Source: Vicinamibacterales bacterium
GTDB taxonomy: Bacteria > Acidobacteriota > Vicinamibacteria > Vicinamibacterales > 2-12-FULL-66-21
Direction: 5' to 3'
Length of the DNA stretch: 64,000 bases
Assembly: GCA_035699745.1 (NCBI GenBank)
Contig: DASSPH010000050.1
Span: forward strand, 1-64,000
Positions 1-64,000 of the stretch are shown piece after piece (position 1 is the stretch's first letter; each line of letters starts with the position of its first letter). Made by a program: the position numbers and the translations under genes. The notes under the pieces are model-generated. The model was not told where the DNA came from. It saw only the letters and a program-made list of their open reading frames with translations, and ran no database searches.

Positions 1-504
1 TCGATCGCGATCGCTCGCGATGCCGCCGGCGCCGGCGCCGGACTCACCCGCGACCTGAACGTCGGGCACTACAAGCCGATCAACAGCCCGAGGTTCGTCA
101 ACGACTGCCACGAATTCATCTTCCACTTCACGCCCGGCGGGCGCACCCGCCTCGATCGCCGCGCCATCGGCGTGAAGTACCAGGACGCGTCGAACGTCAC
201 CCGCTGGGCGAGCGGCGGCGCCGATCGCCGCTGCCGCGGCAACACCTGGTTCATTCCCTACGAAACGATCCAGAGCCGCGACAAGGACCGCCCCCATCCG
301 GCGACCTTTCCGCCGCGCGTGCCCGAGTACTGCGTCCGGCTTCACGGCGTGGCGCGGACCCGGCTGATGCTCGATCCGTTTCTCGGCCTCGGCAACTCCG
401 CCATCGCCGCCGCGAACCTCGGGATCGACTTCGTCGGCATCGAGATCGACCGCCACTATCTCGACGAGGCCATCTCGCGCGTGAACGCGGCGATCGACCG
501 CTGA
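1..504 (+). CDS. site-specific DNA methyltransferase, C-terminal part (5' truncated)
   Basis: The frame is open from base 1, so the N-terminus lies outside the window. The visible 167 residues contain HYKPINSPRF and then, close to the C-terminus, DPFLGLGNSAIAAANLGIDF, which is the SAM-binding motif I (FxGxG) region, followed by GIEIDRHYLDEAISR. Motif I at the C-terminal end fits the permuted order of beta-class amino-methyltransferases of the N6_N4_Mtase family, whose DPPY motif would lie in the missing part. Such enzymes methylate adenine or cytosine in DNA, either alone or with a restriction partner; no nuclease is visible here. The stop is at 502-504 and no terminator is obvious before the next operon. 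Confidence 0.8.
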   Translation, partial: SIAIARDAAGAGAGLTRDLNVGHYKPINSPRFVNDCHEFIFHFTPGGRTRLDRRAIGVKYQDASNVTRWASGGADRRCRGNTWFIPYETIQSRDKDRPHPATFPPRVPEYCVRLHGVARTRLMLDPFLGLGNSAIAAANLGIDFVGIEIDRHYLDEAISRVNAAIDR

Positions 505-675
505 CTCCCGCCGGGGAAATTCCCGCGAGGCGATCGAGAAACTCCCCGATCGCCGCCCCGCGGCAGCCCTGAACTCCCACTCTCCTCAAGGATTTCGTCG
601 ATCCGCAGCGGCCACTGCGGCATATGAGTTGCCCTCGTCATGCGCAGCAATCGTGCGCAGCACGCTGGAGCTTCG

Positions 676-1896
676 ATGAATACCACGCTCGACCCCCCTC
701 AGCAGGTCGTGGCGAGAGAACCGGGCTCGCCCGCGGCCGTGCCGCCGCCCCCACGCTGGCGCATGCGTGCCGTTCTCGCCGGCGTCGTGCTCGCCGCGGC
801 GGCGCTCGTCATTGTCGTGTCCTGGCCGGCGCTGTTCCCTGCCCCGTCGCCGCAGGTCCTGCGAGCCAGCGGCCGCATCGAAGGGCGCGAGGTGACGCTT
901 GCCGCCAAGACGATCCAGGGACGGGTCAAGCGGCTGCTGGCCGACGAAGGGCAGACGGTGAAAGCCGGACAACTGCTGGCGGAGCTCGACGCCGCGCAGG
1001 TCGAGGCACAGGTCAACGCCGCCGCCGCGGGCGTGGCGACGCTCGAGGCGCAGGTGCGTCAGGCGGCGCTCGACGTCGCCTACACGGCGAAGAACAGCGA
1101 GGCCTCGATCGCCGCGGCGCGCGCCACGCTCAGCAGCGCCCAGGCGCATGTCGTCCGTGCGAACGCCGTAATGGTCAATGCGGCAGCCGCGCACGAACGC
1201 GCCGACGCCCTGTTCAGAGGCGGCGCGATCTCGAAGCACGAGCTCGACGCGGCGGAGATGGCGCTGCGCACCAGCCGCGCGGATGTGGCCGCCGCCGAAA
1301 AGGACGTGACGCGCGCGGAAGCGAACCTGGCGCTCGCCCAGGCGTCGAGCGACACGATCGAGCTGAAACGCCAGCAGCTGGCGGCGCTGCAGCAGAGCCG
1401 GCGCTCCGCGGCGGCGCGGCTCGACGAGGCGCAAGCCAACCTGGCAGAGCGCCTGATCGTCGCCCCGGAGGCCGGCACGATCATCTCCCGTCCGGCAGAG
1501 GTCGGCGACGTCGTCAACCCCGGCTCCCCCATCTTTCAGGTCGTCGACATGGGGCGGCTGTACGTGAAGGTGTACATCCCGGAGCCCGACATCGCGAAAC
1601 TCCGCCTCGGCGATCCCGCGGAGGTGTTCGTCGACGCCTTTCCGGGCCGCAGCTTCGCGGCGCGGATCTCGAAGATCCACGACCAGGCGGAGTTCACGCC
1701 GAAGAACGTCGAAACCGCCGAAGAGCGCCTCAAGCTGGTGTTCGGCGTCGAGCTGGCGCTCGTCAATCCCGAGGGCCTCTTGAAGCCCGGAATGCCGGCC
1801 GATACGGTCATCCATTTCGACGCGCCGCGCGAAGACGACCGAGCGGGGGTCGATGGTGTGAAAGCCGCCGGAGCGCGCCCGCGCCATGGATCCTGA
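676..1896 (+). CDS. HlyD-family membrane fusion protein (YbhG-like)
   Basis: Periplasmic adaptor that links an inner-membrane ABC exporter to an outer-membrane channel. The protein has a short cytoplasmic tail, one transmembrane helix (about residues 30-48), a lipoyl half-motif (GRVKRLLADEGQTVKAGQ), a long Ala-rich coiled-coil hairpin, the second lipoyl half (APEAGTIISRPAEVGDVVNP) and a beta-barrel domain. The ATG at 676 is preferred over an in-frame ATG at 640 because GGAG sits 5 nt upstream. The 3' end overlaps the following ATPase gene by 11 nt, so the two are translationally coupled. With the fused ATPase and two ABC-2 permeases behind it, the set matches the YbhGFSR exporter type, which exports drugs or cations in E. 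coli; the substrate here is unknown. Confidence 0.9.
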   Translation: MNTTLDPPQQVVAREPGSPAAVPPPPRWRMRAVLAGVVLAAAALVIVVSWPALFPAPSPQVLRASGRIEGREVTLAAKTIQGRVKRLLADEGQTVKAGQLLAELDAAQVEAQVNAAAAGVATLEAQVRQAALDVAYTAKNSEASIAAARATLSSAQAHVVRANAVMVNAAAAHERADALFRGGAISKHELDAAEMALRTSRADVAAAEKDVTRAEANLALAQASSDTIELKRQQLAALQQSRRSAAARLDEAQANLAERLIVAPEAGTIISRPAEVGDVVNPGSPIFQVVDMGRLYVKVYIPEPDIAKLRLGDPAEVFVDAFPGRSFAARISKIHDQAEFTPKNVETAEERLKLVFGVELALVNPEGLLKPGMPADTVIHFDAPREDDRAGVDGVKAAGARPRHGS

Positions 1897-3847
1897 TCTG
1901 GCGTCCATCCTCGAGGTCCGCGACCTCCGTCGCCGCTACGGTCGTCTTGCCCCGGTCGAGGCGGTGCGCGGCGTATCGTTCACCGCGCGTCGCGGAGAGA
2001 TCTTCGGTCTGATCGGCCCTGATGGAGCCGGCAAGACCAGCATCATTCAGATGCTGGCAGGCGTCCTGCGGCCGCACGGCGGCGCGGCGTCGGTCGAAGG
2101 GCTGGACGTCGTGCGTGCGGGCGAAGCGGTGAAGCGGCGCATCGGCTACATGCCGCAAGGGCTCGGGAGCAACCTGTACGACAGCCTGACGGTTCACGAG
2201 AACATCGAGTTCTTCAGGGATCTCCGCAAGCTGCCCGACGACGTCTACCGCAGGAACCGCGCCGAGCTGCTCGCCGCCACGCGGCTCGCGCCGTTTCTCG
2301 ACCGACGCGCGGCGAACCTGTCCGGCGGCATGCGCCAGAAACTGGCGCTCATCTGCACGCTGATTCATCTGCCCGACATCCTCCTGCTCGACGAGCCGAC
2401 GACCGGCGTCGACCCGATTTCGCGGCAGGAGTTCTGGCAGATCATCGGCCGGCTCGTCGAGATCCGCCGTGCGACGGTGCTGGTGAGCACGTCGTACATG
2501 GACGAAGCGGAGCGCTGCCACCGGATCGCGCTGCTGTACGCCGGCGCGATCGTCGCCGAGGGCACGCCGGAAGACGTGAGGCGCCGCGCGCGGGGACATT
2601 TCGTCCGGCTTGCGGCCGTGCCGCAGGCGACAGCACTGCGGCTCCTGAGAGAGCGCCGCGACGTGCAGTCGACCGAAGTCTTCGGCGACGAGCTTCACGT
2701 CAACTTCCACGGGGAGCTGCGCGACATCGAACGCGCGCTGCTCGGCGGCGGCGTCACGCTCGGCGAGGTGGCGCTCCAGGAACCCGGACTCGAGGACGTC
2801 TTCCTGCAACTGCTGTCGGTCCAGCCCACTGAACCGAGCCCGGCGGGAATCTCGATGCGGCGAGACGCGGAACGCGAGCGCCCGCTCGTCGATCCCGGGA
2901 TGCCGCCAACCGATCGGGGCGGGGTCCCGGTTCAGTGCCGCGCCGTGACGCGCCGCTTCGGGGCGTTCACCGCGGTCGAGGCGGTGAACCTGGCGGTACG
3001 GCGGGGCGAGATCTTCGGACTTCTCGGACCGAACGGCGCGGGCAAGACCACGCTCATCAAGATGATGTGCGGGCTGCTCGAGCCCGGGGCGGGAAGCATC
3101 GAGATTGGCGGCATCGACGTCCGTTCCGAGCGCGAGCGCGTCTGGACGGCGATCGGATACATGTCCCAGCGGTTCTCGCTCTATCAGGATCTCACGGTGA
3201 ACCAGAATCTGCAGTTGTACGCCGATCTGTACGGCCTGCAGCGCTCCGCGTACGCCGATCTCGTCGCGCGGCTCGGCCTCGACCCGTTCGCCTCACGGCT
3301 GACCGGGGACCTGCCGATCGGCGTGCGGCAGCGCGTGTCGCTGCTCTGTGCGGTCCTGCACCATCCGTCGACGGTCTTTCTGGACGAACCGACATCCGGC
3401 GTCGATCCGCACGCGCGCCGGCTGTTCTGGGATCTCATCTACGCGCTCTCCCGCGATGCCGGCATCACGGTGCTGGTGTCGACGCATTACATGGACGAAG
3501 CGGCCCATTGCGACCGGCTCGGGCTGATGCACCAGGGGCGGCTGATCGCCGAGGGCTCGCCGGCCGAGCTCAGGCAACAGTCCGAAGAGCGATCGGGCGG
3601 CCTGCTCGCCATTCGAACCGCGGATCCGCGCCGGGCCTGGCAGCTGCTCTCCCGAGTCCGGCCACAGGCGGTCGTGTATGGAGACCACATCCGCGTCCGT
3701 ACGTTTCAGCCCGACAGCGATCGGGCGGCGCTCGCCGGCGCGCTGGCGGACGAAGGCATCGACCGGGTCCGCATCGAGACGGTGCCGATCTCCATGGACG
3801 AAGCGTTCATCGATTTCGTCCGGCGCGCGGAGGCGCTCCGTGCCTAG
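1886..3847 (+). CDS. ABC exporter ATPase with two fused nucleotide-binding domains (YbhF-like)
   Basis: Energises the exporter by ATP hydrolysis in the cytoplasm. Domain 1 has Walker A GPDGAGKT (about residue 44), signature LSGGMRQK and Walker B ILLLDEPTTGVD. Domain 2 has Walker A GPNGAGKT (about residue 381) and Walker B TVFLDEPTSGVD, but its signature is the degenerate LPIGVRQR. That asymmetry is usual for YbhF-type tandem ATPases and is not a defect. Both domains keep the H-loop (TSYMDEA, THYMDEA). The linker after domain 1 (about residues 310-345) is charged and low in complexity. The gene starts inside the upstream adaptor gene and overlaps the next permease by 8 nt. Confidence 0.92.
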   Translation: MDPDLASILEVRDLRRRYGRLAPVEAVRGVSFTARRGEIFGLIGPDGAGKTSIIQMLAGVLRPHGGAASVEGLDVVRAGEAVKRRIGYMPQGLGSNLYDSLTVHENIEFFRDLRKLPDDVYRRNRAELLAATRLAPFLDRRAANLSGGMRQKLALICTLIHLPDILLLDEPTTGVDPISRQEFWQIIGRLVEIRRATVLVSTSYMDEAERCHRIALLYAGAIVAEGTPEDVRRRARGHFVRLAAVPQATALRLLRERRDVQSTEVFGDELHVNFHGELRDIERALLGGGVTLGEVALQEPGLEDVFLQLLSVQPTEPSPAGISMRRDAERERPLVDPGMPPTDRGGVPVQCRAVTRRFGAFTAVEAVNLAVRRGEIFGLLGPNGAGKTTLIKMMCGLLEPGAGSIEIGGIDVRSERERVWTAIGYMSQRFSLYQDLTVNQNLQLYADLYGLQRSAYADLVARLGLDPFASRLTGDLPIGVRQRVSLLCAVLHHPSTVFLDEPTSGVDPHARRLFWDLIYALSRDAGITVLVSTHYMDEAAHCDRLGLMHQGRLIAEGSPAELRQQSEERSGGLLAIRTADPRRAWQLLSRVRPQAVVYGDHIRVRTFQPDSDRAALAGALADEGIDRVRIETVPISMDEAFIDFVRRAEALRA

Positions 3848-4973
3848 CCGGCTCCTCGCCGTCGTCCGCAAGGAATCACGCGAGGTGCTGCGCGATCCGA
3901 TCTACCTCGTGCTGGCGATCGTGGTGCCGCTCGCCGTCACGACGCTGCTCGCGCTCGGCTTCGTGCTCGACGTCAAGCATCTTCCGCTCGCGCTCTACGA
4001 CGAGGATCGTTCCCCCCTCAGCCGCGACTACATGTACGCGTTCACGAATTCGGAGTACTTCCGGCTGGTCACGATGGCCAGCAGCCCCGCCGAGATCGAT
4101 CGCCTGATCGAGTCCGCGGAGGTGCGTGCCGCCGTGCTGATACCGCCGGACTTCTCGCGCCGCCTGGACGCGGGAGAGGCGGTGAGCGTGCAGGTGCTGG
4201 TGGACGGCACGTTCCCGATACGCGCCCTCGTCGCCAGCGGGTACGTCGCCGCCATCGACGCGCAGTTCACCGCCGCGCTTCGCGCTCGCTATCTGGCCCG
4301 GCAGGGCCGGGTGCGCACCAACCTCGTGCCGGTGTCCGTCGAGGGGCGGGTCTGGTACAACCCCTCGCTCGAGACGAAGCACTCGCTCGTGCCGGGGCTG
4401 ATGGTCATCAGTCTGATGTTCTACCCGGCACTGCTCGCGGCGCTGGTTCTCGCTCGCGAAAAGGAACGCGGCACGGTGTTCAACCTGTACTGCTCGCCGG
4501 TGTCGCGATGGGAAGTCATCGTCGGCAAAGCGGTGCCGTACATCGCGCTCGCTTTCGTCGTGTACGTTCTGCTGTTCGCGCTGAACCTGTACGTGTTCGG
4601 CGTCAGGTTCGTCGGCAGCCCCTTCGTGCTCACCGCCGCCGCTCTCCTGTACATCACCGCCAGCGTGGGACTCGGCCTCCTCGTCTCGGTCTTCTGCTCG
4701 ACCCAGGTCGCGGCGATGCTCGTCACCTTCATCGCGCTGATGACCCCCTCGATTCTCTTCTCGGGCCTGCTGACGCCGGTCTCGAGCATGGCGCCGACGG
4801 CGCAGTTCATCAGCCGCCTGATTCCCGCCTCCTATTTCATCGCGATGGTGCGCGGCGTCTTCCTCAAGGGGCTCGGGTTCCGCCATTTCGCCAGCGACCT
4901 GGTGACGCTCGCCGTGTTCGCCGCCGTCGTCTACGGCATCGCGATCCTCGGCTTCAGAAAGCGAGCGGGCTGA
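3840..4973 (+). CDS. ABC-2 type exporter permease (YbhS-like)
   Basis: Membrane subunit of the exporter. The N-terminal helix (about residues 20-40) is followed by a large periplasmic domain of roughly 170 residues and then five to six helices containing LVLAREKERGTVFNLYCSPV, the conserved EKERGT loop of ABC-2 permeases that contacts the ATPase. The GTG start at 3840 was chosen because it lies inside the end of the ATPase gene with an 8-nt overlap, and because the sequence upstream in this frame translates as shadow of the ATPase gene. The product is 377 residues, normal for the family. It probably pairs as a heterodimer with the next permease. Confidence 0.9.
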   Translation: MPSRLLAVVRKESREVLRDPIYLVLAIVVPLAVTTLLALGFVLDVKHLPLALYDEDRSPLSRDYMYAFTNSEYFRLVTMASSPAEIDRLIESAEVRAAVLIPPDFSRRLDAGEAVSVQVLVDGTFPIRALVASGYVAAIDAQFTAALRARYLARQGRVRTNLVPVSVEGRVWYNPSLETKHSLVPGLMVISLMFYPALLAALVLAREKERGTVFNLYCSPVSRWEVIVGKAVPYIALAFVVYVLLFALNLYVFGVRFVGSPFVLTAAALLYITASVGLGLLVSVFCSTQVAAMLVTFIALMTPSILFSGLLTPVSSMAPTAQFISRLIPASYFIAMVRGVFLKGLGFRHFASDLVTLAVFAAVVYGIAILGFRKRAG

Positions 4974-4974
4974 C

Positions 4975-6147
4975 GTGCGGCGCAGGCTGGCGGCGGGTGC
5001 ACCGTGGCGCAGGAGAGTGGCGGGCCTGATCCGCAAGGAGTTCGCCCAGATCGGACGCGATCGGCCGCTCGTGATCATCCTGCTGTGGGCGTTCACCGCG
5101 GCGATCTATTCAGCCGGGCGGGGCGGGGCCACCGAAGCGATGAATGTCGCGACGGCGGTGTACGATCTGAGCCAGGGCTCCGCGAGCCGCGAATTCGTCA
5201 GTCACCTGCAGCCGCCGTATTTCAAGATCGTCGCCCACCTCCAGCGGGAGTCCGAGATCACGACGTGGCTCGATCGCGGCAAGGCGGCGATCGTCGTCAT
5301 CATCCCGCCGGACTTTCAGCGCAGGGTCGACGGAACCCGGCAGGCCCAGATCCAGGTGCTGTCCGACGGCGCACTGGCGATGCCGGCGACGGTCGCCGGC
5401 GCTTACATCGCAGCCATTTCGGCGACCTACTCGGTGACGGTGCTCGAGCGCCGGGCCGGCATCTCGGGCGCTCTCGTCCGGGGACCGGCGCTCGACGAGC
5501 GATTACGGGTCACGTTCAATCCCAACATGCTGAGCTCGTGGTTCTCGGCGCTTCTCGAGCTGCTCAACATGTGCACCATGGTGTCGCTGCTGCTGACGGC
5601 GGCAAACCTCGTGCGCGAGAAGGAGCGCGGGACGATCGAGCGGCTGCTGGTCAGTCCGGCCAAGCCCTGCGAGATCTTTCTCGCCAAGATCATTCCCACC
5701 GTCGTCGTGGTCCTCGCCCTGTGCGCGCTGAGCTTCCTGCTCGTGCTCGTGCCGGTATTCGGGCTGCCGATTCGCGGCAGCCTGCTGCTCTTCTTCAGCG
5801 TCACCGCGCTCTACGTCTTCGCCATGACGAGCATGGGCATCGCCATCGCGCTGGTGGCGCGCAACATGGCGCAGGGCGTTCTCATCATGATCCTGATCCT
5901 GCAGCCCATGATCTTCCTGTCGGGCGCCTGGAATCCGCCCGAGGCGATGAGCCCGTGGCTGCGCGGGATCAGCCTCGTCTCGCCGCTCCGCTACTTCCTC
6001 GACTTCGGGTTCGGCGTCATCCTGAAAGGCAACGGCGCGTCCGTGCTGGCCCGGGACATCGCCGGCATCGCCATCCTCGGCAGCGTCTTGTTCGGGTTCT
6101 CGCTGCTGTGGTTCGAGAGAAGTCTCAAAGTCCGCACCCGCGCCTGA
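4975..6147 (+). CDS. ABC-2 type exporter permease (YbhR-like)
   Basis: Second membrane subunit of the exporter. It has the same plan as its neighbour: an N-terminal helix (IILLWAFTAAIY), a periplasmic domain, then a C-terminal bundle with NLVREKERGTIERLLVSPAK as the ATPase-contact loop and FLSGAWNPPEAMSPWL near the end. The GTG start at 4975 follows the previous stop by one base, so translation is probably coupled. It is the last gene of the four-gene exporter operon. No outer-membrane channel gene is present in the window, so a TolC-like partner would have to be encoded elsewhere. Confidence 0.9.
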   Translation: MRRRLAAGAPWRRRVAGLIRKEFAQIGRDRPLVIILLWAFTAAIYSAGRGGATEAMNVATAVYDLSQGSASREFVSHLQPPYFKIVAHLQRESEITTWLDRGKAAIVVIIPPDFQRRVDGTRQAQIQVLSDGALAMPATVAGAYIAAISATYSVTVLERRAGISGALVRGPALDERLRVTFNPNMLSSWFSALLELLNMCTMVSLLLTAANLVREKERGTIERLLVSPAKPCEIFLAKIIPTVVVVLALCALSFLLVLVPVFGLPIRGSLLLFFSVTALYVFAMTSMGIAIALVARNMAQGVLIMILILQPMIFLSGAWNPPEAMSPWLRGISLVSPLRYFLDFGFGVILKGNGASVLARDIAGIAILGSVLFGFSLLWFERSLKVRTRA

Positions 6148-6162
6148 GCGGCCTGGCTGGCG

Positions 6163-6196
6163 AAAAAAAAGCCCGGGCTGCCGAAGCAGCCCGGGC
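6163..6196 (-). terminator. rho-independent terminator of the TonB receptor gene
   Basis: A perfect 11-bp GC-rich stem (6171-6181 with 6186-6196) around a 4-nt loop. Read on the minus strand it is followed by eight T residues (6170-6163). It lies directly downstream of the minus-strand receptor gene and may also stop the convergent exporter operon. Confidence 0.9.
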
Positions 6197-6219
6197 CTGA
6201 ACCAGCCGCCGGCGATGAA

Positions 6220-9200
6220 CTAGAAGCGCACCCTGGCGCCGAGCTGCATCTGCCAGCGCGAGCGGAGGTCGTCGCGCAGGAAGCGGTTGAACGTCGGCGA
6301 CACCAGCGTCGTGATGTTGTAGGCCGTGACCGGGTTGGTCGGCGTCGGGCTCGCCGGGCTCGTGGACGGCTGCACCAGGTTGTTGTTCGACTGGTAGCGA
6401 ATCAGCCCCTTGGTGCGGTCGAACACGTTGATCAGGTTCAGCAGGTCGAGCGTGACTTCCGTGCGGAAGCGGCGATACGGCAGTTCGACCTTGAACTTCG
6501 CGTCGAGCGTGTTGGTCCACGGCGCGCGGCACGCGTTGCGCGGAATGATCTGGCCGACGTACTCGGCGAGACAGCCGTCGCCGCCGGTGAGGAAGTTCAG
6601 CAGGTCGTTATAGGTCCCGCCGGTGTAGTTCAGCGGATCCGACGCGGTCGGCAGATACACCAGATCGTTGGCGTTGCGGCCGTCGCCGTTCACGTCGCTG
6701 CTGCTGTAGACCATCGTGTACGGGCGGCCCGACTGCCCGGCATAGAACACCGAGACGCCCGGCTTCACCGTCCGCAGGAACGGGAAGTCGTAGCTGGCCG
6801 TCGCGGTGACGCGGTGGCCCGGATCGAAGTTCGACCGCGACAGCGGCGCGTTGTTCGGGTCGCCCGGCACGTAGACGAAGCCCCAGTTCGACGCCGCCTG
6901 GTCGGACGTGCCGTCCATGATGCTCTTCGCCTGGCCGTAGGAATACGCGCCCTGGATGAAGAGGCCGTTGGTGAACGGACGGCGCGCCTCGTACGACACG
7001 TTCCACGTGCGCCCCTTGGTCGTGTTCTCGAGCAGGATCACGTCGCTCAGCGACGTCACCTGCCGCGAGAACATCGGCCGGCCGCCGATGCCGGTCGCGC
7101 CGTTCGGCGCGTAGTTCAGGTTCCGGTACTTGATGTCCTTGACGGTCTTCGACCACACGAAGTCGGCCGTGCCGTAGAACCCGCCCCACAGCTGATGGTC
7201 GTACCCCACGTTGCCGCGCAGCACCGATGGGTACTTGAAGTCCGGATCGATGACGTCGATCTCGTTGGTGAACGACCCCGCGGTCGCGCCGGTGACCGTC
7301 TTCGGCTGATTGAGCGGGTCGCTCACGAACGGGATGCGGTTGTTGGCGTTGGTGTTCGCGCCGATCCGGGTGAAGTCGATGCCGGTGTTGCCGAACTGGT
7401 TCGAGATCCACACGTAGGCGGGGCGGCCCGAGAAGAGGCCCATGCCGCCGCGGAGCTGGCTGGTGCCGTTGCCGCTCAGGTCATAGTTGATCCCCACGCG
7501 CGGCGACCACTGCAGATGGCTCGGGACGACGTCGGTGGCGTAGCCGAAGGTCGCGACCGCGACGGGGTTGGCGGTCGGCTTCTCCGGGAACGTCGGCGCA
7601 TCCGCACGCACGCCGTAGGTGAGCGTCACGCTGGGGCTGAGGCGCCACTGATCGCCGGCGTAGAAGCCCCACTGCCGCACCTTGAAGGCGGCGCGCTGCT
7701 GCGGGTCGCTCGTCGCCGAGAAGCTGTGGTTGAAGCCCTGCGCGAGCCCGGCCTCGAAGTTCTCGATGCTGGTGAACGTGTAGCTGCCGAAATTGTCGCG
7801 GATGAACAGGTTCGCCAGGTCGAGGAACTCGTTGTGGCTGCCGAAGGTCCACGTGTGGCGGCCGCTGATCCAGGTGAACGCCTCGTTCAGCTCGATGATG
7901 TCCTGATCGATGGCGTTGCGCGCCGAGAACTGCTCGGTCCCGGCCTGCACCGAGATGGTGCCGCCGGTGCCCTGGATGGTGACCTGCGGGAACGGCGGGT
8001 TGCCGATCGGGTTCTCGCGGTGATCGCGCACCCGCGTGTAGGTGAAGCGGAGCTCGTTGACCCCCTTCCCCACCTGCGAGTTCAGCTGCGCGACGGTGGA
8101 GTTGGTGTTGCTCGCGTACCGGTAGTAATTGTCCGGCGTCTTGAAGAACGTGGTCGACGGCGTGCCGATGTCGTTGAACGCGTCGATGTAGTTGTGGCGC
8201 ACCACCAGCTGGTGGCCCTTGGCGACGTTGAAATCGCCGCGGAAGAAGTACTTGTTGTTGTCGGTGGCGCGGACGAACTCGCTGCCGGGATCCGCGCCCG
8301 GATCGTAGCCATACCGGGACTTCAGCGCGGTGATGACGCGCTCGAACAGCACCGGATCGCGGAACTGCTGGACCGCCCCGCCGACCGCGAAGCCGGTCGG
8401 CCGCTCCTTGCGCTCGTAGTCGAGCGTGCCGAAGAAGAACGCCCTGTTCCGCACCACCGGCCCGCCGATGCTGCCGCCGAACTGGTTGTGCTTGAAGGTC
8501 GAGATCCTGGTGTTGGTCAGCCCCTTGCCGACCCAGTCCTCGTTGCGGCCGAAATAGAACGCGGTGCCGCGCACGCTGTTGGTGCCGCTCTTCGTGATCG
8601 CGTTGATGCCGCCGCCGGAGAAGCCCCCCTGGCGGACGTCGTACGGCGAGACGACGAGCTGGATTTCCTGGATGGCGTCGAGACTCACCGGCTGCGTTTC
8701 CGCCGTGCCGCCGGGGACGCCGGCGGAGCTGGCGAGCCCGAACAGGTCGTTGTTCACCGCGCCGTCGATCTGCAGGCTGTTGTAGCGATAGCTGTTGCCG
8801 GCGACCGACACGACCGAGCCCTGGTCCGCGCCCGATCCGCCGCCGAAGGTATTGAACATCGGGCTGATCCGCACGATATCGGTGAGGCTGCGCGAAATCG
8901 TCGGCAGGTTCTCCTTCACCTCGTTCGGGATGTTGTCGGCGGTGCCGGCGCGCGAAAGGTCGATCAGCGGCGACGTGGCGATGACGTCGACGGTCTCGCT
9001 CACGGTCGCGAGCTGCAGCTTGAAGTCGGCCGTGCGCTCGGCGCCGAGCTCCACCGCGAGCCGTTCCTGCTTCTGCTCGCGGAAGCCCTGCATGTTGACG
9101 GTGATGGTGTAGGAGCCCACCCTCACGTTCAGGATGTTGTAACGGCCGTCGGTGCCCGTGACCGCTTCATAGGTCGTGCCGGTATCGGTGTGAACCGCCA

Positions 9201-9357
9201 CCACGGTGGCGCCAGGAAGCACGCCTCCCTGCGCGTCTGTCACCGTGCCGGCGATGTTGCCCGTCGTCACGGTCTGGGCCGCGAGCGGGGCCGCGCAGAG
9301 CAGCGCCCAGCAGAACGCGACCGCAAGGCTCCAGACAGCCTTCGTACGCAATTTCAT
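6220..9357 (-). CDS. TonB-dependent receptor, Oar-like, with carboxypeptidase-regulatory N-domain
   Basis: Large outer-membrane beta-barrel that probably takes up an oligomeric nutrient using TonB energy. Residues 1-28 form a signal peptide ending near LAAQ. Residues about 32-115 are a CarboxypepD_reg-like beta-sandwich (GNIAGTVTDAQGGVLPGATV), followed by a plug domain with GTADNIPNEV and AGNSYRYNSLQIDGAVNND, then a long barrel ending in the C-terminal aromatic signature ARVRF. The length, about 1045 residues, is typical of acidobacterial Oar-like receptors. I chose the ATG at 9357 because GGAGAA lies 7 nt upstream, inside a possible GTG start at 9372. A TATAAT lies about 55 nt upstream and a strong terminator follows. 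The ligand is unknown. Confidence 0.93.
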   Translation of the reverse strand: MKLRTKAVWSLAVAFCWALLCAAPLAAQTVTTGNIAGTVTDAQGGVLPGATVVAVHTDTGTTYEAVTGTDGRYNILNVRVGSYTITVNMQGFREQKQERLAVELGAERTADFKLQLATVSETVDVIATSPLIDLSRAGTADNIPNEVKENLPTISRSLTDIVRISPMFNTFGGGSGADQGSVVSVAGNSYRYNSLQIDGAVNNDLFGLASSAGVPGGTAETQPVSLDAIQEIQLVVSPYDVRQGGFSGGGINAITKSGTNSVRGTAFYFGRNEDWVGKGLTNTRISTFKHNQFGGSIGGPVVRNRAFFFGTLDYERKERPTGFAVGGAVQQFRDPVLFERVITALKSRYGYDPGADPGSEFVRATDNNKYFFRGDFNVAKGHQLVVRHNYIDAFNDIGTPSTTFFKTPDNYYRYASNTNSTVAQLNSQVGKGVNELRFTYTRVRDHRENPIGNPPFPQVTIQGTGGTISVQAGTEQFSARNAIDQDIIELNEAFTWISGRHTWTFGSHNEFLDLANLFIRDNFGSYTFTSIENFEAGLAQGFNHSFSATSDPQQRAAFKVRQWGFYAGDQWRLSPSVTLTYGVRADAPTFPEKPTANPVAVATFGYATDVVPSHLQWSPRVGINYDLSGNGTSQLRGGMGLFSGRPAYVWISNQFGNTGIDFTRIGANTNANNRIPFVSDPLNQPKTVTGATAGSFTNEIDVIDPDFKYPSVLRGNVGYDHQLWGGFYGTADFVWSKTVKDIKYRNLNYAPNGATGIGGRPMFSRQVTSLSDVILLENTTKGRTWNVSYEARRPFTNGLFIQGAYSYGQAKSIMDGTSDQAASNWGFVYVPGDPNNAPLSRSNFDPGHRVTATASYDFPFLRTVKPGVSVFYAGQSGRPYTMVYSSSDVNGDGRNANDLVYLPTASDPLNYTGGTYNDLLNFLTGGDGCLAEYVGQIIPRNACRAPWTNTLDAKFKVELPYRRFRTEVTLDLLNLINVFDRTKGLIRYQSNNNLVQPSTSPASPTPTNPVTAYNITTLVSPTFNRFLRDDLRSRWQMQLGARVRF

Positions 9358-9411
9358 CAAAGTGTTCTCCACGTCCAGTTGTCTTCGAACTTAGGGGAAA
9401 AGGCGTCGAGA

Positions 9412-9417
9412 ATTATA
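9412..9417 (-). promoter_or_regulatory. -10 element of the TonB receptor gene
   Basis: TATAAT on the minus strand. It predicts a leader of roughly 45-50 nt before the receptor ATG. No good -35 match is visible at 16-19 nt. Confidence 0.45.
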
Positions 9418-9440
9418 GCAGCAGCGACGTGACGCCGGTG

Positions 9441-9464
9441 AAAAAAGGCCGCCGGCGGGCGGCC
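9441..9464 (-). terminator. rho-independent terminator of the VWFA-related gene
   Basis: Seven-base-pair GC stem (9447-9453 with 9458-9464) with a 4-nt loop, followed on the minus strand by six T residues (9446-9441). It lies 30 nt after the stop of the minus-strand gene. Confidence 0.85.
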
Positions 9465-9494
9465 TTTCATATTCCGTAAACGATGGATAGCGCG

Positions 9495-10793
9495 TTACTT
9501 GGAGGCGGCGGACTTCACCGCGGGCGGCGGGCGCAGGGTGTACGACGTCTTGTACTTGAGGTCGTAGCGGCCCGCTTTGGCGACCTTGATCTCGATCGCC
9601 CGGCGCTTCTTCAGCGGATCGGGATTGCTCGAGTAGTAGCCGAGCACGTAGTAGTCGCTCGTCTCGGCGTCGATGCGCTTGAGCGCCGTGTCGAAATCGT
9701 TCGAGTTGACGACCGCGTAGCCGCCGGTCAGGTCGGCGATGACCCGCAGGCTGCTCTGCGTCTCACGCACGTGATCCTGCCAGTCCATGACGTCGAGCTT
9801 CGTCTCGTCGAGATCCGGTCCGCCGACCAGCCCGCGCGGGTCGATGGTGTAGATCGTCACGTTGGAGCGGTTGGCCTGACGCGTCAGCTCCGACAGCTCC
9901 GCCGCGAGATCCGCCGCCGCGAACTGGTTCCCCTGTTTCGAGAACGGGTTGACCTCGTTGCTCGAGTTGTTGCTGCTGTCGCTGTCGTCGGAGTTGCCGC
10001 GCCCCATCATCGAGGAGTAGCGCTCGTTCGCTTCCTTGGCGCGGGACTTCGAGAACGGGTCGAAATCGTAGCCGTTGCTGACGTAGATGAACGCCTTGCG
10101 CCGGTTGTGCACCTGCGACAGGTTGTTGAGCAGCTCGTAGGCGGTCGAGAACGCCACGTGCGCGCGGTACCGCACTTCGGGCGGCCCCTGCGCGCCCTCG
10201 GGCGTCTCGATGATCTCCTGCGGCTTGAGACCGCTGCCGGCGATCTTGTTGATCGCCTCGTCGAGCCGCTTCACGTCGTAGGTCATGTCGACCGAGATCG
10301 AGGACGGCCCGGTCGAGACGATGCCGAACATGTCGCCGTCGTGAATCAGCTCGCGGCGGATCTTCTTGAACAGCTCGCGGATGCGGCCGGTGTTCCGGAA
10401 ATCCATGTGGAGGTCGTCCACGAAGATCAGGAAGATGCGGCCCGAGGCGTCGTTGGTCGGACGCGGCGGCGGGAGCAGGATGCCTTCCTGCACTGGAGGC
10501 GGCGGCGCGCCGATGTCGTTGATCACGCGCCCGCCGTGCGTCAGCACGAACGTCACGACATCCTGCTTGACGCCGTCCTCGAAGACTTCGAAGTCCCCCT
10601 TCGCGAGATTGGCGACGAACTGCCCTTTCTCGTCCCGGACGATCACGTCGGTCGTCACGAGATCCACGCTGCGGCGGATCACGTCGCGAGACTGCTGGAC
10701 CGGAGCCAGGATGCCTTCCGGCTTCTGTGGATCCTGCGCCGAGAGGCTGGCGGCCGCGCCCAGGAGAGCTGCCGCCACGAGGTACTTCCGCAT
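9495..10793 (-). CDS. VWFA-related acidobacterial domain protein, secreted
   Basis: Exported protein with a von Willebrand A-like fold. After a signal peptide (AAALLGAAASLSAQ) comes a beta-rich segment with VDLVTTDVIVRDEKGQFVAN and LAKGDFEVFEDGVKQ, the hallmark of the family known as VWFA-related Acidobacterial domain (TIGR03436). A VWA region with RIFLIFVDDLHMDF follows. The canonical DxSxS MIDAS is not evident, as is usual in this family. An Asn/Ser-rich insert (GNSDDSDSSNNSSNEV) interrupts the middle. The function is unknown; secreted adhesion or protein interaction is the usual guess. The ATG at 10793 is preferred because TATAAT lies 7 nt upstream; another ATG at 10802 overlaps that hexamer. 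Confidence 0.85.
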   Translation of the reverse strand: MRKYLVAAALLGAAASLSAQDPQKPEGILAPVQQSRDVIRRSVDLVTTDVIVRDEKGQFVANLAKGDFEVFEDGVKQDVVTFVLTHGGRVINDIGAPPPPVQEGILLPPPRPTNDASGRIFLIFVDDLHMDFRNTGRIRELFKKIRRELIHDGDMFGIVSTGPSSISVDMTYDVKRLDEAINKIAGSGLKPQEIIETPEGAQGPPEVRYRAHVAFSTAYELLNNLSQVHNRRKAFIYVSNGYDFDPFSKSRAKEANERYSSMMGRGNSDDSDSSNNSSNEVNPFSKQGNQFAAADLAAELSELTRQANRSNVTIYTIDPRGLVGGPDLDETKLDVMDWQDHVRETQSSLRVIADLTGGYAVVNSNDFDTALKRIDAETSDYYVLGYYSSNPDPLKKRRAIEIKVAKAGRYDLKYKTSYTLRPPPAVKSAASK

Positions 10794-10800
10794 GTTCGTC

Positions 10801-10806
10801 ATTATA
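10801..10806 (-). promoter_or_regulatory. -10 hexamer of a probable leaderless transcript
   Basis: TATAAT ends 7 nt before the ATG at 10793. Transcription would begin at or next to that codon. Confidence 0.55.
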
Positions 10807-10830
10807 GCGTGCCCCCTCCCCCGGGCGCGG

Positions 10831-11712
10831 CTATCGGCGGCGCTGGTGGCCGACCTCGGCGCGAAGGCTGTCGAAGACGCTCTCGTATTGCTCGAGCGCC
10901 GCCGCCACCTCGTCCGCGGTGAGCCACGCGTCGGGGTTAAGACGTTCGACCCGCGCGTTCAGCTCTGCCCTGGCGGCGTCGTCCATCTCCCTTTCGGCGA
11001 TGCGCGCCACGAGCTGCGCGTAGCGGGCGCGGAGCCGCGTCACGGCGTCGGCGCCGAGCCGCGCGGCCGCGGCGGATGGGGCGGTCTGCGGACCAGGCTG
11101 CGCGTCGGTCGGCACGCGCGCGTGGGACGCTTCGGCGTACTCGACGTATTCGGCGTGATCGGCGGCGAGCGGTTCGCCATGCCTCACGGCGACGGATTCG
11201 GGTTCTTCGGGTTCTACGGGTTCTACGGGTTCTCCGGGTTCGGGTTCTCCGGGTTCTCCGGGTTCTACGGGTTCTACGGGTTCTACGGGTTCTCCGGGTT
11301 CTGCCGTCGCACCGAACTCTTCGAGAATGAGGTCGGCGTGCGCGGCGGCGCGCTCCTCGGCGAGTTCCGCGCTCGCGTCGTGGACGATCGCGGGCGGGGC
11401 GGGGGGAACGGCGGCGGCGGTGGTCTGGGACGGGCGCGAGCGTTCGGGCGGGCGCTGATCGCGGCCGTCGCGCCGGCGGTCGCGGTCCCGCGGGTCGCGA
11501 TCGCGATCGCGGCGTGCGCCCTGTTCCTGCGGAACCTCTTTCAGCAGGCGCGCCCAGTCGAACTGGATGTCGGGATTGTGCTCCTCGAGCAGGCGCATCG
11601 CGTGCTCGTCGATGGGCGCGCGGCCCACCCGCACGCCGGGCGGCGTGCGGAACCAGTAGAGAAGACGCTGACCGTGCCCGCGGCCGCGCCGGCGCGATCC
11701 GCCGTCGGTCAC
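10831..11712 (-). CDS. uncharacterised protein with Pro-Glu-Val repeat linker
   Basis: I cannot assign a function. The N-terminal part reads LLYWFRTPPGVRVGR and IDEHAMRLLEEHNPDIQFDW. A basic Arg/Asp-rich stretch follows, then a low-complexity linker of EPV/EPG triplets encoded by a 9-bp minisatellite. The helical C-terminal domain (about 90 residues) contains RLRARYAQLVARIAERE and LNPDAWLTADEVAAALEQYE. The annotated start is GTG 11712, but the upstream sequence QLRFTRDKRGYETT looks coding. A CTG at 11763 with GGAAG 6 nt before it could be the true start, directly after the stop of the upstream gene in the same frame. Confidence 0.65.
   Translation of the reverse strand: MTDGGSRRRGRGHGQRLLYWFRTPPGVRVGRAPIDEHAMRLLEEHNPDIQFDWARLLKEVPQEQGARRDRDRDPRDRDRRRDGRDQRPPERSRPSQTTAAAVPPAPPAIVHDASAELAEERAAAHADLILEEFGATAEPGEPVEPVEPVEPGEPGEPEPGEPVEPVEPEEPESVAVRHGEPLAADHAEYVEYAEASHARVPTDAQPGPQTAPSAAAARLGADAVTRLRARYAQLVARIAEREMDDAARAELNARVERLNPDAWLTADEVAAALEQYESVFDSLRAEVGHQRRR
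11197..11302. repeat. 9-bp minisatellite encoding EPV/EPG repeats
   Basis: About eleven imperfect copies of a 9-bp unit of the type GGTTCTACG or GGTTCTCCG. The unit length keeps the reading frame, so copy-number change would lengthen or shorten the Pro-Glu linker of the overlapping gene. Confidence 0.85.
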
Positions 11713-11766
11713 CGCGGTGGTTTCGTAGCCGCGCTTGTCGCGGGTGAAACGCAGTTGCGGCAGAGG

Positions 11767-12369
11767 TTACTTCCTTTTCTTCTTTCCGTTCGCGTTCCGG
11801 GTGGCCGCGGGCTTCGCCTTGCTCTTCGGCTTCGCGCTGCGCGCCGGCGCTTTGGCCGCCGCCTTCGAGCTCTTCGGATTGCCGTTCTTCGCCGCCGAAG
11901 CGGTGGCCCTGGCGCGGGCCGGCTCGGCGGGCGCAGGCCGCTGCGCCAGCTTCGCGACGAGCGTGAAGCGGGTCTGATCGCCCAACGTGTGGTAGCTCCA
12001 GATCTCCGTCACGTCGACGTGGTTCTCGGTGCACAGCCGGCGCGCGATATCGACCGCGGCGGCGGGCACGTACAAGAAAAACGGCGCCCGGGCACGGCCG
12101 AAGTGCGCCCACTGCGCCATCGCTTCCAGGTGATTGACCGATTCCCCCGTCTCGACTTCGATCAGCCCTTCGAGACGATGCCCTTTGTCCGGGGACGTCA
12201 GGACGAGGTCGGGATACATCTGCCCCGCCCCGATCTTCACGCCTGCTCCCTGCTCGTCGCCGATGTTGATCGCTACATCATGCTTGCGCTTGAGCTTTGC
12301 CTGGAGCAGCCGGATGACCCGGTCATGCTCGAGCTGCTCTCGGACGGGGCGAACCAGTATCGGACTCAA
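11767..12369 (-). CDS. uncharacterised protein with Lys/Ala-rich basic tail
   Basis: No family is recognised with confidence. The first 140 residues look globular: a helical start (REQLEHDRVIRLLQAKLKRK), then DVAINIGDEQ, a YPDLVL strand and LEGLIEVETGESVN. The spacing of D (PDLVL) and ExE (IEVET) faintly recalls a PD-(D/E)XK nuclease core, but the usual ExK lysine is missing. The last 55 residues are a histone-like Lys/Ala/Pro tail ending KKKRK, which suggests nucleic-acid or membrane contact. The start is TTG, preceded by GGAGG. The downstream gene lies in the same frame right after the stop. Confidence 0.65.
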   Translation of the reverse strand: MSPILVRPVREQLEHDRVIRLLQAKLKRKHDVAINIGDEQGAGVKIGAGQMYPDLVLTSPDKGHRLEGLIEVETGESVNHLEAMAQWAHFGRARAPFFLYVPAAAVDIARRLCTENHVDVTEIWSYHTLGDQTRFTLVAKLAQRPAPAEPARARATASAAKNGNPKSSKAAAKAPARSAKPKSKAKPAATRNANGKKKRK

Positions 12370-12410
12370 GTAACCTCCGGCGAACCCGCAATGGTAACTT
12401 ACTCAGCCGC

Positions 12411-12442
12411 TTGACGGGGATCTCTTTTGGCTTCATTATGAT
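12411..12442 (+). promoter_or_regulatory. candidate promoter of the response regulator-hemE-hemY run
   Basis: TTGACG at 12411-12416. The -10 is either CATTAT (12434-12439, 17-nt spacer) or TATGAT (12437-12442). The start site would fall at or very near the GTG at 12446. Confidence 0.5.
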
Positions 12443-12445
12443 GCG

Positions 12446-12850
12446 GTGATTGCCGCGGCCGAGAGCCTGCCCGCCGAGTCCGCCACGAAAACCATCCTGA
12501 TCGTGGACGACGACCGATCCGTAGCCGACACGTTCGCCCGGATGCTCAAGCTCGAGGGGTTCGAAGTCGCGACCGCGATCAACGCGGAGTCGGGTCTCGA
12601 GCTTGCCGACAACGTCCGGCCGAGCGCGATTATCCTCGATATGCGCATGCCGATAACCAACGGCTTGCAGTTTTTGCGCACGGTCCGCTCGAAGCCTCAC
12701 CTCCTCGAAACCCCCGTCGCCATCGTCACCGGCGATTACTTCCTGCCGGATCCGGTTCAGCAGGAGCTGAAATCCCTCGGCGCTTCGATCCGCTTCAAGC
12801 CCTTGTGGCTCGAAGACTTGATCGCTCTCGCGAAGACGCTCGTCGCCTAG
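12446..12850 (+). CDS. single-domain response regulator (CheY-like receiver)
   Basis: Phosphorylation-controlled signalling protein without an output domain. The acidic pocket D21-D23 (LIVDDDRS), phosphoacceptor D65 (IILDMRMP), switch residue T95 (VAIVTGD) and conserved K118 (IRFKPL) are all present, so the receiver should be functional. The last strand-helix part is slightly shortened. The start is GTG; no cognate kinase is adjacent. The stop TAG shares its last base with the GTG of hemE, so the two genes are tightly coupled. Placing a stand-alone receiver ahead of haem genes may reflect only co-transcription. Confidence 0.88.
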   Translation: MIAAAESLPAESATKTILIVDDDRSVADTFARMLKLEGFEVATAINAESGLELADNVRPSAIILDMRMPITNGLQFLRTVRSKPHLLETPVAIVTGDYFLPDPVQQELKSLGASIRFKPLWLEDLIALAKTLVA

Positions 12851-13875
12851 TGACCGATCGGTTCCTGCGGGCCTGCCGCCGCCAGCCCGTCGACGCCACG
12901 CCCGTCTGGTTCATGCGTCAGGCGGGCCGCTACATGGCCGACTACCGCGCGCTGCGTCAGCGGTATTCCCTGCTGGAAATCTGTGCGCACCCCGAGCTGG
13001 CCGTGGCGGTGACGCTGCAGCCGGTCGACGTGATCGACGTCGACGCCGCGATCCTGTTCTCGGATCTGCTGCTGCCCTTCACGCCGATGGGGCTGACGTT
13101 CGATTTCGTGAAGGGGGAAGGGCCTTCGGTTGAACACCCGATTCGCAGCGCCGCCGACGTCGAGCGCGTGCGCGTCGTCGATCTGCGCGAGGGGCTCGGG
13201 CATGTGCTCGAAACGATCACCCTCCTGCGCCGCGAGCTGGAGCACAAGGTGCCGTTGATCGGCTTCGGCGGCGCGCCGTTCACCATGGCGGCCTACGCGA
13301 TCGAAGGCGGCCCGTCGACCAGTTACGCCACGACGAAGGCGTTCATGTACGCGCAGCCGGCGGCGTGGCACACGCTCTGCGACCGCTTCGCCACCGTCAT
13401 GGCGGACTACCTGGTCGCGCAGGTCAGAGCCGGCGCCCAGGCGATCCAGGTGTTCGACTCGTGGGTCGGACAACTGTCGCGATCCGATTACCGGGAGTAC
13501 GCGCTGCCGCACACGCGGCGGATTTTCGACGAGCTCGCCGGCACGGGCGTGCCGACGATCCACTTCGGCGTCAACACCGGCGCGATTCTCGGGGAAATGA
13601 GAGCCGCCGGCGGCGACGTCATCGGCGTGGACTGGCGCCTGCCGCTCGACGAGGCGTGGACGCTCGTCGGCCGCGATCGCGGCATTCAAGGCAACCTGGA
13701 TCCGATCCGCCTGCTCGGTCCCGAGCACGGCCTGTTCGCGGCCGCCGACGAAGTGCTGCTCCGCGCCGCCGGCCGTCCCGGCCACATCTTCAACCTGGGG
13801 CACGGCATCCTGCCCGACACGCCGCTCGAACGGGTGCAGGCGCTCGCGCGGCACGTGCACAGCCACCGGCTGTAA
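12850..13875 (+). CDS. hemE: uroporphyrinogen III decarboxylase
   Basis: Decarboxylates the four acetate side chains of uroporphyrinogen III to give coproporphyrinogen III in the cytoplasm. Family motifs are clear: PVWFMRQAGRYMADYR near the N-terminus (substrate-binding Arg), AILFSDLLLPFTPMG with the catalytic Asp, and GFGGAPFTMAAYAIEGG. The C-terminal end carries FNLGHGILPDTP. The product has 341 residues, the usual length. GTG 12850 is chosen as start because it overlaps the preceding stop and begins right before the conserved region; the longer version would extend into the response regulator gene. The protoporphyrinogen oxidase gene follows after 21 nt. Confidence 0.95.
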   Translation: MTDRFLRACRRQPVDATPVWFMRQAGRYMADYRALRQRYSLLEICAHPELAVAVTLQPVDVIDVDAAILFSDLLLPFTPMGLTFDFVKGEGPSVEHPIRSAADVERVRVVDLREGLGHVLETITLLRRELEHKVPLIGFGGAPFTMAAYAIEGGPSTSYATTKAFMYAQPAAWHTLCDRFATVMADYLVAQVRAGAQAIQVFDSWVGQLSRSDYREYALPHTRRIFDELAGTGVPTIHFGVNTGAILGEMRAAGGDVIGVDWRLPLDEAWTLVGRDRGIQGNLDPIRLLGPEHGLFAAADEVLLRAAGRPGHIFNLGHGILPDTPLERVQALARHVHSHRL

Positions 13876-13896
13876 GCTCGCTTTCGGAGTCACGCT

Positions 13897-15225
13897 TTGC
13901 GGACGGACGTGGTGATCGTCGGGGCGGGCATCGCCGGTCTTTCGGCGGCCTACGAGCTCACGCGGCGCGGACGCGGCGTGCGCGTCCTCGAGGCGTCGCG
14001 CCGCGCCGGCGGCCTGATTCACACCGAGCACACCGGCGGGTTCACGATCGAGGCCGGTCCGGATTCGATCCTGAATGCGAAGCCCGCCGCGCTCACGCTG
14101 ATCCGCGAGCTCGGAATTGCCTCGGCGCTGCAGACGGTGCGGCCGGGGGCGCGCGCGTTCGTGCTCAAGGGGACGGTGCTGCATGCGCTGCCGCAGCCGT
14201 CGCTGCTCGGCATTCCGCTCACCGCCGAGGCGCTCGCCCGCTACGACCTGCTGTCCCCTGCCGGGCGCGAACGGATCGCCATCGAGCCGACAATCCCGCC
14301 GCGCCGCGGCGATGACGACGAGGCGGTTGGCGCGTTCTTCCGGCGCCGCTTCGGCGACGAGGCGGTCGATCTGATCGCGCAGCCGCTGCTCGGCGGCATT
14401 CACGCGGGCGATATCGAACAGCTCTCGATGCGGTCGCTGTTTCCGTCGCTGGTCGCACGCGAGCGCGAGCACGGACGTGTGACGATCCCGGCCGCGCCGC
14501 GCGGCGGCGACGCCGGATTCTCCTCGCTTCGCGGCGGCATGTCGACGCTCGTGGACGCGCTCGTACGCTCGCTGCCGCCGGGCACCATCGAATTCAACGC
14601 CTCCGTCCGCTCGCTTGCCGACATCGACGCCGGATGCACCATCCTGGCGCTGCCGGCGCACGCGGCGGCGCCGCTGATCGCGCCGCTGGACGCGGACGCC
14701 GCGGCGCTCGCCGCGACGGTGCCGTACGTCTCGACCGCATCGGTGGCGCTGGCGTGGCCGCGCGCCAGCGTGCCGCATCCGCTCGACGGCACCGGCTTCG
14801 TCGTCTCGCGCCGCTACTCCGCCGTCCGCATCACGGCGTGCACGTGGGTGTCGTCGAAGTGGGAAGACCGCGCCCCTGACGGCACCGCGCTGCTGCGCGC
14901 GTTCGTCGGCGGCGCCCACGACCCGGCGGTCGCAGAGCTTCCCGACGACGACCTGATCGCGATCGTGCGCCGCGATCTGCGCGACGTCATGGGCATCACC
15001 GCCGCGCCGTCGCTCGCCCGCGCCTATCGCTGGCCTCGCGCCGGCGCCCAGCACGTTGTCGGCCACCTGGATCGCGTGGCGGAGATCGAGCGCCGCCTCG
15101 CGCCGCACCGTGTCTTCGTCGCCGGCAGCGGCTTCCGCGCCGTCGGCATCCCGGATTGCGTGGCTGATGGACGGCGGGTCGCGGCGGCGGTCACGGACGC
15201 ACTCACGGAGAGGCGCAGGCTGTAG
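13897..15225 (+). CDS. hemG: protoporphyrinogen/coproporphyrinogen oxidase (HemY/HemG type)
   Basis: FAD-dependent oxidase late in haem synthesis. The Rossmann dinucleotide motif is at the very start (VVIVGAGIAGLSAAYELTRRG), with the FAD-binding GGLIHTEH region next and the C-terminal FAD motif (RVFVAGSGFRAVGIPDCVADGRRVA) close to the end. Length is 442 residues, normal for HemY. The start is TTG 13897 with CGGAG 7 nt before it. The ferrochelatase gene that often sits between hemE and this gene is absent. From sequence alone I cannot tell whether the substrate is proto- or coproporphyrinogen. Confidence 0.9.
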   Translation: MRTDVVIVGAGIAGLSAAYELTRRGRGVRVLEASRRAGGLIHTEHTGGFTIEAGPDSILNAKPAALTLIRELGIASALQTVRPGARAFVLKGTVLHALPQPSLLGIPLTAEALARYDLLSPAGRERIAIEPTIPPRRGDDDEAVGAFFRRRFGDEAVDLIAQPLLGGIHAGDIEQLSMRSLFPSLVAREREHGRVTIPAAPRGGDAGFSSLRGGMSTLVDALVRSLPPGTIEFNASVRSLADIDAGCTILALPAHAAAPLIAPLDADAAALAATVPYVSTASVALAWPRASVPHPLDGTGFVVSRRYSAVRITACTWVSSKWEDRAPDGTALLRAFVGGAHDPAVAELPDDDLIAIVRRDLRDVMGITAAPSLARAYRWPRAGAQHVVGHLDRVAEIERRLAPHRVFVAGSGFRAVGIPDCVADGRRVAAAVTDALTERRRL

Positions 15226-15228
15226 ACT
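15223..15228 (+). promoter_or_regulatory. -10 hexamer of a probable leaderless transcript
   Basis: TAGACT, whose first three bases are the stop codon of the preceding oxidase gene, ends 6 nt before the ATG at 15235. Confidence 0.45.
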
Positions 15229-15234
15229 GGGCTG

Positions 15235-15846
15235 ATGAAACTCGCGTGCTCGATCGTCACCGTCGCGGTGCTGCTGTGCGGCTCGGCCCTGGCGCAGGCG
15301 CCGGACGTCAACAGGATCCTCGCGGACATCCGCGCGAAGGACAAGGGACAGCTCGCCGTGTCGGAAGAGGACGGACGGTTCCTGCGGCTGATGATCGCGT
15401 CGACGAACCGCAAGCGCGTGCTGGAGATCGGCGGCGCCAGCGGCTACAGCGCGATCTGGATGGCGCAGGGGCTGCGCGCCACCGGCGGGCGGCTGGTGAC
15501 AATCGAGTACGATCCGGTGCGCGCCCGGGAGCTCGCCGACAACGTCAAGCGCGCCGGCTTCAGCGACATCGTCCAGGTGGTCGCGGGCGACGCGTTCGCG
15601 GAGATCCCCAAGCTGCAGGGCACGTTCGATTTCGTCTTCCTCGACGCCTGGAAGCGCGACTACAAGAAGTTCTTCGACACGGTCTATCCGCGGCTGGACA
15701 AGGGAGGGATCTTCACCGCGCACAACGTGGTGAACAAGCGCAGCGAGATGGGCGACTTCCTGGATGCCATCCAGCGGAACCCGTCGCTCTGGACGACGAT
15801 CGTGGCGCCGTCAGGCGAAGGGATTTCGCTGTCGTTGAAGCGCTAG
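15235..15846 (+). CDS. O-methyltransferase-like protein with signal peptide
   Basis: Class I SAM-dependent methyltransferase fold of the catechol/caffeoyl-CoA O-methyltransferase type. The SAM site is VLEIGGASGYSAIWMAQGL, followed by the acidic strand TIEYDPVRA and metal-site-like residues in FVFLDAWKRDYKKFF. Unusually, the first 21 residues are a clean signal peptide (SIVTVAVLLCGSALAQA), which would send a SAM-using enzyme to the periplasm. At 203 residues it is close to family length even with the signal. A TAGACT hexamer lies 6 nt before the ATG and there is no Shine-Dalgarno. The substrate is unknown. Confidence 0.82.
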   Translation: MKLACSIVTVAVLLCGSALAQAPDVNRILADIRAKDKGQLAVSEEDGRFLRLMIASTNRKRVLEIGGASGYSAIWMAQGLRATGGRLVTIEYDPVRARELADNVKRAGFSDIVQVVAGDAFAEIPKLQGTFDFVFLDAWKRDYKKFFDTVYPRLDKGGIFTAHNVVNKRSEMGDFLDAIQRNPSLWTTIVAPSGEGISLSLKR

Positions 15847-15861
15847 GAGCGGCGGGCGCGA

Positions 15862-16113
15862 CTACTCTTCGGCGGCGGCCGCCACAGGCACGGCAGCCTT
15901 CGCCTTGACGGTGCGCTTCTTGCGCGGCTTGCCGCTGCGCAGTCCCGGCGGGACCGGCTCGTTGCTGGGCTCGAGCTTCGACATGCTCGTCATGAACTTC
16001 TTGACACCATGCTCGTCGAACTGCACGCGCGTATACGCGTCTTCGACGGCAATGACGGACCCGAGTCCGTAGGTCGGTTCCACGACACGAGCCCCGACCT
16101 CGAAGCGCTTCAT
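15862..16113 (-). CDS. small SH3/KOW-like beta-barrel protein with basic tail
   Basis: Residues 1-45 (RFEVGARVVEPTYGLGSVIA and VRVQFD-like strands, then GVKKFMTSMSKLEP) resemble the small beta-barrel found in CarD-type and UvrD C-terminal (DUF3553-like) modules, which bind RNA polymerase. The tail is Lys/Arg-rich and then Ala-rich. The ATG at 16113 has GGAGT 5 nt upstream and is preferred over an in-frame ATG at 16170. It is convergent with the methyltransferase gene. A role as a transcription-linked accessory protein is a weak inference from the fold. Confidence 0.6.
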   Translation of the reverse strand: MKRFEVGARVVEPTYGLGSVIAVEDAYTRVQFDEHGVKKFMTSMSKLEPSNEPVPPGLRSGKPRKKRTVKAKAAVPVAAAAEE

Positions 16114-16230
16114 CCTCGACTCCTTCACTCCGGCAGCGTCCGGACCGCCCCATACGGACGGGCTCGCCACCGCAAACTCCAGATTATCAGTATCTTAGGG
16201 GACACGTCAAATACCGTATCCTAGGAGGCC

Positions 16231-17142
16231 ATGGCCCGGCCCGTACACATCATCGGCGTCTCGCTCGATCTTGGCGGCAACCGCCGCGGCGTCGACATGG
16301 GACCCTCCGCGTTCCGCATCGCCGGTCTGGGCGAGCGTCTCACCGGTCTGGGGATGACGGTCGCCGACGCCGGCGATCTCGTCGCCCCCATCCCCGAGAC
16401 GAAGGCGTTCGGCGATCCGAGCAAGAAATACATCCGCGAGATCGCGCGCGTCTGCGAGCGGCTCTATAAGACGTCGCTCGCGGTGCTCGAGAAGGGCGGG
16501 ATCCCGCTCGTGCTCGGCGGAGATCACTCCCTGGCGGCCGGCTCGGTGGCGGCCACGGCCGACTTCATCCGCCGGTACGACAAGCCGCTGGGACTGATCT
16601 GGGTCGACGCGCACGGCGACATGAACACGCCGGCGACGTCGGGCAGCGGCAACGTCCACGGCATGCCGCTCGCCGCGCTGCTCGGCTCCGAGCCGGCGGA
16701 GCTCGCCCGCATCGGCGGCTTCTCCCCCAAGGTGACGCCCGACCGCACCGTGCTCATCGGCATCCGCAACCTCGACGAGCGCGAGAAGGGCCGGATCCGC
16801 GAGTCCGGCGTCCACGTGTTCACCATGAAGGACATCGATCGCCACGGCATCGCGCAGACGGTCGAACAGGCGATCGCCATCGCCGGCCGCGACGCAGGAG
16901 GGCTCCACGTGTCGTTCGATCTCGACGTGTGCGATCCGGCGATCGCGCCGGGCGTCGGCACGCCGGTGAAGGGAGGCCTCGACTATCGCGAGGCGCACAT
17001 GGTCATGGAAATGGTCGCCGACTCCGGCCTGCTGCGGGCGCTCGACCTGGTCGAAGTGAACCCCGTGCTCGACGACCGCAACATGACGGCAATCCTCGGC
17101 GCGGAACTGGCGTCTTCGGCGCTCGGACAGCGAATACTCTGA
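16231..17142 (+). CDS. rocF: arginase
   Basis: Mn-dependent ureohydrolase that converts L-arginine to ornithine and urea. All metal-ligand motifs are present: GGDHS (about residue 100), DAHGDMNTP with the Asp/His/Asp ligands (about 125-133) and SFDLDVCDP (about 228-236). The N-terminus DLGGNRRGVDMGPSAFR and the NVHGMPLAALLG segment are arginase-like rather than agmatinase-like. Length is 303 residues, normal. AGGAGG sits only 2 nt from the ATG, and TATCCT ends 8 nt before it, so initiation could be leaderless or SD-assisted. The gene stands alone, just left of the integrated-element remnant. Confidence 0.92.
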   Translation: MARPVHIIGVSLDLGGNRRGVDMGPSAFRIAGLGERLTGLGMTVADAGDLVAPIPETKAFGDPSKKYIREIARVCERLYKTSLAVLEKGGIPLVLGGDHSLAAGSVAATADFIRRYDKPLGLIWVDAHGDMNTPATSGSGNVHGMPLAALLGSEPAELARIGGFSPKVTPDRTVLIGIRNLDEREKGRIRESGVHVFTMKDIDRHGIAQTVEQAIAIAGRDAGGLHVSFDLDVCDPAIAPGVGTPVKGGLDYREAHMVMEMVADSGLLRALDLVEVNPVLDDRNMTAILGAELASSALGQRIL

Positions 17143-17150
17143 GGCAGACG

Positions 17151-17227
17151 CGAATCCCTAATCCCTGATCGCTGATCCCGAATCCCGAATCCCGAATCGC
17201 GGATCGCGGATCCCGAATCGCGCATCG
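17151..17227. repeat. short tandem repeat of GATCCCGAATC type
   Basis: About nine degenerate 7-9 bp units (AATCCCGA, ATCGCGG, AATCCCT) in a row, filling the space between the arginase stop and the tRNA-derived att copy. No coding capacity is apparent. Confidence 0.75.
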
Positions 17228-17263
17228 GCCAGCAAAGCGCGAGCGCAACGGAGCGGCAAGAAA

Positions 17264-17307
17264 TGACCCGGGTGGGGATCGAACCCACGACCCTGTGATT
17301 AAAAGTC
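17264..17307 (-). repeat. distal attachment-site copy (3' end of tRNA-Lys)
   Basis: Exact 44-bp duplicate of the 3' half of the intact tRNA-Lys gene at 19302-19345, from the anticodon stem-loop to the discriminator base. Identity ends abruptly on both sides. This is the usual footprint of a tyrosine-integrase element that integrated at a tRNA 3' end, with the second copy marking its far edge. Confidence 0.88.
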
Positions 17308-17593
17308 TCACCGAACTCATTGCACCTGATGTTCCCTCGGTTTTACGCGGTCGAACTTCCCGCGCCGTGCCATCCTGTGCCCGATTTTTCCCGCGTTTCA
17401 CGGCGGCCGTTGCAAGCCGTTGCAAAGCGGCTCGCCGCTCGTCGTGCTTACGCATGATGTCGCCCTGGCCGATCGTGTGCGCCTGCAGGTATGTCGAGGT
17501 CTGCGAAAGGTTCGCATGACCGAGCCACGCCTGGATAGTCGTCAACGGTAGGTGAGGCAGATCGACCGCCTCATGACGACGATTCCTCGATCG
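17308..17593 (-). pseudogene. tyrosine recombinase/integrase, C-terminal fragment
   Basis: On the minus strand, from just after an in-frame TGA at 17594-17596, the translation reads NRRHEAVDLPHLPL, TTIQAWLGHANLSQTSTYLQ and DIMRKHDERRAAL. These are the box II motifs of tyrosine integrases: the R-H pair, the LGH motif and the catalytic Tyr region (STYLQ). The N-terminal core-binding domain and the first catalytic Arg are missing, so the gene is dead. The frame runs on through the att core, as integrase genes next to tRNA att sites often do, so the original stop cannot be placed. It lies immediately inside the distal att copy. Confidence 0.82.
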
Positions 17594-17689
17594 TCAAAAC
17601 AGGACCTCACAATCCGATGGCCTGTCGCGGCGCGCGATCTGCGGGGGACCCTACGCCGCCGGTAGTCCGCTCAGCGGCCACCCTCGACG

Positions 17690-18775
17690 CTACTTGCGGG
17701 TAAAAAAGACGTCGTACACTTGGCGATACCGCAACTGTTCTTCTTCGGGTCCCTTGGCTTTATTCCGACCGGGCGCCGTCCGCACGTGAACCCAACCCAT
17801 ATAGCGGAACTCGTTACCGTGCCCGTCTCGACGCTTGTGGTCGCTGTACGACAGCCCTATGTCCGTTATCTTTTCGCCAACTGGACGAAGCTCATTGGGT
17901 TCGCTGATGCCGTTGTGATTGCGATCGGTCCACAGAAGGAGCCGGGCGAACAACGGGTCCTCAGACGACACCGATGCACGCTCCCGCCCGCCGTTCTCTG
18001 CAAGATTCATTCGCCGCAGCGCCGCAAACCCATTCCCGACCCCCGGCAGCGTGAAGTTGCCAAACAGCTCGCGACCGCTGGTAATCCGGCCATCGCCGTC
18101 GCGATCTAGCGCGAGAAAAGCCACCTCGCTATCTGCTTCCGTCCATCCCGTCCATTCAAGCGCGCCGTCTGAGTTCAGGTCGAACAATACACCCTGCGCT
18201 GCAGAGGTCAGTTTGTAGGCGCTGTCGCCTCCAGTCGCGATAACGATCGGCGACCCCTCACCGTCAGGGTTGTACTCGCAGGGACCATCAGGTTCAATCC
18301 AGTTATTGTACGCCGCTTCGCAGGCCTCTTCGGGATCCGGCTCACCCGCGTTCAACAGGGCTGGTGGATCTGTCGGCGCGATGTCTTGGTACTCGACGTC
18401 ACCGTCCCGGAATTTGTGGACGGTGGAATACCCCGCGGTCCCGTACGACGACCTATACGCCTGCGTGATCGCATTGGAATCTGTCTGGATGTCATAACAG
18501 TATGACTGATAGTTTTGCGTCGCACAGGTATACGAGACGCCGCCCGAAATCCGAGCGAAGACTTGGACTGTACGGCCGTTGCAGCTCGATTGCGCCGTGG
18601 TACTAGCTTGAACTCGCAAATTGCGGGGAGTCGACTCATCCGACACGTTGCCAACCGTGACGCACGTCTGGCGCGCGTTCACCATTGGAGCCAGAAGGAG
18701 CATGATCGCGACGGCCCCTACGACTCGAGACAACAGGCCTGTCCTCGATACGGCCACCACAAACCAAGTGATCAT
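17690..18775 (-). CDS. secreted protein with EF-hand-like calcium loops
   Basis: Cargo of the integrated remnant. A signal peptide (AVAIMLLLAPMVNARQ) is followed by a Cys-containing domain (six Cys in the first 130 residues, suggesting disulfides). The C-terminal half contains GVLFDLNSDGALEWTGWT, AFLALDRDGDGRITSGRELF and LLWTDRNHNGISEPNEL, Asp/Asn-Gly loops like those of EF-hand and dockerin calcium sites. Similar C-terminal modules occur in secreted bacterial proteins of unknown role. The ATG at 18775 has a full AAAGGAGG 6 nt upstream. Base composition looks lower in GC than the neighbours, consistent with transfer. Confidence 0.75.
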   Translation of the reverse strand: MITWFVVAVSRTGLLSRVVGAVAIMLLLAPMVNARQTCVTVGNVSDESTPRNLRVQASTTAQSSCNGRTVQVFARISGGVSYTCATQNYQSYCYDIQTDSNAITQAYRSSYGTAGYSTVHKFRDGDVEYQDIAPTDPPALLNAGEPDPEEACEAAYNNWIEPDGPCEYNPDGEGSPIVIATGGDSAYKLTSAAQGVLFDLNSDGALEWTGWTEADSEVAFLALDRDGDGRITSGRELFGNFTLPGVGNGFAALRRMNLAENGGRERASVSSEDPLFARLLLWTDRNHNGISEPNELRPVGEKITDIGLSYSDHKRRDGHGNEFRYMGWVHVRTAPGRNKAKGPEEEQLRYRQVYDVFFTRK

Positions 18776-18860
18776 CGAACGCCTCCTTTGCAACCCGCAT
18801 CACTCTGGGCGTCGTCACGGAACCCGTCAAGTCGCCTTTTCTCCTACAGATGGTCAGACC

Positions 18861-19070
18861 GTGAGAACGTCAGGGATTGCCGACCAGCTGCCGCCCCACT
18901 TCCGGCCGCTGCTGACGGACGCCAGGACGATCTACGACCTGCAGGCGGTCGGCCGTGAGGCCGCCGCGTTTCTGATGGGAATCGAAGTCGGGCGCCGGAT
19001 GGAGCGGCAGTACCTCGACCCCGGCGCCCGGGTCAGACCGGCGGCGCCAGGAAGTAGTACGGGGGCGTGA
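18861..19070 (+). CDS. small uncharacterised protein inside the integrated remnant
   Basis: Possible 69-residue product from GTG 18861 reading GIADQLPPHFRPLL, DARTIYDLQAVGREAAAFLM and GIEVGRRMERQYLDP. Its amphipathic composition looks protein-like rather than shadow-like. No Shine-Dalgarno is visible, the frame is open further upstream, and no family is recognised. Confidence 0.4.
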   Translation: MRTSGIADQLPPHFRPLLTDARTIYDLQAVGREAAAFLMGIEVGRRMERQYLDPGARVRPAAPGSSTGA

Positions 19071-19298
19071 TATCGCGATGGCAGCACTCGCAGGATGCCG
19101 GCCAGCGCAGCGGACGGTCCGCCCTGACGAACGTGCCAACTACTGGCATGCGCGCCCCTCTCCGGCAGGAAAGCATCGCGAGGACCGAGAAGGAGGGGCA
19201 GGAAGGACAGCGCCGGCCGCCGTTGCAAATCCGTTGCAAATCGGCGGCGCGGCGCTTTGTCGTGGAGAGTGGAAACTGCGAGATTCCTCAGAAAATCG

Positions 19299-19373
19299 TG
19301 GTGACCCGGGTGGGGATCGAACCCACGACCCTGTGATTAAAAGTCACATGCTCTACCACTGAGCTACCAGGTC
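19299..19373 (-). tRNA. tRNA-Lys (UUU anticodon), CCA encoded
   Basis: On the minus strand: acceptor GACCTGG paired with CCGGGTC (one G-T pair), D-arm GCTC/GAGC, anticodon stem TGTGA/TCACA around loop CTTTTAA (anticodon TTT), T-arm GTGGG TTCGATC CCCAC, discriminator A, then an encoded CCA at 19301-19299. All stems close. Its 3' 44 bp are duplicated at 17264-17307, so the 3' half of this gene was probably supplied by the integrating element. Confidence 0.95.
19302..19345 (-). repeat. proximal attachment-site copy within tRNA-Lys
   Basis: The 44-bp core identical to 17264-17307. The two copies bound a segment of about 2.04 kb, the integrated remnant. Confidence 0.88.
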
Positions 19374-19437
19374 ACGCAGCCTGCGATCGTAGCACGATCG
19401 AAAATGCGCGGCCCGCTTGCCGCTTCCCGGTCCCCGA

Positions 19438-20427
19438 TCAGCACGGGATCTCGATCGTGCCGCACTGGAGCCCCGGCGGCGAATTCTGCGGCACCGGTTG
19501 ATCGCCGGTCGCACCCCACCGGACGTACTGCGGTCCGCTGCCGCTCGGCAGGATGTACCAGTACCCGTCCGACGGACGGAAGAACGCCGGGTCCGTCCGG
19601 CCGTCGCCGTTGTAGTCGCCGATGACGGGCAGGTCCGCCGGGCCGCCGCCCCACGAGATGTAGTGCGGGCGGTACTGCCCTGCGTTCGACAGCAGGATGT
19701 ACCAGAAGCCGTCGGCGCGGCGGAAGAACGCGACATCCGTGATGCGGTCGCCGTCGTAGTCGCCCGGCACCGGTTCGTCCGTGCCGCCGGGCTGCCCCCA
19801 CAGGATCTCTCTCGTGAGGCCGCTCGCGCTCAGCGTGAGATGCCACATGCCGGTGCGCGGACGGTAGAACGCCGGATCCGCTTTGCCGTCGCCGTCGTAG
19901 TCGCCGGGCGTGGCGCGATCCGCGACGGTGCCCCAGTAGACGTAGCGCGCCGCGCCGGTGGCGCTCTCGATGATGTACCAGAAGCCGTCGCCCGGATTGA
20001 AGAACGCGATGTCGGTCCGGCCGTCGCCGTCGTAGTCGGCGGCCACCTGCGTGTGCGTGAAGTTGCCCCAGAGCACGTAATGCGGCTGGCCCGTCGCGCT
20101 GTGCGTGATGTACCAGTAGCCGTCCGGGGGACAGAAGAACGCGAAGTCGGCGCGCCGGTCGCCGTCGTAGTCGCCCGGTGCGGGTTGATCGGTGAACGGC
20201 GTGCCCCAGTACGCCTGCGTCTCGCCGCCGTCGGAGCTGCGCAGGATGTGCCAGACGCTGGTCGACGGGCGGAACACGGCGACGTCCGTCCGGCCGTCGC
20301 CGTCGAAATCCGCGGGGGCGAGCGGCTGCCGCTGCGCGAGGGGACGATCGCTCGTCAGCACCGCGATCGCCGCCGCGAGGATCAGGCCGAGCGGCACCGT
20401 CGCTGTCTGCGCGCGCGATGGTGTCAT
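19438..20427 (-). CDS. secreted FG-GAP/VCBS-like repeat protein
   Basis: A signal peptide (PLGLILAAAIAVLTS) precedes seven repeats of about 44 residues with the consensus GDYDGDGRTDxAFFRPxDGxWYILxS, ending with CGTIEIPC. The DxDGDGxxD loops bind calcium in integrin-like FG-GAP blades, so a seven-bladed propeller is likely. The repeats are also visible at DNA level. The ATG at 20427 is favoured over an upstream ATG because TATACT lies 7 nt before it. No enzymatic domain is attached; secreted binding or surface function is inferred only. It lies just outside the tRNA-Lys element. Confidence 0.85.
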   Translation of the reverse strand: MTPSRAQTATVPLGLILAAAIAVLTSDRPLAQRQPLAPADFDGDGRTDVAVFRPSTSVWHILRSSDGGETQAYWGTPFTDQPAPGDYDGDRRADFAFFCPPDGYWYITHSATGQPHYVLWGNFTHTQVAADYDGDGRTDIAFFNPGDGFWYIIESATGAARYVYWGTVADRATPGDYDGDGKADPAFYRPRTGMWHLTLSASGLTREILWGQPGGTDEPVPGDYDGDRITDVAFFRRADGFWYILLSNAGQYRPHYISWGGGPADLPVIGDYNGDGRTDPAFFRPSDGYWYILPSGSGPQYVRWGATGDQPVPQNSPPGLQCGTIEIPC

Positions 20428-20434
20428 GCGCGGC

Positions 20435-20440
20435 AGTATA
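20435..20440 (-). promoter_or_regulatory. -10 hexamer of a probable leaderless transcript
   Basis: TATACT on the minus strand, 7 nt before the ATG at 20427; no Shine-Dalgarno lies between. Confidence 0.5.
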
Positions 20441-20478
20441 CGGCGCCGGCACCTCAACCGGCGATCGAGGACGGGGAA

Positions 20479-21504
20479 TCAGCGATCGGGAACGGGGCGT
20501 CTCGCCGCGGCAAGTCTCACGAAGGCCGAGGACTGCCGGACGCGGATCCCCGTGCTCGTCTGCTCGAGGAACAGGGCCGCGGCATCCGAGTGCGACTCGA
20601 CGAGGGCGAGGCCGCGCTCGACGCCGAGAACGCTCGCCGCGGTGTCGAGTCCGTCCGCCTCGAGACCGTGCGGTGCGACGACGGTGACCGTGACGCCGCC
20701 GGGCAGCCCCATGCCGGACGACGGGTCGATGATGTGGGAGTAGCGGCGCCCGCCGATGTCGACGTACTGCTCGCTGCTCCCGGCCGTCGACACCGCGCCG
20801 TTGGTCAACTCCAGCACGGCGGGAACACCGAGCACGGCCGGATCACCGGAGTGGACGCCGATGCGCCAGCCTCGCTCGCCTGGCGGCGCGTCGCTGAATG
20901 CCAAATCGCCGCTCACCGCCACCAGCGCGCTGCGGACGCCGCGCGCGCCGAGCGCCGCGATCGCCTCGCTCGCCGCGTACCCCTTGCCGATGCCGCCGAC
21001 GTCCAGCGCCATGCCGGCCGTGTCGAACCGGACCGTGCGCCGCTCCCCGTCCAGGCGGAGCTTGCGGAAACCGGTGCGCGCGGCTGCGTCCCGCAACGCG
21101 CCAGCATCGGGCATCCGTCCGGTCCGTCGCGCCTCGCGCCACAGTCGAATGACCGGCGCCTGCGTGACGTCGAAGGCGCCGCCCGTCGCGGCCGCAAGGT
21201 CCTGAGAGGCACGGAGCACCGTGAACAGGTCCTCGCTCACCCGCGCGGCGCGGCCCGCAGCCGTCTTCGCGATCCGATTCAGCTCGCTGCCCGGTTCGTA
21301 GTCGGAGAGGATGCCGTCGAGATCGCGGAGACGATCGAAGGCGGCGCGGAAGGCGGTCTTCGCGGTCTGCTCGTCCGGCGTATAGACGGTGACGCGCACG
21401 AGGGTGCCCATCAGGGGCTCGACCGCCTCGTACCGGTGCAGCTCCCGCGGTGCGCCGGCCAGCACGGCGACCGACAGGCACAGCGCCGGAACCACGCGGG
21501 TCAT
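20479..21504 (-). CDS. apbE: FAD:protein FMN transferase (ApbE family), exported
   Basis: Attaches FMN covalently to Thr/Ser of periplasmic flavoproteins, using FAD. It shows EPLMGTLVRVTVY after a short signal peptide, YEPGSELNRI, the central motif ALDVGGIGKGYA, GAVSTAGSSEQYVDIGG and RYSHIIDPSSGMG with the metal-binding residues. Length (341) is normal. The ATG directly follows the stop of the SUMF1-type gene, with no spacer, so the pair is probably translated together. No obvious flavinylation target (FMN_bind or Rnf/Nqr subunit) is present in the window. Confidence 0.92.
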   Translation of the reverse strand: MTRVVPALCLSVAVLAGAPRELHRYEAVEPLMGTLVRVTVYTPDEQTAKTAFRAAFDRLRDLDGILSDYEPGSELNRIAKTAAGRAARVSEDLFTVLRASQDLAAATGGAFDVTQAPVIRLWREARRTGRMPDAGALRDAAARTGFRKLRLDGERRTVRFDTAGMALDVGGIGKGYAASEAIAALGARGVRSALVAVSGDLAFSDAPPGERGWRIGVHSGDPAVLGVPAVLELTNGAVSTAGSSEQYVDIGGRRYSHIIDPSSGMGLPGGVTVTVVAPHGLEADGLDTAASVLGVERGLALVESHSDAAALFLEQTSTGIRVRQSSAFVRLAAARRPVPDR

Positions 21505-22581
21505 CTAGTACGGATCCACCTCTACGCCGTTGTTCCACGCGCGGTACATGTCTTCCGCGGTCGGGAGTTTCGCGGGGCGGACGAGACGAAACCCGAGCCA
21601 CTGCGCGTTGGTCATGTACCAGACGCTCTTGGGCAGCTGAGGATCGAGCATCTTCCACGCCGCCTGCGACGCGACCCGCGCGGTGCAGCTCACCTTCGCG
21701 GCCGGATCGTTCCACGATCCGCCGCGAACGGCATGCGGGTACGAGGTGGTCGATCTGACCCAGGGATTCTCTGCCGCGGCGTTCGCGTACGGCTTGTATT
21801 GATCGAGCGTCCACTCCATCACGTTGCCGAGCATGTCGTAGAGGCCCCACGCGTTCGGCTTCTTCGTGCCGATCGGATGATAGGTCCCGCCGGAGAAATT
21901 CGCCGTCGGCGAGTTCGTGAGGAACCAGGCGTAGTCACCGAGCTGTGCCGTGGGAATCCCGGGACCGCCCGCGCGGCAGGCGTACTCCCACTCCGCCTCG
22001 GTCGGCAGCCGGTAGTACTCGCCTGTCCTCGCACTGAGCCACTGCGCGTACTTGTTCGCGGCGTGCTGCGTCATGCTGATGGCCGGAAATCCGTTGTTGC
22101 CGCGCCCGAAGCTCATCTCGAGATGCGGTGCGGTCGGACGGCTGAGCGCGTCCACGATCGCATCCGGTCGATCGGTCTCCTTCGCCTGGTCGGCGAACAT
22201 GAACATCAGATACGAGTCCCACGTGACCTCGTGCGTCTGCATCCAGAACGCATCGAGCTTCACCGTGTGCTGCGGCTGCTCGTCGGGCGCCGCATCCGGC
22301 CCCGCGGATCCCATGAGGAACTCGCCAGCGGGGATCGGGGCCATGCCGTAGCTGACTGTCGTGTTCGGGATGGTGACCTTATAGGCGGCTGCGCGTCCCG
22401 CGCCAGCCTTCGCCGCCTTCTCTTCGATCCGCGCGCGGATCTTCTGGACGACCGCCAGCTCCTTCGCATCGGCCGGCTTCTCGGCTGGCTGAAATGCCGG
22501 CGTGTCCGCTGCAGCTTTAGCGAGCGTCAAGGCCGCCATCGAGAGACTCAGCAGGAATGCGGTACCGAGGGCTGGTTTCAC
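21505..22581 (-). CDS. SUMF1/formylglycine-generating-enzyme-family protein, secreted
   Basis: Exported protein with the C-type-lectin-like FGE-sulfatase fold. The signal peptide (LLSLSMAALTLAKAAA) is followed by a short coiled segment, then the domain: IPAGEFLMGS, PDEQPQHTVKLDAFWMQTHE, VTWDSYLMF, YRLPTEAEWEYACRAGG, NAWGLYDMLGNVMEWTLD, VRGGSWNDPA and WLGFRLVR. The paired active-site cysteines of true FGE are not evident, so it is more likely a structural or binding homologue than a sulfatase activator. The start is GTG 22581. The downstream ApbE gene begins at the next base. Confidence 0.88.
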   Translation of the reverse strand: MKPALGTAFLLSLSMAALTLAKAAADTPAFQPAEKPADAKELAVVQKIRARIEEKAAKAGAGRAAAYKVTIPNTTVSYGMAPIPAGEFLMGSAGPDAAPDEQPQHTVKLDAFWMQTHEVTWDSYLMFMFADQAKETDRPDAIVDALSRPTAPHLEMSFGRGNNGFPAISMTQHAANKYAQWLSARTGEYYRLPTEAEWEYACRAGGPGIPTAQLGDYAWFLTNSPTANFSGGTYHPIGTKKPNAWGLYDMLGNVMEWTLDQYKPYANAAAENPWVRSTTSYPHAVRGGSWNDPAAKVSCTARVASQAAWKMLDPQLPKSVWYMTNAQWLGFRLVRPAKLPTAEDMYRAWNNGVEVDPY

Positions 22582-22696
22582 TAGAATCTATCTCATGAAG
22601 CGGACGTGGTTCCCGCGTTGCGAGTGAGCGTAGCGAACGAAGCCACGCGAACGGAGCGCGCCGGCGAAGCGGCGCGCGAGAGAGCGTGCAGGGGAG

Positions 22697-22719
22697 TCCG
22701 AGGGGCAAAGCCCCTCGGA
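22697..22719 (-). terminator. hairpin after the oxidoreductase gene
   Basis: Perfect 10-bp stem (22697-22706 with 22710-22719) with an AAA loop, right after the stop of the minus-strand gene. There is no T-run, so termination efficiency is uncertain. The rest of 22582-22696 is G/C-rich simple sequence with no gene. Confidence 0.5.
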
Positions 22720-22720
22720 T

Positions 22721-24031
22721 CTAAACGACAGTCGAGCGGCCCGGAATCGCCAGGCCAGGCACCTCGTGCTTCCCCTTCCAGTCGATCGGATCCGGCACGA
22801 GGCTCACCTGCGAATTCAGCGCCTGCTCCCAGGTGACCTGCTGCCCGGTGTACGCGGCCTGACGCCCCATGATGGCGAGCAGCGTGCTGGTCGCCAGGTT
22901 CAGGTCGTCGTTCTTCGGCTTGCCGGCGCGGATGGAGGCGAAGAGGACGTCATGTTCCTGCTGATACATGTCGTTCGCCTCGCCCTGGAACTGCCACTTG
23001 ATCTGGCCGTCGGGCCCTTCGATGCGCGGCGGTCCGGAGCCGAGCAGCAGCGTGCCCTCGGTGCCCATGACGTAGTCCAGCGTCCCGTTGAAGCAGCCGG
23101 TCGCCTGGCGGTTGACGAGCGACACGCGGTAGTTGTTCGGGAACGCGTAGCTCACGCTGAAGTGATCGTAGATGTTGCCGCCGTTCGCCGGAACGGCACG
23201 CCCGCCCACCGCGACGGCGCTCACCGGCGGCTGATCGTTCATGATCCACATGATCTTGTCGGCGTTGTGCACGGCCTGTTCGACCAGGCTGTCGCCGCAG
23301 AGCCACGTGAAGTTGTACCAGTTGCGAATCTGCCACTCGATGTCGCTCATCCCGGTGGGGCGTGCGCTCTCGGGCGGCATGGGTTTCACCGGATTCGTGT
23401 AGTAGGTCGAATGATGCGACACCAGCCGGCCGATGGCGCCGCTGCGGATCTGCTGGACCGCTTCCTGGATCATGTTGCTGTAGCGCCAGCAGAATCCCGA
23501 GACCAGCGCCAGGTTCCTGGTCTGCGCCAGCTTCTGCGCCGCCATGACGGCGCGCACGCCGGGCGAGTCGGTCGCGCACGGCTTCTCGCAGAAGACGTGC
23601 TTGTTCGCGTTCACCGCCGCCGTCAGATGCTGCGGCCGGAATCCGGGAGGCGTCGCCAGCAGCACGACGTCGACCCCGCTGTTGATCACCTTCTCGTAGG
23701 CGTCGAGCCCGGCGTAGGTCCGCTCGATCTTGACGCGGTCTCCGAACCGCTGGCTGCCCTTCAGCCGCGTCGCCGCCGCTTCGACGATCTGATCGTCGAT
23801 ATCCGCGATGGCGGTCAGTTCGTTGTTCGGGTCGGCGGTCAGCGCCTGACCAGCCGCACCGCTGCCGCGCCCGCCGGCGCCGATCAGGCCGACCTTGACG
23901 GCATTGGTGACCGTCTGGCCGGAGATGATGCCGGGGAACCCGGCGGCAAGGACGCCCGCGACCGTGCCCGTCTGCTTGAGGAAATCGCGCCGTTCGATCT
24001 TGTTCGCGTCTTTCTTCGGTGTGGTCGCCAT
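22721..24031 (-). CDS. Gfo/Idh/MocA-family oxidoreductase with Tat signal
   Basis: NAD(P)-dependent sugar oxidoreductase, predicted periplasmic. The N-terminus has a twin-arginine signal (ERRDFLKQTG, then a hydrophobic stretch). The Rossmann motif is VGLIGAGGRGSGAAGQAL, followed by ELTAIADIDD, and the conserved EKPCAT segment holds the catalytic-region Lys of the family. Many such exported members keep a tightly bound cofactor and oxidise sugars to 3-keto-sugars. That fits the divergently placed DUF1080 and TIM-barrel genes. The ATG at 24031 is chosen because TATCAT lies 8 nt upstream. Confidence 0.9.
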   Translation of the reverse strand: MATTPKKDANKIERRDFLKQTGTVAGVLAAGFPGIISGQTVTNAVKVGLIGAGGRGSGAAGQALTADPNNELTAIADIDDQIVEAAATRLKGSQRFGDRVKIERTYAGLDAYEKVINSGVDVVLLATPPGFRPQHLTAAVNANKHVFCEKPCATDSPGVRAVMAAQKLAQTRNLALVSGFCWRYSNMIQEAVQQIRSGAIGRLVSHHSTYYTNPVKPMPPESARPTGMSDIEWQIRNWYNFTWLCGDSLVEQAVHNADKIMWIMNDQPPVSAVAVGGRAVPANGGNIYDHFSVSYAFPNNYRVSLVNRQATGCFNGTLDYVMGTEGTLLLGSGPPRIEGPDGQIKWQFQGEANDMYQQEHDVLFASIRAGKPKNDDLNLATSTLLAIMGRQAAYTGQQVTWEQALNSQVSLVPDPIDWKGKHEVPGLAIPGRSTVV

Positions 24032-24039
24032 AAAGGCGG

Positions 24040-24045
24040 ATGATA
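24040..24045 (-). promoter_or_regulatory. -10 hexamer of a probable leaderless transcript (left-facing)
   Basis: TATCAT, 8 nt before the minus-strand ATG at 24031. It is back to back with the right-facing hexamer at 24052. Confidence 0.45.
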
Positions 24046-24051
24046 CCAAAC

Positions 24052-24057
24052 TAGAAT
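24052..24057 (+). promoter_or_regulatory. -10 hexamer of a probable leaderless transcript (right-facing)
   Basis: TAGAAT, 6 nt before the ATG at 24064. Only 32 nt separate the two divergent start codons. Confidence 0.5.
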
Positions 24058-24063
24058 CGCGGC

Positions 24064-24681
24064 ATGAGGATTCCTGTACTGGCAGTACTGGCCGCGTTGG
24101 CGCTGGCTCAACCGGAGGCGCAGTGGCAGCCGCTCTTCGACGGGCGGACGCTGACCAACTGGCAGCCCGGCAAATTCAGCGGCGGAGGGGCCGTAAAGGT
24201 AGAGGACGGCCGGATCGTCCTCGAGACCGGCAAGAACATGACCGGCGTCACCTGGGCCGGCGCCCCGCTGCCGACGACCAACTACGAGATCGCCCTGCAG
24301 GCGATGCGCGTCGAGGGGCGCGACTTCTTCGCCGGCGTCACCTTCCCCGTCGACGGCTCGTTCTGCTCGCTGATTCTCGGCGGCTGGGGCGGGTCTGTCG
24401 TCGGGCTGTCGAGCATCAACGGCCAGGACGCGTCGGAGAACGAGACGTCACAATCGATGGAGTTCGAGAACGGCCGTTGGTACAACGTCCGCCTCCGCGT
24501 CACGCCCGCGAGAATCGAGGTCTGGCTCGACGATCGCCAGATCATCAACCAGGATCTGAAGGGCAACAGGATCGACATCAGGCTCGAGATGGAGCACTCG
24601 AAACCGCTCGGCGTCGCGTCGTGGAAGACGAAGTCGGCGCTGCGCGATATTCGGCTGCGCCGGCTGGGGAACGTAGTATAA
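24064..24681 (+). CDS. DUF1080 protein (3-keto-disaccharide hydrolase family), secreted
   Basis: Signal peptide (LAVLAALALAQPEA) followed by a single jelly-roll DUF1080 domain: WQPLFDGRTLTNWQP at its start, VEDGRIVLETG, FENGRWYNVRLRVTPARIEVWLDD and a C-terminal strand SALRDIRLRRLG. Members of this family include 3-keto-glycoside hydrolases that split oxidised disaccharides. With the divergent Gfo/Idh/MocA enzyme (oxidation) and the following TIM barrel, the layout suggests periplasmic glycoside breakdown through a 3-keto intermediate. The substrate is unknown. The transcript is probably leaderless. Confidence 0.85.
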   Translation: MRIPVLAVLAALALAQPEAQWQPLFDGRTLTNWQPGKFSGGGAVKVEDGRIVLETGKNMTGVTWAGAPLPTTNYEIALQAMRVEGRDFFAGVTFPVDGSFCSLILGGWGGSVVGLSSINGQDASENETSQSMEFENGRWYNVRLRVTPARIEVWLDDRQIINQDLKGNRIDIRLEMEHSKPLGVASWKTKSALRDIRLRRLGNVV

Positions 24682-24688
24682 GGCTGCC

Positions 24689-25612
24689 ATGAACGACCGC
24701 CGAACATTCATGAAGACGCTGGGGACCGCATTGGCCGCGACCGCGGCTCCGGTGCTTGCGGCGCGGCCCGGGGCCGCGGCGCCGCCGCAACCGCCCGGCC
24801 CGGGCATTCGCAAGTCGATCCTGATCAACATGCTCCCGCGCGAGGCCCCCTACGCGCAGCGCTTTGCGATGGCGCGCGCCGCCGGCTTCGACGCGATCGA
24901 GATGCAGACGGTGGCGCGCGACGAGGAAGCGGCGGAGATCAAGGAAGCCGCCGCGAAGGCGGGCCTCCGCATTCATTCCGTGATGAACATGGATCACTGG
25001 CGGTTCCCGCTTTCGAGCGGCGATCCCGAGGTGGTCGCCAAGAGCGTCGCCGGGATGGAAACCTCGCTGAAGAACGCGGCGCTGTGGGGAGCGGACGCCG
25101 TCCTGCTCGTCCCCGCTGTCGTCGATGCGACGACCGGCTATCGCGATGCCTACACGCGATCGCAGCGCGTCATCCGCGAGCGGCTGCTGCCGATCGCGCG
25201 CGACCGGAAGATCGTCATCGCCGTCGAGGAAGTCTGGAACAAGTTCCTGCTGAGCCCGATCGAGTTCGCGCGCTACGTCGACGAGTTCGACTCGCCGTTC
25301 GTCAAAGCCTACTTCGACGTCGGCAACGTCGTCCTGTTCGCCTTCCCCCAGGACTGGATCCGCACGCTGGGCTCGCGGATCGTCAAAGTGCACCTGAAGG
25401 ATTTCACGCTGGACCGCCGCAACGGCACGTTCGCCTGGAAACCGATTGGCGAGGGGGACATCGACTGGATCGAGGTGCGGCGCGCGCTGGACGAGATCAA
25501 GTACGCCGGCTACGTGACCACCGAGGTGTCCGGCGGCGATGCGGCGTACCTGAAGGACGTCGCCGGCCGCGTCGATCGCTTCCTCGCCGGGCAGAAGCCG
25601 GTGGGTGCGTGA
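24689..25612 (+). CDS. sugar phosphate isomerase/epimerase-like TIM barrel with Tat signal
   Basis: Xylose-isomerase-like (AP endonuclease 2 family) TIM barrel. A twin-arginine signal (NDRRTFMKTLG plus an Ala-rich stretch) predicts export folded. Core motifs include GFDAIEMQTVARDEE, GLRIHSVMNMDHW, VIAVEEVWNKFL with a metal-binding Glu, AYFDVGNVV with Asp, IVKVHLKDFTL with His, and TTEVSGGD with Glu, so the metal site looks complete. It follows the DUF1080 gene after 7 nt and is likely in the same operon. Exported members are thought to act on keto-sugars; isomerase, epimerase or lyase activity cannot be decided. Confidence 0.86.
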   Translation: MNDRRTFMKTLGTALAATAAPVLAARPGAAAPPQPPGPGIRKSILINMLPREAPYAQRFAMARAAGFDAIEMQTVARDEEAAEIKEAAAKAGLRIHSVMNMDHWRFPLSSGDPEVVAKSVAGMETSLKNAALWGADAVLLVPAVVDATTGYRDAYTRSQRVIRERLLPIARDRKIVIAVEEVWNKFLLSPIEFARYVDEFDSPFVKAYFDVGNVVLFAFPQDWIRTLGSRIVKVHLKDFTLDRRNGTFAWKPIGEGDIDWIEVRRALDEIKYAGYVTTEVSGGDAAYLKDVAGRVDRFLAGQKPVGA

Positions 25613-25662
25613 GCCTCCGGCACCCGGCAGGCGGCGTCCGCGGGAACGTCCTCTCGCTGCGG

Positions 25663-25668
25663 TAATCT
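25663..25668 (+). promoter_or_regulatory. -10 hexamer of a probable leaderless transcript
   Basis: TAATCT, 8 nt before the GTG at 25677. Confidence 0.4.
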
Positions 25669-25676
25669 GAAGCGGC

Positions 25677-26414
25677 GTGTTCCCCGTCCTGTTCCGAATC
25701 GGATCCTTCGAAGTCACCAGCTTCGGCGTCCTGGTTGCGCTCGGCGCGCTGGCCGGCCTGTGGGTGTTCCGCCGCGAGATCGCCCGGAGCAGACTGCCCG
25801 AAGCGGCGATGGACGCGGCAATCTACGGGCTGGTGGGGGGGCTCGCCGGCGCGAAACTGCTCTACGTCTTCGAGCATCTGGACGAGGGCACGTTCCTCGG
25901 ACTGCTGCTCGATCGCGGCGGGATGAGCTGGTTCGGCGGCTTTGCCGGCGGCCTGCTGGCTGGATACGCGACGATACTGGCGAAGCGATGGCCGGTCGTC
26001 ACGGTGCTCTCGGCCGCGACGCCGGCGCTGGCCGTCGGACAGCTTCTCGGACGGATTGGCTGCTTCCTGGTCGGCGACGATTATGGGCATCCGACCTCCC
26101 TTCCGTGGGGTATCGCGTTCCCAGAAGGGCTGCCGCCGACCACCGAGCGCGTCCATCCGACGCAGATCTACGAAGCGATCTTCCTCGGCGTGTTCGCGTG
26201 GATGTTGATCCGCTGGCGGCGCGTGAAGGTCGACGATCGCGTGGTGCTCGGGCGCTACTTCGTCGGGGTCGGGGGATTCCGCTTCCTGCTGGAGTTCCTG
26301 CGGGTCAACACCCGTGTGCTGGGGCCGCTCACGGTTGCACACATCTTCTCGCTCGGAGTCGTGCTGCTGGGACTGATTCTGTTATTGCGGCGCCCGTCCC
26401 GGCCGATACGCTGA
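25677..26414 (+). CDS. lgt: prolipoprotein diacylglyceryl transferase
   Basis: Inner-membrane enzyme that adds diacylglycerol to the lipobox Cys of prolipoproteins. The multi-helix protein carries the Lgt signature region GQLLGRIGCFLVGDDYGHPT, where the Arg and Gly-Arg are conserved, plus VHPTQIYEAIF and GFRFLLEFLR, equivalents of essential motifs in E. coli Lgt. It is 245 residues, somewhat shorter than the E. coli enzyme. The GTG start at 25677 begins right at the first helix. Several lipoproteins are predicted in this window, which gives it substrates. Confidence 0.9.
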   Translation: MFPVLFRIGSFEVTSFGVLVALGALAGLWVFRREIARSRLPEAAMDAAIYGLVGGLAGAKLLYVFEHLDEGTFLGLLLDRGGMSWFGGFAGGLLAGYATILAKRWPVVTVLSAATPALAVGQLLGRIGCFLVGDDYGHPTSLPWGIAFPEGLPPTTERVHPTQIYEAIFLGVFAWMLIRWRRVKVDDRVVLGRYFVGVGGFRFLLEFLRVNTRVLGPLTVAHIFSLGVVLLGLILLLRRPSRPIR

Positions 26415-26417
26415 GAC

Positions 26418-26648
26418 ATGGCGACCTGTCCCCGCTGCAAGGGCCACCTTACAGACGGGCACCGATGTCCGCGAGGCCGCGGACTCGTTGTCATCGAGAT
26501 CGCGGCGTGCGCCATCGGCGGCGCGGTCGCCAGCATGCTGCTGCTCGCCTTTTTCGATCCGTTCCACCAGGCCACCGACCTCGACGCAATTGCCGCGGTC
26601 GCCGGCGCGATCGTCGCGGTCGGGATCAATCGCATGCTGCGGTCGTAG
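26418..26648 (+). CDS. small zinc-ribbon-like membrane protein
   Basis: 76 residues starting ATCPRCKGHLTDGHRCPRG, a CxxC...HxC half zinc ribbon, then two hydrophobic helices (VVIEIAACAIGGAVASMLLL and LDAIAAVAGAIVAVGINRML). It begins 3 nt after lgt and is probably co-transcribed. No family name is offered; a small metal-binding membrane protein is as far as the sequence goes. Confidence 0.65.
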   Translation: MATCPRCKGHLTDGHRCPRGRGLVVIEIAACAIGGAVASMLLLAFFDPFHQATDLDAIAAVAGAIVAVGINRMLRS

Positions 26649-26734
26649 GCGGAGGCTGAGGCCCGCTGGCGGGCTGCATTTTCCGGCGCCGTTTTTGCTG
26701 TGCGACGCGCCGGAACTCGCAAAGGGGCGGATCG

Positions 26735-27088
26735 ATGTCCGAATTGCAGACGGTTGAGACGGCAAACTTACGCGGTCGCCAGGCGGCGGCCGTTGGTCTC
26801 CCGCTCGCCCTCGTCGCCGATGCGGATGCCGCGTCGCGGTCGCGCCGACTGCGCCAGTTGCAGCATCGCGGGTTTCGCGTCGCCGTTGCCCGGACGGTGT
26901 TCGAAACTATCGTCAAGGCGTCGTGTCATCTGCCCGATTTGATTCTCGTCGCCGCCTCGCTCGGCGAGGAGCAGGTGCGCGAAACGACGGAACTGTTATC
27001 GACGTGTCCTGCGACGGCGCACATTCCCATCGTGCGGCTGTCCAGAGGCGCACGCATCCCTGCCCGTCTCGCACCGGCGGCAATCTAG
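26735..27088 (+). CDS. degenerate receiver-domain protein (no phosphoacceptor Asp)
   Basis: The 117 residues thread onto a CheY receiver: LALVADADAASRSRRLRQLQ for strand 1/helix 1, GFRVAVARTVFETIV, then PDLILVAASLGEEQV where the phosphoacceptor should be, and HIPIVRLSRGARIP near the end. The Asp that normally follows the PDLILL strand is replaced by Ala, and the final conserved Lys is not found. It should fold like a receiver but not be phosphorylated. Such pseudo-receivers often act as protein-binding adaptors. It stands alone after the small membrane protein; 27089-27249 downstream holds nothing recognisable. Confidence 0.6.
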   Translation: MSELQTVETANLRGRQAAAVGLPLALVADADAASRSRRLRQLQHRGFRVAVARTVFETIVKASCHLPDLILVAASLGEEQVRETTELLSTCPATAHIPIVRLSRGARIPARLAPAAI

Positions 27089-27249
27089 CCAACTCCTGAC
27101 TCGGATCGCTGCACGACGCCGGCAGCGGGCGTTCCATCGAACGAGCCCGTGTCGCCGGCCGTGGCGGGTGCCGAATTGAAGTCCCCGTCGTCGCCGCCCG
27201 GCCAAGTGGAACACCCGAGACCGGTTCCCGAACGGTTCAGGCCGCCGGA

Positions 27250-28990
27250 CTACCGTTCGTGACGGACGGTGACCTTCTGCCCGCGCAGCTTGGTCCCCCG
27301 CAGCGCAGTAATGACCTCGTCGGCGCGATCGCGCGGCACTTCGACCAGCGAGAACGCGTCGTTGATCTCGATCGCGCCGATGGAGCGCGAGTCGAGTCCG
27401 GACTCGCCGGTGATGGCCCCCACCAGATCCCCGGGACGGATCCCGCCGCGGCGCCCGGCGCCGACGAACAGCCGCACCATGTCGCCGGGCTCCACGCGTC
27501 CACGTTCGCGCGGCAGCCGCCCGCGGGCCGGCTTGAGCGGCCGCGCCTCACCGCCCCGGCCTGCCGGAGAAGGTGCGGCGGTGGCCGACGGAATCTCCTG
27601 ATCCTCGCGATCGCCGGCGACGGCGGCGTGCGCGAGCTTCACCGCCGCGGCCGCCACGTCGACGATGTCGAACTCCGCGGCGAGCGACTCCACCACCACC
27701 CGCGTGTGCTCGAGATCGCCGGCGAGCAGCTGCTCGCGCAGCGACGCACGCGTCAGCTCGAGCCGCCGCGCACGGAGATCGGCCACGGTTGGAACCGGTG
27801 CGATCTCGATCTTCTGCTTGGTGACCGCTTCCATGCTGCGCACCAGGCGGTGCTCGCGCGGCTCGACCAGCGTGATTGCCGTCCCCTCACGGCCGGCGCG
27901 GCCGGTACGGCCGATCCGGTGGAGGTAGGTCTCCGCCGAGTTCGGCACGTCGTAGTTGATGACGTGCGAGAGCCGCTCGATGTCGAGGCCGCGCGCCGCG
28001 ACGTCGGTGGCCACGAGCAGATCCGTCTTCCCTTCCCGGAACCGCGTCATCACCCGATCGCGCTGCCGCTGCTCCATCCCGCCGTGGAGCGGCTCGGCGC
28101 TGTGGCCGTGCGCGTTCAGCGTCTCGACGAGCGTGTCGACCTCCAGCCGGGTGCGGCAGAAGACCAGCGCCGACCCGGCGTTCTCGGTCTCGAGCACGCG
28201 CTCGAGCGCCGCGGCCTTGTGCGCGCGGGCGACGAGGTAGGCGATCTGCCGCACGCGCGGCACGCCGGAGGCGGGCTTCTCGCGCGCGATGGCGACGCGC
28301 GCCGGATCCTTCAGGTGCCGGTTCGCAATCGCCAGGATCCGCGCCGGCATGGTCGCCGAGAAGAGCGCCGTCTGCCGCGCCGCCGGCGTCGCTTCGAGGA
28401 TGGCGTCGAGATCCTCGGCGAATCCCATGTCGAGCATCTCGTCCGCCTCGTCGAGCACCAGCAGGCGCAGCCGATCGAGGGCGAGCGTCCCGCGGCGGAT
28501 GTGATCGAGCGCGCGTCCGGGGGTGGCGACGACGACGGAGGCGCCGCGGTCGAGGGTGCGAATCTGCTGGGGCATCGGCGCGCCGCCGTAGAGCGGCAGC
28601 ACCGTCAGGCCGGTGCCGCGGGCGTACTTGTGCACCGCCTCCGCGACCTGCATCGCCAGCTCGCGCGTCGGCACGAGGATCAGCCCCGACGGCTGCCGGC
28701 GGCCCGCGTCGCCGGCCTCGGCGATCCGCTGCAGCATCGGCAGCGCGAACGCCGCCGTCTTCCCCGTGCCGGTGGCGGCCTGCGCGAGCAGATCCGTCCC
28801 CGCCAGCAGCAGCGGGATCGTCTCGCGCTGCACCGGGGTGGGTTCTTCGTAACCGAGACCGGTGATCGCGGCGAGCAGATCCTGCGACAGGCCAAGTCCG
28901 GCAAACCCGGCAGAACCTGCGTCCTGTCCTGCCGCGAGGACAGAAGGGGTCAGACCCGGGTCTGACCCCTTTTTCGCGGACAGCCGGGGT

Positions 28991-29019
<29 letters not shown>
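27250..29019 (-). CDS. DEAD-box RNA helicase with DbpA-type RNA-binding C-domain
   Basis: ATP-dependent RNA helicase of the DeaD/CsdA type. Motifs: Q-motif region GYEEPTPVQRETIP, motif I ATGTGKT (82-88), PTRELA (117-122), motif II DEAD (190-193), SAT, LLVATDVAARGLD and HRIGRTGRAG. The C-terminal 75 residues (RLFVGAGRRGGIRPGDLVGAI to LRGTKLRGQKVTV) form a DbpA RNA-binding domain. The first 38 residues are not conserved, and residues about 15-26 are translated from a perfect REP palindrome. The gene overlaps the upstream ABC-F gene by 29 nt, so coupling of the two RNA/ribosome-related genes is likely. Confidence 0.92.
28944..28975. repeat. REP-like perfect palindrome inside the helicase 5' end
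   Basis: A 28-bp perfect palindrome (28944-28971, AAGGGGTCAGACCC and its complement) followed by a T-run on the plus strand. A near copy lies at 34721-34749. Here it is translated as part of the helicase N-terminus. Confidence 0.85.
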
Positions 29020-30592
<1,573 letters not shown>

Positions 30593-30626
30593 AGGAGCAA
30601 CCTCCTATTGTAACGTACGGGTGCTG

Positions 30627-31565
30627 ATGGCAGATACCGAGTGGCCGGTCGGACCGGCGGATGCCGGCCTGCGCCTGGACAAGTTCCTCGCGTCGGCGGA
30701 CCGGATCGGCTCGCGCGCCAGGGCCTTCGCGGCGCTGGAGCGCGGCAAGGTCTTCGTCAACGGCGCCGAGATGACCGCCGCCGATGCCGCCCGCCGCGTC
30801 GGCGCCGGCGACGCGGTTCGCGTCTGGATGGATCGGCCGGGCAGCGCGAAGCCGCAGCGCGGCGGACCCCAGGCGGTCGGCGATCTCGAGATCCTCTTCG
30901 AGGACGCCGTCCTGATCGTGATCGACAAACCTGCGGGGCTGCTTACCGTCCCGCTCGAGCGGAAGGCGGCGGCCCCGTCGGTTCAGAGCGAGCTCGAGCG
31001 TTACCTTCGCGGCTTCGGCAAGCGCAGGCCGCTCGTCGTCCACCGCATCGATCAGGACACGTCGGGGCTGGTGGTGTTCGCCAAGGACGCCGGCACGCAG
31101 GCGCGGCTCAAGGCGCAGTTCAAGCGCCGCGCAGCCGAGCGCGTGTACCTCGCCGTCGTCTACGGCCATCCCTCGCCGGCCGAAGGGCGCTGGCGCGATC
31201 ACCTGGTGTGGGACGAGAAGGCGCTGATCCAGAAAGAGACGCACCCGCGCGATCCGCGGGCGCAGGAAGCCGTCAGCGACTATCGGGTGCGGGAGCGGTA
31301 TCGGGACACCTCGCTGATCGAAGTGCGGCTGCACAGCGGACGCCGCAATCAGATCCGCGTTCAGGCGCGGCTGCGCGGGCACACGCTGGTCGGCGAGAAG
31401 CGCTACACCTTCGGTCCCGACGGCGTCCGGCCGATCCAGTTCGAGCGTCACGCGCTGCACGCGTGGCGGCTCGCGTTCGATCATCCGCAGCACGGCGCAC
31501 GGTGCGAGTTCGAAGCGCCGCTGCCCCCAGACTTCAACGCCCTCCTCGAACGGCTGCGCTCGTAA
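30627..31565 (+). CDS. RluA-family RNA pseudouridine synthase with S4 domain
   Basis: Isomerises uridines to pseudouridine in rRNA or tRNA. The N-terminal S4 RNA-binding domain (LRLDKFLASADRIGSRARAF, GKVFVNGAEMTAADAARRVGAGD) precedes the catalytic domain with VIDKPAGLLTVP and motif II VVHRIDQDTSGLVVFAKD, which holds the catalytic Asp. SGRRNQIRVQARLRGHTLVGEKRY completes the active site. 312 residues. The ATG at 30627 is used; a GTG at 30621 is also possible. It diverges from the ABC-F ATPase gene. Which of RluA, RluC or RluD it resembles most is not decidable by eye. Confidence 0.92.
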   Translation: MADTEWPVGPADAGLRLDKFLASADRIGSRARAFAALERGKVFVNGAEMTAADAARRVGAGDAVRVWMDRPGSAKPQRGGPQAVGDLEILFEDAVLIVIDKPAGLLTVPLERKAAAPSVQSELERYLRGFGKRRPLVVHRIDQDTSGLVVFAKDAGTQARLKAQFKRRAAERVYLAVVYGHPSPAEGRWRDHLVWDEKALIQKETHPRDPRAQEAVSDYRVRERYRDTSLIEVRLHSGRRNQIRVQARLRGHTLVGEKRYTFGPDGVRPIQFERHALHAWRLAFDHPQHGARCEFEAPLPPDFNALLERLRS

Positions 31566-31655
31566 ACAGCTGCGCTCCTTACGGTTGCGCTCGGAGCTGG
31601 CTGCTCGATTGCAGCACGCGCGCTCGCCCCGCCGGGGGGTGGAAGGACTTACACA

Positions 31656-34600
31656 ATGTCTGTCGCGCGTTGCTCGATTCCCTTCATCGCGTTCGCGCTG
31701 CTTCCATGGACCGCGTCGGCTCAGCCGCTCACTTTTCAGCGTGACGATCACACATCGACGGCAAGCGCACGAGGGATCGCCAGCGCGGACTTCAATCGCG
31801 ACGGCTGGCTCGACATCGTGACCGCGCACAACAATCCGGACGGCATCTCCGTGCTGATGAACCGCGGGAGCGCCGGCGGCTACGACTCGTCGTTCATCCC
31901 GCTGCCCGGCGGCCCGTTCGACGTCGCGGCCGCCGACGTCAACAAGGACGGCGCGCCCGACGTGGCGGTGGCCAACGCCGACCGCGACGCGATCGACCTG
32001 CTCTACAACGATGGCACCGGACGGTTGCAGTGGAAGCTGTCGGCAGGCGGCGTCATGAATCCGCGGGGGGTGACGATCGCCGACGTCGACCGGGACGGCA
32101 ATCCCGATCTGGTGTTCACGGAGTTCACCAACGCGCGCGTGGGCATCGCGTTCGGCGATGGTGCGGGCTCGTTCGGCGGTCCGCGTCCGGTGATCTTCCT
32201 CGGCGTCTCCGCCAATCCGCAGGGCGTCGCCGTCGCCGACTTCAACCTCGACGGGCGGCCCGACCTCGTCACGGTGTCGAGCGGCACCTTCAACATCGGC
32301 GTGACGTTCCATTTCGCGGACGCCGCCCCGGGCGCGTTCACGCGCTGGGACGTCCAGGGAACGCCGGCGCTGAACGTCGTCGCGCTCGGCGACTTCGACA
32401 AGGATGGACGGCCTGACGTCGCCGCCGCCGGATCGGCAACGAGCAACATCACCACCCTCGTCAACACGCGCGCCGGGTTCTCGATCCGCACGTTCCCGAG
32501 CGGCGGCAGCTCGCCCCGCGGCATCGCGGCGGCCGATCTGAATCGCGACGGGGCGCCGGACCTGGTGACAGCTGCGCGCGGATCCAACGCCGTGCAGGTC
32601 GCGCCTGGCGACGGCGCCGGACGATTTGGCGCGCCGGTCAGCGTGGCCGCCGGCACCGGCAGCCGCGCGGTTGCCGTCGGGGATTTCGATCGCGACGGAC
32701 GCATCGACATCGCCACCGCCAACGAGTACGTAGCGGCGGCCACCGTGCTGTCGAACGTGACCGCGTTCCCGCAGGCGGCGTTCAAGTTCCGCCGGCAGTG
32801 GCTGGGACCCGGCGACCACAACTCCTCGGGCGCCGACGACGTCGCGATCGCGGACTTCGATCACGACGGCCGGCTCGATGCCGTGAGCGAGGAGGGCTTG
32901 CACGTCCGGTTCGGCAACGGCAGCGACCTGCGGCTGGGGGAATACGGCGTCGATGTGGTGGAGTTGGACGCCAATCGTGACGGGCATCCGGACATCGTCT
33001 CCGTGTCGCAAGGGTCGAGCATCAGCGGGCCGAGCCGCCTCGGCGTCTTCATGGGCGATGGGCGCGGCAATTTCCCGGGACGGCGCACGGTCGCGACCTC
33101 GCTGCACGCGCTGAGCATCGAAACCGCGGACCTCAATCTCGACGGCCGCGCCGACATCGTCCTGGTCGGCCAGACGGAGTGGTCGGGACCGACGCGGATC
33201 CACCTGTTCGCCGGCGACGGGAACGGCGGGTTCGCCCTCGCGGCGGATTATCCGGCCGACGAGTTTCCGTTCACGCTGAGGATCGGCGATGTCGACCGCG
33301 ACGGCGATCCGGATCTCGTGACCGCGGGCAATCGCGGCGCGTCGCGCGCGGCGCGCGTGGTGACCCGTCTCAACGATCGCAACTGGACCCTGAGCGCGCC
33401 TCGCGAGACGGCCGCGCCCGCGTTGCTCGGCATCAGCTACAGCGATCTCGGCGACCTCAATCACGACGGCTTCCTCGACGTCGTCGTCGCCGGATCATCG
33501 GTCGACTGGCAAAGCCAGGAGGACGTCGCGGTGATGCTGGGCGGCCCGGCGGGCTTCGGCTCCCCCGCCTACCTGAAGATCACGGGATACAGCCTGGGCC
33601 TCTCGATCGCCGATTTCACGGCCGACGGGCACCTCGATGCGATGACGCACGCAGGCGTCCTGTTCAAGGGACGCGGCGACGGGACGTTCGAGGCCGAGGA
33701 GAGGTTCGACTTCTACGCACCGGGGGAGGTGGCCGACTTCAACGGCGACGGGCTGCCGGATCTGGTTGGCGGATCCAACCATGGCGCCGTCGAGTTGATC
33801 CTGAACCAGAGAGGCAGCGACAACGCAGCGCCGACGGTCAGCCTGACCGCCAACATCGGACCCGGCCTCACCCTGCCGTACAGCGGACAGTTCGGCGACG
33901 GCGGAAGTCAGAACGAGATCTGGGCGCACGGCGACGATCCGGATCTGCACCAGTTGAGATACACGTTCCGCGATGCGCGCGGCGAATTCGACAGCGGGAC
34001 GTTTCCGTTCTTCTGGCCGCGATATCTGATGGAGCCGGGGCAGCACGAGGTGTTCGTCGAGGTCAGCGACGGACGCGGCGGCACGGCCACTGGATCGATC
34101 GTGATCACGATCCTGCCGGAGAAAGAGATCGTCCTCCACGTCGGCGCCGCCGGATGGGACACGACCGCACGGGGCAACTGGGGGGTGGTTGACGATCCGT
34201 CGGCCGCGAGCGGCAAGGCGCTGCACGATCTGAACGCCGGACTGCCCAAGGTCACCAGCCCGAGCCCGGCGCCGGCGAACTACGTCGACGTCGGCTTCGC
34301 CGCGGACTCGACGCAGACCTACAAGCTGTGGGTACGGCTGAAGGCCGACGGCAATGCCTGGTCGAACGATTCGCTCTGGCTGCAGTTGACCAATGCGGTG
34401 GATTCGGCCGGCCGTTCGATCGCACCGGGGACCTCCGCCGGCATCGAAGTCAACCTGGAAGAGTGCTCCGGCTGCGGCGTCTCGGGCTGGGGCTGGCGCG
34501 ACGAGGCGTGGGGGCAGCGCGACGCGATCGGCACGCTGACGGTGCGGTTCACCAGGAGCGGCTGGCAGCGGCTGCGCATCCAGACGCGAGAAGACGGCGT

Positions 34601-34703
34601 GTCGGTCGACCAGGTGGTGCTGTCATCCGAGCAGTACCGGACGACGCGGCCGGGCGCAGCGAAGAACGACGCGACGATCCTGCCGCCGAGGTTCTACTGG
34701 TAA
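31656..34703 (+). CDS. large secreted FG-GAP/VCBS repeat protein with C-terminal sandwich domain
   Basis: 1015 residues. A signal peptide (SIPFIAFALLPWTASAQP) is followed by about a dozen FG-GAP-like repeats with DFNRDGWLDIVTA, DVNKDGAPDVAVA or DLNLDGRADIVLV cores, probably one or two beta-propellers with calcium loops. A bridging Ig-like section (APTVSLTANIGPG, VFVEVSDGRGGTATG) leads to a C-terminal carbohydrate-binding-like beta-sandwich: GWDTTARGNWGVVDDPSAAS, YKLWVRLKADG, WQRLRIQTREDGVSVDQVVL. It is probably an extracellular glycan- or surface-binding protein. It converges on the nine-gene envelope cluster, separated only by a REP palindrome. Confidence 0.85.
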   Translation: MSVARCSIPFIAFALLPWTASAQPLTFQRDDHTSTASARGIASADFNRDGWLDIVTAHNNPDGISVLMNRGSAGGYDSSFIPLPGGPFDVAAADVNKDGAPDVAVANADRDAIDLLYNDGTGRLQWKLSAGGVMNPRGVTIADVDRDGNPDLVFTEFTNARVGIAFGDGAGSFGGPRPVIFLGVSANPQGVAVADFNLDGRPDLVTVSSGTFNIGVTFHFADAAPGAFTRWDVQGTPALNVVALGDFDKDGRPDVAAAGSATSNITTLVNTRAGFSIRTFPSGGSSPRGIAAADLNRDGAPDLVTAARGSNAVQVAPGDGAGRFGAPVSVAAGTGSRAVAVGDFDRDGRIDIATANEYVAAATVLSNVTAFPQAAFKFRRQWLGPGDHNSSGADDVAIADFDHDGRLDAVSEEGLHVRFGNGSDLRLGEYGVDVVELDANRDGHPDIVSVSQGSSISGPSRLGVFMGDGRGNFPGRRTVATSLHALSIETADLNLDGRADIVLVGQTEWSGPTRIHLFAGDGNGGFALAADYPADEFPFTLRIGDVDRDGDPDLVTAGNRGASRAARVVTRLNDRNWTLSAPRETAAPALLGISYSDLGDLNHDGFLDVVVAGSSVDWQSQEDVAVMLGGPAGFGSPAYLKITGYSLGLSIADFTADGHLDAMTHAGVLFKGRGDGTFEAEERFDFYAPGEVADFNGDGLPDLVGGSNHGAVELILNQRGSDNAAPTVSLTANIGPGLTLPYSGQFGDGGSQNEIWAHGDDPDLHQLRYTFRDARGEFDSGTFPFFWPRYLMEPGQHEVFVEVSDGRGGTATGSIVITILPEKEIVLHVGAAGWDTTARGNWGVVDDPSAASGKALHDLNAGLPKVTSPSPAPANYVDVGFAADSTQTYKLWVRLKADGNAWSNDSLWLQLTNAVDSAGRSIAPGTSAGIEVNLEECSGCGVSGWGWRDEAWGQRDAIGTLTVRFTRSGWQRLRIQTREDGVSVDQVVLSSEQYRTTRPGAAKNDATILPPRFYW

Positions 34704-34720
34704 GGGTCCGCGGCGGCCGT

Positions 34721-34749
34721 AAAGGGTCAGACCCGGGTCTGGCCCCTTA
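34721..34749. repeat. REP-like palindrome between convergent genes
   Basis: AAGGGTCAGACCC plus an imperfect complement, closely related to the copy at 28944-28975. It overlaps the stop codon of the minus-strand gene (34747-34749) and may work as a bidirectional terminator. Confidence 0.8.
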
Positions 34750-35040
34750 CGGCTTGCCGAACGCGATCCGGGCGCGCTCCGCCTGCAGCTCGTGGAGCGT
34801 CCGCATGATGTTGTAGGCGGTGAGCTCGACCAGCACGGAGGTCACCTTGGCGTGCTGGTCGTCGTTCAGCGCGGCCTCCAGCCCGCGCATCGCCGTCAGC
34901 AGCCGCTGCTCCTGCGCGCTCAGCTCGTTGCGCGAGACTTCGCCGTCGGCGAGGGCGCTCGTGAACGATTCCAGCTTGCTCGCGCGCTCCTGAATGCCGT
35001 CGTAGCCCGCGTTTTCGTCGAACCAGCTCGTACGTGCCAC
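34747..35040 (-). CDS. small all-helical protein, last gene of the envelope cluster
   Basis: 97 residues, largely helical and charged, with LTAYNIMRTLHELQAERARI near the end; no family is recognised. GTG start at 35040 with a perfect AGGAGG 6 nt upstream that overlaps the stop codon of the AAA+ ATPase gene, so the two are translated together. No signal peptide or membrane helix, so it is cytoplasmic. The position suggests a partner or adaptor of the ATPase. The stop codon lies within a REP palindrome. Confidence 0.7.
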   Translation of the reverse strand: MARTSWFDENAGYDGIQERASKLESFTSALADGEVSRNELSAQEQRLLTAMRGLEAALNDDQHAKVTSVLVELTAYNIMRTLHELQAERARIAFGKP

Positions 35041-35050
35041 CGGTGTCCTC

Positions 35051-36871
35051 CTACAGATTCCGGACGAGTTGTTTGAGTGCGGTCAGCCGCTCCTGCAGCC
35101 CGGCGCGGCCGCCGGCCGCGTCGGTCTTCTGGAGCATGGCGGGCGGCAGGAACTGCCGATCCGTGCACTCGAGAATGGCCGCTGTCTCCTGCAGCTCCCG
35201 CTCCAATCCCTGCGTGGACGGCATGAACTCCGCCACGACGGTGGCGAGCGCCTCCTTCGTGACGTGGTCCGCGCCGGCCAGGATCGACGCGCGCAGCGCG
35301 CGGCCGACCATCCCTTCGATATCGGCGCCGGAGAGATGGCCGCGCTGCGGGATGGACGGAACGTCCTCGACGGCGATCCGCGATCCGAGCTTCTTCGCCA
35401 GGATCACGAACATCTGGCGGATCTCGGCCTCGTCGGTCGGATAGAACAGCGGGATGTGCACTTCGGCGCGCCCCTGGCGCTTGAGATCGATCGGCAGCAG
35501 GTCGGGGCGCGCGGTGAGCAGCATCCAGATGATCTGTCCGCGATACCGCGAGTCCCCCATCTGCGAGGCGATCATCGCGAACACGCGGCTCGACGTGCCG
35601 GAGTCCCCCTCCTGCTCCCGGCTGCCGAGCGCCGCGTCCGCCTCGTCGACGACGACCACGACCGGCCCCATCGCGCGCAGCACCGCGAGCACGCGCTCGA
35701 GGTTCCCTTCGGTCTCGCCGACGTACTTGGACCGGAAGTTCTTCAGCATCACGCACGGCACGCCGATTTCGCCGCTGACGCACTGCGCGAGGAACGATTT
35801 TCCGGTGCCGACGGGGCCGCACAGCAGATATCCCATCGGCAGGCTGTCGAGCGCGCCGCGCGCGAGCAGCGCCGCGTCCTCCCGCAGCCGCGTCTTCGCC
35901 GCCTCGTGACCGACGACGGTGTCGAGCGTCCATTTCGGCTCGATGAACTCGAGCAGCCCCTGGCATTGGCGCTCGAGCAGCCGCTTCTTCAGCGCACGGA
36001 ACGCGGCGGCGTCGAGACGCCGGCCGCTCTCGCGCGCCGACTGGAGCAGCACGTTCAGGTCGGTGAGCGAGATGCCCGCGGTGAGCTTCGCCAGCTCCGC
36101 GGCCGTGAAATCGGAGAACGCCCCGATCGGCGTCCCTGCGGTAGCGGCGCTGACGAACGATGCGCGCGCCCGCTCGTCCGGCAGCGGCACTTCGATCGCC
36201 GCGACGTGCGGATTGCCGATGAGACGCTCGCTCAGGTCGGACTTCTTCTCGTCGATCAGGACGAACGCCATGTTCATCCGCTTTACGTGCGGACTCATCG
36301 CCCAGTTCAGCATCGTCACCAGGTGCGACGAGGCCTGCATGTTCAGCCGTCCCGGCTCCCCTGACGGGAAGACGTAAGAGGCGTGGTCCATGACCACCGC
36401 GAGACTGAGACGATCGTCCTCGGCAGCCATGATGTTGGCGCGGACGAACCGATCGAGCACCGCGAACGCCGCCGCGGGCTCCTTCGGCAGCGCGCTGAGA
36501 TCGCCGACCTTACGATTGGCCAGCGTCACCATCTGCTTCAGCCGTTTCTCGTCCCGGCCGGCGAAGGCACGCAGTCCCCGTCCGAGGTCGTAGTGGAGGA
36601 CCAGCGACCATCGCCCGAAGACCTGTTCGGCCAGGAACTCGGCCAGGACGCCGTAGCGCCCTCCGTCAGGCTCGGCGCTCCCTGTGCCGGGCGACGCCGG
36701 TGCGGCATCCTCGCCGTCGATGCGGAAGAGATCGTAGGTATTGCCGTGCAGGACGAACGCCGCCGTCGTCCCGGAGAAGAACAGGTCCGCGAGCTGCGAG
36801 GCCCACACCGGAAACCAGACCGGCAGCTCCCCCGCGCCGCCCGGACGGGGCCGGCCGTTCTCAGGCGCCAT
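35051..36871 (-). CDS. two-domain AAA+ ATPase of the envelope cluster
   Basis: 606-residue cytoplasmic AAA+ protein. The N-terminal half (about 15-300) has an AAA-like layout without a usable Walker A (VLHGNTYDLFR, MDHASYVFP, FVLIDEKKSDLSERL). The C-terminal AAA domain is complete: Walker A GPVGTGKS (352-359), pore-loop-like KNFRSKYVGETEGNLERV, Walker B VVVVVDEADA (404-413), sensor segment LLTARPDLLPIDLKRQGR and an alpha-lid with LSGADIEGMVGRAL. The arrangement recalls FtsH/p97-type unfoldases and Ycf46-like proteins. It overlaps the upstream coiled-coil gene by 11 nt. I infer remodelling of an envelope complex encoded by the same operon; the substrate is unknown. Confidence 0.85.
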   Translation of the reverse strand: MAPENGRPRPGGAGELPVWFPVWASQLADLFFSGTTAAFVLHGNTYDLFRIDGEDAAPASPGTGSAEPDGGRYGVLAEFLAEQVFGRWSLVLHYDLGRGLRAFAGRDEKRLKQMVTLANRKVGDLSALPKEPAAAFAVLDRFVRANIMAAEDDRLSLAVVMDHASYVFPSGEPGRLNMQASSHLVTMLNWAMSPHVKRMNMAFVLIDEKKSDLSERLIGNPHVAAIEVPLPDERARASFVSAATAGTPIGAFSDFTAAELAKLTAGISLTDLNVLLQSARESGRRLDAAAFRALKKRLLERQCQGLLEFIEPKWTLDTVVGHEAAKTRLREDAALLARGALDSLPMGYLLCGPVGTGKSFLAQCVSGEIGVPCVMLKNFRSKYVGETEGNLERVLAVLRAMGPVVVVVDEADAALGSREQEGDSGTSSRVFAMIASQMGDSRYRGQIIWMLLTARPDLLPIDLKRQGRAEVHIPLFYPTDEAEIRQMFVILAKKLGSRIAVEDVPSIPQRGHLSGADIEGMVGRALRASILAGADHVTKEALATVVAEFMPSTQGLERELQETAAILECTDRQFLPPAMLQKTDAAGGRAGLQERLTALKQLVRNL

Positions 36872-37757
36872 GCTTGAGAACCTCGCGCAGATCGGACTCG
36901 AGGATCGGGGGAGGCTCCTCCAACTGATCGCCGAGCCCGGTCAGATGCTGCAGCTCGCTCACCGTCTTTTCGGTCTGGCGCATGCTCTCGGCGGCCGAAT
37001 CCACCTGGCTGCTGAGGAAATCGGGATCCTGCCGGTTGACCGTCATCTCGGCGAGCGCCTGGATCTTGCCTTCGATGCGATCCAGTTCGATGCGTACGAA
37101 CTCGGCGTTCTTCTTCGCGCGGGCGAAGTTGTCGAGCCGCAGTTCGCCGCTGGCGATGCTGTCCTGGAGGGATCGGACCACACGCTCGTCGCCGCCGGTC
37201 TGGGCCGAGGCGAGCCGGGTCCGCAGCTCCGCGAGCCGGGCGTTCAGATCCTTCTCGTCCATGGCGGCGAGGAACCGGTCGAGCGCCGTCCGTGAGACGA
37301 GCAGGCGCAGGAACAGCCAGAGCAGACGATCGAGTCCCGGGGTGCGGATGTCCTCTGCCGCGCCGGGGTGATCGCCGGCGGCGCCGCGCACGCCCGCCGC
37401 GATTTTCCGCATCTCGAGGCAGCGCCCGTGGAGCCGCTCGAAGCGGGCGCGCTCCGCCGCCGGCAGTCCGGCGAGCATCGTCACCAGCGAGGGGGCCGGC
37501 TGCTGCGGCACGTCGGCCGTGCCGGCGCCGGTGCGGCGGGCGTGCACCCTGGCGTCGATCGCGGCACGGAATCGCGGGATGGAGACGAGGCCGGCGAGAT
37601 ACGTCGCCTCTATCGCCCCGACGATCGGCAACAGCAGATCGGGGAACGGCGTGAGCGCGGCGGCCGCCGTCCCGCCGAAGAACAGCAGCAGGTTCCACCG
37701 GAAGAGAAACGCTTCCAGCAGGTAGTCCTTCAATCCCGCGCCGCGCGGCTCAGTCAT
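36861..37757 (-). CDS. membrane protein with cytoplasmic coiled coil (envelope cluster)
   Basis: 298 residues, no known family. Two hydrophobic segments near the N-terminus (NLLLFFGGTAAAALTPFPDLL and LLPIVGAIEATYLAGLVSI) are followed by more than 200 soluble, helix-prone residues with long heptad-like stretches (LAELRTRLASA, VRIELDRIEGKIQALAEM, SAAESMRQTEKTVSELQHL). The ATG at 37757 overlaps the end of the ABC ATPase gene by 8 nt. Its plan (membrane hairpin plus coiled coil) would suit a scaffold connecting the membrane to PspA or to the AAA+ ATPase encoded next; that is inference. Confidence 0.75.
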   Translation of the reverse strand: MTEPRGAGLKDYLLEAFLFRWNLLLFFGGTAAAALTPFPDLLLPIVGAIEATYLAGLVSIPRFRAAIDARVHARRTGAGTADVPQQPAPSLVTMLAGLPAAERARFERLHGRCLEMRKIAAGVRGAAGDHPGAAEDIRTPGLDRLLWLFLRLLVSRTALDRFLAAMDEKDLNARLAELRTRLASAQTGGDERVVRSLQDSIASGELRLDNFARAKKNAEFVRIELDRIEGKIQALAEMTVNRQDPDFLSSQVDSAAESMRQTEKTVSELQHLTGLGDQLEEPPPILESDLREVLKHGA

Positions 37758-38553
37758 CGCCCGCCCGCGTGGAAGAAGCGAGCCCCTCGACGATGTCGCG
37801 GATCTCGAAGACCCTGGCCAGGAACTCGGGCTCGCGCTGCATCTCCTTCGGAGGACGGTGCGGCTTCGGCACCTCCATCTGGCGCAGGATCGTGCCGGGC
37901 GCCGCCGAGAAGATGTAGACGCGGTCGCCGAGGTAGACGGCTTCCTCGATCGAGTGGGTGACGAAGAACACCGTCGCCTGCGCGTCGTGCCAGAGATCGA
38001 CGAGCAGCGCCTGCATGTTCAGACGCGTCGCCGGATCGAGCGCCCCGAACGGCTCGTCCATCAGGATGATGCGCGGCGACAGGATCAGCGTCCGCGCGAT
38101 CGCGACTCTCTGCCGCATCCCGCCGGACAGTTCGCTCGGGAACTTCCCCGCGTCGCGCGCCACGTCGAGGCCGACCTTCGCGATCCACTCGCGCGCCAGC
38201 TCGCGGCGCTCCTTGCGTGCCATGCCGCGGCATTCGAGGCCGAAGGCGACGTTGTCCTCGACCGTGCGGTTGTCGAACGAGGTGTAGTCCTGGAAGACCA
38301 TGCTGCGGTCGGATCCGGGCGCCGACACCGGCTTGCCGCCGACGAGCACCGTCCCCTCCGTCGGCGGGTGGTGCGGCGCCAGGCCGGCGATCAGGCGCAG
38401 GACGGTGGACTTGCCGCAGCCCGAAGGCCCGAGGATCGAGATGAACTCCCCTGCCCCCGGCAGATCCGGCACGCTGAAGGACACGTCGCGGATCACCGTC
38501 AGCTTGCCGAACCGCTTGGTGACGTTGGAAAACTCGACGATGCTGGGGGTCAT
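37750..38553 (-). CDS. ABC transporter ATPase, nitrate/sulfonate/taurine (NrtD/SsuB/TauB) type
   Basis: Cytoplasmic ATPase of an importer-type ABC system. Walker A GPSGCGKS, Q-loop MVFQDYTSFDNRTV, signature LSGGMRQRVAIART, Walker B RIILMDEPFGALDPATR and the H-loop FVTHSIEEAVYLGDRVYIFS are intact. The ATG at 38553 is the start; sequence upstream in this frame belongs to the permease gene in another frame. It overlaps the permease stop by 4 nt and the next gene by 8 nt. The family imports nitrate, sulfonates, thiamine precursors and similar solutes. Here the attached genes make classical nutrient import doubtful. Confidence 0.92.
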   Translation of the reverse strand: MTPSIVEFSNVTKRFGKLTVIRDVSFSVPDLPGAGEFISILGPSGCGKSTVLRLIAGLAPHHPPTEGTVLVGGKPVSAPGSDRSMVFQDYTSFDNRTVEDNVAFGLECRGMARKERRELAREWIAKVGLDVARDAGKFPSELSGGMRQRVAIARTLILSPRIILMDEPFGALDPATRLNMQALLVDLWHDAQATVFFVTHSIEEAVYLGDRVYIFSAAPGTILRQMEVPKPHRPPKEMQREPEFLARVFEIRDIVEGLASSTRAGDD

Positions 38554-39368
38554 TCCTCGACCACGCGATGCGGAAACAGCCCGCGCTGGAACCAGAGCAG
38601 CACGCGGTCGATCGCGAATGCCAGCAGGCCGATGATGATCAGAATCAGAATGATGTGCTCGGACAGTCCGCGGCGCTGGCTTGCCATCAACAGGTAGCCG
38701 AGCCCGTGCTCGGCGTTGATCAGCTCGGCGAGCATGATGTAGCCGAACGCCAGTCCGAACAGGTGCCGCAGGCTGGTGTAGATCTCCGGCAGGGCGAGCG
38801 GCACCAGCACCTTGGTGATCGCCTGCCACGGGCGCGCGCCGAGGGTCTGCGCCGTCTCGACGTAGCGGTCCGGCACGCCGGTGATCGCCGAGACGGTGTC
38901 CGAATAGACGAACGGGACGCAGGCGATGAAGATGAACATCACTTTCTGCGTCTCGTCGATGCCGAACCACAGGATCGTGAGCGGGATCAGCGCCGCCACC
39001 GGCAGGTTGCGTCCGAACAGCGCCAGCGGCGCGCCCGCCGACTCGATGACGCGCCAGGCGCCGGCGAGAATGCCCAGCGGGACGCCGATCAGCGCCGCCA
39101 GGCCGAAGCCGACCATGACGCGCTGCAGCGTCGCCGCGATGCTCTGCAGCAGCGCGCGCTCCTTCAGCAGCACGGGGAACGAGCGCAGCACTTCAATCGG
39201 GCTGGGCAGAATCACCGGCGAGATCAGCCGGTCCTCGACGTCGGCCCCGAGCGTCGCCAGCCACCACGCGAGCACGACGACGGCCAGCGCGAGGGCGCCG
39301 ATCAGGCGCCGCGTCATCCGCGGCGGTGAAAGGCGCAGCGCCAGCAGCGAGCGCCCGGCGTGCGCCAT
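38550..39368 (-). CDS. ABC transporter permease, nitrate/sulfonate/taurine type
   Basis: 272-residue inner-membrane permease with about six helices. The EAA loop reads YVETAQTLGARPWQAITKVLVPLALPEIYTSL (shortened here to its core AQTLGARPWQAITKVLVPL), the site that contacts the ATPase. SPSPIEVLRSFPVL-like sequence near the N-terminus is typical of SsuC/TauC proteins. The ATG directly abuts the TAG stop of the substrate-binding/OmpA fusion gene. It pairs with the following ATPase to form a transporter core. Confidence 0.92.
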   Translation of the reverse strand: MAHAGRSLLALRLSPPRMTRRLIGALALAVVVLAWWLATLGADVEDRLISPVILPSPIEVLRSFPVLLKERALLQSIAATLQRVMVGFGLAALIGVPLGILAGAWRVIESAGAPLALFGRNLPVAALIPLTILWFGIDETQKVMFIFIACVPFVYSDTVSAITGVPDRYVETAQTLGARPWQAITKVLVPLALPEIYTSLRHLFGLAFGYIMLAELINAEHGLGYLLMASQRRGLSEHIILILIIIGLLAFAIDRVLLWFQRGLFPHRVVEE

Positions 39369-41099
39369 CTACTTGGCGGCCGGCGTCGCTTCCGCCGGAT
39401 ACACCTTGATCTCGACCCGGCGGTTCTTGGCGTTGTTCTCCGGATCCGAGGCATCCGCCGGGCGATCCCAGCCCATCCCCGCCGTCGAGAACTGGTTCGG
39501 CTGCAGCGAGGGGAACTTCCGCAGGATCGCTTCCTTCACCGCGTTGGCGCGATTCAACGACAGCTCCTGCACCAGGCTCTTCGGCACCGAGGCCTTCATC
39601 GATCCGTCGGTGTGCCCCTCGACGACGATCCGCGCGGCGCCGTACTGGCCGGCGAGCTTGCCGATCTCCTCGACCACGAACGCGACGTTCGGATCGTAGA
39701 GCTCCTCGACCTCCTTGCCGTCCTGGTTGCGGGTGATCTTCTTGTTCAGATCCCAGGAATTCGGGAAGAAGTGGATCACCACCGTCTTGGTCAGGATCTC
39801 GTCCTTCTCCCCCTTCACCGCGCCGGCGCTCGCCGGCGCGAACTGGATGTCGTACTCGTTCTTCTGGCTGGCGTACTTCGGCTCGGCGCCGAGCTTCTGG
39901 ATGACGGAGAAATCCATCACCTGATCGAAGGGCGTCTGCTGCGTCACGGCGTTGATCCGCTTGTAGAGGAAGTAGGCCGTGTTCCAGGTCCGCTCGAAGC
40001 TGGTCGGATTGTTCTGGTTGAGGAAGAAGTCGCGGTTCTCGGCGTAGTTGGTCGAGTGGGCGTCGCCGAGCATCCCCAGCGTGTCGGTCTCCGGGATCGA
40101 GTAGCCGGCGGCCATCAGCTTGGCGACGCGCTGCTTGGCCTCCTGGGTCTTGAGATCGATCATCGCGTCGAAGATGCCGCGGGTGATCCCCTCGACGACG
40201 TCCGGGTTGTCCTTGGCGAAGTCGGCGCGCGCGAACCAGATGTCGGCGATCAGCTTGTTCGCCGTCGACGTGGTGACCAGCATGCGGTTGCCCCGCGCCT
40301 TCTCCAGGTTGTAGATGTCCGGCGCCCAGCTCACGCAGCCCGAGATGCTCTTGTCGGCGTTGAACGCGGCGGCCGCCTGGAACGCATCCTGGGTGAACTT
40401 GAAGTTGACCTCCGACGGCTGCACGCCGGCATTGATCAGCGCGTTGAGGATGAAGAAATGCGACGGCGAATTCTGCGCCAGCACCACGGTCTTGCCGCGC
40501 AGGTCCGCCATGGTCTTGATGTTCTCGCGGACGACGATGCCGTCGCCGCCGTTCGACCAGTCGACCTGCTGGTAGATGCGCGGCATGACGCGCGAGTCCT
40601 TGCGCAGCCCCTCGAGGAAGAGCGGCACCATGTCGAGCGTCGCCCAGCCGATGTGGATGTTGCCGGCGGCGTAGGCGTCGCGCATCGCGATCGGGTCGTC
40701 GATGAGGACGAGCTCGACCTTGAAGTCCCTGCCGCCGGGCGTCTTCCACAGCTTGCCCGGCTTGAAGCCGTTGTTGGCGTAGATGATCGGGCTCCACCCC
40801 GCCCAGACGTTGATCGCGAAGCGGACCGTGCGATCCGCCATCGGCGTGTAGCTCGAGATCCCCTTGACCTCGGGCAGCCGCGCCGAGGGCACGAAGTTGT
40901 ACTCCTTGACGGTCGTGATGCCGCTGTTGTCCGGCGCCTCGGCGCCGGTCTTCATCTTCGCCAGTTCGTCGGCCGTGAACTGTCCGGTCGTCTGCTTCGG
41001 CCCGATCGCGCCGTAGCGCCACAGGGCGAGGCCGACGAGGCCGAGCACGACGAGCAGAACGGCGACGTAGAACGCGGGCCTGGGCTGTCCGTTCGACAT
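39369..41099 (-). CDS. substrate-binding protein fused to an OmpA-like peptidoglycan-binding domain
   Basis: 576-residue chimera. Residues 9-28 are a single hydrophobic segment without a cleavage site, probably a membrane anchor. Residues about 90-350 form an NMT1/TauA-type periplasmic binding domain (VRFAINVWAGWSPIIYANNG, AAGNIHIGWATLDMVPLFLE, LRGKTVVLAQNSPSHFFILN). Residues about 436-568 form an OmpA domain: TVVIHFFPNSWDLN, VEGHTDGS (493-500), LSLNRANAVKEAIL and NAKNRRVEIKVYP, the residues that hold diaminopimelate. The protein would be tethered to both the inner membrane and peptidoglycan. It lies directly upstream of its permease and downstream of pspA. Confidence 0.9.
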   Translation of the reverse strand: MSNGQPRPAFYVAVLLVVLGLVGLALWRYGAIGPKQTTGQFTADELAKMKTGAEAPDNSGITTVKEYNFVPSARLPEVKGISSYTPMADRTVRFAINVWAGWSPIIYANNGFKPGKLWKTPGGRDFKVELVLIDDPIAMRDAYAAGNIHIGWATLDMVPLFLEGLRKDSRVMPRIYQQVDWSNGGDGIVVRENIKTMADLRGKTVVLAQNSPSHFFILNALINAGVQPSEVNFKFTQDAFQAAAAFNADKSISGCVSWAPDIYNLEKARGNRMLVTTSTANKLIADIWFARADFAKDNPDVVEGITRGIFDAMIDLKTQEAKQRVAKLMAAGYSIPETDTLGMLGDAHSTNYAENRDFFLNQNNPTSFERTWNTAYFLYKRINAVTQQTPFDQVMDFSVIQKLGAEPKYASQKNEYDIQFAPASAGAVKGEKDEILTKTVVIHFFPNSWDLNKKITRNQDGKEVEELYDPNVAFVVEEIGKLAGQYGAARIVVEGHTDGSMKASVPKSLVQELSLNRANAVKEAILRKFPSLQPNQFSTAGMGWDRPADASDPENNAKNRRVEIKVYPAEATPAAK

Positions 41100-41111
41100 C
41101 TGATCGACTCC

Positions 41112-41882
41112 TTAGCTGGTCTGGGTGTCGGTAGCCTTGACGTCGGCATTCTCGACCGCGGGTCCGAGATCCTTGGCGGCCTTCGACATCGGCGCGGTGT
41201 CGGGGGATTTCAGCCCCAGCTCGACCTCGAAGTCGCTGAGCGCCTGCTCCGCCAGCATGCCCTGCATGCGCTCCTCGGCCTCGATCTCGGCGATCCCTTT
41301 CTGCGACAGATCGGCGGCGACCCGCACCTTGCCGCGGTTCTGATCGATCTTCTGCTGGATCACCGACTCGATCTCGCCGAAGTCGGTGGTGAGATTTACG
41401 TCGAACGACTCGGAGAGCTTGGCGATCTCCGCTTCCGCGGCGCTCATCTTCAGCTCGGCGTCGTATTTCTGGATCTTCTCGCGCAGCTCGATCAGCTTGC
41501 TGTTGGCGTGCTGGATCTTCTTCAGGTTGTTGCCGTAGGCGGTCTCGTGCATCTGGAGCTGCCCCTCGTTGGCGGCAAGCTCCTGCTTCGCCTTCTGCAG
41601 CTCCAGGGCGAACTTCGCCGCGGTCGTGCGATCCCCGGCCTTGAGATACGCCTTGGTCTCGGCCTCGAGCTTCTGCACGTGCGACCGGTTCGCCGCCACC
41701 TGCCGGGTGACGCGCTCCACCAGGCCGCGGTACTGCTCCAGGCCGGTGCGTCCCTCCTTCAACTGCGCGACGGCGAGGTCGTACTCGTAACGCATCTGCG
41801 CAATCGGATCCGCCTCCCAGAACAGGTTGGCGACCTTGTTGATCTGCGCGACGAAGGCGGACCAGAACTTTTGCAGGATCAT
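41112..41882 (-). CDS. pspA: PspA/IM30 family membrane-stress protein
   Basis: ESCRT-III-like coiled-coil protein that binds and repairs stressed inner membranes. The 256 residues show the long helical hairpin (RYEYDLAVAQLKEGRTGLEQ, VERVTRQVAANRSHVQKLEA, LELQKAKQELAANEGQLQM, ANSKLIELREKIQKYDAEL) and the later helices with DFGEIESVIQQKIDQNRGK. The N-terminal amphipathic helix is replaced by FWSAFVAQINKVANLFWEAD. A C-terminal tail of about 35 residues is polar. GGAGC lies 5 nt before the ATG. The neighbours pspB/C/F are absent; instead it sits between a VWA lipoprotein and the binding-protein/OmpA fusion. Confidence 0.9.
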   Translation of the reverse strand: MILQKFWSAFVAQINKVANLFWEADPIAQMRYEYDLAVAQLKEGRTGLEQYRGLVERVTRQVAANRSHVQKLEAETKAYLKAGDRTTAAKFALELQKAKQELAANEGQLQMHETAYGNNLKKIQHANSKLIELREKIQKYDAELKMSAAEAEIAKLSESFDVNLTTDFGEIESVIQQKIDQNRGKVRVAADLSQKGIAEIEAEERMQGMLAEQALSDFEVELGLKSPDTAPMSKAAKDLGPAVENADVKATDTQTS

Positions 41883-41915
41883 GTCAGCTCCCAGCTTCCG
41901 GCTGCCGGCTTCCGG

Positions 41916-42824
41916 CTATTTCTTCAAAGGCGCTTCCGCGCCGGTGACGGCTTCCGCCAGAATCTTGCCCTGATAGATGTCGTCGAGCGCCTTCTGCAGC
42001 TCGGCTCCGGTGTTGGCGCCGATGACGTCGCCGCCGACCTCCTTGAGGAAGCCGAACTTGTCGGGCGACGTGTCGAAGGCGACGAAGTACACCTGCACGC
42101 CGCGCTGGCTCTTGCTCCAGATGTCGCGCGCGACGCGCTCGGGGCTGCGGCCGTTGGTGTTCTCGCCGTCCGTGACCACGATCAGGTACTTGCGGAAGAC
42201 GCCGGCGCGGTAGAGATCCGGGCGCGCCTCGCGCATGGCGTCGCCGATCGCGGTGCCGCCGCCCGGCGCGGGCAGCTCGGCGAGCGCCGCGCGCACGCCG
42301 GCGCGATCGTACGGCTGAATCGGCCGCAGCGTACGGACCCCGCTCGAGAAGCTGTAGACGCCGATCTTGATGGGGAAATCCGGCCGCCTGGCGATGAAGG
42401 CGTCGGTGGCGTCGAGCATCGCCTCGAGGGCCTCGCGCGCGACCGCGTGCTTGCGCCGCGAGTCGCCGGGAACGTACTCCTTCATCGAACCGGAGGTGTC
42501 GACGAGAATCGCCACCGCGGCGCCCAGCCCCTCTTCGACCTCGGCTTGATACGGCGCGGAGGACTCGGGCTCGGAAACCGCCGCGGGCGGCTGCTCGCGC
42601 GGCCTGGCCTCGCACGCCGCAAGCGCGGCCGTCAGCAGCAGCACGCCCAGAAAAAGGGGACAGTCCCCTTTTCGGCGCGGGGCCGTCAGCAGCAGCAGAA
42701 AAAGGGGACTGTCCCCTTTTCGGCGCGGGATGAAGCCGGACCTGCTCGAAGCGGTCTGAGTCACCGGCGCGCAGATTGGCATCGGGGCAGCCCGCAGTCT
42801 ACCGTCGGGGTCGGCCGTGATCAA
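41916..42824 (-). CDS. VWA-domain lipoprotein of the envelope cluster
   Basis: von Willebrand A domain with an intact metal site: VAILVDTSGSMKEYVPGD (DxSxS), the Thr-containing loop GGGTAIGDAMREARPD and VVTDGENTNGRSPERV. It is preceded by a lipoprotein signal, LLLTAALAAC, so the mature protein would be lipid-anchored. The region before the lipobox is two translated REP units (PRRKGDSPLF and PRRKGDCPLF) that now provide the basic n-region of the signal. The start is uncertain: TTG 42824, ATG 42782 or an internal GTG. TTG 42824 follows the previous stop by one base. The gap to pspA is 33 nt. Confidence 0.82.
   Translation of the reverse strand: MITADPDGRLRAAPMPICAPVTQTASSRSGFIPRRKGDSPLFLLLLTAPRRKGDCPLFLGVLLLTAALAACEARPREQPPAAVSEPESSAPYQAEVEEGLGAAVAILVDTSGSMKEYVPGDSRRKHAVAREALEAMLDATDAFIARRPDFPIKIGVYSFSSGVRTLRPIQPYDRAGVRAALAELPAPGGGTAIGDAMREARPDLYRAGVFRKYLIVVTDGENTNGRSPERVARDIWSKSQRGVQVYFVAFDTSPDKFGFLKEVGGDVIGANTGAELQKALDDIYQGKILAEAVTGAEAPLKK
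42651..42729. repeat. tandem pair of REP-like palindromes inside the VWA gene
   Basis: Two 31-bp copies (42651-42681 and 42699-42729, period 48 bp) with core AAAAGGGGACAGTCCCCTTT, the second with ACT for ACA, separated by a duplicated piece of the gene (GCCGTCAGCAGCAGCAG). Both are in frame in the signal-peptide coding part. Confidence 0.85.
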
Positions 42825-42825
42825 G

Positions 42826-43155
42826 TTAGCGGTCCCGGCGCTCGAAGGTCAGGTAGAGCGGACCGACACCGAGAATGCCGAGCAGCGACAGGGTGCCGCT
42901 CCCGGCGCGGTTCACGACGACGAACCGGGCGTGCTCGCCCGGCTGGAGGTCCACCTCGATGTTTTTCCAGAACAAGGTGTTGTGCGCCTTCAGACGATGC
43001 CGGCCAGGCGCGACGCTCTTCGTCGCCTGCTGACCGAAGAGCAGCGTCCCCAGCCGCTCACCGTCCATCGACACCACGATCTGACGGTCGCGGACGTCAT
43101 TCGGTTCAGTGCGCGTGACCGTGACGCGCGCGGGCTCAGCGGCGGGGTCGGCCAT
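42826..43155 (-). CDS. small beta-rich protein, probable first gene of the envelope cluster
   Basis: 109 residues with alternating strands: RVTVTRTEPNDVRDRQIVVS, DGERLGTLLFGQQATKSVAP, GRHRLKAHNTLFWKNIEVDL and GEHARFVVVNRAG. It ends in a hydrophobic segment (TLSLLGILGVGPLYLTF). The pattern resembles a PEGA-like or carboxypeptidase-regulatory sandwich with a C-terminal membrane anchor, but I do not name a family. ATG start at 43155. A promoter-like TTGAAA-18-TAAGAT lies 28 nt upstream. The next gene (VWA) can start one base after its stop, which ties it to the cluster. Confidence 0.65.
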   Translation of the reverse strand: MADPAAEPARVTVTRTEPNDVRDRQIVVSMDGERLGTLLFGQQATKSVAPGRHRLKAHNTLFWKNIEVDLQPGEHARFVVVNRAGSGTLSLLGILGVGPLYLTFERRDR

Positions 43156-43182
43156 AGGGAAAAAAAGTCATGGACTCGGAAG

Positions 43183-43212
43183 ATCTTACCGTCTGCGAAC
43201 GCGACAATTTCA
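43183..43212 (-). promoter_or_regulatory. candidate promoter of the nine-gene envelope cluster
   Basis: Minus strand: TTGAAA (43212-43207), 18-nt spacer, TAAGAT (43188-43183). The leader to the first ATG would be about 20 nt. Confidence 0.5.
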
Positions 43213-43287
43213 ACCGCGCGCGCAAATTCCGGCGGAACTTTCGACAGATGAGATGGATCCGGTTTTGCTGGCGCGGTCCGCATCCGT

Positions 43288-43446
43288 ATGCGCATCCTGT
43301 GGGCCCTCCCTCTCGTCCTCCTCGCCGGCGCCGGTCTGGTCGCACGCTTCCGCCGCCGCGGCGAGTCGCATCACGTCCCCACCTCGGAACCGGTCAGCGG
43401 GCAGTGGCTCGCGGAAGCACGCTCCCGCGAGGACCATCCCTGGTGA
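43288..43446 (+). CDS. 52-residue single-pass membrane protein
   Basis: Short gene reading MRILWALPLVLLAGAGLVAR, then RRRGESHH and a polar tail ending EARSREDHPW. It has one N-terminal helix followed by a basic stop-transfer patch. Its TGA overlaps the GTG of the next gene in a 4-nt GTGA junction, the usual sign of coupled translation, which is the main support. No family is known. A membrane partner for the RodZ-like HTH protein is a reasonable guess. Confidence 0.55.
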   Translation: MRILWALPLVLLAGAGLVARFRRRGESHHVPTSEPVSGQWLAEARSREDHPW

Positions 43447-43805
43447 CCCCGCAGACGTTCGGTCAGAAGCTCCGCCGCGAGCGCGAGAAGAAGCGCCTCG
43501 GCCTGGACCACCTCGCGGCGCGGACCAAGGTCGGCGCCAGCCTGCTCCGCGCGATGGAGGCCGGCGACTGCTCGCGCTGGCCCGGCGGCATCTACAGCCG
43601 CGGATACATCCGCGCCTACGCCGAGGCCGTCGGCCTCGACCCCGAGCACACGGTGGGAATGTTCGTGGAATGCTACCCGGCGTTCGCCCCGCCCGTCGAC
43701 CCCGTACCGGAAGCGCCCGCGGACGACAGTCCGCAGACGCCCCTCGACAAGGTGAAATCCGCCGTCGCGGCGCTCTTCAGAGTCGCCAGCGAGTCCCGGC
43801 GTTAA
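43443..43805 (+). CDS. RodZ-like helix-turn-helix protein
   Basis: 120-residue cytoplasmic protein with an HTH_25 domain: FGQKLRREREKKRLGLDHLA, ARTKVGASLLRAMEAGD, WPGGIYSRGYIRAYAEAVGL. This is the N-terminal module of RodZ and related cell-shape or regulatory proteins. The membrane helix and periplasmic domain of RodZ are missing, although a separate small membrane protein is encoded just upstream with a GTGA overlap. The GTG at 43443 is chosen for that overlap and because the domain begins there; the frame upstream is shadow. Confidence 0.82.
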   Translation: MTPQTFGQKLRREREKKRLGLDHLAARTKVGASLLRAMEAGDCSRWPGGIYSRGYIRAYAEAVGLDPEHTVGMFVECYPAFAPPVDPVPEAPADDSPQTPLDKVKSAVAALFRVASESRR

Positions 43806-44032
43806 CCCTCGCCGCCCCGCCGCGCGTCGTTGTTGTCGTGGACGTCGGACGGGCTCCAGTCCTGGCTGCTCTCGCGATCCTCGCTTTCGCGGCTCCGCTC
43901 GCGCATGCTGCCCTCGCTCGACCGGTTCCGCATGTCGTCCCGGCTGCCGCGCTTGGAGCTGCGCTGCCGTTCATTGCCGAGATTGCCTTCAGCCTGCCGC
44001 TCGCCAAGTCGGCTTGATTCGTTGCGGTTCAT
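43802..44032 (-). CDS. 76-residue disordered hydrophilic protein
   Basis: Extremely polar protein made almost entirely of Arg, Glu, Ser, Asp, Asn and Gly (NRNESSRLGERQAEGNLGNE, MRERSRESEDRESSQDW), with no hydrophobic core. Such composition recalls stress-induced hydrophilic or con-10/KGG-like proteins, but no motif match is claimed. Coding on this strand is supported by a perfect AGGAGG 6 nt before the ATG. It converges on the RodZ-like gene with a 4-nt overlap of stops. Confidence 0.65.
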   Translation of the reverse strand: MNRNESSRLGERQAEGNLGNERQRSSKRGSRDDMRNRSSEGSMRERSRESEDRESSQDWSPSDVHDNNDARRGGEG

Positions 44033-44097
44033 GCAAGACCTCCTGGGTTGGGAGGATGCAAGCGGTATTCACTGAGCGGTATCCTCGATAGCGCTGA

Positions 44098-45231
44098 ATG
44101 AACCGGCACATGTGGCGGTGGGTCGTCGGAACGGCTGCAGCCGTGCTCCTGCTGGCGGCGCTGCTCGTCCGGGCGCTCGGACTCGCCGGCGTCCACCGCC
44201 GCACGGGCTACTTCTCGCCCGTTTTCGCCGCCGACGGCCGATCGATCTACGCAATCCGGCGCGTCGTCACGGCGACGGTGATTGGCCCCGGCCAGTCGTT
44301 CTTCACGCCGCCGGCCCGCGTGTGGATACACCGCGATCGCTTCAGTCTCGTGGCATTGCGCCTCCCGGACGGCCAGGTGTCCGTGCTGGACGAACTGCCC
44401 CACTCGCCGCTCGAAGGCGCATCGCTGACCGAATATCACGGCGCGATCTTCGGCACGCCGCACGCGCATCTGCGCCGGACGGGCAGCCGCATCGAGTACG
44501 AGGTGGCGGTCACGCGCAGCGAGATACCGTTCTCGCGCACCCTGGTTCTCGAGGGAGGCTACGAGCCGGACGCCGGGCGGGCGGCGCACGCCTCCGGGTG
44601 GACCGAGCGCCACCCGGCAATGACCGGCGATGAACCGGCGCAACTGCACGGCGATCTGGAGGTGATCGCGGTGCCGGGCGACGAGCTCATGCCCTGCGCA
44701 ATCGCCGTCCTGCGCACCGGCGAGCCCGGGCCGCGGTCTCTGATCCAGACCGGCACGTGCGCCAGGAAGTTTCCGGGAGGCCTGGGCGCCGACGTCGTCA
44801 CGCCCCTCAGCCGGCGCGGCGACATCGAACGGGCGGAACTGGTACGGAGGACATACGCCGACCTGGTCGAACGCGGCCGGCAGTCGGGGCTTTCGGAAGG
44901 CCAGGCGATGCTGGCGGCGAACAAGGAAATGAGCCGGCTCGGCCTCTACCCGAGGACGACGACCCTCGCCGCGGCCGCGGCTGACTGCGCGTCGGCGTCG
45001 CCGCTATTCCGCATCGCGCGCGAGGAGTTCGCCGCCGGGCTGTTCCAGGACATCGCGCAGGCGATCGCCTCTCCCGGCGAGCAGGTGGACAAGTCGATCG
45101 GCGCCTACGTCACGCACCGTGATTACGCGACGAGCCAGGAGATCAACGCGTTCCTGGAGCGAGGCAACACGGTGTTCCACGTGCGGACGGGGGACGGCTG
45201 CTGGCGGCTCACCATCGATCGCCCGCGCTGA
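44098..45231 (+). CDS. uncharacterised membrane-anchored protein
   Basis: 377 residues. An N-terminal helix (WVVGTAAAVLLLAALLVRAL) anchors a large extracytoplasmic region. Its first part looks beta-rich (GYFSPVFAADGRSIYAIRR, FSLVALRLPDGQVSVLDEL, HAHLRRTGSRIEYEVAV), with a TolB/WD40-like flavour (FAADGRSIYAI). A helical section follows with VRRTYADLVERGRQSGLSEG. Cys residues at four places could form disulfides. No family is recognised. It diverges from the disordered-protein gene. Confidence 0.6.
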   Translation: MNRHMWRWVVGTAAAVLLLAALLVRALGLAGVHRRTGYFSPVFAADGRSIYAIRRVVTATVIGPGQSFFTPPARVWIHRDRFSLVALRLPDGQVSVLDELPHSPLEGASLTEYHGAIFGTPHAHLRRTGSRIEYEVAVTRSEIPFSRTLVLEGGYEPDAGRAAHASGWTERHPAMTGDEPAQLHGDLEVIAVPGDELMPCAIAVLRTGEPGPRSLIQTGTCARKFPGGLGADVVTPLSRRGDIERAELVRRTYADLVERGRQSGLSEGQAMLAANKEMSRLGLYPRTTTLAAAAADCASASPLFRIAREEFAAGLFQDIAQAIASPGEQVDKSIGAYVTHRDYATSQEINAFLERGNTVFHVRTGDGCWRLTIDRPR

Positions 45232-45288
45232 TCCGCGCACGCGCCCCCGGTCGCGGCTGGCCGGTCGGCCGCCCCCGGCATTGAAAAA

Positions 45289-45316
45289 CTTGCGCCAGCG
45301 GGGGCGGAAGTATACT
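45289..45316 (+). promoter_or_regulatory. candidate promoter of the DUF1800/DUF1501 operon
   Basis: TTGCGC (45289-45294), 16-nt spacer, TATACT (45311-45316). The ATG at 45332 would leave a leader under 10 nt. Confidence 0.5.
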
Positions 45317-45331
45317 CTCTGACCACCAGGC

Positions 45332-46798
45332 ATGGCACCCTCGAGAGAAGAGGAGCTCCAGCACCTTCTGCGCCGCGCCGGCTTCGGCGCGAGCGAAGCC
45401 GAGATCGACCAGTATGCCCGGCGCGGGCTGCTCGGGTTCAGCAGCGCCGCCGCGCACCTTCTCACCTACCAGGAACTGCCCGACGACGTGGACGATGCGA
45501 TTGGATCGGTCGGCTACGTCGGCGTGACCGCGGCGCAGGGGCGCCTCGCGCCTGCCGTCAACATCAACGACGCGCGGCAGCGCTGGCTGTTCCGCATGGT
45601 CCACTCGAAGCGGCCGCTCCAGGAGAAGATGACCCTCTTCTGGCACAACCACTTCGCGACCGCGTATTCGAAGATCGCCGGCGACGTCGGGGCGACGGAA
45701 GCGGCGCGGATGATGGCGGCGAAGCCGTCCGAGGACGCGGGGAGCGTCAAGGGGCACCTCGAGCTGCTGAGAGAGCACGCGCTCGGCAACTTCCGTGACC
45801 TGCTCGTCGCCATCGCGCAGGATCCGGCGATGCTCTACTGGCTGGACGGGCGCACCAACGTGCGCGCGCGGCCGCAGGAGAACTTCGCGCGCGAGCTGAT
45901 GGAGCTGTTCACGATGGGCGTGGACACCTTCACCGAGAACGACGTCTACGCCGGCGCGCGTGTGTTCACCGGATGGAACCTGCTGCGCAGCGGGAGCGGC
46001 GCCGCCGCGAAGTGGGTCTTCAACTACAACGCGGCGCAGCACGAGACGGCGGCGAAGGAATTCAGCTTCCCCATCTATCCCAACGGCGATCGCGTCATTC
46101 CGGCGCGCTCGGGGGCCGCCGGACTGCAGGACGGCCTCGACCTGATCGAGGCCGTGGCGCGGCACCCGGCGACCGGGCCGCGGCTCGCCCGGAAGCTCTA
46201 TAACTACTTCATCAACGAGACCGACCCGCCCGACCAGGCGCTGATCGACGAAATCGCGGGGATCTACTACGCGCGGGACTACGAGATCGAGCCGATGGTC
46301 AGGCGGCTGCTGCTCTCGTCGCAGTTCCGCGATCCGGCGAACTACTACAAGCGCTTCTCGTGGCCGGCGGAATTCGTCGTCCGGGCGATCAAGGAAGCGG
46401 GGTGGAGCGGGTTCTCGGTGGGCACCGCGCTGACGCCGATGGTCAACATGGGCCAGCAGCTGCTGGAGCCGCCCGACGTGAACGGCTGGGAGCTGGGGCG
46501 CGGCTGGTTCACCACCGGCGCGATGCTGGCGCGGATGAACTTCGCCTCGCAGCTCGCGACCAACCAGAAGTTCAACCTCCGCGACTCGTTCCGCGGCCGG
46601 GCCGCATCGCCCGACGCGCTGCTCGAGACGGCGATGGCGCGGCTGACGCCGGCGCCCTACACCGCGACCTCGCGCTCCGCGCTCATCGACTACATCAATG
46701 CCGGCGGCACGTACACGGCGTCCGACACGCAGGTGGCCAACAAGGGAGCGGGGGTCGTCCACCTCATCATCGGGTCCGGCGAGTATCAGCTGATCTAG
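45332..46798 (+). CDS. DUF1800 domain protein
   Basis: 488-residue protein of the DUF1800 family: HLLRRAGFGASEAEIDQYAR at the N-terminus, WLFRMVHSKRPLQEKMTLFW followed by HNHFAT, MLYWLDGRTN, NFARELMELFTMGV, YNYFINE and LEPPDVNGWELGRGWF. The family is common in Acidobacteria and Planctomycetes and almost always sits next to a DUF1501 gene, as here. Function is not established; the proteins are thought to act together at the cell surface or periplasm. No signal peptide is visible in this one. The DUF1501 gene follows after 14 nt. Confidence 0.92.
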   Translation: MAPSREEELQHLLRRAGFGASEAEIDQYARRGLLGFSSAAAHLLTYQELPDDVDDAIGSVGYVGVTAAQGRLAPAVNINDARQRWLFRMVHSKRPLQEKMTLFWHNHFATAYSKIAGDVGATEAARMMAAKPSEDAGSVKGHLELLREHALGNFRDLLVAIAQDPAMLYWLDGRTNVRARPQENFARELMELFTMGVDTFTENDVYAGARVFTGWNLLRSGSGAAAKWVFNYNAAQHETAAKEFSFPIYPNGDRVIPARSGAAGLQDGLDLIEAVARHPATGPRLARKLYNYFINETDPPDQALIDEIAGIYYARDYEIEPMVRRLLLSSQFRDPANYYKRFSWPAEFVVRAIKEAGWSGFSVGTALTPMVNMGQQLLEPPDVNGWELGRGWFTTGAMLARMNFASQLATNQKFNLRDSFRGRAASPDALLETAMARLTPAPYTATSRSALIDYINAGGTYTASDTQVANKGAGVVHLIIGSGEYQLI

Positions 46799-46812
46799 GA
46801 GACGCCGCGAAC

Positions 46813-48075
46813 ATGTCGATGACCAGACGCGATTTCGTTCGGGGAGGCGTGGCCGCCTTCACGGTCGGATTCGCCGCGCCGCGGTTCCTCTCCGATCTCG
46901 CCATCGCGCAGGGACAGTCGCGGCGCAACCTCGTCGTGCTCTATCTGAGCGGCGGCAACGACGCGCTGAGCACGCTGATTCCCTATACGGATCCGCAGTA
47001 TTTCGCGCGGCGCCCGACGCTCGCGGTGCCGGCGGCGAACGTGCTGCAGGTCGGCTCGGACAGCGCCGGCCGTCCGCTCGGCCTGCACCCGCGCCTCGCC
47101 GGCATGCGATCGATCTTCAACGCCGGGCGGCTCGCGATCGTGCAGCGCACCGGCTATCCGAACTCGAGCCGATCGCACTTCGAAGGCACGGACATCTGGT
47201 CCACCGCCGATCCGGTGTCGACGAAAGGCACCGGCTGGCTCGGACGCTACCTCGATCGCCTGCCGTCGCCGGTCGACCCGCTGGCCGGCTGGTCGACGGT
47301 GCGCGAACTGCCGCGCACGCTGCTGTCGCGTACGGTCGGCGTGCCGGCGATTCCCGACGCCGCGTCGTACGCGTTCCTCAGCCCGAACGGCGGCGCCGAC
47401 GCCACGTTCGCGCGGCAGAGCGCGCTGCGCATCGCGTCGCACCTGCCGGTCGATCAGCCGCACCTCGCGTTCGTGAACGCCACCTCGCAGGCGGCGTTCG
47501 CGACGCTCGATCGCGTCGGGCAGGTCGCCGCGTACCGGCCGACCGTCACCTATCCGAACAACGGCCTCGCGCTCGCGCTGCGCGCCGTCGCCGGCGCGAT
47601 GGTGAACCAGATCGGCACCCGCGTGTTCTGGGTGCAGACCGGCGGATTCGACACGCACGCCGGGCAGGGCACCAACGCCGCCAACGGCACCTATGCGAAC
47701 CTGATGGGCGCGCTCGACGGCGCGTTGTCGGCGTTCTACGCCGACCTCGTCAACCAGGGGCTGCTCGGCGACACACTGGTGCTCCAGTTCTCCGAGTTCA
47801 GCCGCCGCATCGACGAGAACGGCAGCCAGGGCACCGACCACGGAGCCGCGGGCATCATGCTGGCGATGGGCGGCGCCGTCCGCGGCGGCATCTATGGCAC
47901 CGCGCCCGACCTCCGCCCGACCGCCGACAACCCCACCCTCGAGAACGCGACGCGCGACGTCCGGTTCGAGACCGACTTCCGATCCGTGTACGCGACCGTA
48001 ATCGACCGATGGCTGGGCGGCGACGCGAACGGGATCCTCGGCGGCAACTTCGGCGGCGGACCCGCCATCCTGTAA
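46813..48075 (+). CDS. DUF1501 domain protein with Tat signal
   Basis: 420-residue alkaline-phosphatase-superfamily-like protein. The twin-arginine signal (MSMTRRDFVRGGVAAFTVGF) predicts folded export. Conserved elements are NLVVLYLSGGNDALSTLIPY, LGLHPRLAGM, VFWVQTGGFDTHAGQ, LVLQFSEFSRRIDENGSQGT and DHGAAGIMLAMGG, with Asp/His residues that could bind metal. It pairs with the preceding DUF1800 gene. The ATG at 46813 is chosen at the Tat signal. The stop shares one base with the ATG of the next gene. Confidence 0.92.
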   Translation: MSMTRRDFVRGGVAAFTVGFAAPRFLSDLAIAQGQSRRNLVVLYLSGGNDALSTLIPYTDPQYFARRPTLAVPAANVLQVGSDSAGRPLGLHPRLAGMRSIFNAGRLAIVQRTGYPNSSRSHFEGTDIWSTADPVSTKGTGWLGRYLDRLPSPVDPLAGWSTVRELPRTLLSRTVGVPAIPDAASYAFLSPNGGADATFARQSALRIASHLPVDQPHLAFVNATSQAAFATLDRVGQVAAYRPTVTYPNNGLALALRAVAGAMVNQIGTRVFWVQTGGFDTHAGQGTNAANGTYANLMGALDGALSAFYADLVNQGLLGDTLVLQFSEFSRRIDENGSQGTDHGAAGIMLAMGGAVRGGIYGTAPDLRPTADNPTLENATRDVRFETDFRSVYATVIDRWLGGDANGILGGNFGGGPAIL

Positions 48076-48698
48076 TGATCCAGAGACACATCACCCGCGC
48101 GGCAGCCGCGCTGCTCGTCGTCCTCGGCTCCGCCTCCCCGCTCTTCGCGCAAATCCCCGGACTCGGCGTCAAGGCGGGCGTCAACATCGCCACCGTGAAG
48201 AGCACCGGCGGCGGCTCGGAAGACGCCGGGTTCAGCTCCCTGACCGCGCTCGTCGCCGGTGCGTTCACCACGTTCCGGGTCGCCTCGTGGCTCGAGTTCC
48301 AGCCCGAAGCGCTCTATTCGGTGAAGGGCACCCAGATCGACGAGCGCACCTATACGTCGAAGGCGCTCGTCGACTATCTCGAGGTGCCGATGCTGGCGCG
48401 CGTCTCGCGGCGCGGCAACGGACGAACCGGGTTCTACGTCGCCGGCGGTCCCTACGTGGCCGTGCGGCTGCGGGCGCGGACGCGCACCACGTTCGGCGAC
48501 ACGACCGAGGAGGTCGACGTCAGCGACGCGGTCGAACGCCTCGACTTCGGGATCTCGGCCGGCGGCGGCTTCGAGTGGGGCCGCGCCGTGTTCGACGGCC
48601 GCTACTCGCTCGGGCTGAAAGACATCGACAAGGACCGCACCGACGACGCCGAATTGAGGACGCGGACGATCACCGTCACCGCCGGGTTCAGGTTCTGA
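48075..48698 (+). CDS. small outer-membrane beta-barrel (PorT-like)
   Basis: 207 residues. A signal peptide (AAALLVVLGSASPLFAQ) is followed by amphipathic strands typical of an 8-stranded barrel: GVKAGVNIATVKS, WLEFQPEALYSVKG, DYLEVPMLARVSR, GFYVAGGPYVAVRL, GGGFEWGRAVFDGRYSLGL and a terminal strand ending TAGFRF. The C-terminal Phe is the BAM signal. TAATG overlap links it to the DUF1501 gene. A paralogue with the same strand order is encoded at 57372-58010. Confidence 0.87.
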   Translation: MIQRHITRAAAALLVVLGSASPLFAQIPGLGVKAGVNIATVKSTGGGSEDAGFSSLTALVAGAFTTFRVASWLEFQPEALYSVKGTQIDERTYTSKALVDYLEVPMLARVSRRGNGRTGFYVAGGPYVAVRLRARTRTTFGDTTEEVDVSDAVERLDFGISAGGGFEWGRAVFDGRYSLGLKDIDKDRTDDAELRTRTITVTAGFRF

Positions 48699-48699
48699 C

Positions 48700-49083
48700 G
48701 TGCGCCGGGCCGGAGCGCTGGCGATCGTGTGCGCGCTGCCCGCGTTGCTGACGTGCGGCGGGGGCGGCGGGAATCCCGGGGGCCCCTCGCCGAACAACCC
48801 CAACCAGATGACGATCTCGCCCGCCGGCGTGCTCACCCCGTCCGAGCTCGTCGTCTCCCCGGGCACGCGGGTGCTGTTCGTCAACAATCACTCGCAGCCG
48901 CACAACATGACCTCGGATCCTCATCCCGAGCACAACGACTGTCCGGAGATCAATCAGGTCGGCCTGCTCGGGGCGGGTCAGCGGCGGGAAACCGGGAACC
49001 TGGTGGCGGTGCGCACCTGCGGCGTCCACGATCACGACGATGCCGATAATCGCAACCTCCGCGCGCGGATAGTCATCCGCTGA
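48700..49083 (+). CDS. cupredoxin-like lipoprotein
   Basis: 127 residues. The signal ends in LLTC followed by a Gly/Pro/Asn linker, so it is probably a lipoprotein. The body resembles a plastocyanin-type cupredoxin: LVVSPGTRVLFVNNHSQPHN with a candidate copper His, and later VRTCGVHDHDD with a Cys-x-x-His pair. The axial Met is not in the usual place. Binding of one copper is inferred. The GTG start follows the barrel gene by one base, so it is the fourth gene of this operon. Confidence 0.7.
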   Translation: MRRAGALAIVCALPALLTCGGGGGNPGGPSPNNPNQMTISPAGVLTPSELVVSPGTRVLFVNNHSQPHNMTSDPHPEHNDCPEINQVGLLGAGQRRETGNLVAVRTCGVHDHDDADNRNLRARIVIR

Positions 49084-49168
49084 CGGACAGACAGTTCACT
49101 GGTGCGGGCGGCCTCCTGGGGACCGTCGGCGCTCGAGCCGCCCGGTGAAGAGGCGTGCGGCGGCAGGC

Positions 49169-49174
49169 TACACT
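49169..49174 (+). promoter_or_regulatory. -10 hexamer of a probable leaderless transcript
   Basis: TACACT, 7 nt before the ATG at 49182. Confidence 0.45.
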
Positions 49175-49181
49175 TAGGGCC

Positions 49182-49466
49182 ATGCAGCTTCGTGTGGCCA
49201 GGCTTTGCCTCGACTGTGAAGAGATTCACGCCGCGCGGACGTGCCCCCGCTGCACGTCCGAGACGTTCGCGCTGATCAGCCGATGGGTGCCGGCGCCGGA
49301 ACGCCGCGCCCGCCCGCGCCCCGACTCGACCGACGCCGAGATCTATCGCGAGCTCCTCGAAGAGAACCCGGAGTCCCCCTCGTCGCGGAAGTGGCTCAAG
49401 GGGGGCGCCGTGGCCGCGACGATCGGTCTCGGCCTGGGCAGCTGGCTGCTCCGCCGGCGGCGCTGA
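49182..49466 (+). CDS. zinc-ribbon protein with C-terminal membrane helix
   Basis: 94 residues. A four-Cys ribbon at the N-terminus (LCLDCEEIHAARTCPRC) is followed by a charged middle and a C-terminal hydrophobic tail (AVAATIGLGLGSWLLRRRR), so it is a tail-anchored small metal-binding protein. The ATG at 49182 is supported by TACACT 7 nt upstream and by the ribbon starting directly. Role unknown. 49467-49657 downstream contains no recognisable gene. Confidence 0.65.
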   Translation: MQLRVARLCLDCEEIHAARTCPRCTSETFALISRWVPAPERRARPRPDSTDAEIYRELLEENPESPSSRKWLKGGAVAATIGLGLGSWLLRRRR

Positions 49467-49657
49467 GTCTCCCTCACACACCATTCACTGCACGCCGGCG
49501 GTCGAATCCCGACGGCGCGAGCGTCGCCACGAACGCGTCGTCGAACCGCGGAGGCACGGTCGGCTCGGGTTCGCCGTAGGAAAGCTGGTCGACCCCGTCC
49601 TGTCAACAAGTTGGTACACGCCGGGCGGCTCACGTCGAGCCGGAATACGCCGCCCCG

Positions 49658-51232
49658 TCAACGGCAATCGACGGCTGACGCGATGAGCGATTCGAGCGCG
49701 TCGGGTTCCGCCGGCTTGGTCACGTGGTAATCGAATCCGGCGGCATACGCCCGCTGCTGATCCTGTTCCTGCCCCCAGCCGGTCAAGGCGACGAGCACCA
49801 CTTCGCGGCCGAGCGCCGCACGGATGCGGCGCGCCGCTTCGTAGCCGTCCATGCGCGGCATGCCGATATCGAGCACGGCGATCTGCGGACGGACCCTGGC
49901 GGCGAGCTCCACCGCCTGAACGCCGTCCGCGGCCACGACCACCTCATGGCCCATGCATTCGATCATCAACCGCAGCATCTCGGCGGCGTCGGGGATGTCT
50001 TCCGCCACGAGCACGCGGCACCCCTCCAGCGCGCGCGGCAACCCGGGCGGGCGCGGCTCGCGCCGCGCCGCCGCCACCAGCGGCAGCCTGACGGCGAACG
50101 TGGTGCCGGTCCCGGCGCCTGCGCTGCTCGCGTCGATGTGTCCGCCGTGGAGCTCGATCAGGCGCCTGGCCAGCGCGAGGCCGATGCCGAGCCCGCTCCG
50201 GGCACGGCTCGCCGTCGGCTCGATCTGCACGAACATGTCGAAGATGACCGGAAGATGGATCGGGTCGATGCCGATGCCCGTGTCGGTCAACGTCACCGCC
50301 GCCTCGCCGCCGTGCGCGGCGGCGGTGAGAGTGATGCGGCCGCCGCGATCGGTGTACTTCACGGCGTTGTTCAGCAGGTTGGCGAACGCCTGCGCGAGTC
50401 GAGTGAGATCGGCATAGACCCACAGCGGATCGTCCGGCAGGTCCACGACCACCTCGTGGCCGGCGGCCTCGCTCAGCGGCTCGATCGTCTCCAGCGCGCT
50501 GCGGATCGCGCCGCGCAGATCGATCCGCTCGCGGCGCAGCTCGAGGCGGTCGCGGGTGATCCGTGACACGTCGAGCAGGTCGTCGGTGAGCCGCACCAGC
50601 TGACGCACCTGCCGTTCCATGATCGCCAGGGCGCGTTCGCTCAGCGAGGCATCGTGGCCCGACCGGCGCATCAGCTCGAGTGCGTTGCGGATCGGCGCGA
50701 GCGGGTTGCGCAGCTCGTGCGACAGCGTCGCCAGGAACTCGTCCTTGCGGCGGTCCGCCTCGCGCAGAACGTCTTCGGCCTGCCGGTGTTCGGTCAGATC
50801 GACGCAGACGCTGACGCAGCCGCACACCGCCCCGTGGCGATCGTAGAGCGGCTCGACGTCGTTCTGCACGTGGACGACCGAGCCGTCGCCGCGAACGATT
50901 TCGATCGCGTTGGCGACGTGCGTCCGGTGCGCGATGGCGTATTGCATCGGCAGCTCCTCGACCGGGATGTCCCGGCCGTCGCGCTGGATGCGATAGGGGG
51001 GCGCGGCATCGCCGCCCGGGCGCGGCTCCAGGGAGATGTTGGCCGACGCCGGCAGCCGAAGGAGGCGGGCAAGCGCGTCGTTGGCGGAGATGACCCGGCA
51101 CTCGGGATCGTGCGCGATCGCGATCGGCACCGGGGCGCGGGCGATGAGATCGGCCAGCGCGCGCAGCCGCGCGCGCAGTTCCTCCTGGGTTGCATCGGGC
51201 GGCGGGTCGAACAGGGACGCCAGGCTCGACAT
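49658..51232 (-). CDS. PAS hybrid histidine kinase with C-terminal receiver
   Basis: 524-residue soluble sensor. A PAS-like region (APVPIAIAHDPECRVISAND, residues 33-52, then PAC-like VHVQNDVEPLYDRHGAVCG) leads to the HisKA dimerisation helix with H172 (EFLATLSHELRNPLAP). The HATPase domain has NLLNNAVKY, DTGIGID and SGLGIGLALARRL. The receiver has phosphoacceptor D455 (IAVLDIGMP) and K506. There is no transmembrane segment, so it probably senses a cytoplasmic cue. No output regulator is adjacent. TACACT about 25 nt before the ATG is a likely -10. Confidence 0.92.
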   Translation of the reverse strand: MSSLASLFDPPPDATQEELRARLRALADLIARAPVPIAIAHDPECRVISANDALARLLRLPASANISLEPRPGGDAAPPYRIQRDGRDIPVEELPMQYAIAHRTHVANAIEIVRGDGSVVHVQNDVEPLYDRHGAVCGCVSVCVDLTEHRQAEDVLREADRRKDEFLATLSHELRNPLAPIRNALELMRRSGHDASLSERALAIMERQVRQLVRLTDDLLDVSRITRDRLELRRERIDLRGAIRSALETIEPLSEAAGHEVVVDLPDDPLWVYADLTRLAQAFANLLNNAVKYTDRGGRITLTAAAHGGEAAVTLTDTGIGIDPIHLPVIFDMFVQIEPTASRARSGLGIGLALARRLIELHGGHIDASSAGAGTGTTFAVRLPLVAAARREPRPPGLPRALEGCRVLVAEDIPDAAEMLRLMIECMGHEVVVAADGVQAVELAARVRPQIAVLDIGMPRMDGYEAARRIRAALGREVVLVALTGWGQEQDQQRAYAAGFDYHVTKPAEPDALESLIASAVDCR

Positions 51233-51257
51233 CGGGGTTCCCCGGGGTACGGTGCGC

Positions 51258-51263
51258 AGTGTA
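51258..51263 (-). promoter_or_regulatory. -10 hexamer before the hybrid kinase gene
   Basis: TACACT on the minus strand, 25 nt upstream of the ATG at 51232. A leader of about 18 nt is predicted. Confidence 0.35.
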
Positions 51264-51310
51264 GCGCGAAACGCCGCCGGCAGCCGAGCGTCTCCGGATG
51301 GAGCGCGGCG

Positions 51311-52516
51311 CTACCTGGCCGGCTTCCGGCTCTCGTTCCAGTAGATCTTGATGTTGCGCGTCGCACGGCCCGACGCCGCGATGTCGGGGAGGCCGTCCCG
51401 ATTGAAATCCGCGACGACGAGATCTTCAGTATCCATCCCGCCGGCGTCGATCATCGTCTTTGCCGCGAGGCTGCCGTCCCGGTTCACGACGTAGATCGCG
51501 AGCCCCGGTTGACCGCGGCGCCAGCCGACCGCCAGTTCCTCGCTGCCGTCGCCGTCGAAGTCGGCCCAGCCGAGGGCGTGCCCCTCCGTCAGTCCGGTTT
51601 CGATGGTCGTCCTGGACCAGCGCGCTGCGCCCGGCGTCTCGACGTACACCGCGACGCCCGCGCCGTGCCACGGTTCGACCGTGGCGAGCATGCGGCGTCC
51701 GCCGACGCGCCCCAGCTTCACTTCGCCCGGCGAGCCCTCCCCGATGACCGTCCGCGTCCAGGCGCCGTCGCCGGCGCGCTTCCACAGCAGGAGTCCTTCG
51801 TGCGCGGCGGTGACTAGCTCCTCCCGCGAATCCGCATCGGCGTTCATCACCAGGAAGTTGTGCTGGATGTGATTCACTTCGCCGGCGACTTCCATCGGCC
51901 ACGGATCGCTGCGCGGATTGGCCGGCGGCCGGAAGACGAGCAGGCGCGCGGCCGGGCCTTCTGCCCCCTTCGCCCCCTTGCCGTGCAGCGGCGCCGCGAT
52001 CAGCTCGCGCCGGCCGTCGCCGTCGACGTCGGCCCACCGGATGCGGTGCAGCGTCGGCTCGGCGCCGATCGGGAACATCTCCCAGGACGGCTGCGTCCCG
52101 GGCGGGTTCTGCTTCACCCACTGCAGCGTGCCCGTGTTCTGACGCGTCCACCCCGCGGCGAGCGCGATGTCGAGACGGCCGTCGCCGTCGATGTCGTGCG
52201 GCGCAATCGCGACGTTGTCGGCGGTCGTCGCGCCGGCGGGCAGAATGACCGTCCGCGTCCAGGACGGCGCCTCGAACCACACCAGCTCGGTGGCGTTGAT
52301 GGCGACGATGTCGACCTGCTTGTCGGCGTTGATGTCGGCGGCGGCGATCGCGTAGCCGATGCCGAACTCCCTGGCGATCTCCTGCTCGCGGAACTTCAGC
52401 GATGGCGCGGGTGTGACGCCGGACGACTGGGCCGCCTCCAGAGCGGCGAGTGCGGCAATCGCGGCGCCGAACGCGGCGGCAGTGAAACGGGCGGCGCGTG
52501 CATTCGAGGACTGCAT
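51311..52516 (-). CDS. secreted FG-GAP/VCBS repeat protein
   Basis: 401 residues. The signal peptide (FTAAAFGAAIAALAALEAAQ) is followed by seven to eight FG-GAP-type repeats: AAADINADKQVDIVAIN, APHDIDGDGRLDIALAAGWT, RWADVDGDGRRELIAAPL, LGWADFDGDGSEELAVGW and VADFNRDGLPDIAASG. It ends IKIYWNESRKPAR. The fold is a calcium-stabilised propeller; secreted lectin-like or binding role is inferred. The ATG at 52516 is chosen because TACACT ends 8 nt upstream and the signal peptide starts there. Confidence 0.85.
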   Translation of the reverse strand: MQSSNARAARFTAAAFGAAIAALAALEAAQSSGVTPAPSLKFREQEIAREFGIGYAIAAADINADKQVDIVAINATELVWFEAPSWTRTVILPAGATTADNVAIAPHDIDGDGRLDIALAAGWTRQNTGTLQWVKQNPPGTQPSWEMFPIGAEPTLHRIRWADVDGDGRRELIAAPLHGKGAKGAEGPAARLLVFRPPANPRSDPWPMEVAGEVNHIQHNFLVMNADADSREELVTAAHEGLLLWKRAGDGAWTRTVIGEGSPGEVKLGRVGGRRMLATVEPWHGAGVAVYVETPGAARWSRTTIETGLTEGHALGWADFDGDGSEELAVGWRRGQPGLAIYVVNRDGSLAAKTMIDAGGMDTEDLVVADFNRDGLPDIAASGRATRNIKIYWNESRKPAR

Positions 52517-52524
52517 GGGCCGCC

Positions 52525-52530
52525 AGTGTA
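52525..52530 (-). promoter_or_regulatory. -10 hexamer of a probable leaderless transcript (left-facing)
   Basis: TACACT, 8 nt before the minus-strand ATG at 52516. Confidence 0.45.
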
Positions 52531-52545
52531 AACCATCGCGCGCGC

Positions 52546-52551
52546 TATGAT
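52546..52551 (+). promoter_or_regulatory. -10 hexamer of a probable leaderless transcript (right-facing)
   Basis: TATGAT, 8 nt before the ATG at 52560. The divergent starts are only 43 nt apart, repeating the arrangement at 24031/24064. Confidence 0.45.
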
Positions 52552-52559
52552 CGGCGCCT

Positions 52560-53510
52560 ATGCTGCGGGCCCTCGTGGTTCTCTCCCTCATCATCGCACC
52601 TGGACCGGGCCCTGCTCCGCCGCAAGAGCGCTGGCCGAACCCATGGATCGTGGTACGGCCGGCAGGCGTCTATCTGTTCCCGCAGTACGGCGGATTCGGA
52701 GGCCTCTTCCCCGCCGAGCGACTGCGGGCCGCCGTGCGGGAGCTGCCGGCGGATGTCTGGCGTGACGGCCGCGTCGTCGCGCTCGAGGAGATGGCGTTCC
52801 TGCCGGCAGACGAGGAGCGGCTCGCGCAGAACGTCGCGAAGACCGTCGCGATTCTCGCCGAGCTCGATATTGCGGTTCACCGGCGTCCGCGGGCCGCCGC
52901 GACAGTCGAGCATGCGGAGATGATCGAACGCGAGAATGGCATGGGTAGTTTTCCGCCGCGCCTGCTCGAAGAAGCGCTGGCGGCGTCGCATCAGGCGGCC
53001 GCTGCGGCGCCCACGTCGCAGCGGACGCTCGTCTATCGGGTCCGACTGCTCGAAATCAAGGCGCGCCGTACAACCGATCGTCGACGACGCGCCGCGTTGA
53101 GGCAGGAGGCGGAGAACCTGTGGCGCCGTGCGGTTGCGCTGCGGCTGGCGCCGCAGACTCCCGCGCCGCCGGGCGCCCCGGATCTCAGCGCGGCGATCTT
53201 CGGCGAATCCTTCAAGGACACAGTTCGACGGCTGCGCGCGATCGAGGATACGAGACGGCTCTATCCGCGCCCCGTGTCCTACTGGAGTCTGGATCCCGTC
53301 TATGCGAATGCCCCGGCGGCGGCGCCGCTCGGACACATCGTGATCGGGCCGGATGGCGTCGTCATGAACGCGGAGATGATCCGCGGCGAGCGTCAGGTCG
53401 AGCGGGCGGTGCTCGAGGCCGCACGGCTCCGCTTCTTCACCCCGCCGCTCGTGAACGAGCGCGCCGTCGCCTGGGTCCAGCTCATCGCGTTTCCCGCGAA
53501 GGCGCCGTGA
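52560..53510 (+). CDS. secreted protein with TonB-C-like domain
   Basis: 316 residues. A short signal peptide (LVVLSLIIAPGPGPAP) is followed by a segment of unknown fold, a helical middle (RLLEEALAASHQAAAAAPTS, LEIKARRTTDRRRRAALRQE; tetratricopeptide-like) and a C-terminal part with GHIVIGPDGVVMNAEMIRG, VERAVLEAARLRFFTPPLVN and VAWVQLIAFPA. That last part matches the strand-helix-strand plan of a TonB C-terminal domain. Energy transduction is doubtful because no N-terminal membrane anchor is retained. No gene partner is visible. Confidence 0.65.
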   Translation: MLRALVVLSLIIAPGPGPAPPQERWPNPWIVVRPAGVYLFPQYGGFGGLFPAERLRAAVRELPADVWRDGRVVALEEMAFLPADEERLAQNVAKTVAILAELDIAVHRRPRAAATVEHAEMIERENGMGSFPPRLLEEALAASHQAAAAAPTSQRTLVYRVRLLEIKARRTTDRRRRAALRQEAENLWRRAVALRLAPQTPAPPGAPDLSAAIFGESFKDTVRRLRAIEDTRRLYPRPVSYWSLDPVYANAPAAAPLGHIVIGPDGVVMNAEMIRGERQVERAVLEAARLRFFTPPLVNERAVAWVQLIAFPAKAP

Positions 53511-53528
53511 ACGACGGCGCGTGAACGG

Positions 53529-54212
53529 CTACGCGCGTCCGCGCTGCCGGCGGCGCCGGGCGATCAGTCCGGCGGCGCCGGTGCCGAGCAGCAGCAGCGA
53601 CGCCGGCTCCGGCGTCGGCGCGGCCGCCTCGAACTGGTAGGTGAGGCGCGTCACGTCGAACAGCGTGTTCCCCTGACCATCTCCGTTCGGCACCGCGGTG
53701 AACTGCGCGGTGACCGTGCCGGAGCCGAAGACCGAGGCGGTGAACAACGGCGGTCCCACGGCGGTGAGCGGGTTCGACGCGTAGTTGTCGATGGTGCCCA
53801 TCATCGAGAACGGCGCCGTGAGAATCAGGTTCGACGGGGAGAGAATCGCCGTGCTGAACGACGGGCCAGTGAATTCCAGGTTGGCGTTGAGGAACGTCGC
53901 CGGGTAGGTCACGCCTTCGAACGTCCCCGGCTGACCGCTGTAGACCGCAGCGGTGTACCGATCGCCGAAGTCGACCGTCACCGGATTGGCGTCGCTGCAG
54001 GGCCTGCAGTTCAGGAAGATCGTCGATACGCTCCCCGAGTCGCCGCTGCCGGCCAGCGCCAGGCCGTCGCCCGTGAAGGTGAACGACGAGCCCGGCAGGT
54101 ACCCGGTGAGCTGCCCGCCGGTGATTTGAATCGGATCGGCGAACGCCGGAGCGGAAGCGAGCGCCCCAAGAACGACAGTACACGCCACACATCGGACGGC
54201 ACGTTGCCACAT
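53529..54212 (-). CDS. PEP-CTERM sorting domain protein
   Basis: 227 residues. Signal peptide (VVLGALASAPAFADP), beta-rich body starting PIQITGGQLTGYLPGSSFTF, and the PEP-CTERM tail TPEPASLLLLGTGAAGLIAR followed by RRRQRG. The tail directs processing by an exosortase and release to the surface or exopolysaccharide; no exosortase gene is in this window. GGAGGT lies 6 nt before the ATG. It is paralogous to the next gene, with matching starts (ADPIxxTGG) and tails, so the two arose by tandem duplication. Confidence 0.88.
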   Translation of the reverse strand: MWQRAVRCVACTVVLGALASAPAFADPIQITGGQLTGYLPGSSFTFTGDGLALAGSGDSGSVSTIFLNCRPCSDANPVTVDFGDRYTAAVYSGQPGTFEGVTYPATFLNANLEFTGPSFSTAILSPSNLILTAPFSMMGTIDNYASNPLTAVGPPLFTASVFGSGTVTAQFTAVPNGDGQGNTLFDVTRLTYQFEAAAPTPEPASLLLLGTGAAGLIARRRRQRGRA

Positions 54213-54247
54213 ACGAGGACCTCCGCTCCGGCGCTATGCAACGGTGG

Positions 54248-54931
54248 CTACGTGGGCCGTTTCGATCCCTGGCGGTATCGCCTCAGCATCATGCCGGCGA
54301 CGCCGGTGCCGAAGAGAAGGAGGCTGGCCGGCTCGGGGGTCGCTGCCGGCGCCGCCGGGGCGAACGCGTAGACGATCGGCGATTCGACCGAGCTGTAGAA
54401 GCCGGTGGCGGCGTTGAACGTCTTGGTTTGCGTCGCGGTGCCATTGCCGAAGACGTCGATGCTGAACAGGAGCGCGCCGAAGTCGCGTCCGGTCGGACCG
54501 GACGGCGCGTAGCCCTGGATGGCCCCTGTCATCGTGAACGGCACGGTGAACGTGGTCTCGCCGCTGCCACCGGGGCGTGGCTGCACGACGAACGGCTGCG
54601 TGGTGAACGTCAGCCCGCCGTCGAGCAGCGCCGGGCCGGTGAACCCGTCCGCCATCTGCGCGAGCGCACCGGAAATGGTGGCGAAGGAGAAGGTGCCGTC
54701 GAGCGTCGCGGTCGTGCCGACCTGCCCGGGTCCCCCCGACGTGGAACTGTACCCCTCGCCCGCGATCCGCAGCCCTTCGCCGGTCAGGCTGACGAAGGAC
54801 GGGTTGAACGACAGCGACCCGCTGGTCGAGCCGCCCGTGACGAGGATCGGGTCTGCATGGACAACGGCAGGGAGCAACCAGAGTAAAACCGCACACACCG
54901 GCGCCGCTCTCAGGGCCTGGAACACACGCAT
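54248..54931 (-). CDS. PEP-CTERM sorting domain protein (tandem paralogue)
   Basis: 227 residues, the same length as its neighbour. Signal peptide (APVCAVLLWLLPAVVHADP), beta-rich body with ILVTGGSTSGSLSFNPSFVS and FTVPFTMTGAIQGYAPSGPT, and tail ATPEPASLLLFGTGVAGMML followed by RRYRQG. The ATG at 54931 has GGAGGT 6 nt upstream, the same initiation context as the paralogue, and is far better than any upstream start. Shared segments such as the PFTMTG/PFSMMG strand support duplication. Substrate of an exosortase encoded elsewhere. Confidence 0.87.
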   Translation of the reverse strand: MRVFQALRAAPVCAVLLWLLPAVVHADPILVTGGSTSGSLSFNPSFVSLTGEGLRIAGEGYSSTSGGPGQVGTTATLDGTFSFATISGALAQMADGFTGPALLDGGLTFTTQPFVVQPRPGGSGETTFTVPFTMTGAIQGYAPSGPTGRDFGALLFSIDVFGNGTATQTKTFNAATGFYSSVESPIVYAFAPAAPAATPEPASLLLFGTGVAGMMLRRYRQGSKRPT

Positions 54932-55044
54932 GTTGGGACCTCCGGCGGCGGCGATGCAAGCCGCCGTGCCTGGTCCGTTTACGCGGGACGCGACAACGGC
55001 CGCGGTCCGGCGTTTCGCCGAGCTCGGCCATCGGCGTCGGCCGG

Positions 55045-55650
55045 TCACTTGCTGTTCAGGATGGTGAGCGCCTGATCGAACGCCTGCTTGAGCGTCGGAA
55101 GCTCGGCGAGCTCGATCGAGGTCACCACCGGATCCAGCAGGCCGGTCGACAGGTAGGCGCGCGGAATGCGGGCGGACTGGCGGATCGCCAGCCGGAACCC
55201 GCCGGACGTGGTGAACGACAATTCGGTTGCCTGACGATCGTCGTGGTTCCACTTCTCCGCCAGCTCCGCCATCGAGGTCAGACCGCGCGAGAGCGCCTGC
55301 AGCTCATCGAAATCGATGTAACTCGTCCCCTCTTGCCGGCCGCGAGTCTCCGGGTCTCTCACCTGCACCCGCAGCCCTTTCAGCCGCGCCCGCGAGCCGA
55401 CCGCCTCCACCACGAGCGCGTCGATCCGCATGTTCGGGCCGAAGCGCATGTCGATGCGGTAGTAGTCGGCGACGAGAACCAGATTCGGGGTGGTCAGCAG
55501 CGTCTCGATGCGCGTCGGGACGATCGCCTCGAGGGCCATCGGCGCCGGCCGTGGTCCGGCCGCCTGGGCAAAGACGCCCGCCGCATCGAACGAAACGGCG
55601 GTGAGAGGCAGCACGACGAGGGTGAACCCGCGAAGCAACAGGGTGCGCAT
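55045..55650 (-). CDS. uncharacterised secreted protein
   Basis: 201 residues. Signal peptide (GFTLVVLPLTAVSFDAAGVF), then mixed alpha/beta sequence with LVLVADYYRIDMRFGPNMRI, DALVVEAVGSRARLKGLRVQ, SYIDFDELQALSRGL and LKQAFDQALTILNSK. No family is recognised. The ATG at 55650 has GGAGA 5 nt upstream; sequence further upstream in frame does not look coding. It lies head to head with another secreted protein, 133 nt apart. Confidence 0.65.
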   Translation of the reverse strand: MRTLLLRGFTLVVLPLTAVSFDAAGVFAQAAGPRPAPMALEAIVPTRIETLLTTPNLVLVADYYRIDMRFGPNMRIDALVVEAVGSRARLKGLRVQVRDPETRGRQEGTSYIDFDELQALSRGLTSMAELAEKWNHDDRQATELSFTTSGGFRLAIRQSARIPRAYLSTGLLDPVVTSIELAELPTLKQAFDQALTILNSK

Positions 55651-55783
55651 CAGCGTCTCCTCGCGGCAGCCACTGGCATGGCGGCTCCGATTGTACTGCC
55701 GCTGGTGCGGCTGTTGCACGTCACAGCCGCCGCCGGAGAGCCGTCCGGCGGAACCCGTGGGCGCGATCAATGAAGGAGGAACC

Positions 55784-56410
55784 ATGATGAAAGTCAGCTT
55801 CGCTCTGGCGATGACCTTGTGCGCCGCCGCCCTGACCGCGGCGCCGCCGGCGCAGCCTTCGGCGGAGGACGAAGTCGTCGTCCCGCAGAGCGATGGCCAC
55901 TCGGGGTTGTGCGAACCGTTCGACTGCGCCACCCGCATCCAGCAGATCTTCGATGCGTCCACGTTCCCGTCGAGCATGCGCATCGACGCGCTCGAGCTGT
56001 TCAACGACGCCACGCAGTCCGCCGAGAGTTTCGTCGAGCCCGCGCACTACCAGGTGTACTTGTCCACCACCCGGGCCTCCTCCGCGACGCTGAGCGCCGA
56101 CATGGACCAGAACGTCGGGCCGAACGCGCGGCTGGTCGCCGAGTTCACCGTCTCGGACTTCAGCACGTTCTTCACCGGTGCGTTCCGCATTCCCCTCGCC
56201 GCGCCGTTCGTGTACGCGCGCAACGCCGGCAACCTGCTGCTCGAAATCCGCAAGGACCAGACCGCCAATTACGGCGACGGCACGATCTACGTCGACGGCA
56301 GCGTACAGGCGGCAGGCGTGGCGCTCGCGACCGACCAGTTCGGAGTCCAGCCGTCCGTGGGGATGTCGGTCGGCTTCGTGGGACAGATCATCGGCCCGCC
56401 CGAGCGGTAG
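55784..56410 (+). CDS. uncharacterised secreted beta-rich protein
   Basis: 208 residues. Signal peptide (VSFALAMTLCAAALTAAPPA), then VVVPQSDGHSGLCEPFDCAT with a Cys pair, RIQQIFDASTFPSSMRIDAL, and strands such as YQVYLSTTRASSATLS, FSTFFTGAFRIPLAAPFVY and NAGNLLLEIRKDQTANYGDG. It looks like the secreted beta-sandwich proteins that often carry PEP-CTERM tails, but no tail is present here. Two adjacent ATGs (55784, 55787) follow AAGGAGGA, so either may be used. Confidence 0.68.
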   Translation: MMKVSFALAMTLCAAALTAAPPAQPSAEDEVVVPQSDGHSGLCEPFDCATRIQQIFDASTFPSSMRIDALELFNDATQSAESFVEPAHYQVYLSTTRASSATLSADMDQNVGPNARLVAEFTVSDFSTFFTGAFRIPLAAPFVYARNAGNLLLEIRKDQTANYGDGTIYVDGSVQAAGVALATDQFGVQPSVGMSVGFVGQIIGPPER

Positions 56411-56451
56411 CCGCAGCGAACCCTGCTCCTTCGGGCCTCGCCGCTCGCGGT

Positions 56452-57291
56452 TCAGCGCGGCGCGGCCGGCAGCCGCTCCGCCGGAATCCCGAGCGCGAGC
56501 GCGATGTCGCGCAGCGACGTCTGGATGATGCGCACGTTGCGCGGACCGGTTCGCAGCAGCTGCTTCTGCGCGCCGCTCAATCCTTCCAGCGACGGGTCGG
56601 CGAATCCGTAACCGATGCCGCGCGGTTCCATCCGCGCCGCGCCGTCGACGATCGGCGTGCGCAGGAGCGACACGATCGCGCGCTCGAGCGTCCGGTCGAA
56701 CGGCGTGTCCGGGTATCCGAGTTCGTGATAGGCCTCGTCGAACCGCGGCTTCAGCGTGGCATAGACGCGCGAGGCGCCCGCCGCATCGATCGACGCCGCC
56801 ACGTCCGCCAGGTAGTCGTAGCGCTGGTAGCTGCGCGGACTGATCTGCACGTCGGGTCCGCGGGCAATGATTTCGAATCCCGAGGCCGGCCGCAGCGCCG
56901 GGAACCGGGACGCGGGCGTCGCGCCGCTGGCGACGTTCTCGATGGCCACCGTCATCGTCCGGATCAGGCCGTCGGTGGCGAGCCAGGCGGCAATGCGCGG
57001 ATGCGACGTGATCTGCTTCACCAGTTCGCGCACGACCGGATCGCTGCGATCGAGCGGCGGGACGTCGATCGGCGCCGCCTCCCCTCCCAGCGGCCGCACC
57101 AGTGTGCCGGGCGACGCCTGCCGCGCGGCGGGCGCCGGCGCGTCACGACGCGTCCGGCCGGCCACGAGGTACAGCGCGGCTGCGGTGGCAACCGCCAGCG
57201 CGGCGACAACGACCCACAACCACCACGAGCGCTCCGGCCTGCGCTCGAACGAGTCGTCGGCAGCCTTCACTACGTCGAAGTCGTCGTCCAT
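56452..57291 (-). CDS. DUF3014 membrane-anchored protein
   Basis: 279 residues. After a polar N-terminus comes one helix (SWWLWVVVAALAVATAAALYLV), then a Pro/Ala linker and the DUF3014 domain: PPLDRSDPVVRELVKQITSH, RIAAWLATDGLIRTMTVAIE NVA-type sequence, SYQRYDYLADVAASID, ATLKPRFDEAYHELGYPD and FADPSLEGLSGAQKQLLRTG. The domain is predicted periplasmic and its function is unknown. The start is ATG 57291. It diverges from the outer-membrane barrel gene with 80 nt between. Confidence 0.85.
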   Translation of the reverse strand: MDDDFDVVKAADDSFERRPERSWWLWVVVAALAVATAAALYLVAGRTRRDAPAPAARQASPGTLVRPLGGEAAPIDVPPLDRSDPVVRELVKQITSHPRIAAWLATDGLIRTMTVAIENVASGATPASRFPALRPASGFEIIARGPDVQISPRSYQRYDYLADVAASIDAAGASRVYATLKPRFDEAYHELGYPDTPFDRTLERAIVSLLRTPIVDGAARMEPRGIGYGFADPSLEGLSGAQKQLLRTGPRNVRIIQTSLRDIALALGIPAERLPAAPR

Positions 57292-57332
57292 GACGGTAAG
57301 ACGTCTCTTACTTTACCCTGGCTCTGATGCAT

Positions 57333-57375
57333 TAGGATGAGCCCGGTGACCGGACCACTGGAGCATCGCCCATGA
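57333..57375 (+). other. possible leaderless 9-codon mini-ORF ahead of the barrel gene
   Basis: TAGGAT (57333-57338) ends 7 nt before GTG 57346. The frame encodes VTGPLEHRP and stops with TGA at 57373-57375, overlapping the ATG of the barrel gene in an ATGA junction. The arrangement suggests coupled translation, but nine codons could arise by chance. Confidence 0.3.
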
Positions 57376-58010
57376 TGTCTGCGCTGTCTCGCACCGGCCT
57401 CGGTTGCACGCTCGCCGCCGCGGCGCTCCTCATCCCGCCGTGCGCCGTCTCCGCGCAGGAGGTCGGCGTCAAGGCCGGCCTCAATGCCGCCTCGCTCACG
57501 CCGGAGGAGGACGAAGACCCGGATACCTCGCGCCGCCTCGGCGTCGCCGCCGGGGTGTGGGTGCGGCTCCTGCGCGCGAGCCGCGTGTCGTTCCAGATCG
57601 AAGCGCTGTTCTCGGAAAAGGGGGTGGTGTACGAGGCGCTGCCGGGGACCGTCGACTCGTACAACGTCCGGCTGCGCTACTTCGAAGTGCCCCTGCTCGC
57701 CCGCGCCGATTTCGGGCGGTCCGGCTCCACGGTCCATCCGTTCGTCGTCGCCGGCATCGCCCCCGCGGTCAAGTTATCCGCGCGCGTCACCTTCCAGTTG
57801 GAAGGGGCGGACCAGCGCCGCGACGTCGATGACGCGATCTATGCCGGAGATGTCGGACTGGCTGCCGGATTCGGCGTCGCGCTCCGCCGCGCGCTGATCG
57901 AGGCGCGCTACACGCACGGCCTGCGTCATATCAACACGGATGACAACGGCGACGAAGACCGGATCAAGAACCGCGTCTTCACCCTGGCGATCGGGTTCCG
58001 CGTGCGGTAA
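57372..58010 (+). CDS. small outer-membrane beta-barrel (PorT-like), paralogue of 48075-48698
   Basis: 212 residues. Signal peptide (GCTLAAAALLIPPCAVSAQE), then barrel strands: VGVKAGLNAASLTPEEDEDP, RVSFQIEALFSEKGVVYEAL, VRLRYFEVPLLARADFGRSG, VHPFVVAGIAPAVKLSARVT, GLAAGFGVALRRALIEARYT and a final strand IGFRVR. Strand order and the GVKAGxN start match the other barrel gene in this window. The last residue is Arg rather than Phe, so the usual terminal aromatic BAM signal is shifted (FRVR). Its ligand or role is unknown. Confidence 0.82.
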   Translation: MMSALSRTGLGCTLAAAALLIPPCAVSAQEVGVKAGLNAASLTPEEDEDPDTSRRLGVAAGVWVRLLRASRVSFQIEALFSEKGVVYEALPGTVDSYNVRLRYFEVPLLARADFGRSGSTVHPFVVAGIAPAVKLSARVTFQLEGADQRRDVDDAIYAGDVGLAAGFGVALRRALIEARYTHGLRHINTDDNGDEDRIKNRVFTLAIGFRVR

Positions 58011-58052
58011 TGCCGGCGCGCGGAAATCCCGCGCGGTCCGCAGCCGCAGACG

Positions 58053-58058
58053 TATAAT
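58053..58058 (+). promoter_or_regulatory. -10 element before the Big_2-like lipoprotein gene
   Basis: TATAAT; a leader of about 30 nt including GGGGGAGAG would precede the ATG at 58095. Confidence 0.45.
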
Positions 58059-58094
58059 CCACGTGCCATTGGGTCGGCTGATTGGGGGAGAGAA

Positions 58095-58886
58095 ATGCAC
58101 GTCCTCAGACTCGCCGGGCCTGTCCTGATGCTTGCCGCCGCCCTCGGCTGCGGAAGCAAGCCGAATCCCGCAGCGCCGACCGCGCCCGCGGGTCCTTCCA
58201 TCTCCAGTCTGGTCATCAACGGAGCCGATTACCTGCTGACCGGCGGGGCCGCCGCCTACACCGCGACCGTGACCCTGTCTGACGGCTCCAGCCGATCGGT
58301 CACGCCGTCGTGGACCAGCAGCGACACGCGGGTCGCCGCGGTTGCCGGCGCAGGACGCCTCGAGGCCCTGGCGCACGGCGCGATCGCGCTGACGGCGGTT
58401 CACGAGGGATTCAGCGCGTCGAAGACCGTGCACATCGTCAATGACTACGGCGGAAGCTGGTCGGGCCGGTACGTGATCAACGTGTGCAGGGACTCGGGCG
58501 TGTTTGCGGATGGGATCGTCGGCGGCGGCTACGTCGACGTGCCGTGGTGCCGCGCGCTCAACAAGGTTGGCTCGGAGCACGCCTTCGCATTCACCATCGC
58601 GCAAAGCGGATCCGACTACGGCGCAATTCGCGCGACGTTCGGGCCCGACGCGGGGTCGATCTCCGGTTCGGTGACGGCCGACGGCCGCCTCAATCTGGAC
58701 GGCACCCTCGCGCTGCTGGATTGGTACGGCGACCACTTCGGCGATCTGCGCTTCAGCGGATGGAACACCACGCTCGACGGAGCCGCCCGCATGAGCGGCC
58801 GCTGGGCGCAGGACTACACGATGCGAGGCCAGCCGGGCAGCGCCTACGAGGAAGTCGAACTGCTGACGATGACACGCACGCGTTAG
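58095..58886 (+). CDS. lipoprotein with Big_2-like domain
   Basis: 263 residues. Lipoprotein signal (GPVLMLAAALGCGSKPNPAA) with a Pro/Ala linker. Residues about 35-115 form an Ig-like Big_2 domain (ISSLVINGADYLLTGGAAAY, LSDGSSRSVTPSWTSSDTRV, GRLEALAHGAIALTAVHEGF). The C-terminal part begins YGGSWSGRYVINVCRDSGVF and is a beta-barrel-like domain seen in acidobacterial lipoproteins of unknown function. It has its own TATAAT and a good Shine-Dalgarno. A surface or outer-membrane location is likely. Confidence 0.8.
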   Translation: MHVLRLAGPVLMLAAALGCGSKPNPAAPTAPAGPSISSLVINGADYLLTGGAAAYTATVTLSDGSSRSVTPSWTSSDTRVAAVAGAGRLEALAHGAIALTAVHEGFSASKTVHIVNDYGGSWSGRYVINVCRDSGVFADGIVGGGYVDVPWCRALNKVGSEHAFAFTIAQSGSDYGAIRATFGPDAGSISGSVTADGRLNLDGTLALLDWYGDHFGDLRFSGWNTTLDGAARMSGRWAQDYTMRGQPGSAYEEVELLTMTRTR

Positions 58887-58948
58887 AAGACGAAGACGGA
58901 AGACGAAAACCCCTCTCCCATCGCGTCGATCGGCTCCCGCTTCTCCCG

Positions 58949-59677
58949 CTATCGCGTCATCGAAGCCCTCGGGTATGCCGCAGGCGAGAGTCGTGGTTTC
59001 CCACGGCGGCGCCTGCGGCAGCGCGCCGCGATCCACGCCGCGCCGGATCCCAGCAGCAGCAGCGAGCCGGGTTCCGGCGTCGAGGCAACGTCGTTGAACG
59101 AATAGTCGACGTAGTCGAGGAAGGTGCCTGAACCCAGATTCCCGAAGCCCGCGACGGCGCCGAGCGGGCTCGAACCGCCGCCGGCCAGCTGGATGGAGAA
59201 CAGCGGCGCGCCGGTCCGGCTCGGATCCGCGAACCCGGTGAGCGTGCCCGTGAAGGTGAAGGGGCTGAAGGCCGGCACGATGACCGTCTCGTCGAGCCCG
59301 GGCGGCTGCGGCTGCACGTCAGGGACGATCACCGAACCCGCGGCGAACTGCAGCGAGCCCGTGTAGTAGACGGTCCCCCATGACTGTCCGTCGATCGTCG
59401 CCGCTCCCGCTCCCCAGTTGCCGATCGTCACATTCGAACTGAGGTTGAGCGAGGTTCCCGGCGTGCACGGGCTGCAGGTCACCACCGGGCCCGCGCCGGC
59501 AGGCAATGCGCCGGTTCCCACCGAGAAGTTCGACCCGACGGCGAAGAACCCGGTATCGTCGCCGCCTGAGCCAAAGAATCCGAACGTCACCAGCCCGACC
59601 GGCTCGGCGAACGCGGCGCTGCTGCTCAAGAGCAATGCGAAGGCGAGTCGCATTCCCAACTTCGGCAATGAAGTCAT
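58949..59677 (-). CDS. PEP-CTERM protein with extended C-terminus
   Basis: 242 residues. Signal peptide (RLAFALLLSSSAAFAEPV), Gly-rich beta body with FGFFGSGGDDTGFFAVGSNF and VVTCSPCTPG, then STPEPGSLLLLGSGAAWIAA, the PEP-CTERM motif and helix. Normally the protein ends a few Arg after the helix; here about 25 more residues follow (RCRRRRRGKPRLSPAAYPRA...), perhaps because the original stop was lost. Whether the tail can still be processed is uncertain. The ATG at 59677 marks the signal peptide. A third PEP-CTERM protein in the window, not closely similar to the tandem pair. Confidence 0.82.
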   Translation of the reverse strand: MTSLPKLGMRLAFALLLSSSAAFAEPVGLVTFGFFGSGGDDTGFFAVGSNFSVGTGALPAGAGPVVTCSPCTPGTSLNLSSNVTIGNWGAGAATIDGQSWGTVYYTGSLQFAAGSVIVPDVQPQPPGLDETVIVPAFSPFTFTGTLTGFADPSRTGAPLFSIQLAGGGSSPLGAVAGFGNLGSGTFLDYVDYSFNDVASTPEPGSLLLLGSGAAWIAARCRRRRRGKPRLSPAAYPRASMTR

Positions 59678-59804
59678 CTTCGTCACCCCGATGGTGCGAC
59701 GGAGCAAGCGCAAGGCCAGCCGGCGTCGCCGAACCCGACCTCGACGTTTGCGCGATGGAACAGCGTGGATGCGGATTGAAAACGGGCGGATAATCCGGGT
59801 TGAG

Positions 59805-60242
59805 ATGGCCAGAGCACCACTCGTCTTCACTTTCTATATTGCCGCGCCGATCGAGTCCGTCTGGAACGGCTTCGTCTCGCCGGAGGCCAACCGGACCATC
59901 TTCATGGGCGCGGACTTCGCGATCGACCTCAGGCCCGGCGGCGCGATGACCTGGTCCGGACCCGGCAAGGACGGACGGCCGACGCGGTACGTCACCGGCG
60001 AGGTGCTGAACGTCGACCCACCGAAGCGGCTCGACTACCGGTTCGGCATGGGCGACGGCGCCGTGATGTCGCGCGTGAGCATCGTGCTGACGCCGGAATC
60101 CGAGGCGGTGAAGGTCGTCGTCACCAACGACGAGTTCGCCGACGACGACCCCGCGTATCTGCAGAATGCGGACGGCTGGCCGCGGATCCTCTCCCGGTTG
60201 AAGACGCTGCTCGAAACCGGAAAGACCTTCCGGCCTCACTGA
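59805..60242 (+). CDS. SRPBCC (AHSA1/START-like) domain protein
   Basis: 145-residue helix-grip protein: FTFYIAAPIESVWNGFVSPE at the start, FMGADFAIDLRPGGAMTWSG, GEVLNVDPPKRLDYRFGM and DGWPRILSRLKTLLETG at the end, the canonical activator-of-Hsp90-ATPase-like pattern. Members bind hydrophobic ligands or act in stress responses; the ligand here is unknown. The ATG at 59805 starts the domain directly. The gene is divergent from the third PEP-CTERM gene. Confidence 0.87.
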   Translation: MARAPLVFTFYIAAPIESVWNGFVSPEANRTIFMGADFAIDLRPGGAMTWSGPGKDGRPTRYVTGEVLNVDPPKRLDYRFGMGDGAVMSRVSIVLTPESEAVKVVVTNDEFADDDPAYLQNADGWPRILSRLKTLLETGKTFRPH

Positions 60243-60271
60243 ACTCCCGGAGTCATCCGCGCCGCGCGGTC

Positions 60272-60277
60272 TAAGAT
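60272..60277 (+). promoter_or_regulatory. -10 hexamer of a probable leaderless transcript
   Basis: TAAGAT, 6 nt before the GTG at 60284. The intervening GAGGGG is too close to the start codon to act as a Shine-Dalgarno. Confidence 0.45.
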
Positions 60278-60283
60278 GAGGGG

Positions 60284-60748
60284 GTGAGAATTCGCCCGGC
60301 CGTGGCCGAGGATCGCGCGTTCGTCCTCGATCTCGGCGAACGGCTGATCGCGTTCGGCGACGTGCCGGGACGCGATCGCGACGCGATGATCGCGCGCGAC
60401 CGGGCGGTGATCGCGGCTGTCCTGGACGGCGAGAGCGGAGCTGACGCGACGATCCTCGTCGCCGTGGACGATGACGGGCGTCCGCTCGGGTTCATCCACC
60501 TCACCACCGCGGATGACTACTACAGCAACAGCGTCACCGCCCACGTCGCCGACGTGGTGGTCGCGCGCGCCGCGGAGGGACGGGGGGTCGGCGCGGCGCT
60601 GCTTGCCGCCGCGGAGGATTGGGCGAGAGCGCGCCGCTTCACGCTGCTCACGTTGAACGTGTTCACCGCGAACCACCGCGCGCGGGCGCTGTACGAGCGG
60701 CTCGGATTCGCGGAGGAGTGGATCCGCTGCATCAAGCGCCTCGGATAG
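60284..60748 (+). CDS. GNAT-family N-acetyltransferase
   Basis: 154-residue acetyl-CoA-dependent acetyltransferase. The N-terminal part is IRPAVAEDRAFVLDLGERLI. The acetyl-CoA-binding motif A lies at VADVVVARAAEGRGVGAALL (RGVGAALL as the Q/RxxGxG/A loop), and the C-terminal motif B is TLNVFTANHRARALYERLGF, with Asn and Tyr in the usual catalytic positions. The acceptor is unknown; small amines or protein N-termini are possible. GTG start at 60284. Confidence 0.92.
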   Translation: MRIRPAVAEDRAFVLDLGERLIAFGDVPGRDRDAMIARDRAVIAAVLDGESGADATILVAVDDDGRPLGFIHLTTADDYYSNSVTAHVADVVVARAAEGRGVGAALLAAAEDWARARRFTLLTLNVFTANHRARALYERLGFAEEWIRCIKRLG

Positions 60749-60808
60749 GCTCCGCGTGATTCCCGGGATTGCTTCCCGCGAACAGCCGCGGCTTGCGCGG
60801 CAGCCGGA

Positions 60809-60910
60809 CTACGCCAGAACCCTGTACCACACGTACACCGCGACCACCGCCCCGAGGATTGCCAACGTCGCCAATACGAACCGGTTCGACTTCTCACTCG
60901 TCTGAGCCAT
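60809..60910 (-). CDS. 33-residue single-pass membrane protein
   Basis: Very small gene: MAQTSEKSNRF followed by one helix (VLATLAILGAVVAVYVWYRV) and two last residues. AGGAGA lies 9 nt before the ATG at 60910, and the amino-acid pattern (polar start, clean hydrophobic core) is what a real small membrane protein looks like. It is alone between the acetyltransferase and hydrolase genes. No known family. Confidence 0.5.
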   Translation of the reverse strand: MAQTSEKSNRFVLATLAILGAVVAVYVWYRVLA

Positions 60911-61048
60911 GATCCAGATTCTCCTGCGGGGCTGGACACGTGCCGGCGCGGGCGGAGCATAGCAGATTTCGCCGATCCCCGAGGACGTCCCTGCTGAAGT
61001 CAACGGCGCCGCGGACTTTGCCGCCCTGAACGACTTCCTGCGGTTGGA

Positions 61049-62035
61049 TTACCTTCGCTGAGCCGCCCGGTTCTTCGCTCTCGTGGTAGCACTCGTGAGA
61101 CTCTCCAGCCAGCGGACGAGGATCGCCTGCAGCGCAATGCGGCGATCGGAGAAGCTGTGATCCGTTTGCAGCGCGTGGTGTTGAAGCGCGGCGGCACTCT
61201 CCTTCCGCAGCGCCGCCGCCAGACCGTCCATGTCGGCGCGGTTCTGATCGTCGGCCGTCACGATCAGCACCGGACGATCGCGCAGCCGGCCCGCCCAGCG
61301 CCGGTAATCCCAATCGGCTCCATGCCGCGCCGCCTCGGCGAACAGTGCGGACGCGGTGACGCCCGGGACGGGGTGCAGCTGCGTGCTCCACCGCGCCAGG
61401 CGGCTATCACGTTCGCGCGGGTTGTCGTTCAGCGTGCCGAGGTTCACGGCGGAGAGCATCGCGATTCCCGCGATGTCGGCGTTCCGGCTGCCCTCGAATC
61501 CCGCGAGGAACCCGCCGAAGCTGTGGCCGATCAGGACGACGCGTCGCGGGTCGACGCGGTACCTGGCCGCGTTGGCGGCGTCGCGGAGGAAACGGACGGC
61601 CTGCGCCGTGTCTTCGATCGCCGACGACAGCGAGAACGCGCCGCCCGCGCCCCACATGCCCCGATAGTGGAACAGCAGCACGTGCCAGCCCGCCCGGCGG
61701 ATGGCCTGCGCCAGATCGCCGTTGACTTCGTAGCCGGGCAGCCCGTGCAGGAGGACGACGGCGCCGTGCGGCCCCTGGCCGCTGGCCTGATACAACGTCG
61801 CGTCCAGCGCGACACCGTGGCTGGGAATGCTGACGATGGCGAGCGCCGCCGGGAAGGCCTTGTCGGACGGCGGGTCGGCGATGACCGCCGCCGGCAGTTG
61901 TGGCGTGGCCGAGCCGCCGGGTGGCGCCCATCCATCTATATGCGCTTGTCCGATCACCACGCCGGTCAGCGGCACGACGACGAGCGTCGCGACGAGCAGG
62001 CGGGCCGCCCACCGCGGCGGATTCGCGTCGTCCAT
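61049..62035 (-). CDS. alpha/beta hydrolase, membrane-anchored or secreted
   Basis: 328 residues. An N-terminal hydrophobic segment (LLVATLVVVPLTGVVIGQ) is a signal or anchor. The hydrolase core has the oxyanion region VVLLHGLPGYEVNGDLAQAI, LLFHYRGMWGAGGAF, the nucleophile elbow VVLIGHSFGGFLAG (GxSxG), the acid strand PVLIVTADDQNRADM and the catalytic His in QTDHSFSDRR. All triad members are therefore present. It resembles the dienelactone-hydrolase/CocE-like group of esterases and peptidases. Substrate unknown. Confidence 0.87.
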   Translation of the reverse strand: MDDANPPRWAARLLVATLVVVPLTGVVIGQAHIDGWAPPGGSATPQLPAAVIADPPSDKAFPAALAIVSIPSHGVALDATLYQASGQGPHGAVVLLHGLPGYEVNGDLAQAIRRAGWHVLLFHYRGMWGAGGAFSLSSAIEDTAQAVRFLRDAANAARYRVDPRRVVLIGHSFGGFLAGFEGSRNADIAGIAMLSAVNLGTLNDNPRERDSRLARWSTQLHPVPGVTASALFAEAARHGADWDYRRWAGRLRDRPVLIVTADDQNRADMDGLAAALRKESAAALQHHALQTDHSFSDRRIALQAILVRWLESLTSATTRAKNRAAQRR

Positions 62036-62139
62036 CGTAGGCCACGACGATAGCGGAAGACGTCAGTTCCTGCCAATGGGGACGCGGGAGAGCAGCCAGT
62101 CCACGACGCGGGCGTCGGACATGAGCGCGTGCCGCCGGT

Positions 62140-62145
62140 TAGGAT
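62140..62145 (+). promoter_or_regulatory. -10 hexamer of a probable leaderless transcript
   Basis: TAGGAT, 6 nt before the ATG at 62152; no Shine-Dalgarno. Confidence 0.5.
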
Positions 62146-62151
62146 CGGACG

Positions 62152-62691
62152 ATGGTGGTCCATACCATCGGGCACTCCACGCGATCGCTCGACGAGTTCA
62201 TCGCGTTGCTCGCCGCCGCCAGCGTCACCCGCGTCGTCGACGTGCGCGCCTTTCCCATGTCCCGGCGGCATCCGCAGTTCAACAAGGATGCGCTCGCGGC
62301 GACCCTGGCGGCCGCGGCCATCGATTACCGTCACATGCCGGCGCTCGGCGGCCGCCGCCCACGGCAGAAGGGAGCGCAGTCACGCAACGGCTTGTGGAAG
62401 GTGGAAGCATTCCGCAACTACGCCGACTATGCCGCCAGCGCCGCCTTCGCACGGGCGATCGCGGAACTCGAGGCGCTCGCGCGCGAACGACCGACGGCGT
62501 TCATGTGCGCGGAAGCGGTATGGTGGCAATGTCACCGCCGGCTGATTGCCGATTACATGCTGGCCCGCGGGTGGAGCGTAGTCCACATCGTCGCCCCGGG
62601 GCAGGAGCAGCTTGCCTCGATGACCAAGGGGGCCGTCGTCCAGCGGGACGGCACGATCGAGTATCCGCCGCCGCAACCGCGGCTGCTGTAA
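62152..62691 (+). CDS. DUF488 domain protein
   Basis: 179-residue protein of the DUF488 family: VVHTIGHSTRSLDEFIALLA at the start, VVDVRAFPMSRRHPQFNKDA, ALGGRRP, YADYAASAAFARAIAELEAL, and FMCAEAVWWQCHRRLIADYM with the Cys/His cluster typical of the family, then HIV and YPPPQP at the end. Function is unknown; the conserved Cys-x9-CHR residues suggest metal or iron binding. The transcript is probably leaderless from TAGGAT. Confidence 0.9.
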   Translation: MVVHTIGHSTRSLDEFIALLAAASVTRVVDVRAFPMSRRHPQFNKDALAATLAAAAIDYRHMPALGGRRPRQKGAQSRNGLWKVEAFRNYADYAASAAFARAIAELEALARERPTAFMCAEAVWWQCHRRLIADYMLARGWSVVHIVAPGQEQLASMTKGAVVQRDGTIEYPPPQPRLL

Positions 62692-62757
62692 GCGCCCCGA
62701 TCCGGCATTGCTGAATGCACCACAGCAAGGCGTATCCGGCCGCAGGCTGAACCAAAT

Positions 62758-62931
62758 ATGATCTTGCTGGCATTGATCACTGGAGTTGTCATTGGTCCGG
62801 CGGTGTATTTCGGCGCGACGGGACGGACGCCGCGCAAGCGCCTGATTCTCAGCGCTGTTGCGGTGGCTGCGGTGTTCGCACTGGAGATCGTCATCAGCAT
62901 CTACTTTGCGGAATGGCTCGGCGCTGACTGA
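62758..62931 (+). CDS. 57-residue two-helix membrane protein
   Basis: Reads MILLALITGVVIGPAVYFGA, then the basic turn TGRTPRKR, then LILSAVAVAAVFALEIVISI and YFAEWLGAD. Two clean transmembrane helices with a positive loop indicate a real small membrane protein. No strong Shine-Dalgarno is visible before the ATG. It lies between DUF488 and the PNPOx-like gene; function unknown. Confidence 0.55.
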   Translation: MILLALITGVVIGPAVYFGATGRTPRKRLILSAVAVAAVFALEIVISIYFAEWLGAD

Positions 62932-62989
62932 CGCCGCGGGACTGGCGCCCGCTTCGCTATACTCTCAGCTGAATGAAGGTGTCTCCCGC

Positions 62990-63457
62990 ATGTTGATTCA
63001 CGAGCTGACCAGGGAAGCATGCCTCGAGGTCCTGGGCCGCAACACGCTCGGGCGCCTCGCGTGCGTTCAGGATGCCCAGCCGTACATTGTCCCGGTGTCG
63101 TTCAATCTCGACGGCGCGGACTACGTCTACGGTTTCGCCACCTTCGGCCAGAAGATCCGATGGATGCGCGCCAATCCGCAGGTGTGTCTCGAAGTGGAAG
63201 AAATCACGGACCGGCGGCAATGGACCACGGTGCTTGCGTTCGGGTTGTATGAGGAACTGACGGATGCGGCGGCGCACGCCGCCGCCCAACGCCGGGCGCA
63301 GGAACTCTTCGCGGCGCGCGAACGCTGGTGGGAGCCCGCGACCGGCAAGACCCTGTCGCGCGAGCCGCATGCGGCGGTGGTCTATCGCATCAGACTGCAT
63401 CAACTCACCGGCCGCAGCACGTCATCGGGCACTGCTTCGTCGTCCGCCGCAGAGTAA
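62990..63457 (+). CDS. pyridoxamine 5'-phosphate oxidase-like flavin-binding protein
   Basis: 155 residues of the split-barrel flavin-binding fold. ELTREACLEVLGRNTLGRLA is the usual N-terminus, followed by PYIVPVSFNLDGADYVYGFA, TFGQKIRWMRANPQVCLEVE and WTTVLAFGLYEEL, then a His/Glu region and VVYRIRLHQLTGR. It matches the Pyridox_ox_2 (NimA-related) subgroup, which binds FMN or haem and reduces or sequesters small molecules. The ATG at 62990 starts the domain, with GAAGGTG about 8 nt upstream and TATACT about 27 nt upstream. Confidence 0.87.
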   Translation: MLIHELTREACLEVLGRNTLGRLACVQDAQPYIVPVSFNLDGADYVYGFATFGQKIRWMRANPQVCLEVEEITDRRQWTTVLAFGLYEELTDAAAHAAAQRRAQELFAARERWWEPATGKTLSREPHAAVVYRIRLHQLTGRSTSSGTASSSAAE

Positions 63458-63579
63458 CCGCTGCCGCCAGAGGGACGAGCCGCAGGGACCACCGTGACCC
63501 CGAGACCGGCAGGTTGGGGCGCGGCCGGCATGCGGGTCTCCCGGCCGGCGGCGACTCGTTTACCCCGGGAAGGATCACG

Positions 63580-64000
63580 ATGCGCTATGCAGCGATAGTC
63601 CTGCTCCTCGGTGTTCCGCTCGCGGGGTGCAGGTCCGTCCCGATCGGGCGTCCTCGTTACATCGTCAGCACCGCACCGCTGGCGCTGCTCGGCGAGCGAA
63701 ATCCGGGATTCTGCGTCGCGGTCGACCCGAGCGATGCGAAGGGCGTCTGGTGGTGGGAGCCGGGACGGTCGGGATGCTCCAGCCGCTCCACCGGACCGGG
63801 CGTTTTTGCCGCGAGTCACGCGACGGTGGCTTCGTCGCCGGCTGGCGTCACCATCGTTTCCTTCGAGATCCAGCTGGTGACGGATGGTTCCCTGCAGGTC
63901 AGGCTCAGGCTCCAGGACGATGCGATGGTCGAGGAGCGGACCGGGGCGCGGGTTCGCACCGAGCGCAAAGCCAGCATTGACGTGCCCGAGATGCCGCCGC
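63580..64000 (+). CDS. lipoprotein of unknown function (3' truncated)
   Basis: The frame stays open to the right edge, giving 140 residues of a longer protein. The lipoprotein signal (YAAIVLLLGVPLAGC) has a perfect lipobox. GGGAAGGA sits about 6 nt before the ATG. The visible body contains FCVAVDPSDAKGVWWWEPGR, SSPAGVTIVSFEIQLVTDGS and LQVRLRLQDDAMVEERTGAR, mixed beta strands with no recognised family. 63458-63579 upstream has no gene. Confidence 0.7.
   Translation, partial: MRYAAIVLLLGVPLAGCRSVPIGRPRYIVSTAPLALLGERNPGFCVAVDPSDAKGVWWWEPGRSGCSSRSTGPGVFAASHATVASSPAGVTIVSFEIQLVTDGSLQVRLRLQDDAMVEERTGARVRTERKASIDVPEMPP

Follow-up and report, generated by a model that had tools for sequence, protein, structure and literature searches.

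Is there an unfoldase dedicated to the ESCRT-III proteins of bacteria? PspA is a membrane-coating protein of bacteria, related to the ESCRT-III proteins that repair membranes. The enzyme that turns over its polymers was left open in work on PspA polymers (PMC11746142). We examined this question at a locus of a soil Acidobacteria-type genome where nine minus-strand ORFs, called on a window of 64,000 nucleotides, lie head to tail at 34747-43155, with genes for PspA and an AAA+ ATPase among them. The intergenic gaps between successive neighbours are 43 (1 with a TTG start at 42824), 33, 12, 0, -4, -8, -11 and 10 nt. ORF calls and Pfam searches agreed with an earlier note on this DNA, both in the nine reading frames and in their VWA, PspA, OmpA plus substrate-binding, ABC permease, ABC ATPase and AAA domains. 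The promoter that it had placed at 43212-43183 (TTGAAA/TAAGAT) did not stand up: the spacer is 19 nt and a consensus scan of 34500-43700 returned no promoter-like site, so that gene spacing is the only pointer to single transcription. The palindrome described at the far end was recovered as a REP-like inverted repeat of 38 nt (34716-34753; 19-nt arms, 89% complementary) that overlaps the last codons of the final gene, and two copies of a further palindrome, AAAAGGGGACWGTCCCCTTTT, lie at 42652-42720 within the signal-peptide coding part of the VWA gene.

Comparison with relatives reduced the proposed nine-gene unit to eight. The first ORF (42826-43155; 109 aa) resembles DUF2846 below the cut-off (5.4e-4) and is a member of a real small family, the homologues of which lie on other contigs in relatives, also in genomes without the cluster. 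No DUF2846-like gene adjoins the cluster in any relative examined, and we therefore rejected this ORF as a cluster gene despite its adjacency here. By gene content and neighbourhood, the conserved system is a VWA lipoprotein, PspA, a substrate-binding protein (SBP)/OmpA fusion, an ABC permease, an ABC ATPase, a two-TM helical protein, a CDC48-like AAA+ ATPase and a 97-aa protein. The VWA-domain lipoprotein (41916-42782; 288 aa; Pfam VWA_2, 1.2e-13) has a lipobox, LAAC, ending at Cys57, and all of the MIDAS motifs (DTSGS, T and TDG). Its gene is the first of the cluster in close relatives and gave 18 tblastn matches over all loci; with a presence in 6/31 type-A loci, its supposed place as a core part is not supported. 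At the opposite end, the conserved helical protein of 97 aa (34747-35040; GTG start) is encoded directly after the AAA+ gene; the loci hold 22 homologues, which again neighbour the AAA+ gene and come from several phyla, Planctomycetota among them. It matched no solved structure in a structure profile search and no family in Pfam or NCBIfam.

The neighbourhood is kept around 80 relatives of the fusion, found in Acidobacteriota, Myxococcota, Pseudomonadota, Gemmatimonadota, Planctomycetota and Fermentibacterota, and the cluster falls into three subtypes (A, B and C). PspA adjoins the fusion in 29/31 type-A loci, and the permease and ATPase in 23/27; the recurring neighbourhood predicted by the earlier note is thus present, and the scattered contexts that would have spoken against it were not seen. 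Because the same order is repeated in dozens of genomes from several phyla, the cluster is, judged by gene order, far more than chance. Departures from this order do occur: in Planctomycetota the AAA+ gene and a small gene lie between PspA and the fusion, and in Archangium PspA belongs to a second cluster, as seen in the genomes examined (G105, G107 and G108). Variable order in Planctomycetota, together with the possibility of independent promoters, would suit two unrelated modules, a transporter and a Psp stress unit, that came to share an operon by chance or through common regulation, but the genes occur together in several phyla and are retained in the same genome where the cluster has broken up, which makes this account very improbable. 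Such co-retention is seen in Lysobacterales, where the fusion locus holds PspA and the fusion only, the permease not being left with the fusion, and where the genomes with a broken cluster carry elsewhere a single AAA+ orthologue (E < 1e-250), together with a single helical protein (E < 1e-90) and a single permease at 58-62% identity. Retention of these unlinked single-copy orthologues argues for one functional system, and the gene set as a whole points, at the level of sequence, to a system that recurs. Across 119 genomes of the host phylum, the AAA+ was present in 12/13 genomes with a full-length fusion versus 10/106 without (Fisher P = 8e-10, n = 119 genomes, relatedness uncorrected), and the ten genomes that have the AAA+ without a full-length fusion suggest that it also works in other settings.

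The candidate parts of a membrane-remodelling unit are PspA, the AAA+ ATPase and the helical protein. The PspA/IM30 family protein (41112-41882; 256 aa) scores over the PF04012 (PspA_IM30) cut-off (E = 9e-10) and is the single match in the host genome. Over residues 1-203 its profile matches solved PspA (7o3w, 8qfv) and Vipp1 chains, which are polymer-forming structures, and by this profile evidence it is an ESCRT-III superfamily polymer protein. In the AAA+ ATPase (35051-36871; 606 aa; Pfam AAA, 2.8e-23 at residues 348-474), the N-terminal half is without a Walker A motif and the C-terminal half is an AAA domain with intact motifs, comprising the protein's sole Walker A, at residue 352, and a Walker B DE at 409-410, with catalytic residues invariant in the alignment. 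Its best profile match is CDC48/VCP, aligned over the VCP D1-lid plus D2 region, the match to CdvC being weaker (3.4e-12), and Pfam detected no MIT domain. The two-TM helical-bundle protein (36861-37757; 298 aa) was modelled with a mean pLDDT of 84 as a TM hairpin (20-34/39-58) followed by long helices (100-273), and has no family match in Pfam or NCBIfam. It shows no significant similarity to PspA, with a probability of 0.5% in a profile comparison, and we set aside paralogy with PspA. Its fold matches to CdvB2 and BAR chains (Foldseek E 0.23, Z 6.7) fall in the noise range of helical bundles and give no significant support for an ESCRT-III/BAR fold.

The fusion (39369-41099; 576 aa; Pfam OmpA 4e-10 and NMT1 6e-7) is built, in order, of a TM anchor, a linker, a binding domain, a second linker and a peptidoglycan-binding domain. 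The anchor (residues 8-28; 41016-41078) is helical in the structure model, with a hydrophobicity peak of 2.58 at residue 9 and no lipobox at this N-terminal segment. The binding domain (residues 88-412; 39864-40838) has a TauA/SsuA fold, matching TauA both by structure comparison of the model (6ssy; Z 30.1, r.m.s.d. 2.8 over 289 residues) and by phmmer (9.5e-12). The OmpA/Pal domain (residues 454-568; 39396-39740) matches, in the model, Pal (4g4w; Z 15.9) and 3td5 with its bound peptide stem (Z 15.2). D498 and R517 are invariant in the alignment of relatives, and from knowledge of Acinetobacter OmpA we take them to be candidates for the conserved Asp and Arg of the diaminopimelate pocket; the domain has the fold and conserved Asp/Arg of peptidoglycan-binding OmpA domains. 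The architecture of inner-membrane anchor, TauA-like binding domain and Pal/OmpA domain with invariant candidate peptidoglycan residues was supported.

The permease (38550-39368; 272 aa; Pfam BPD_transp_1, 1.5e-21) is of NrtB/SsuC/TauC type, with matches to NF040733 (1.8e-42) and TauC (1.4e-33) that are both under the equivalog cut-off, and the ABC ATPase (37750-38553; 267 aa; Pfam ABC_tran, 1.8e-28) is of TauB/NrtD type, with a TauB-type NCBIfam match (1.4e-60) under the cut-off and intact Walker A/B and signature motifs. An intact ABC core could simply import something. With an SBP nearest TauA and SsuA, a permease and ATPase nearest the Tau/Ssu/Nrt types, and joint inheritance of the transport genes in subtypes A and B, the cluster would then import a small solute of TauA/SsuA type (sulfonate-, phosphonate- or nitrate-like) by way of a wall-anchored transporter, for which PspA, the AAA+ and the helical protein would serve in assembly or quality control. 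We consider this unlikely: none of the SBP, permease and ATPase reached the NCBIfam equivalog cut-off for TauABC/SsuABC/NrtABC (best bits 79 versus 334, 146 versus 295 and 205 versus 357, respectively), Lysobacterales leave PspA rather than the permease with the fusion, and subtype C, which keeps PspA, the fusion, the AAA+ and VWA, has a permease orthologue in 0/6 genomes (drafts of 81-97% completeness), suggesting that import is not the universal role. The same subtype offers a hint of a mechanosensor or distance gauge, in which the fusion would be a tether, its docking on the ABC core would be set by membrane-to-wall distance, and the core would be a transducer and not an importer. The TM anchor and the peptidoglycan domain flank the SBP through linkers that are low-confidence in the model and probably flexible, as fits this proposal, but the TauA-type fold and conserved blocks of the modelled SBP suggest ligand binding, the ABC ATPase motifs are intact and the subtype C genomes are drafts, and we judge a mechanosensor improbable.

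We favour a reading to which we give roughly an even chance of being correct, namely that the eight genes form one ESCRT-III-like machine that maintains the inner membrane and is read through a receptor tethered to the wall. This reading draws on the conserved neighbourhood, the unlinked co-retention, the AAA+/fusion association and the single host PspA, on the PspA/Vipp1 polymer match, the CDC48/VCP match with invariant catalytic residues and the fusion model, and on the same remodelling role having been proposed independently in the main text of PMC11237479. PspA would polymerise on the cytoplasmic face of the inner membrane, where the CDC48-like AAA+ would extract or recycle its subunits (we infer PspA as the substrate from gene association) and the two-TM helical protein might be a membrane-bound adaptor placing the two. 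The fusion would span the periplasm from its inner-membrane anchor through the TauA-like domain to peptidoglycan; in subtypes A and B the TauA-like domain would make physical contact with the ABC permease/ATPase by docking on it, conveying a periplasmic state (ligand, or wall contact) in the direction of the cytoplasmic side, with or without putative solute movement. The VWA lipoprotein and the 97-aa protein would be accessory. A bolder version, a bacterial counterpart of the ESCRT-III machinery that is complete with a CDC48-type unfoldase of its own, and in which the wall-tethered binding protein and ABC core switch PspA assembly or disassembly where the normal inner membrane-peptidoglycan spacing is lost, strikes us as distinctly doubtful. 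One AAA+ family accompanies one PspA/fusion pair, also where long genomic distances separate the genes. This makes the AAA+ and PspA a definite pair of candidates with which to address the question of a dedicated unfoldase, and links them to a wall-anchored receptor.

Archaeal and eukaryotic ESCRT-III + Vps4 likewise place an ESCRT-III superfamily protein beside a dedicated CDC48-clade AAA+, whereas the AAA+ described here retains a first half without Walker A and has no MIT match, the polymer protein is PspA-type and not CdvB/Snf7-type, and nothing there corresponds to the periplasmic SBP/OmpA or to the ABC parts. PspA is shared with the classical Psp system (PspABC/PspF), but Pfam scans found no PspB, PspC or PspF among the nine ORFs and the AAA+ is CDC48-like rather than an NtrC-type transcription activator. 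TauABC/SsuABC/NrtABCD share the SBP fold and the permease and ATPase types, yet the SBP here is TM-anchored, OmpA-fused and linked to PspA and an AAA+. Pal/OmpA C-terminal domains have the same fold and an Asp and Arg that are likewise invariant, the domain here being on an inner-membrane anchored binding protein and not on an outer-membrane protein. No experimental study of this gene set was found in the literature searched. The earlier note knew of no described system, but the gene combination is in the main text of Ravi et al. 2024 (mSystems, PMC11237479, section 18), which describes operons of PspA/Snf7, a double-AAA+, an ABC ATPase, a permease and PBPB/OmpA (example OGG56892.1) and proposes ATP-dependent membrane remodelling for them. 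These operons likewise unite PspA, ABC ATPase, permease and binding-protein/OmpA fusion, and their AAA+ has two AAA domains, the first without catalytic motifs; the AAA+ here has one AAA domain with intact motifs after an N-terminal half without Walker A, which is a candidate for such a first domain. Where they have a 'Snf7 homologue with a TM segment', the present cluster has a TM-hairpin helical protein without a significant ESCRT-III match. Neither the VWA lipoprotein nor the 97-aa protein is mentioned in that main text, and its passages on these operons report no subtypes or unlinked co-inheritance; relative to it, the VWA and small-protein partners, the three subtypes, co-inheritance when unlinked and the fusion model are additions made here.

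The minus-strand cluster is a real, conserved system, and its conserved unit is eight genes long. Between 43155 and 34747 of the window, nine ORFs encode, in transcription order, a 109-aa DUF2846-like protein, a VWA-domain lipoprotein whose lipobox is LAAC and whose MIDAS motif is complete, PspA, a fusion protein of 576 aa that joins an NMT1/TauA-like binding domain to an OmpA domain, the permease and then the ATPase of an ABC system, a helical protein of 298 aa (a TM hairpin, then a long bundle of helices), an AAA+ ATPase of 606 aa and a 97-aa protein. Intergenic gaps from the VWA gene through the last gene are 33, 12, 0, -4, -8, -11 and 10 nt, a 38-nt inverted repeat overlaps the 3' end of the last gene, and a consensus scan yielded no promoter for the cluster. 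The earlier note had counted nine genes; nine ORFs are indeed present, but the conserved unit holds only eight, with the 109-aa ORF outside it. In five relatives (fusion 83-89% identical), VWA is the first cluster gene and the genes upstream differ. We rejected the 109-aa ORF as a ninth member because in relatives its family occurs on contigs other than that of the cluster, as well as in genomes that lack the cluster.

Convergent with the cluster lies a plus-strand gene (31656-34703) for a 1015-aa protein with repeated VADFNxDGxxD motifs of FG-GAP/VCBS type. Two in-frame copies of the palindrome AAAAGGGGACWGTCCCCTTTT (42652-42672 and 42700-42720) fall within the part of the VWA lipoprotein gene that codes for the signal peptide, and they contribute to the hydrophobic run of that peptide (KGDSPLFLLLL, KGDCPLFLGVLLL). 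Genome-wide there are 7 exact copies of the palindrome, these 2 among them.

The model of the fusion places a TM helix at 8-28, a low-confidence stretch at 27-71, the binding domain at 88-412, a low-confidence link at 418-438 and the OmpA domain at 454-568. The binding domain resembles TauA (Z 30.1; 289 residues aligned at 2.8 A) and also SsuA (Z 25.7), and TauA-type solute import by the system is one possible reading. The OmpA domain matches Pal (Z 15.9) and the OmpA domain of Acinetobacter in complex with a peptide stem (Z 15.2); Asp498 and Arg517, the counterparts of the diaminopimelate-binding pair in Acinetobacter OmpA, are invariant across types A, B and C of fusion-bearing loci. Because of the TM helix, the OmpA/Pal fold and this invariant pair, the fusion can link inner membrane and wall, and we infer that it does so; the mechanosensor put forward in the earlier note is possible, as one of three live readings.

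The genome has no second PspA; residues 1-203 of this one match PspA and Vipp1 chains of known structure. The AAA+ protein, whose best match is CDC48/VCP, has a single Walker A at 352 and Walker B at 409-410, both invariant together with the second-region-of-homology arginines; its N-terminal half contains no Walker A. No family could be assigned to the helical protein, and the similarity of its soluble part to CdvB2 and to BAR domains does not rise above noise. Since an arginine-rich segment follows the TM hairpin, the helical bundle would, by the positive-inside rule, be cytoplasmic.

A fusion scan with one genome per species found 138 relatives, and 80 loci were kept, from Acidobacteriota, Myxococcota, Pseudomonadota (mainly Lysobacterales), Gemmatimonadota, Planctomycetota and Fermentibacterota. 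The fusion tree clearly separates groups A (44 loci, the window among them) and B (36), with a more distant type C from the window's own family and order. The check proposed in the earlier note, a search for a recurring neighbourhood, came out positive: among type A loci with sufficient flank, PspA adjoins the fusion in 29 of 31. Type A loci also carry permease plus ATPase (23/27), the helical protein (22 loci), AAA+ (19), the 97-aa protein (15) and VWA (6/31). Type B has permease plus ATPase in 23 of 24 loci, the helical protein in 21, AAA+ in 13, PspA in 15/28 and a 209-aa gene of no known family in 24/28; this gene (209-226 aa; L040:5524-6153 and others) stands first, at the place of VWA in type A. 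Type C loci lack ABC genes and hold the helical protein, AAA+, PspA and the fusion together with VWA and a flavin amine oxidase. The oxidase (PF01593, 6.7e-57), with a Tat-like N-terminus, sits between fusion and VWA (L048:5250-6728, L049:1326-2807). At one Acidobacteria MAG locus (L087:1785-3497) the fusion gene is broken over several frames in an otherwise intact cluster, which may reflect a frameshift or assembly error.

Four Lysobacterales loci retain PspA and the fusion alone. A single AAA+ orthologue (E < 1e-250), a single helical protein (E < 1e-90) and a single permease (58-62% identity) are encoded elsewhere in each of these genomes. In Archangium-type genomes, AAA+ belongs to an additional cluster, alongside PspA, a further copy of the helical protein and an OmpA-less binding protein; in these clusters (L154, L155, L150) that protein is TauA-like, and a further ABC unit and a protein-kinase-like gene are present. 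Across 119 genomes of the window's phylum, AAA+ occurs in 12 of 13 with a full-length fusion versus 10 of 106 others (kinship uncorrected); G115, G129 and G165, three of these 12, carry fusion and AAA+ on separate contigs. The sole exception is G137, whose fusion lies near the edge of a contig; AAA+ is present in two genomes from its genus. CDC48-like AAA+ relatives without a full-length fusion occur in G119, G134, G146, G153, G163, G189, G192, G211 and G218 of this phylum sample.

Our preferred general frame, to which we give an even chance, is a machine for PspA remodelling whose sensing is tethered to the wall; the grounds are that PspA and the fusion remain paired where other genes are scattered, that AAA+ accompanies them even when unlinked, and that subtype C manages without the permease.

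A literature search found no experimental work on the gene set. The earlier note knew of no described system of this kind; the operon type had, however, been reported by Ravi et al. 2024, whose genome survey describes operons joining PspA or TM-bearing Snf7 homologues to a two-AAA-domain ATPase, an ABC ATPase, a permease and a PBPB/OmpA protein, and proposes ATP-dependent membrane remodelling tied to solute transport (PMC11237479, section 18). On that description, the window cluster belongs to this kind of operon. The main text of that survey does not mention VWA, and the AAA+ first half without a Walker A agrees with the 'inactive N-terminal copy' described there (PMC11237479).
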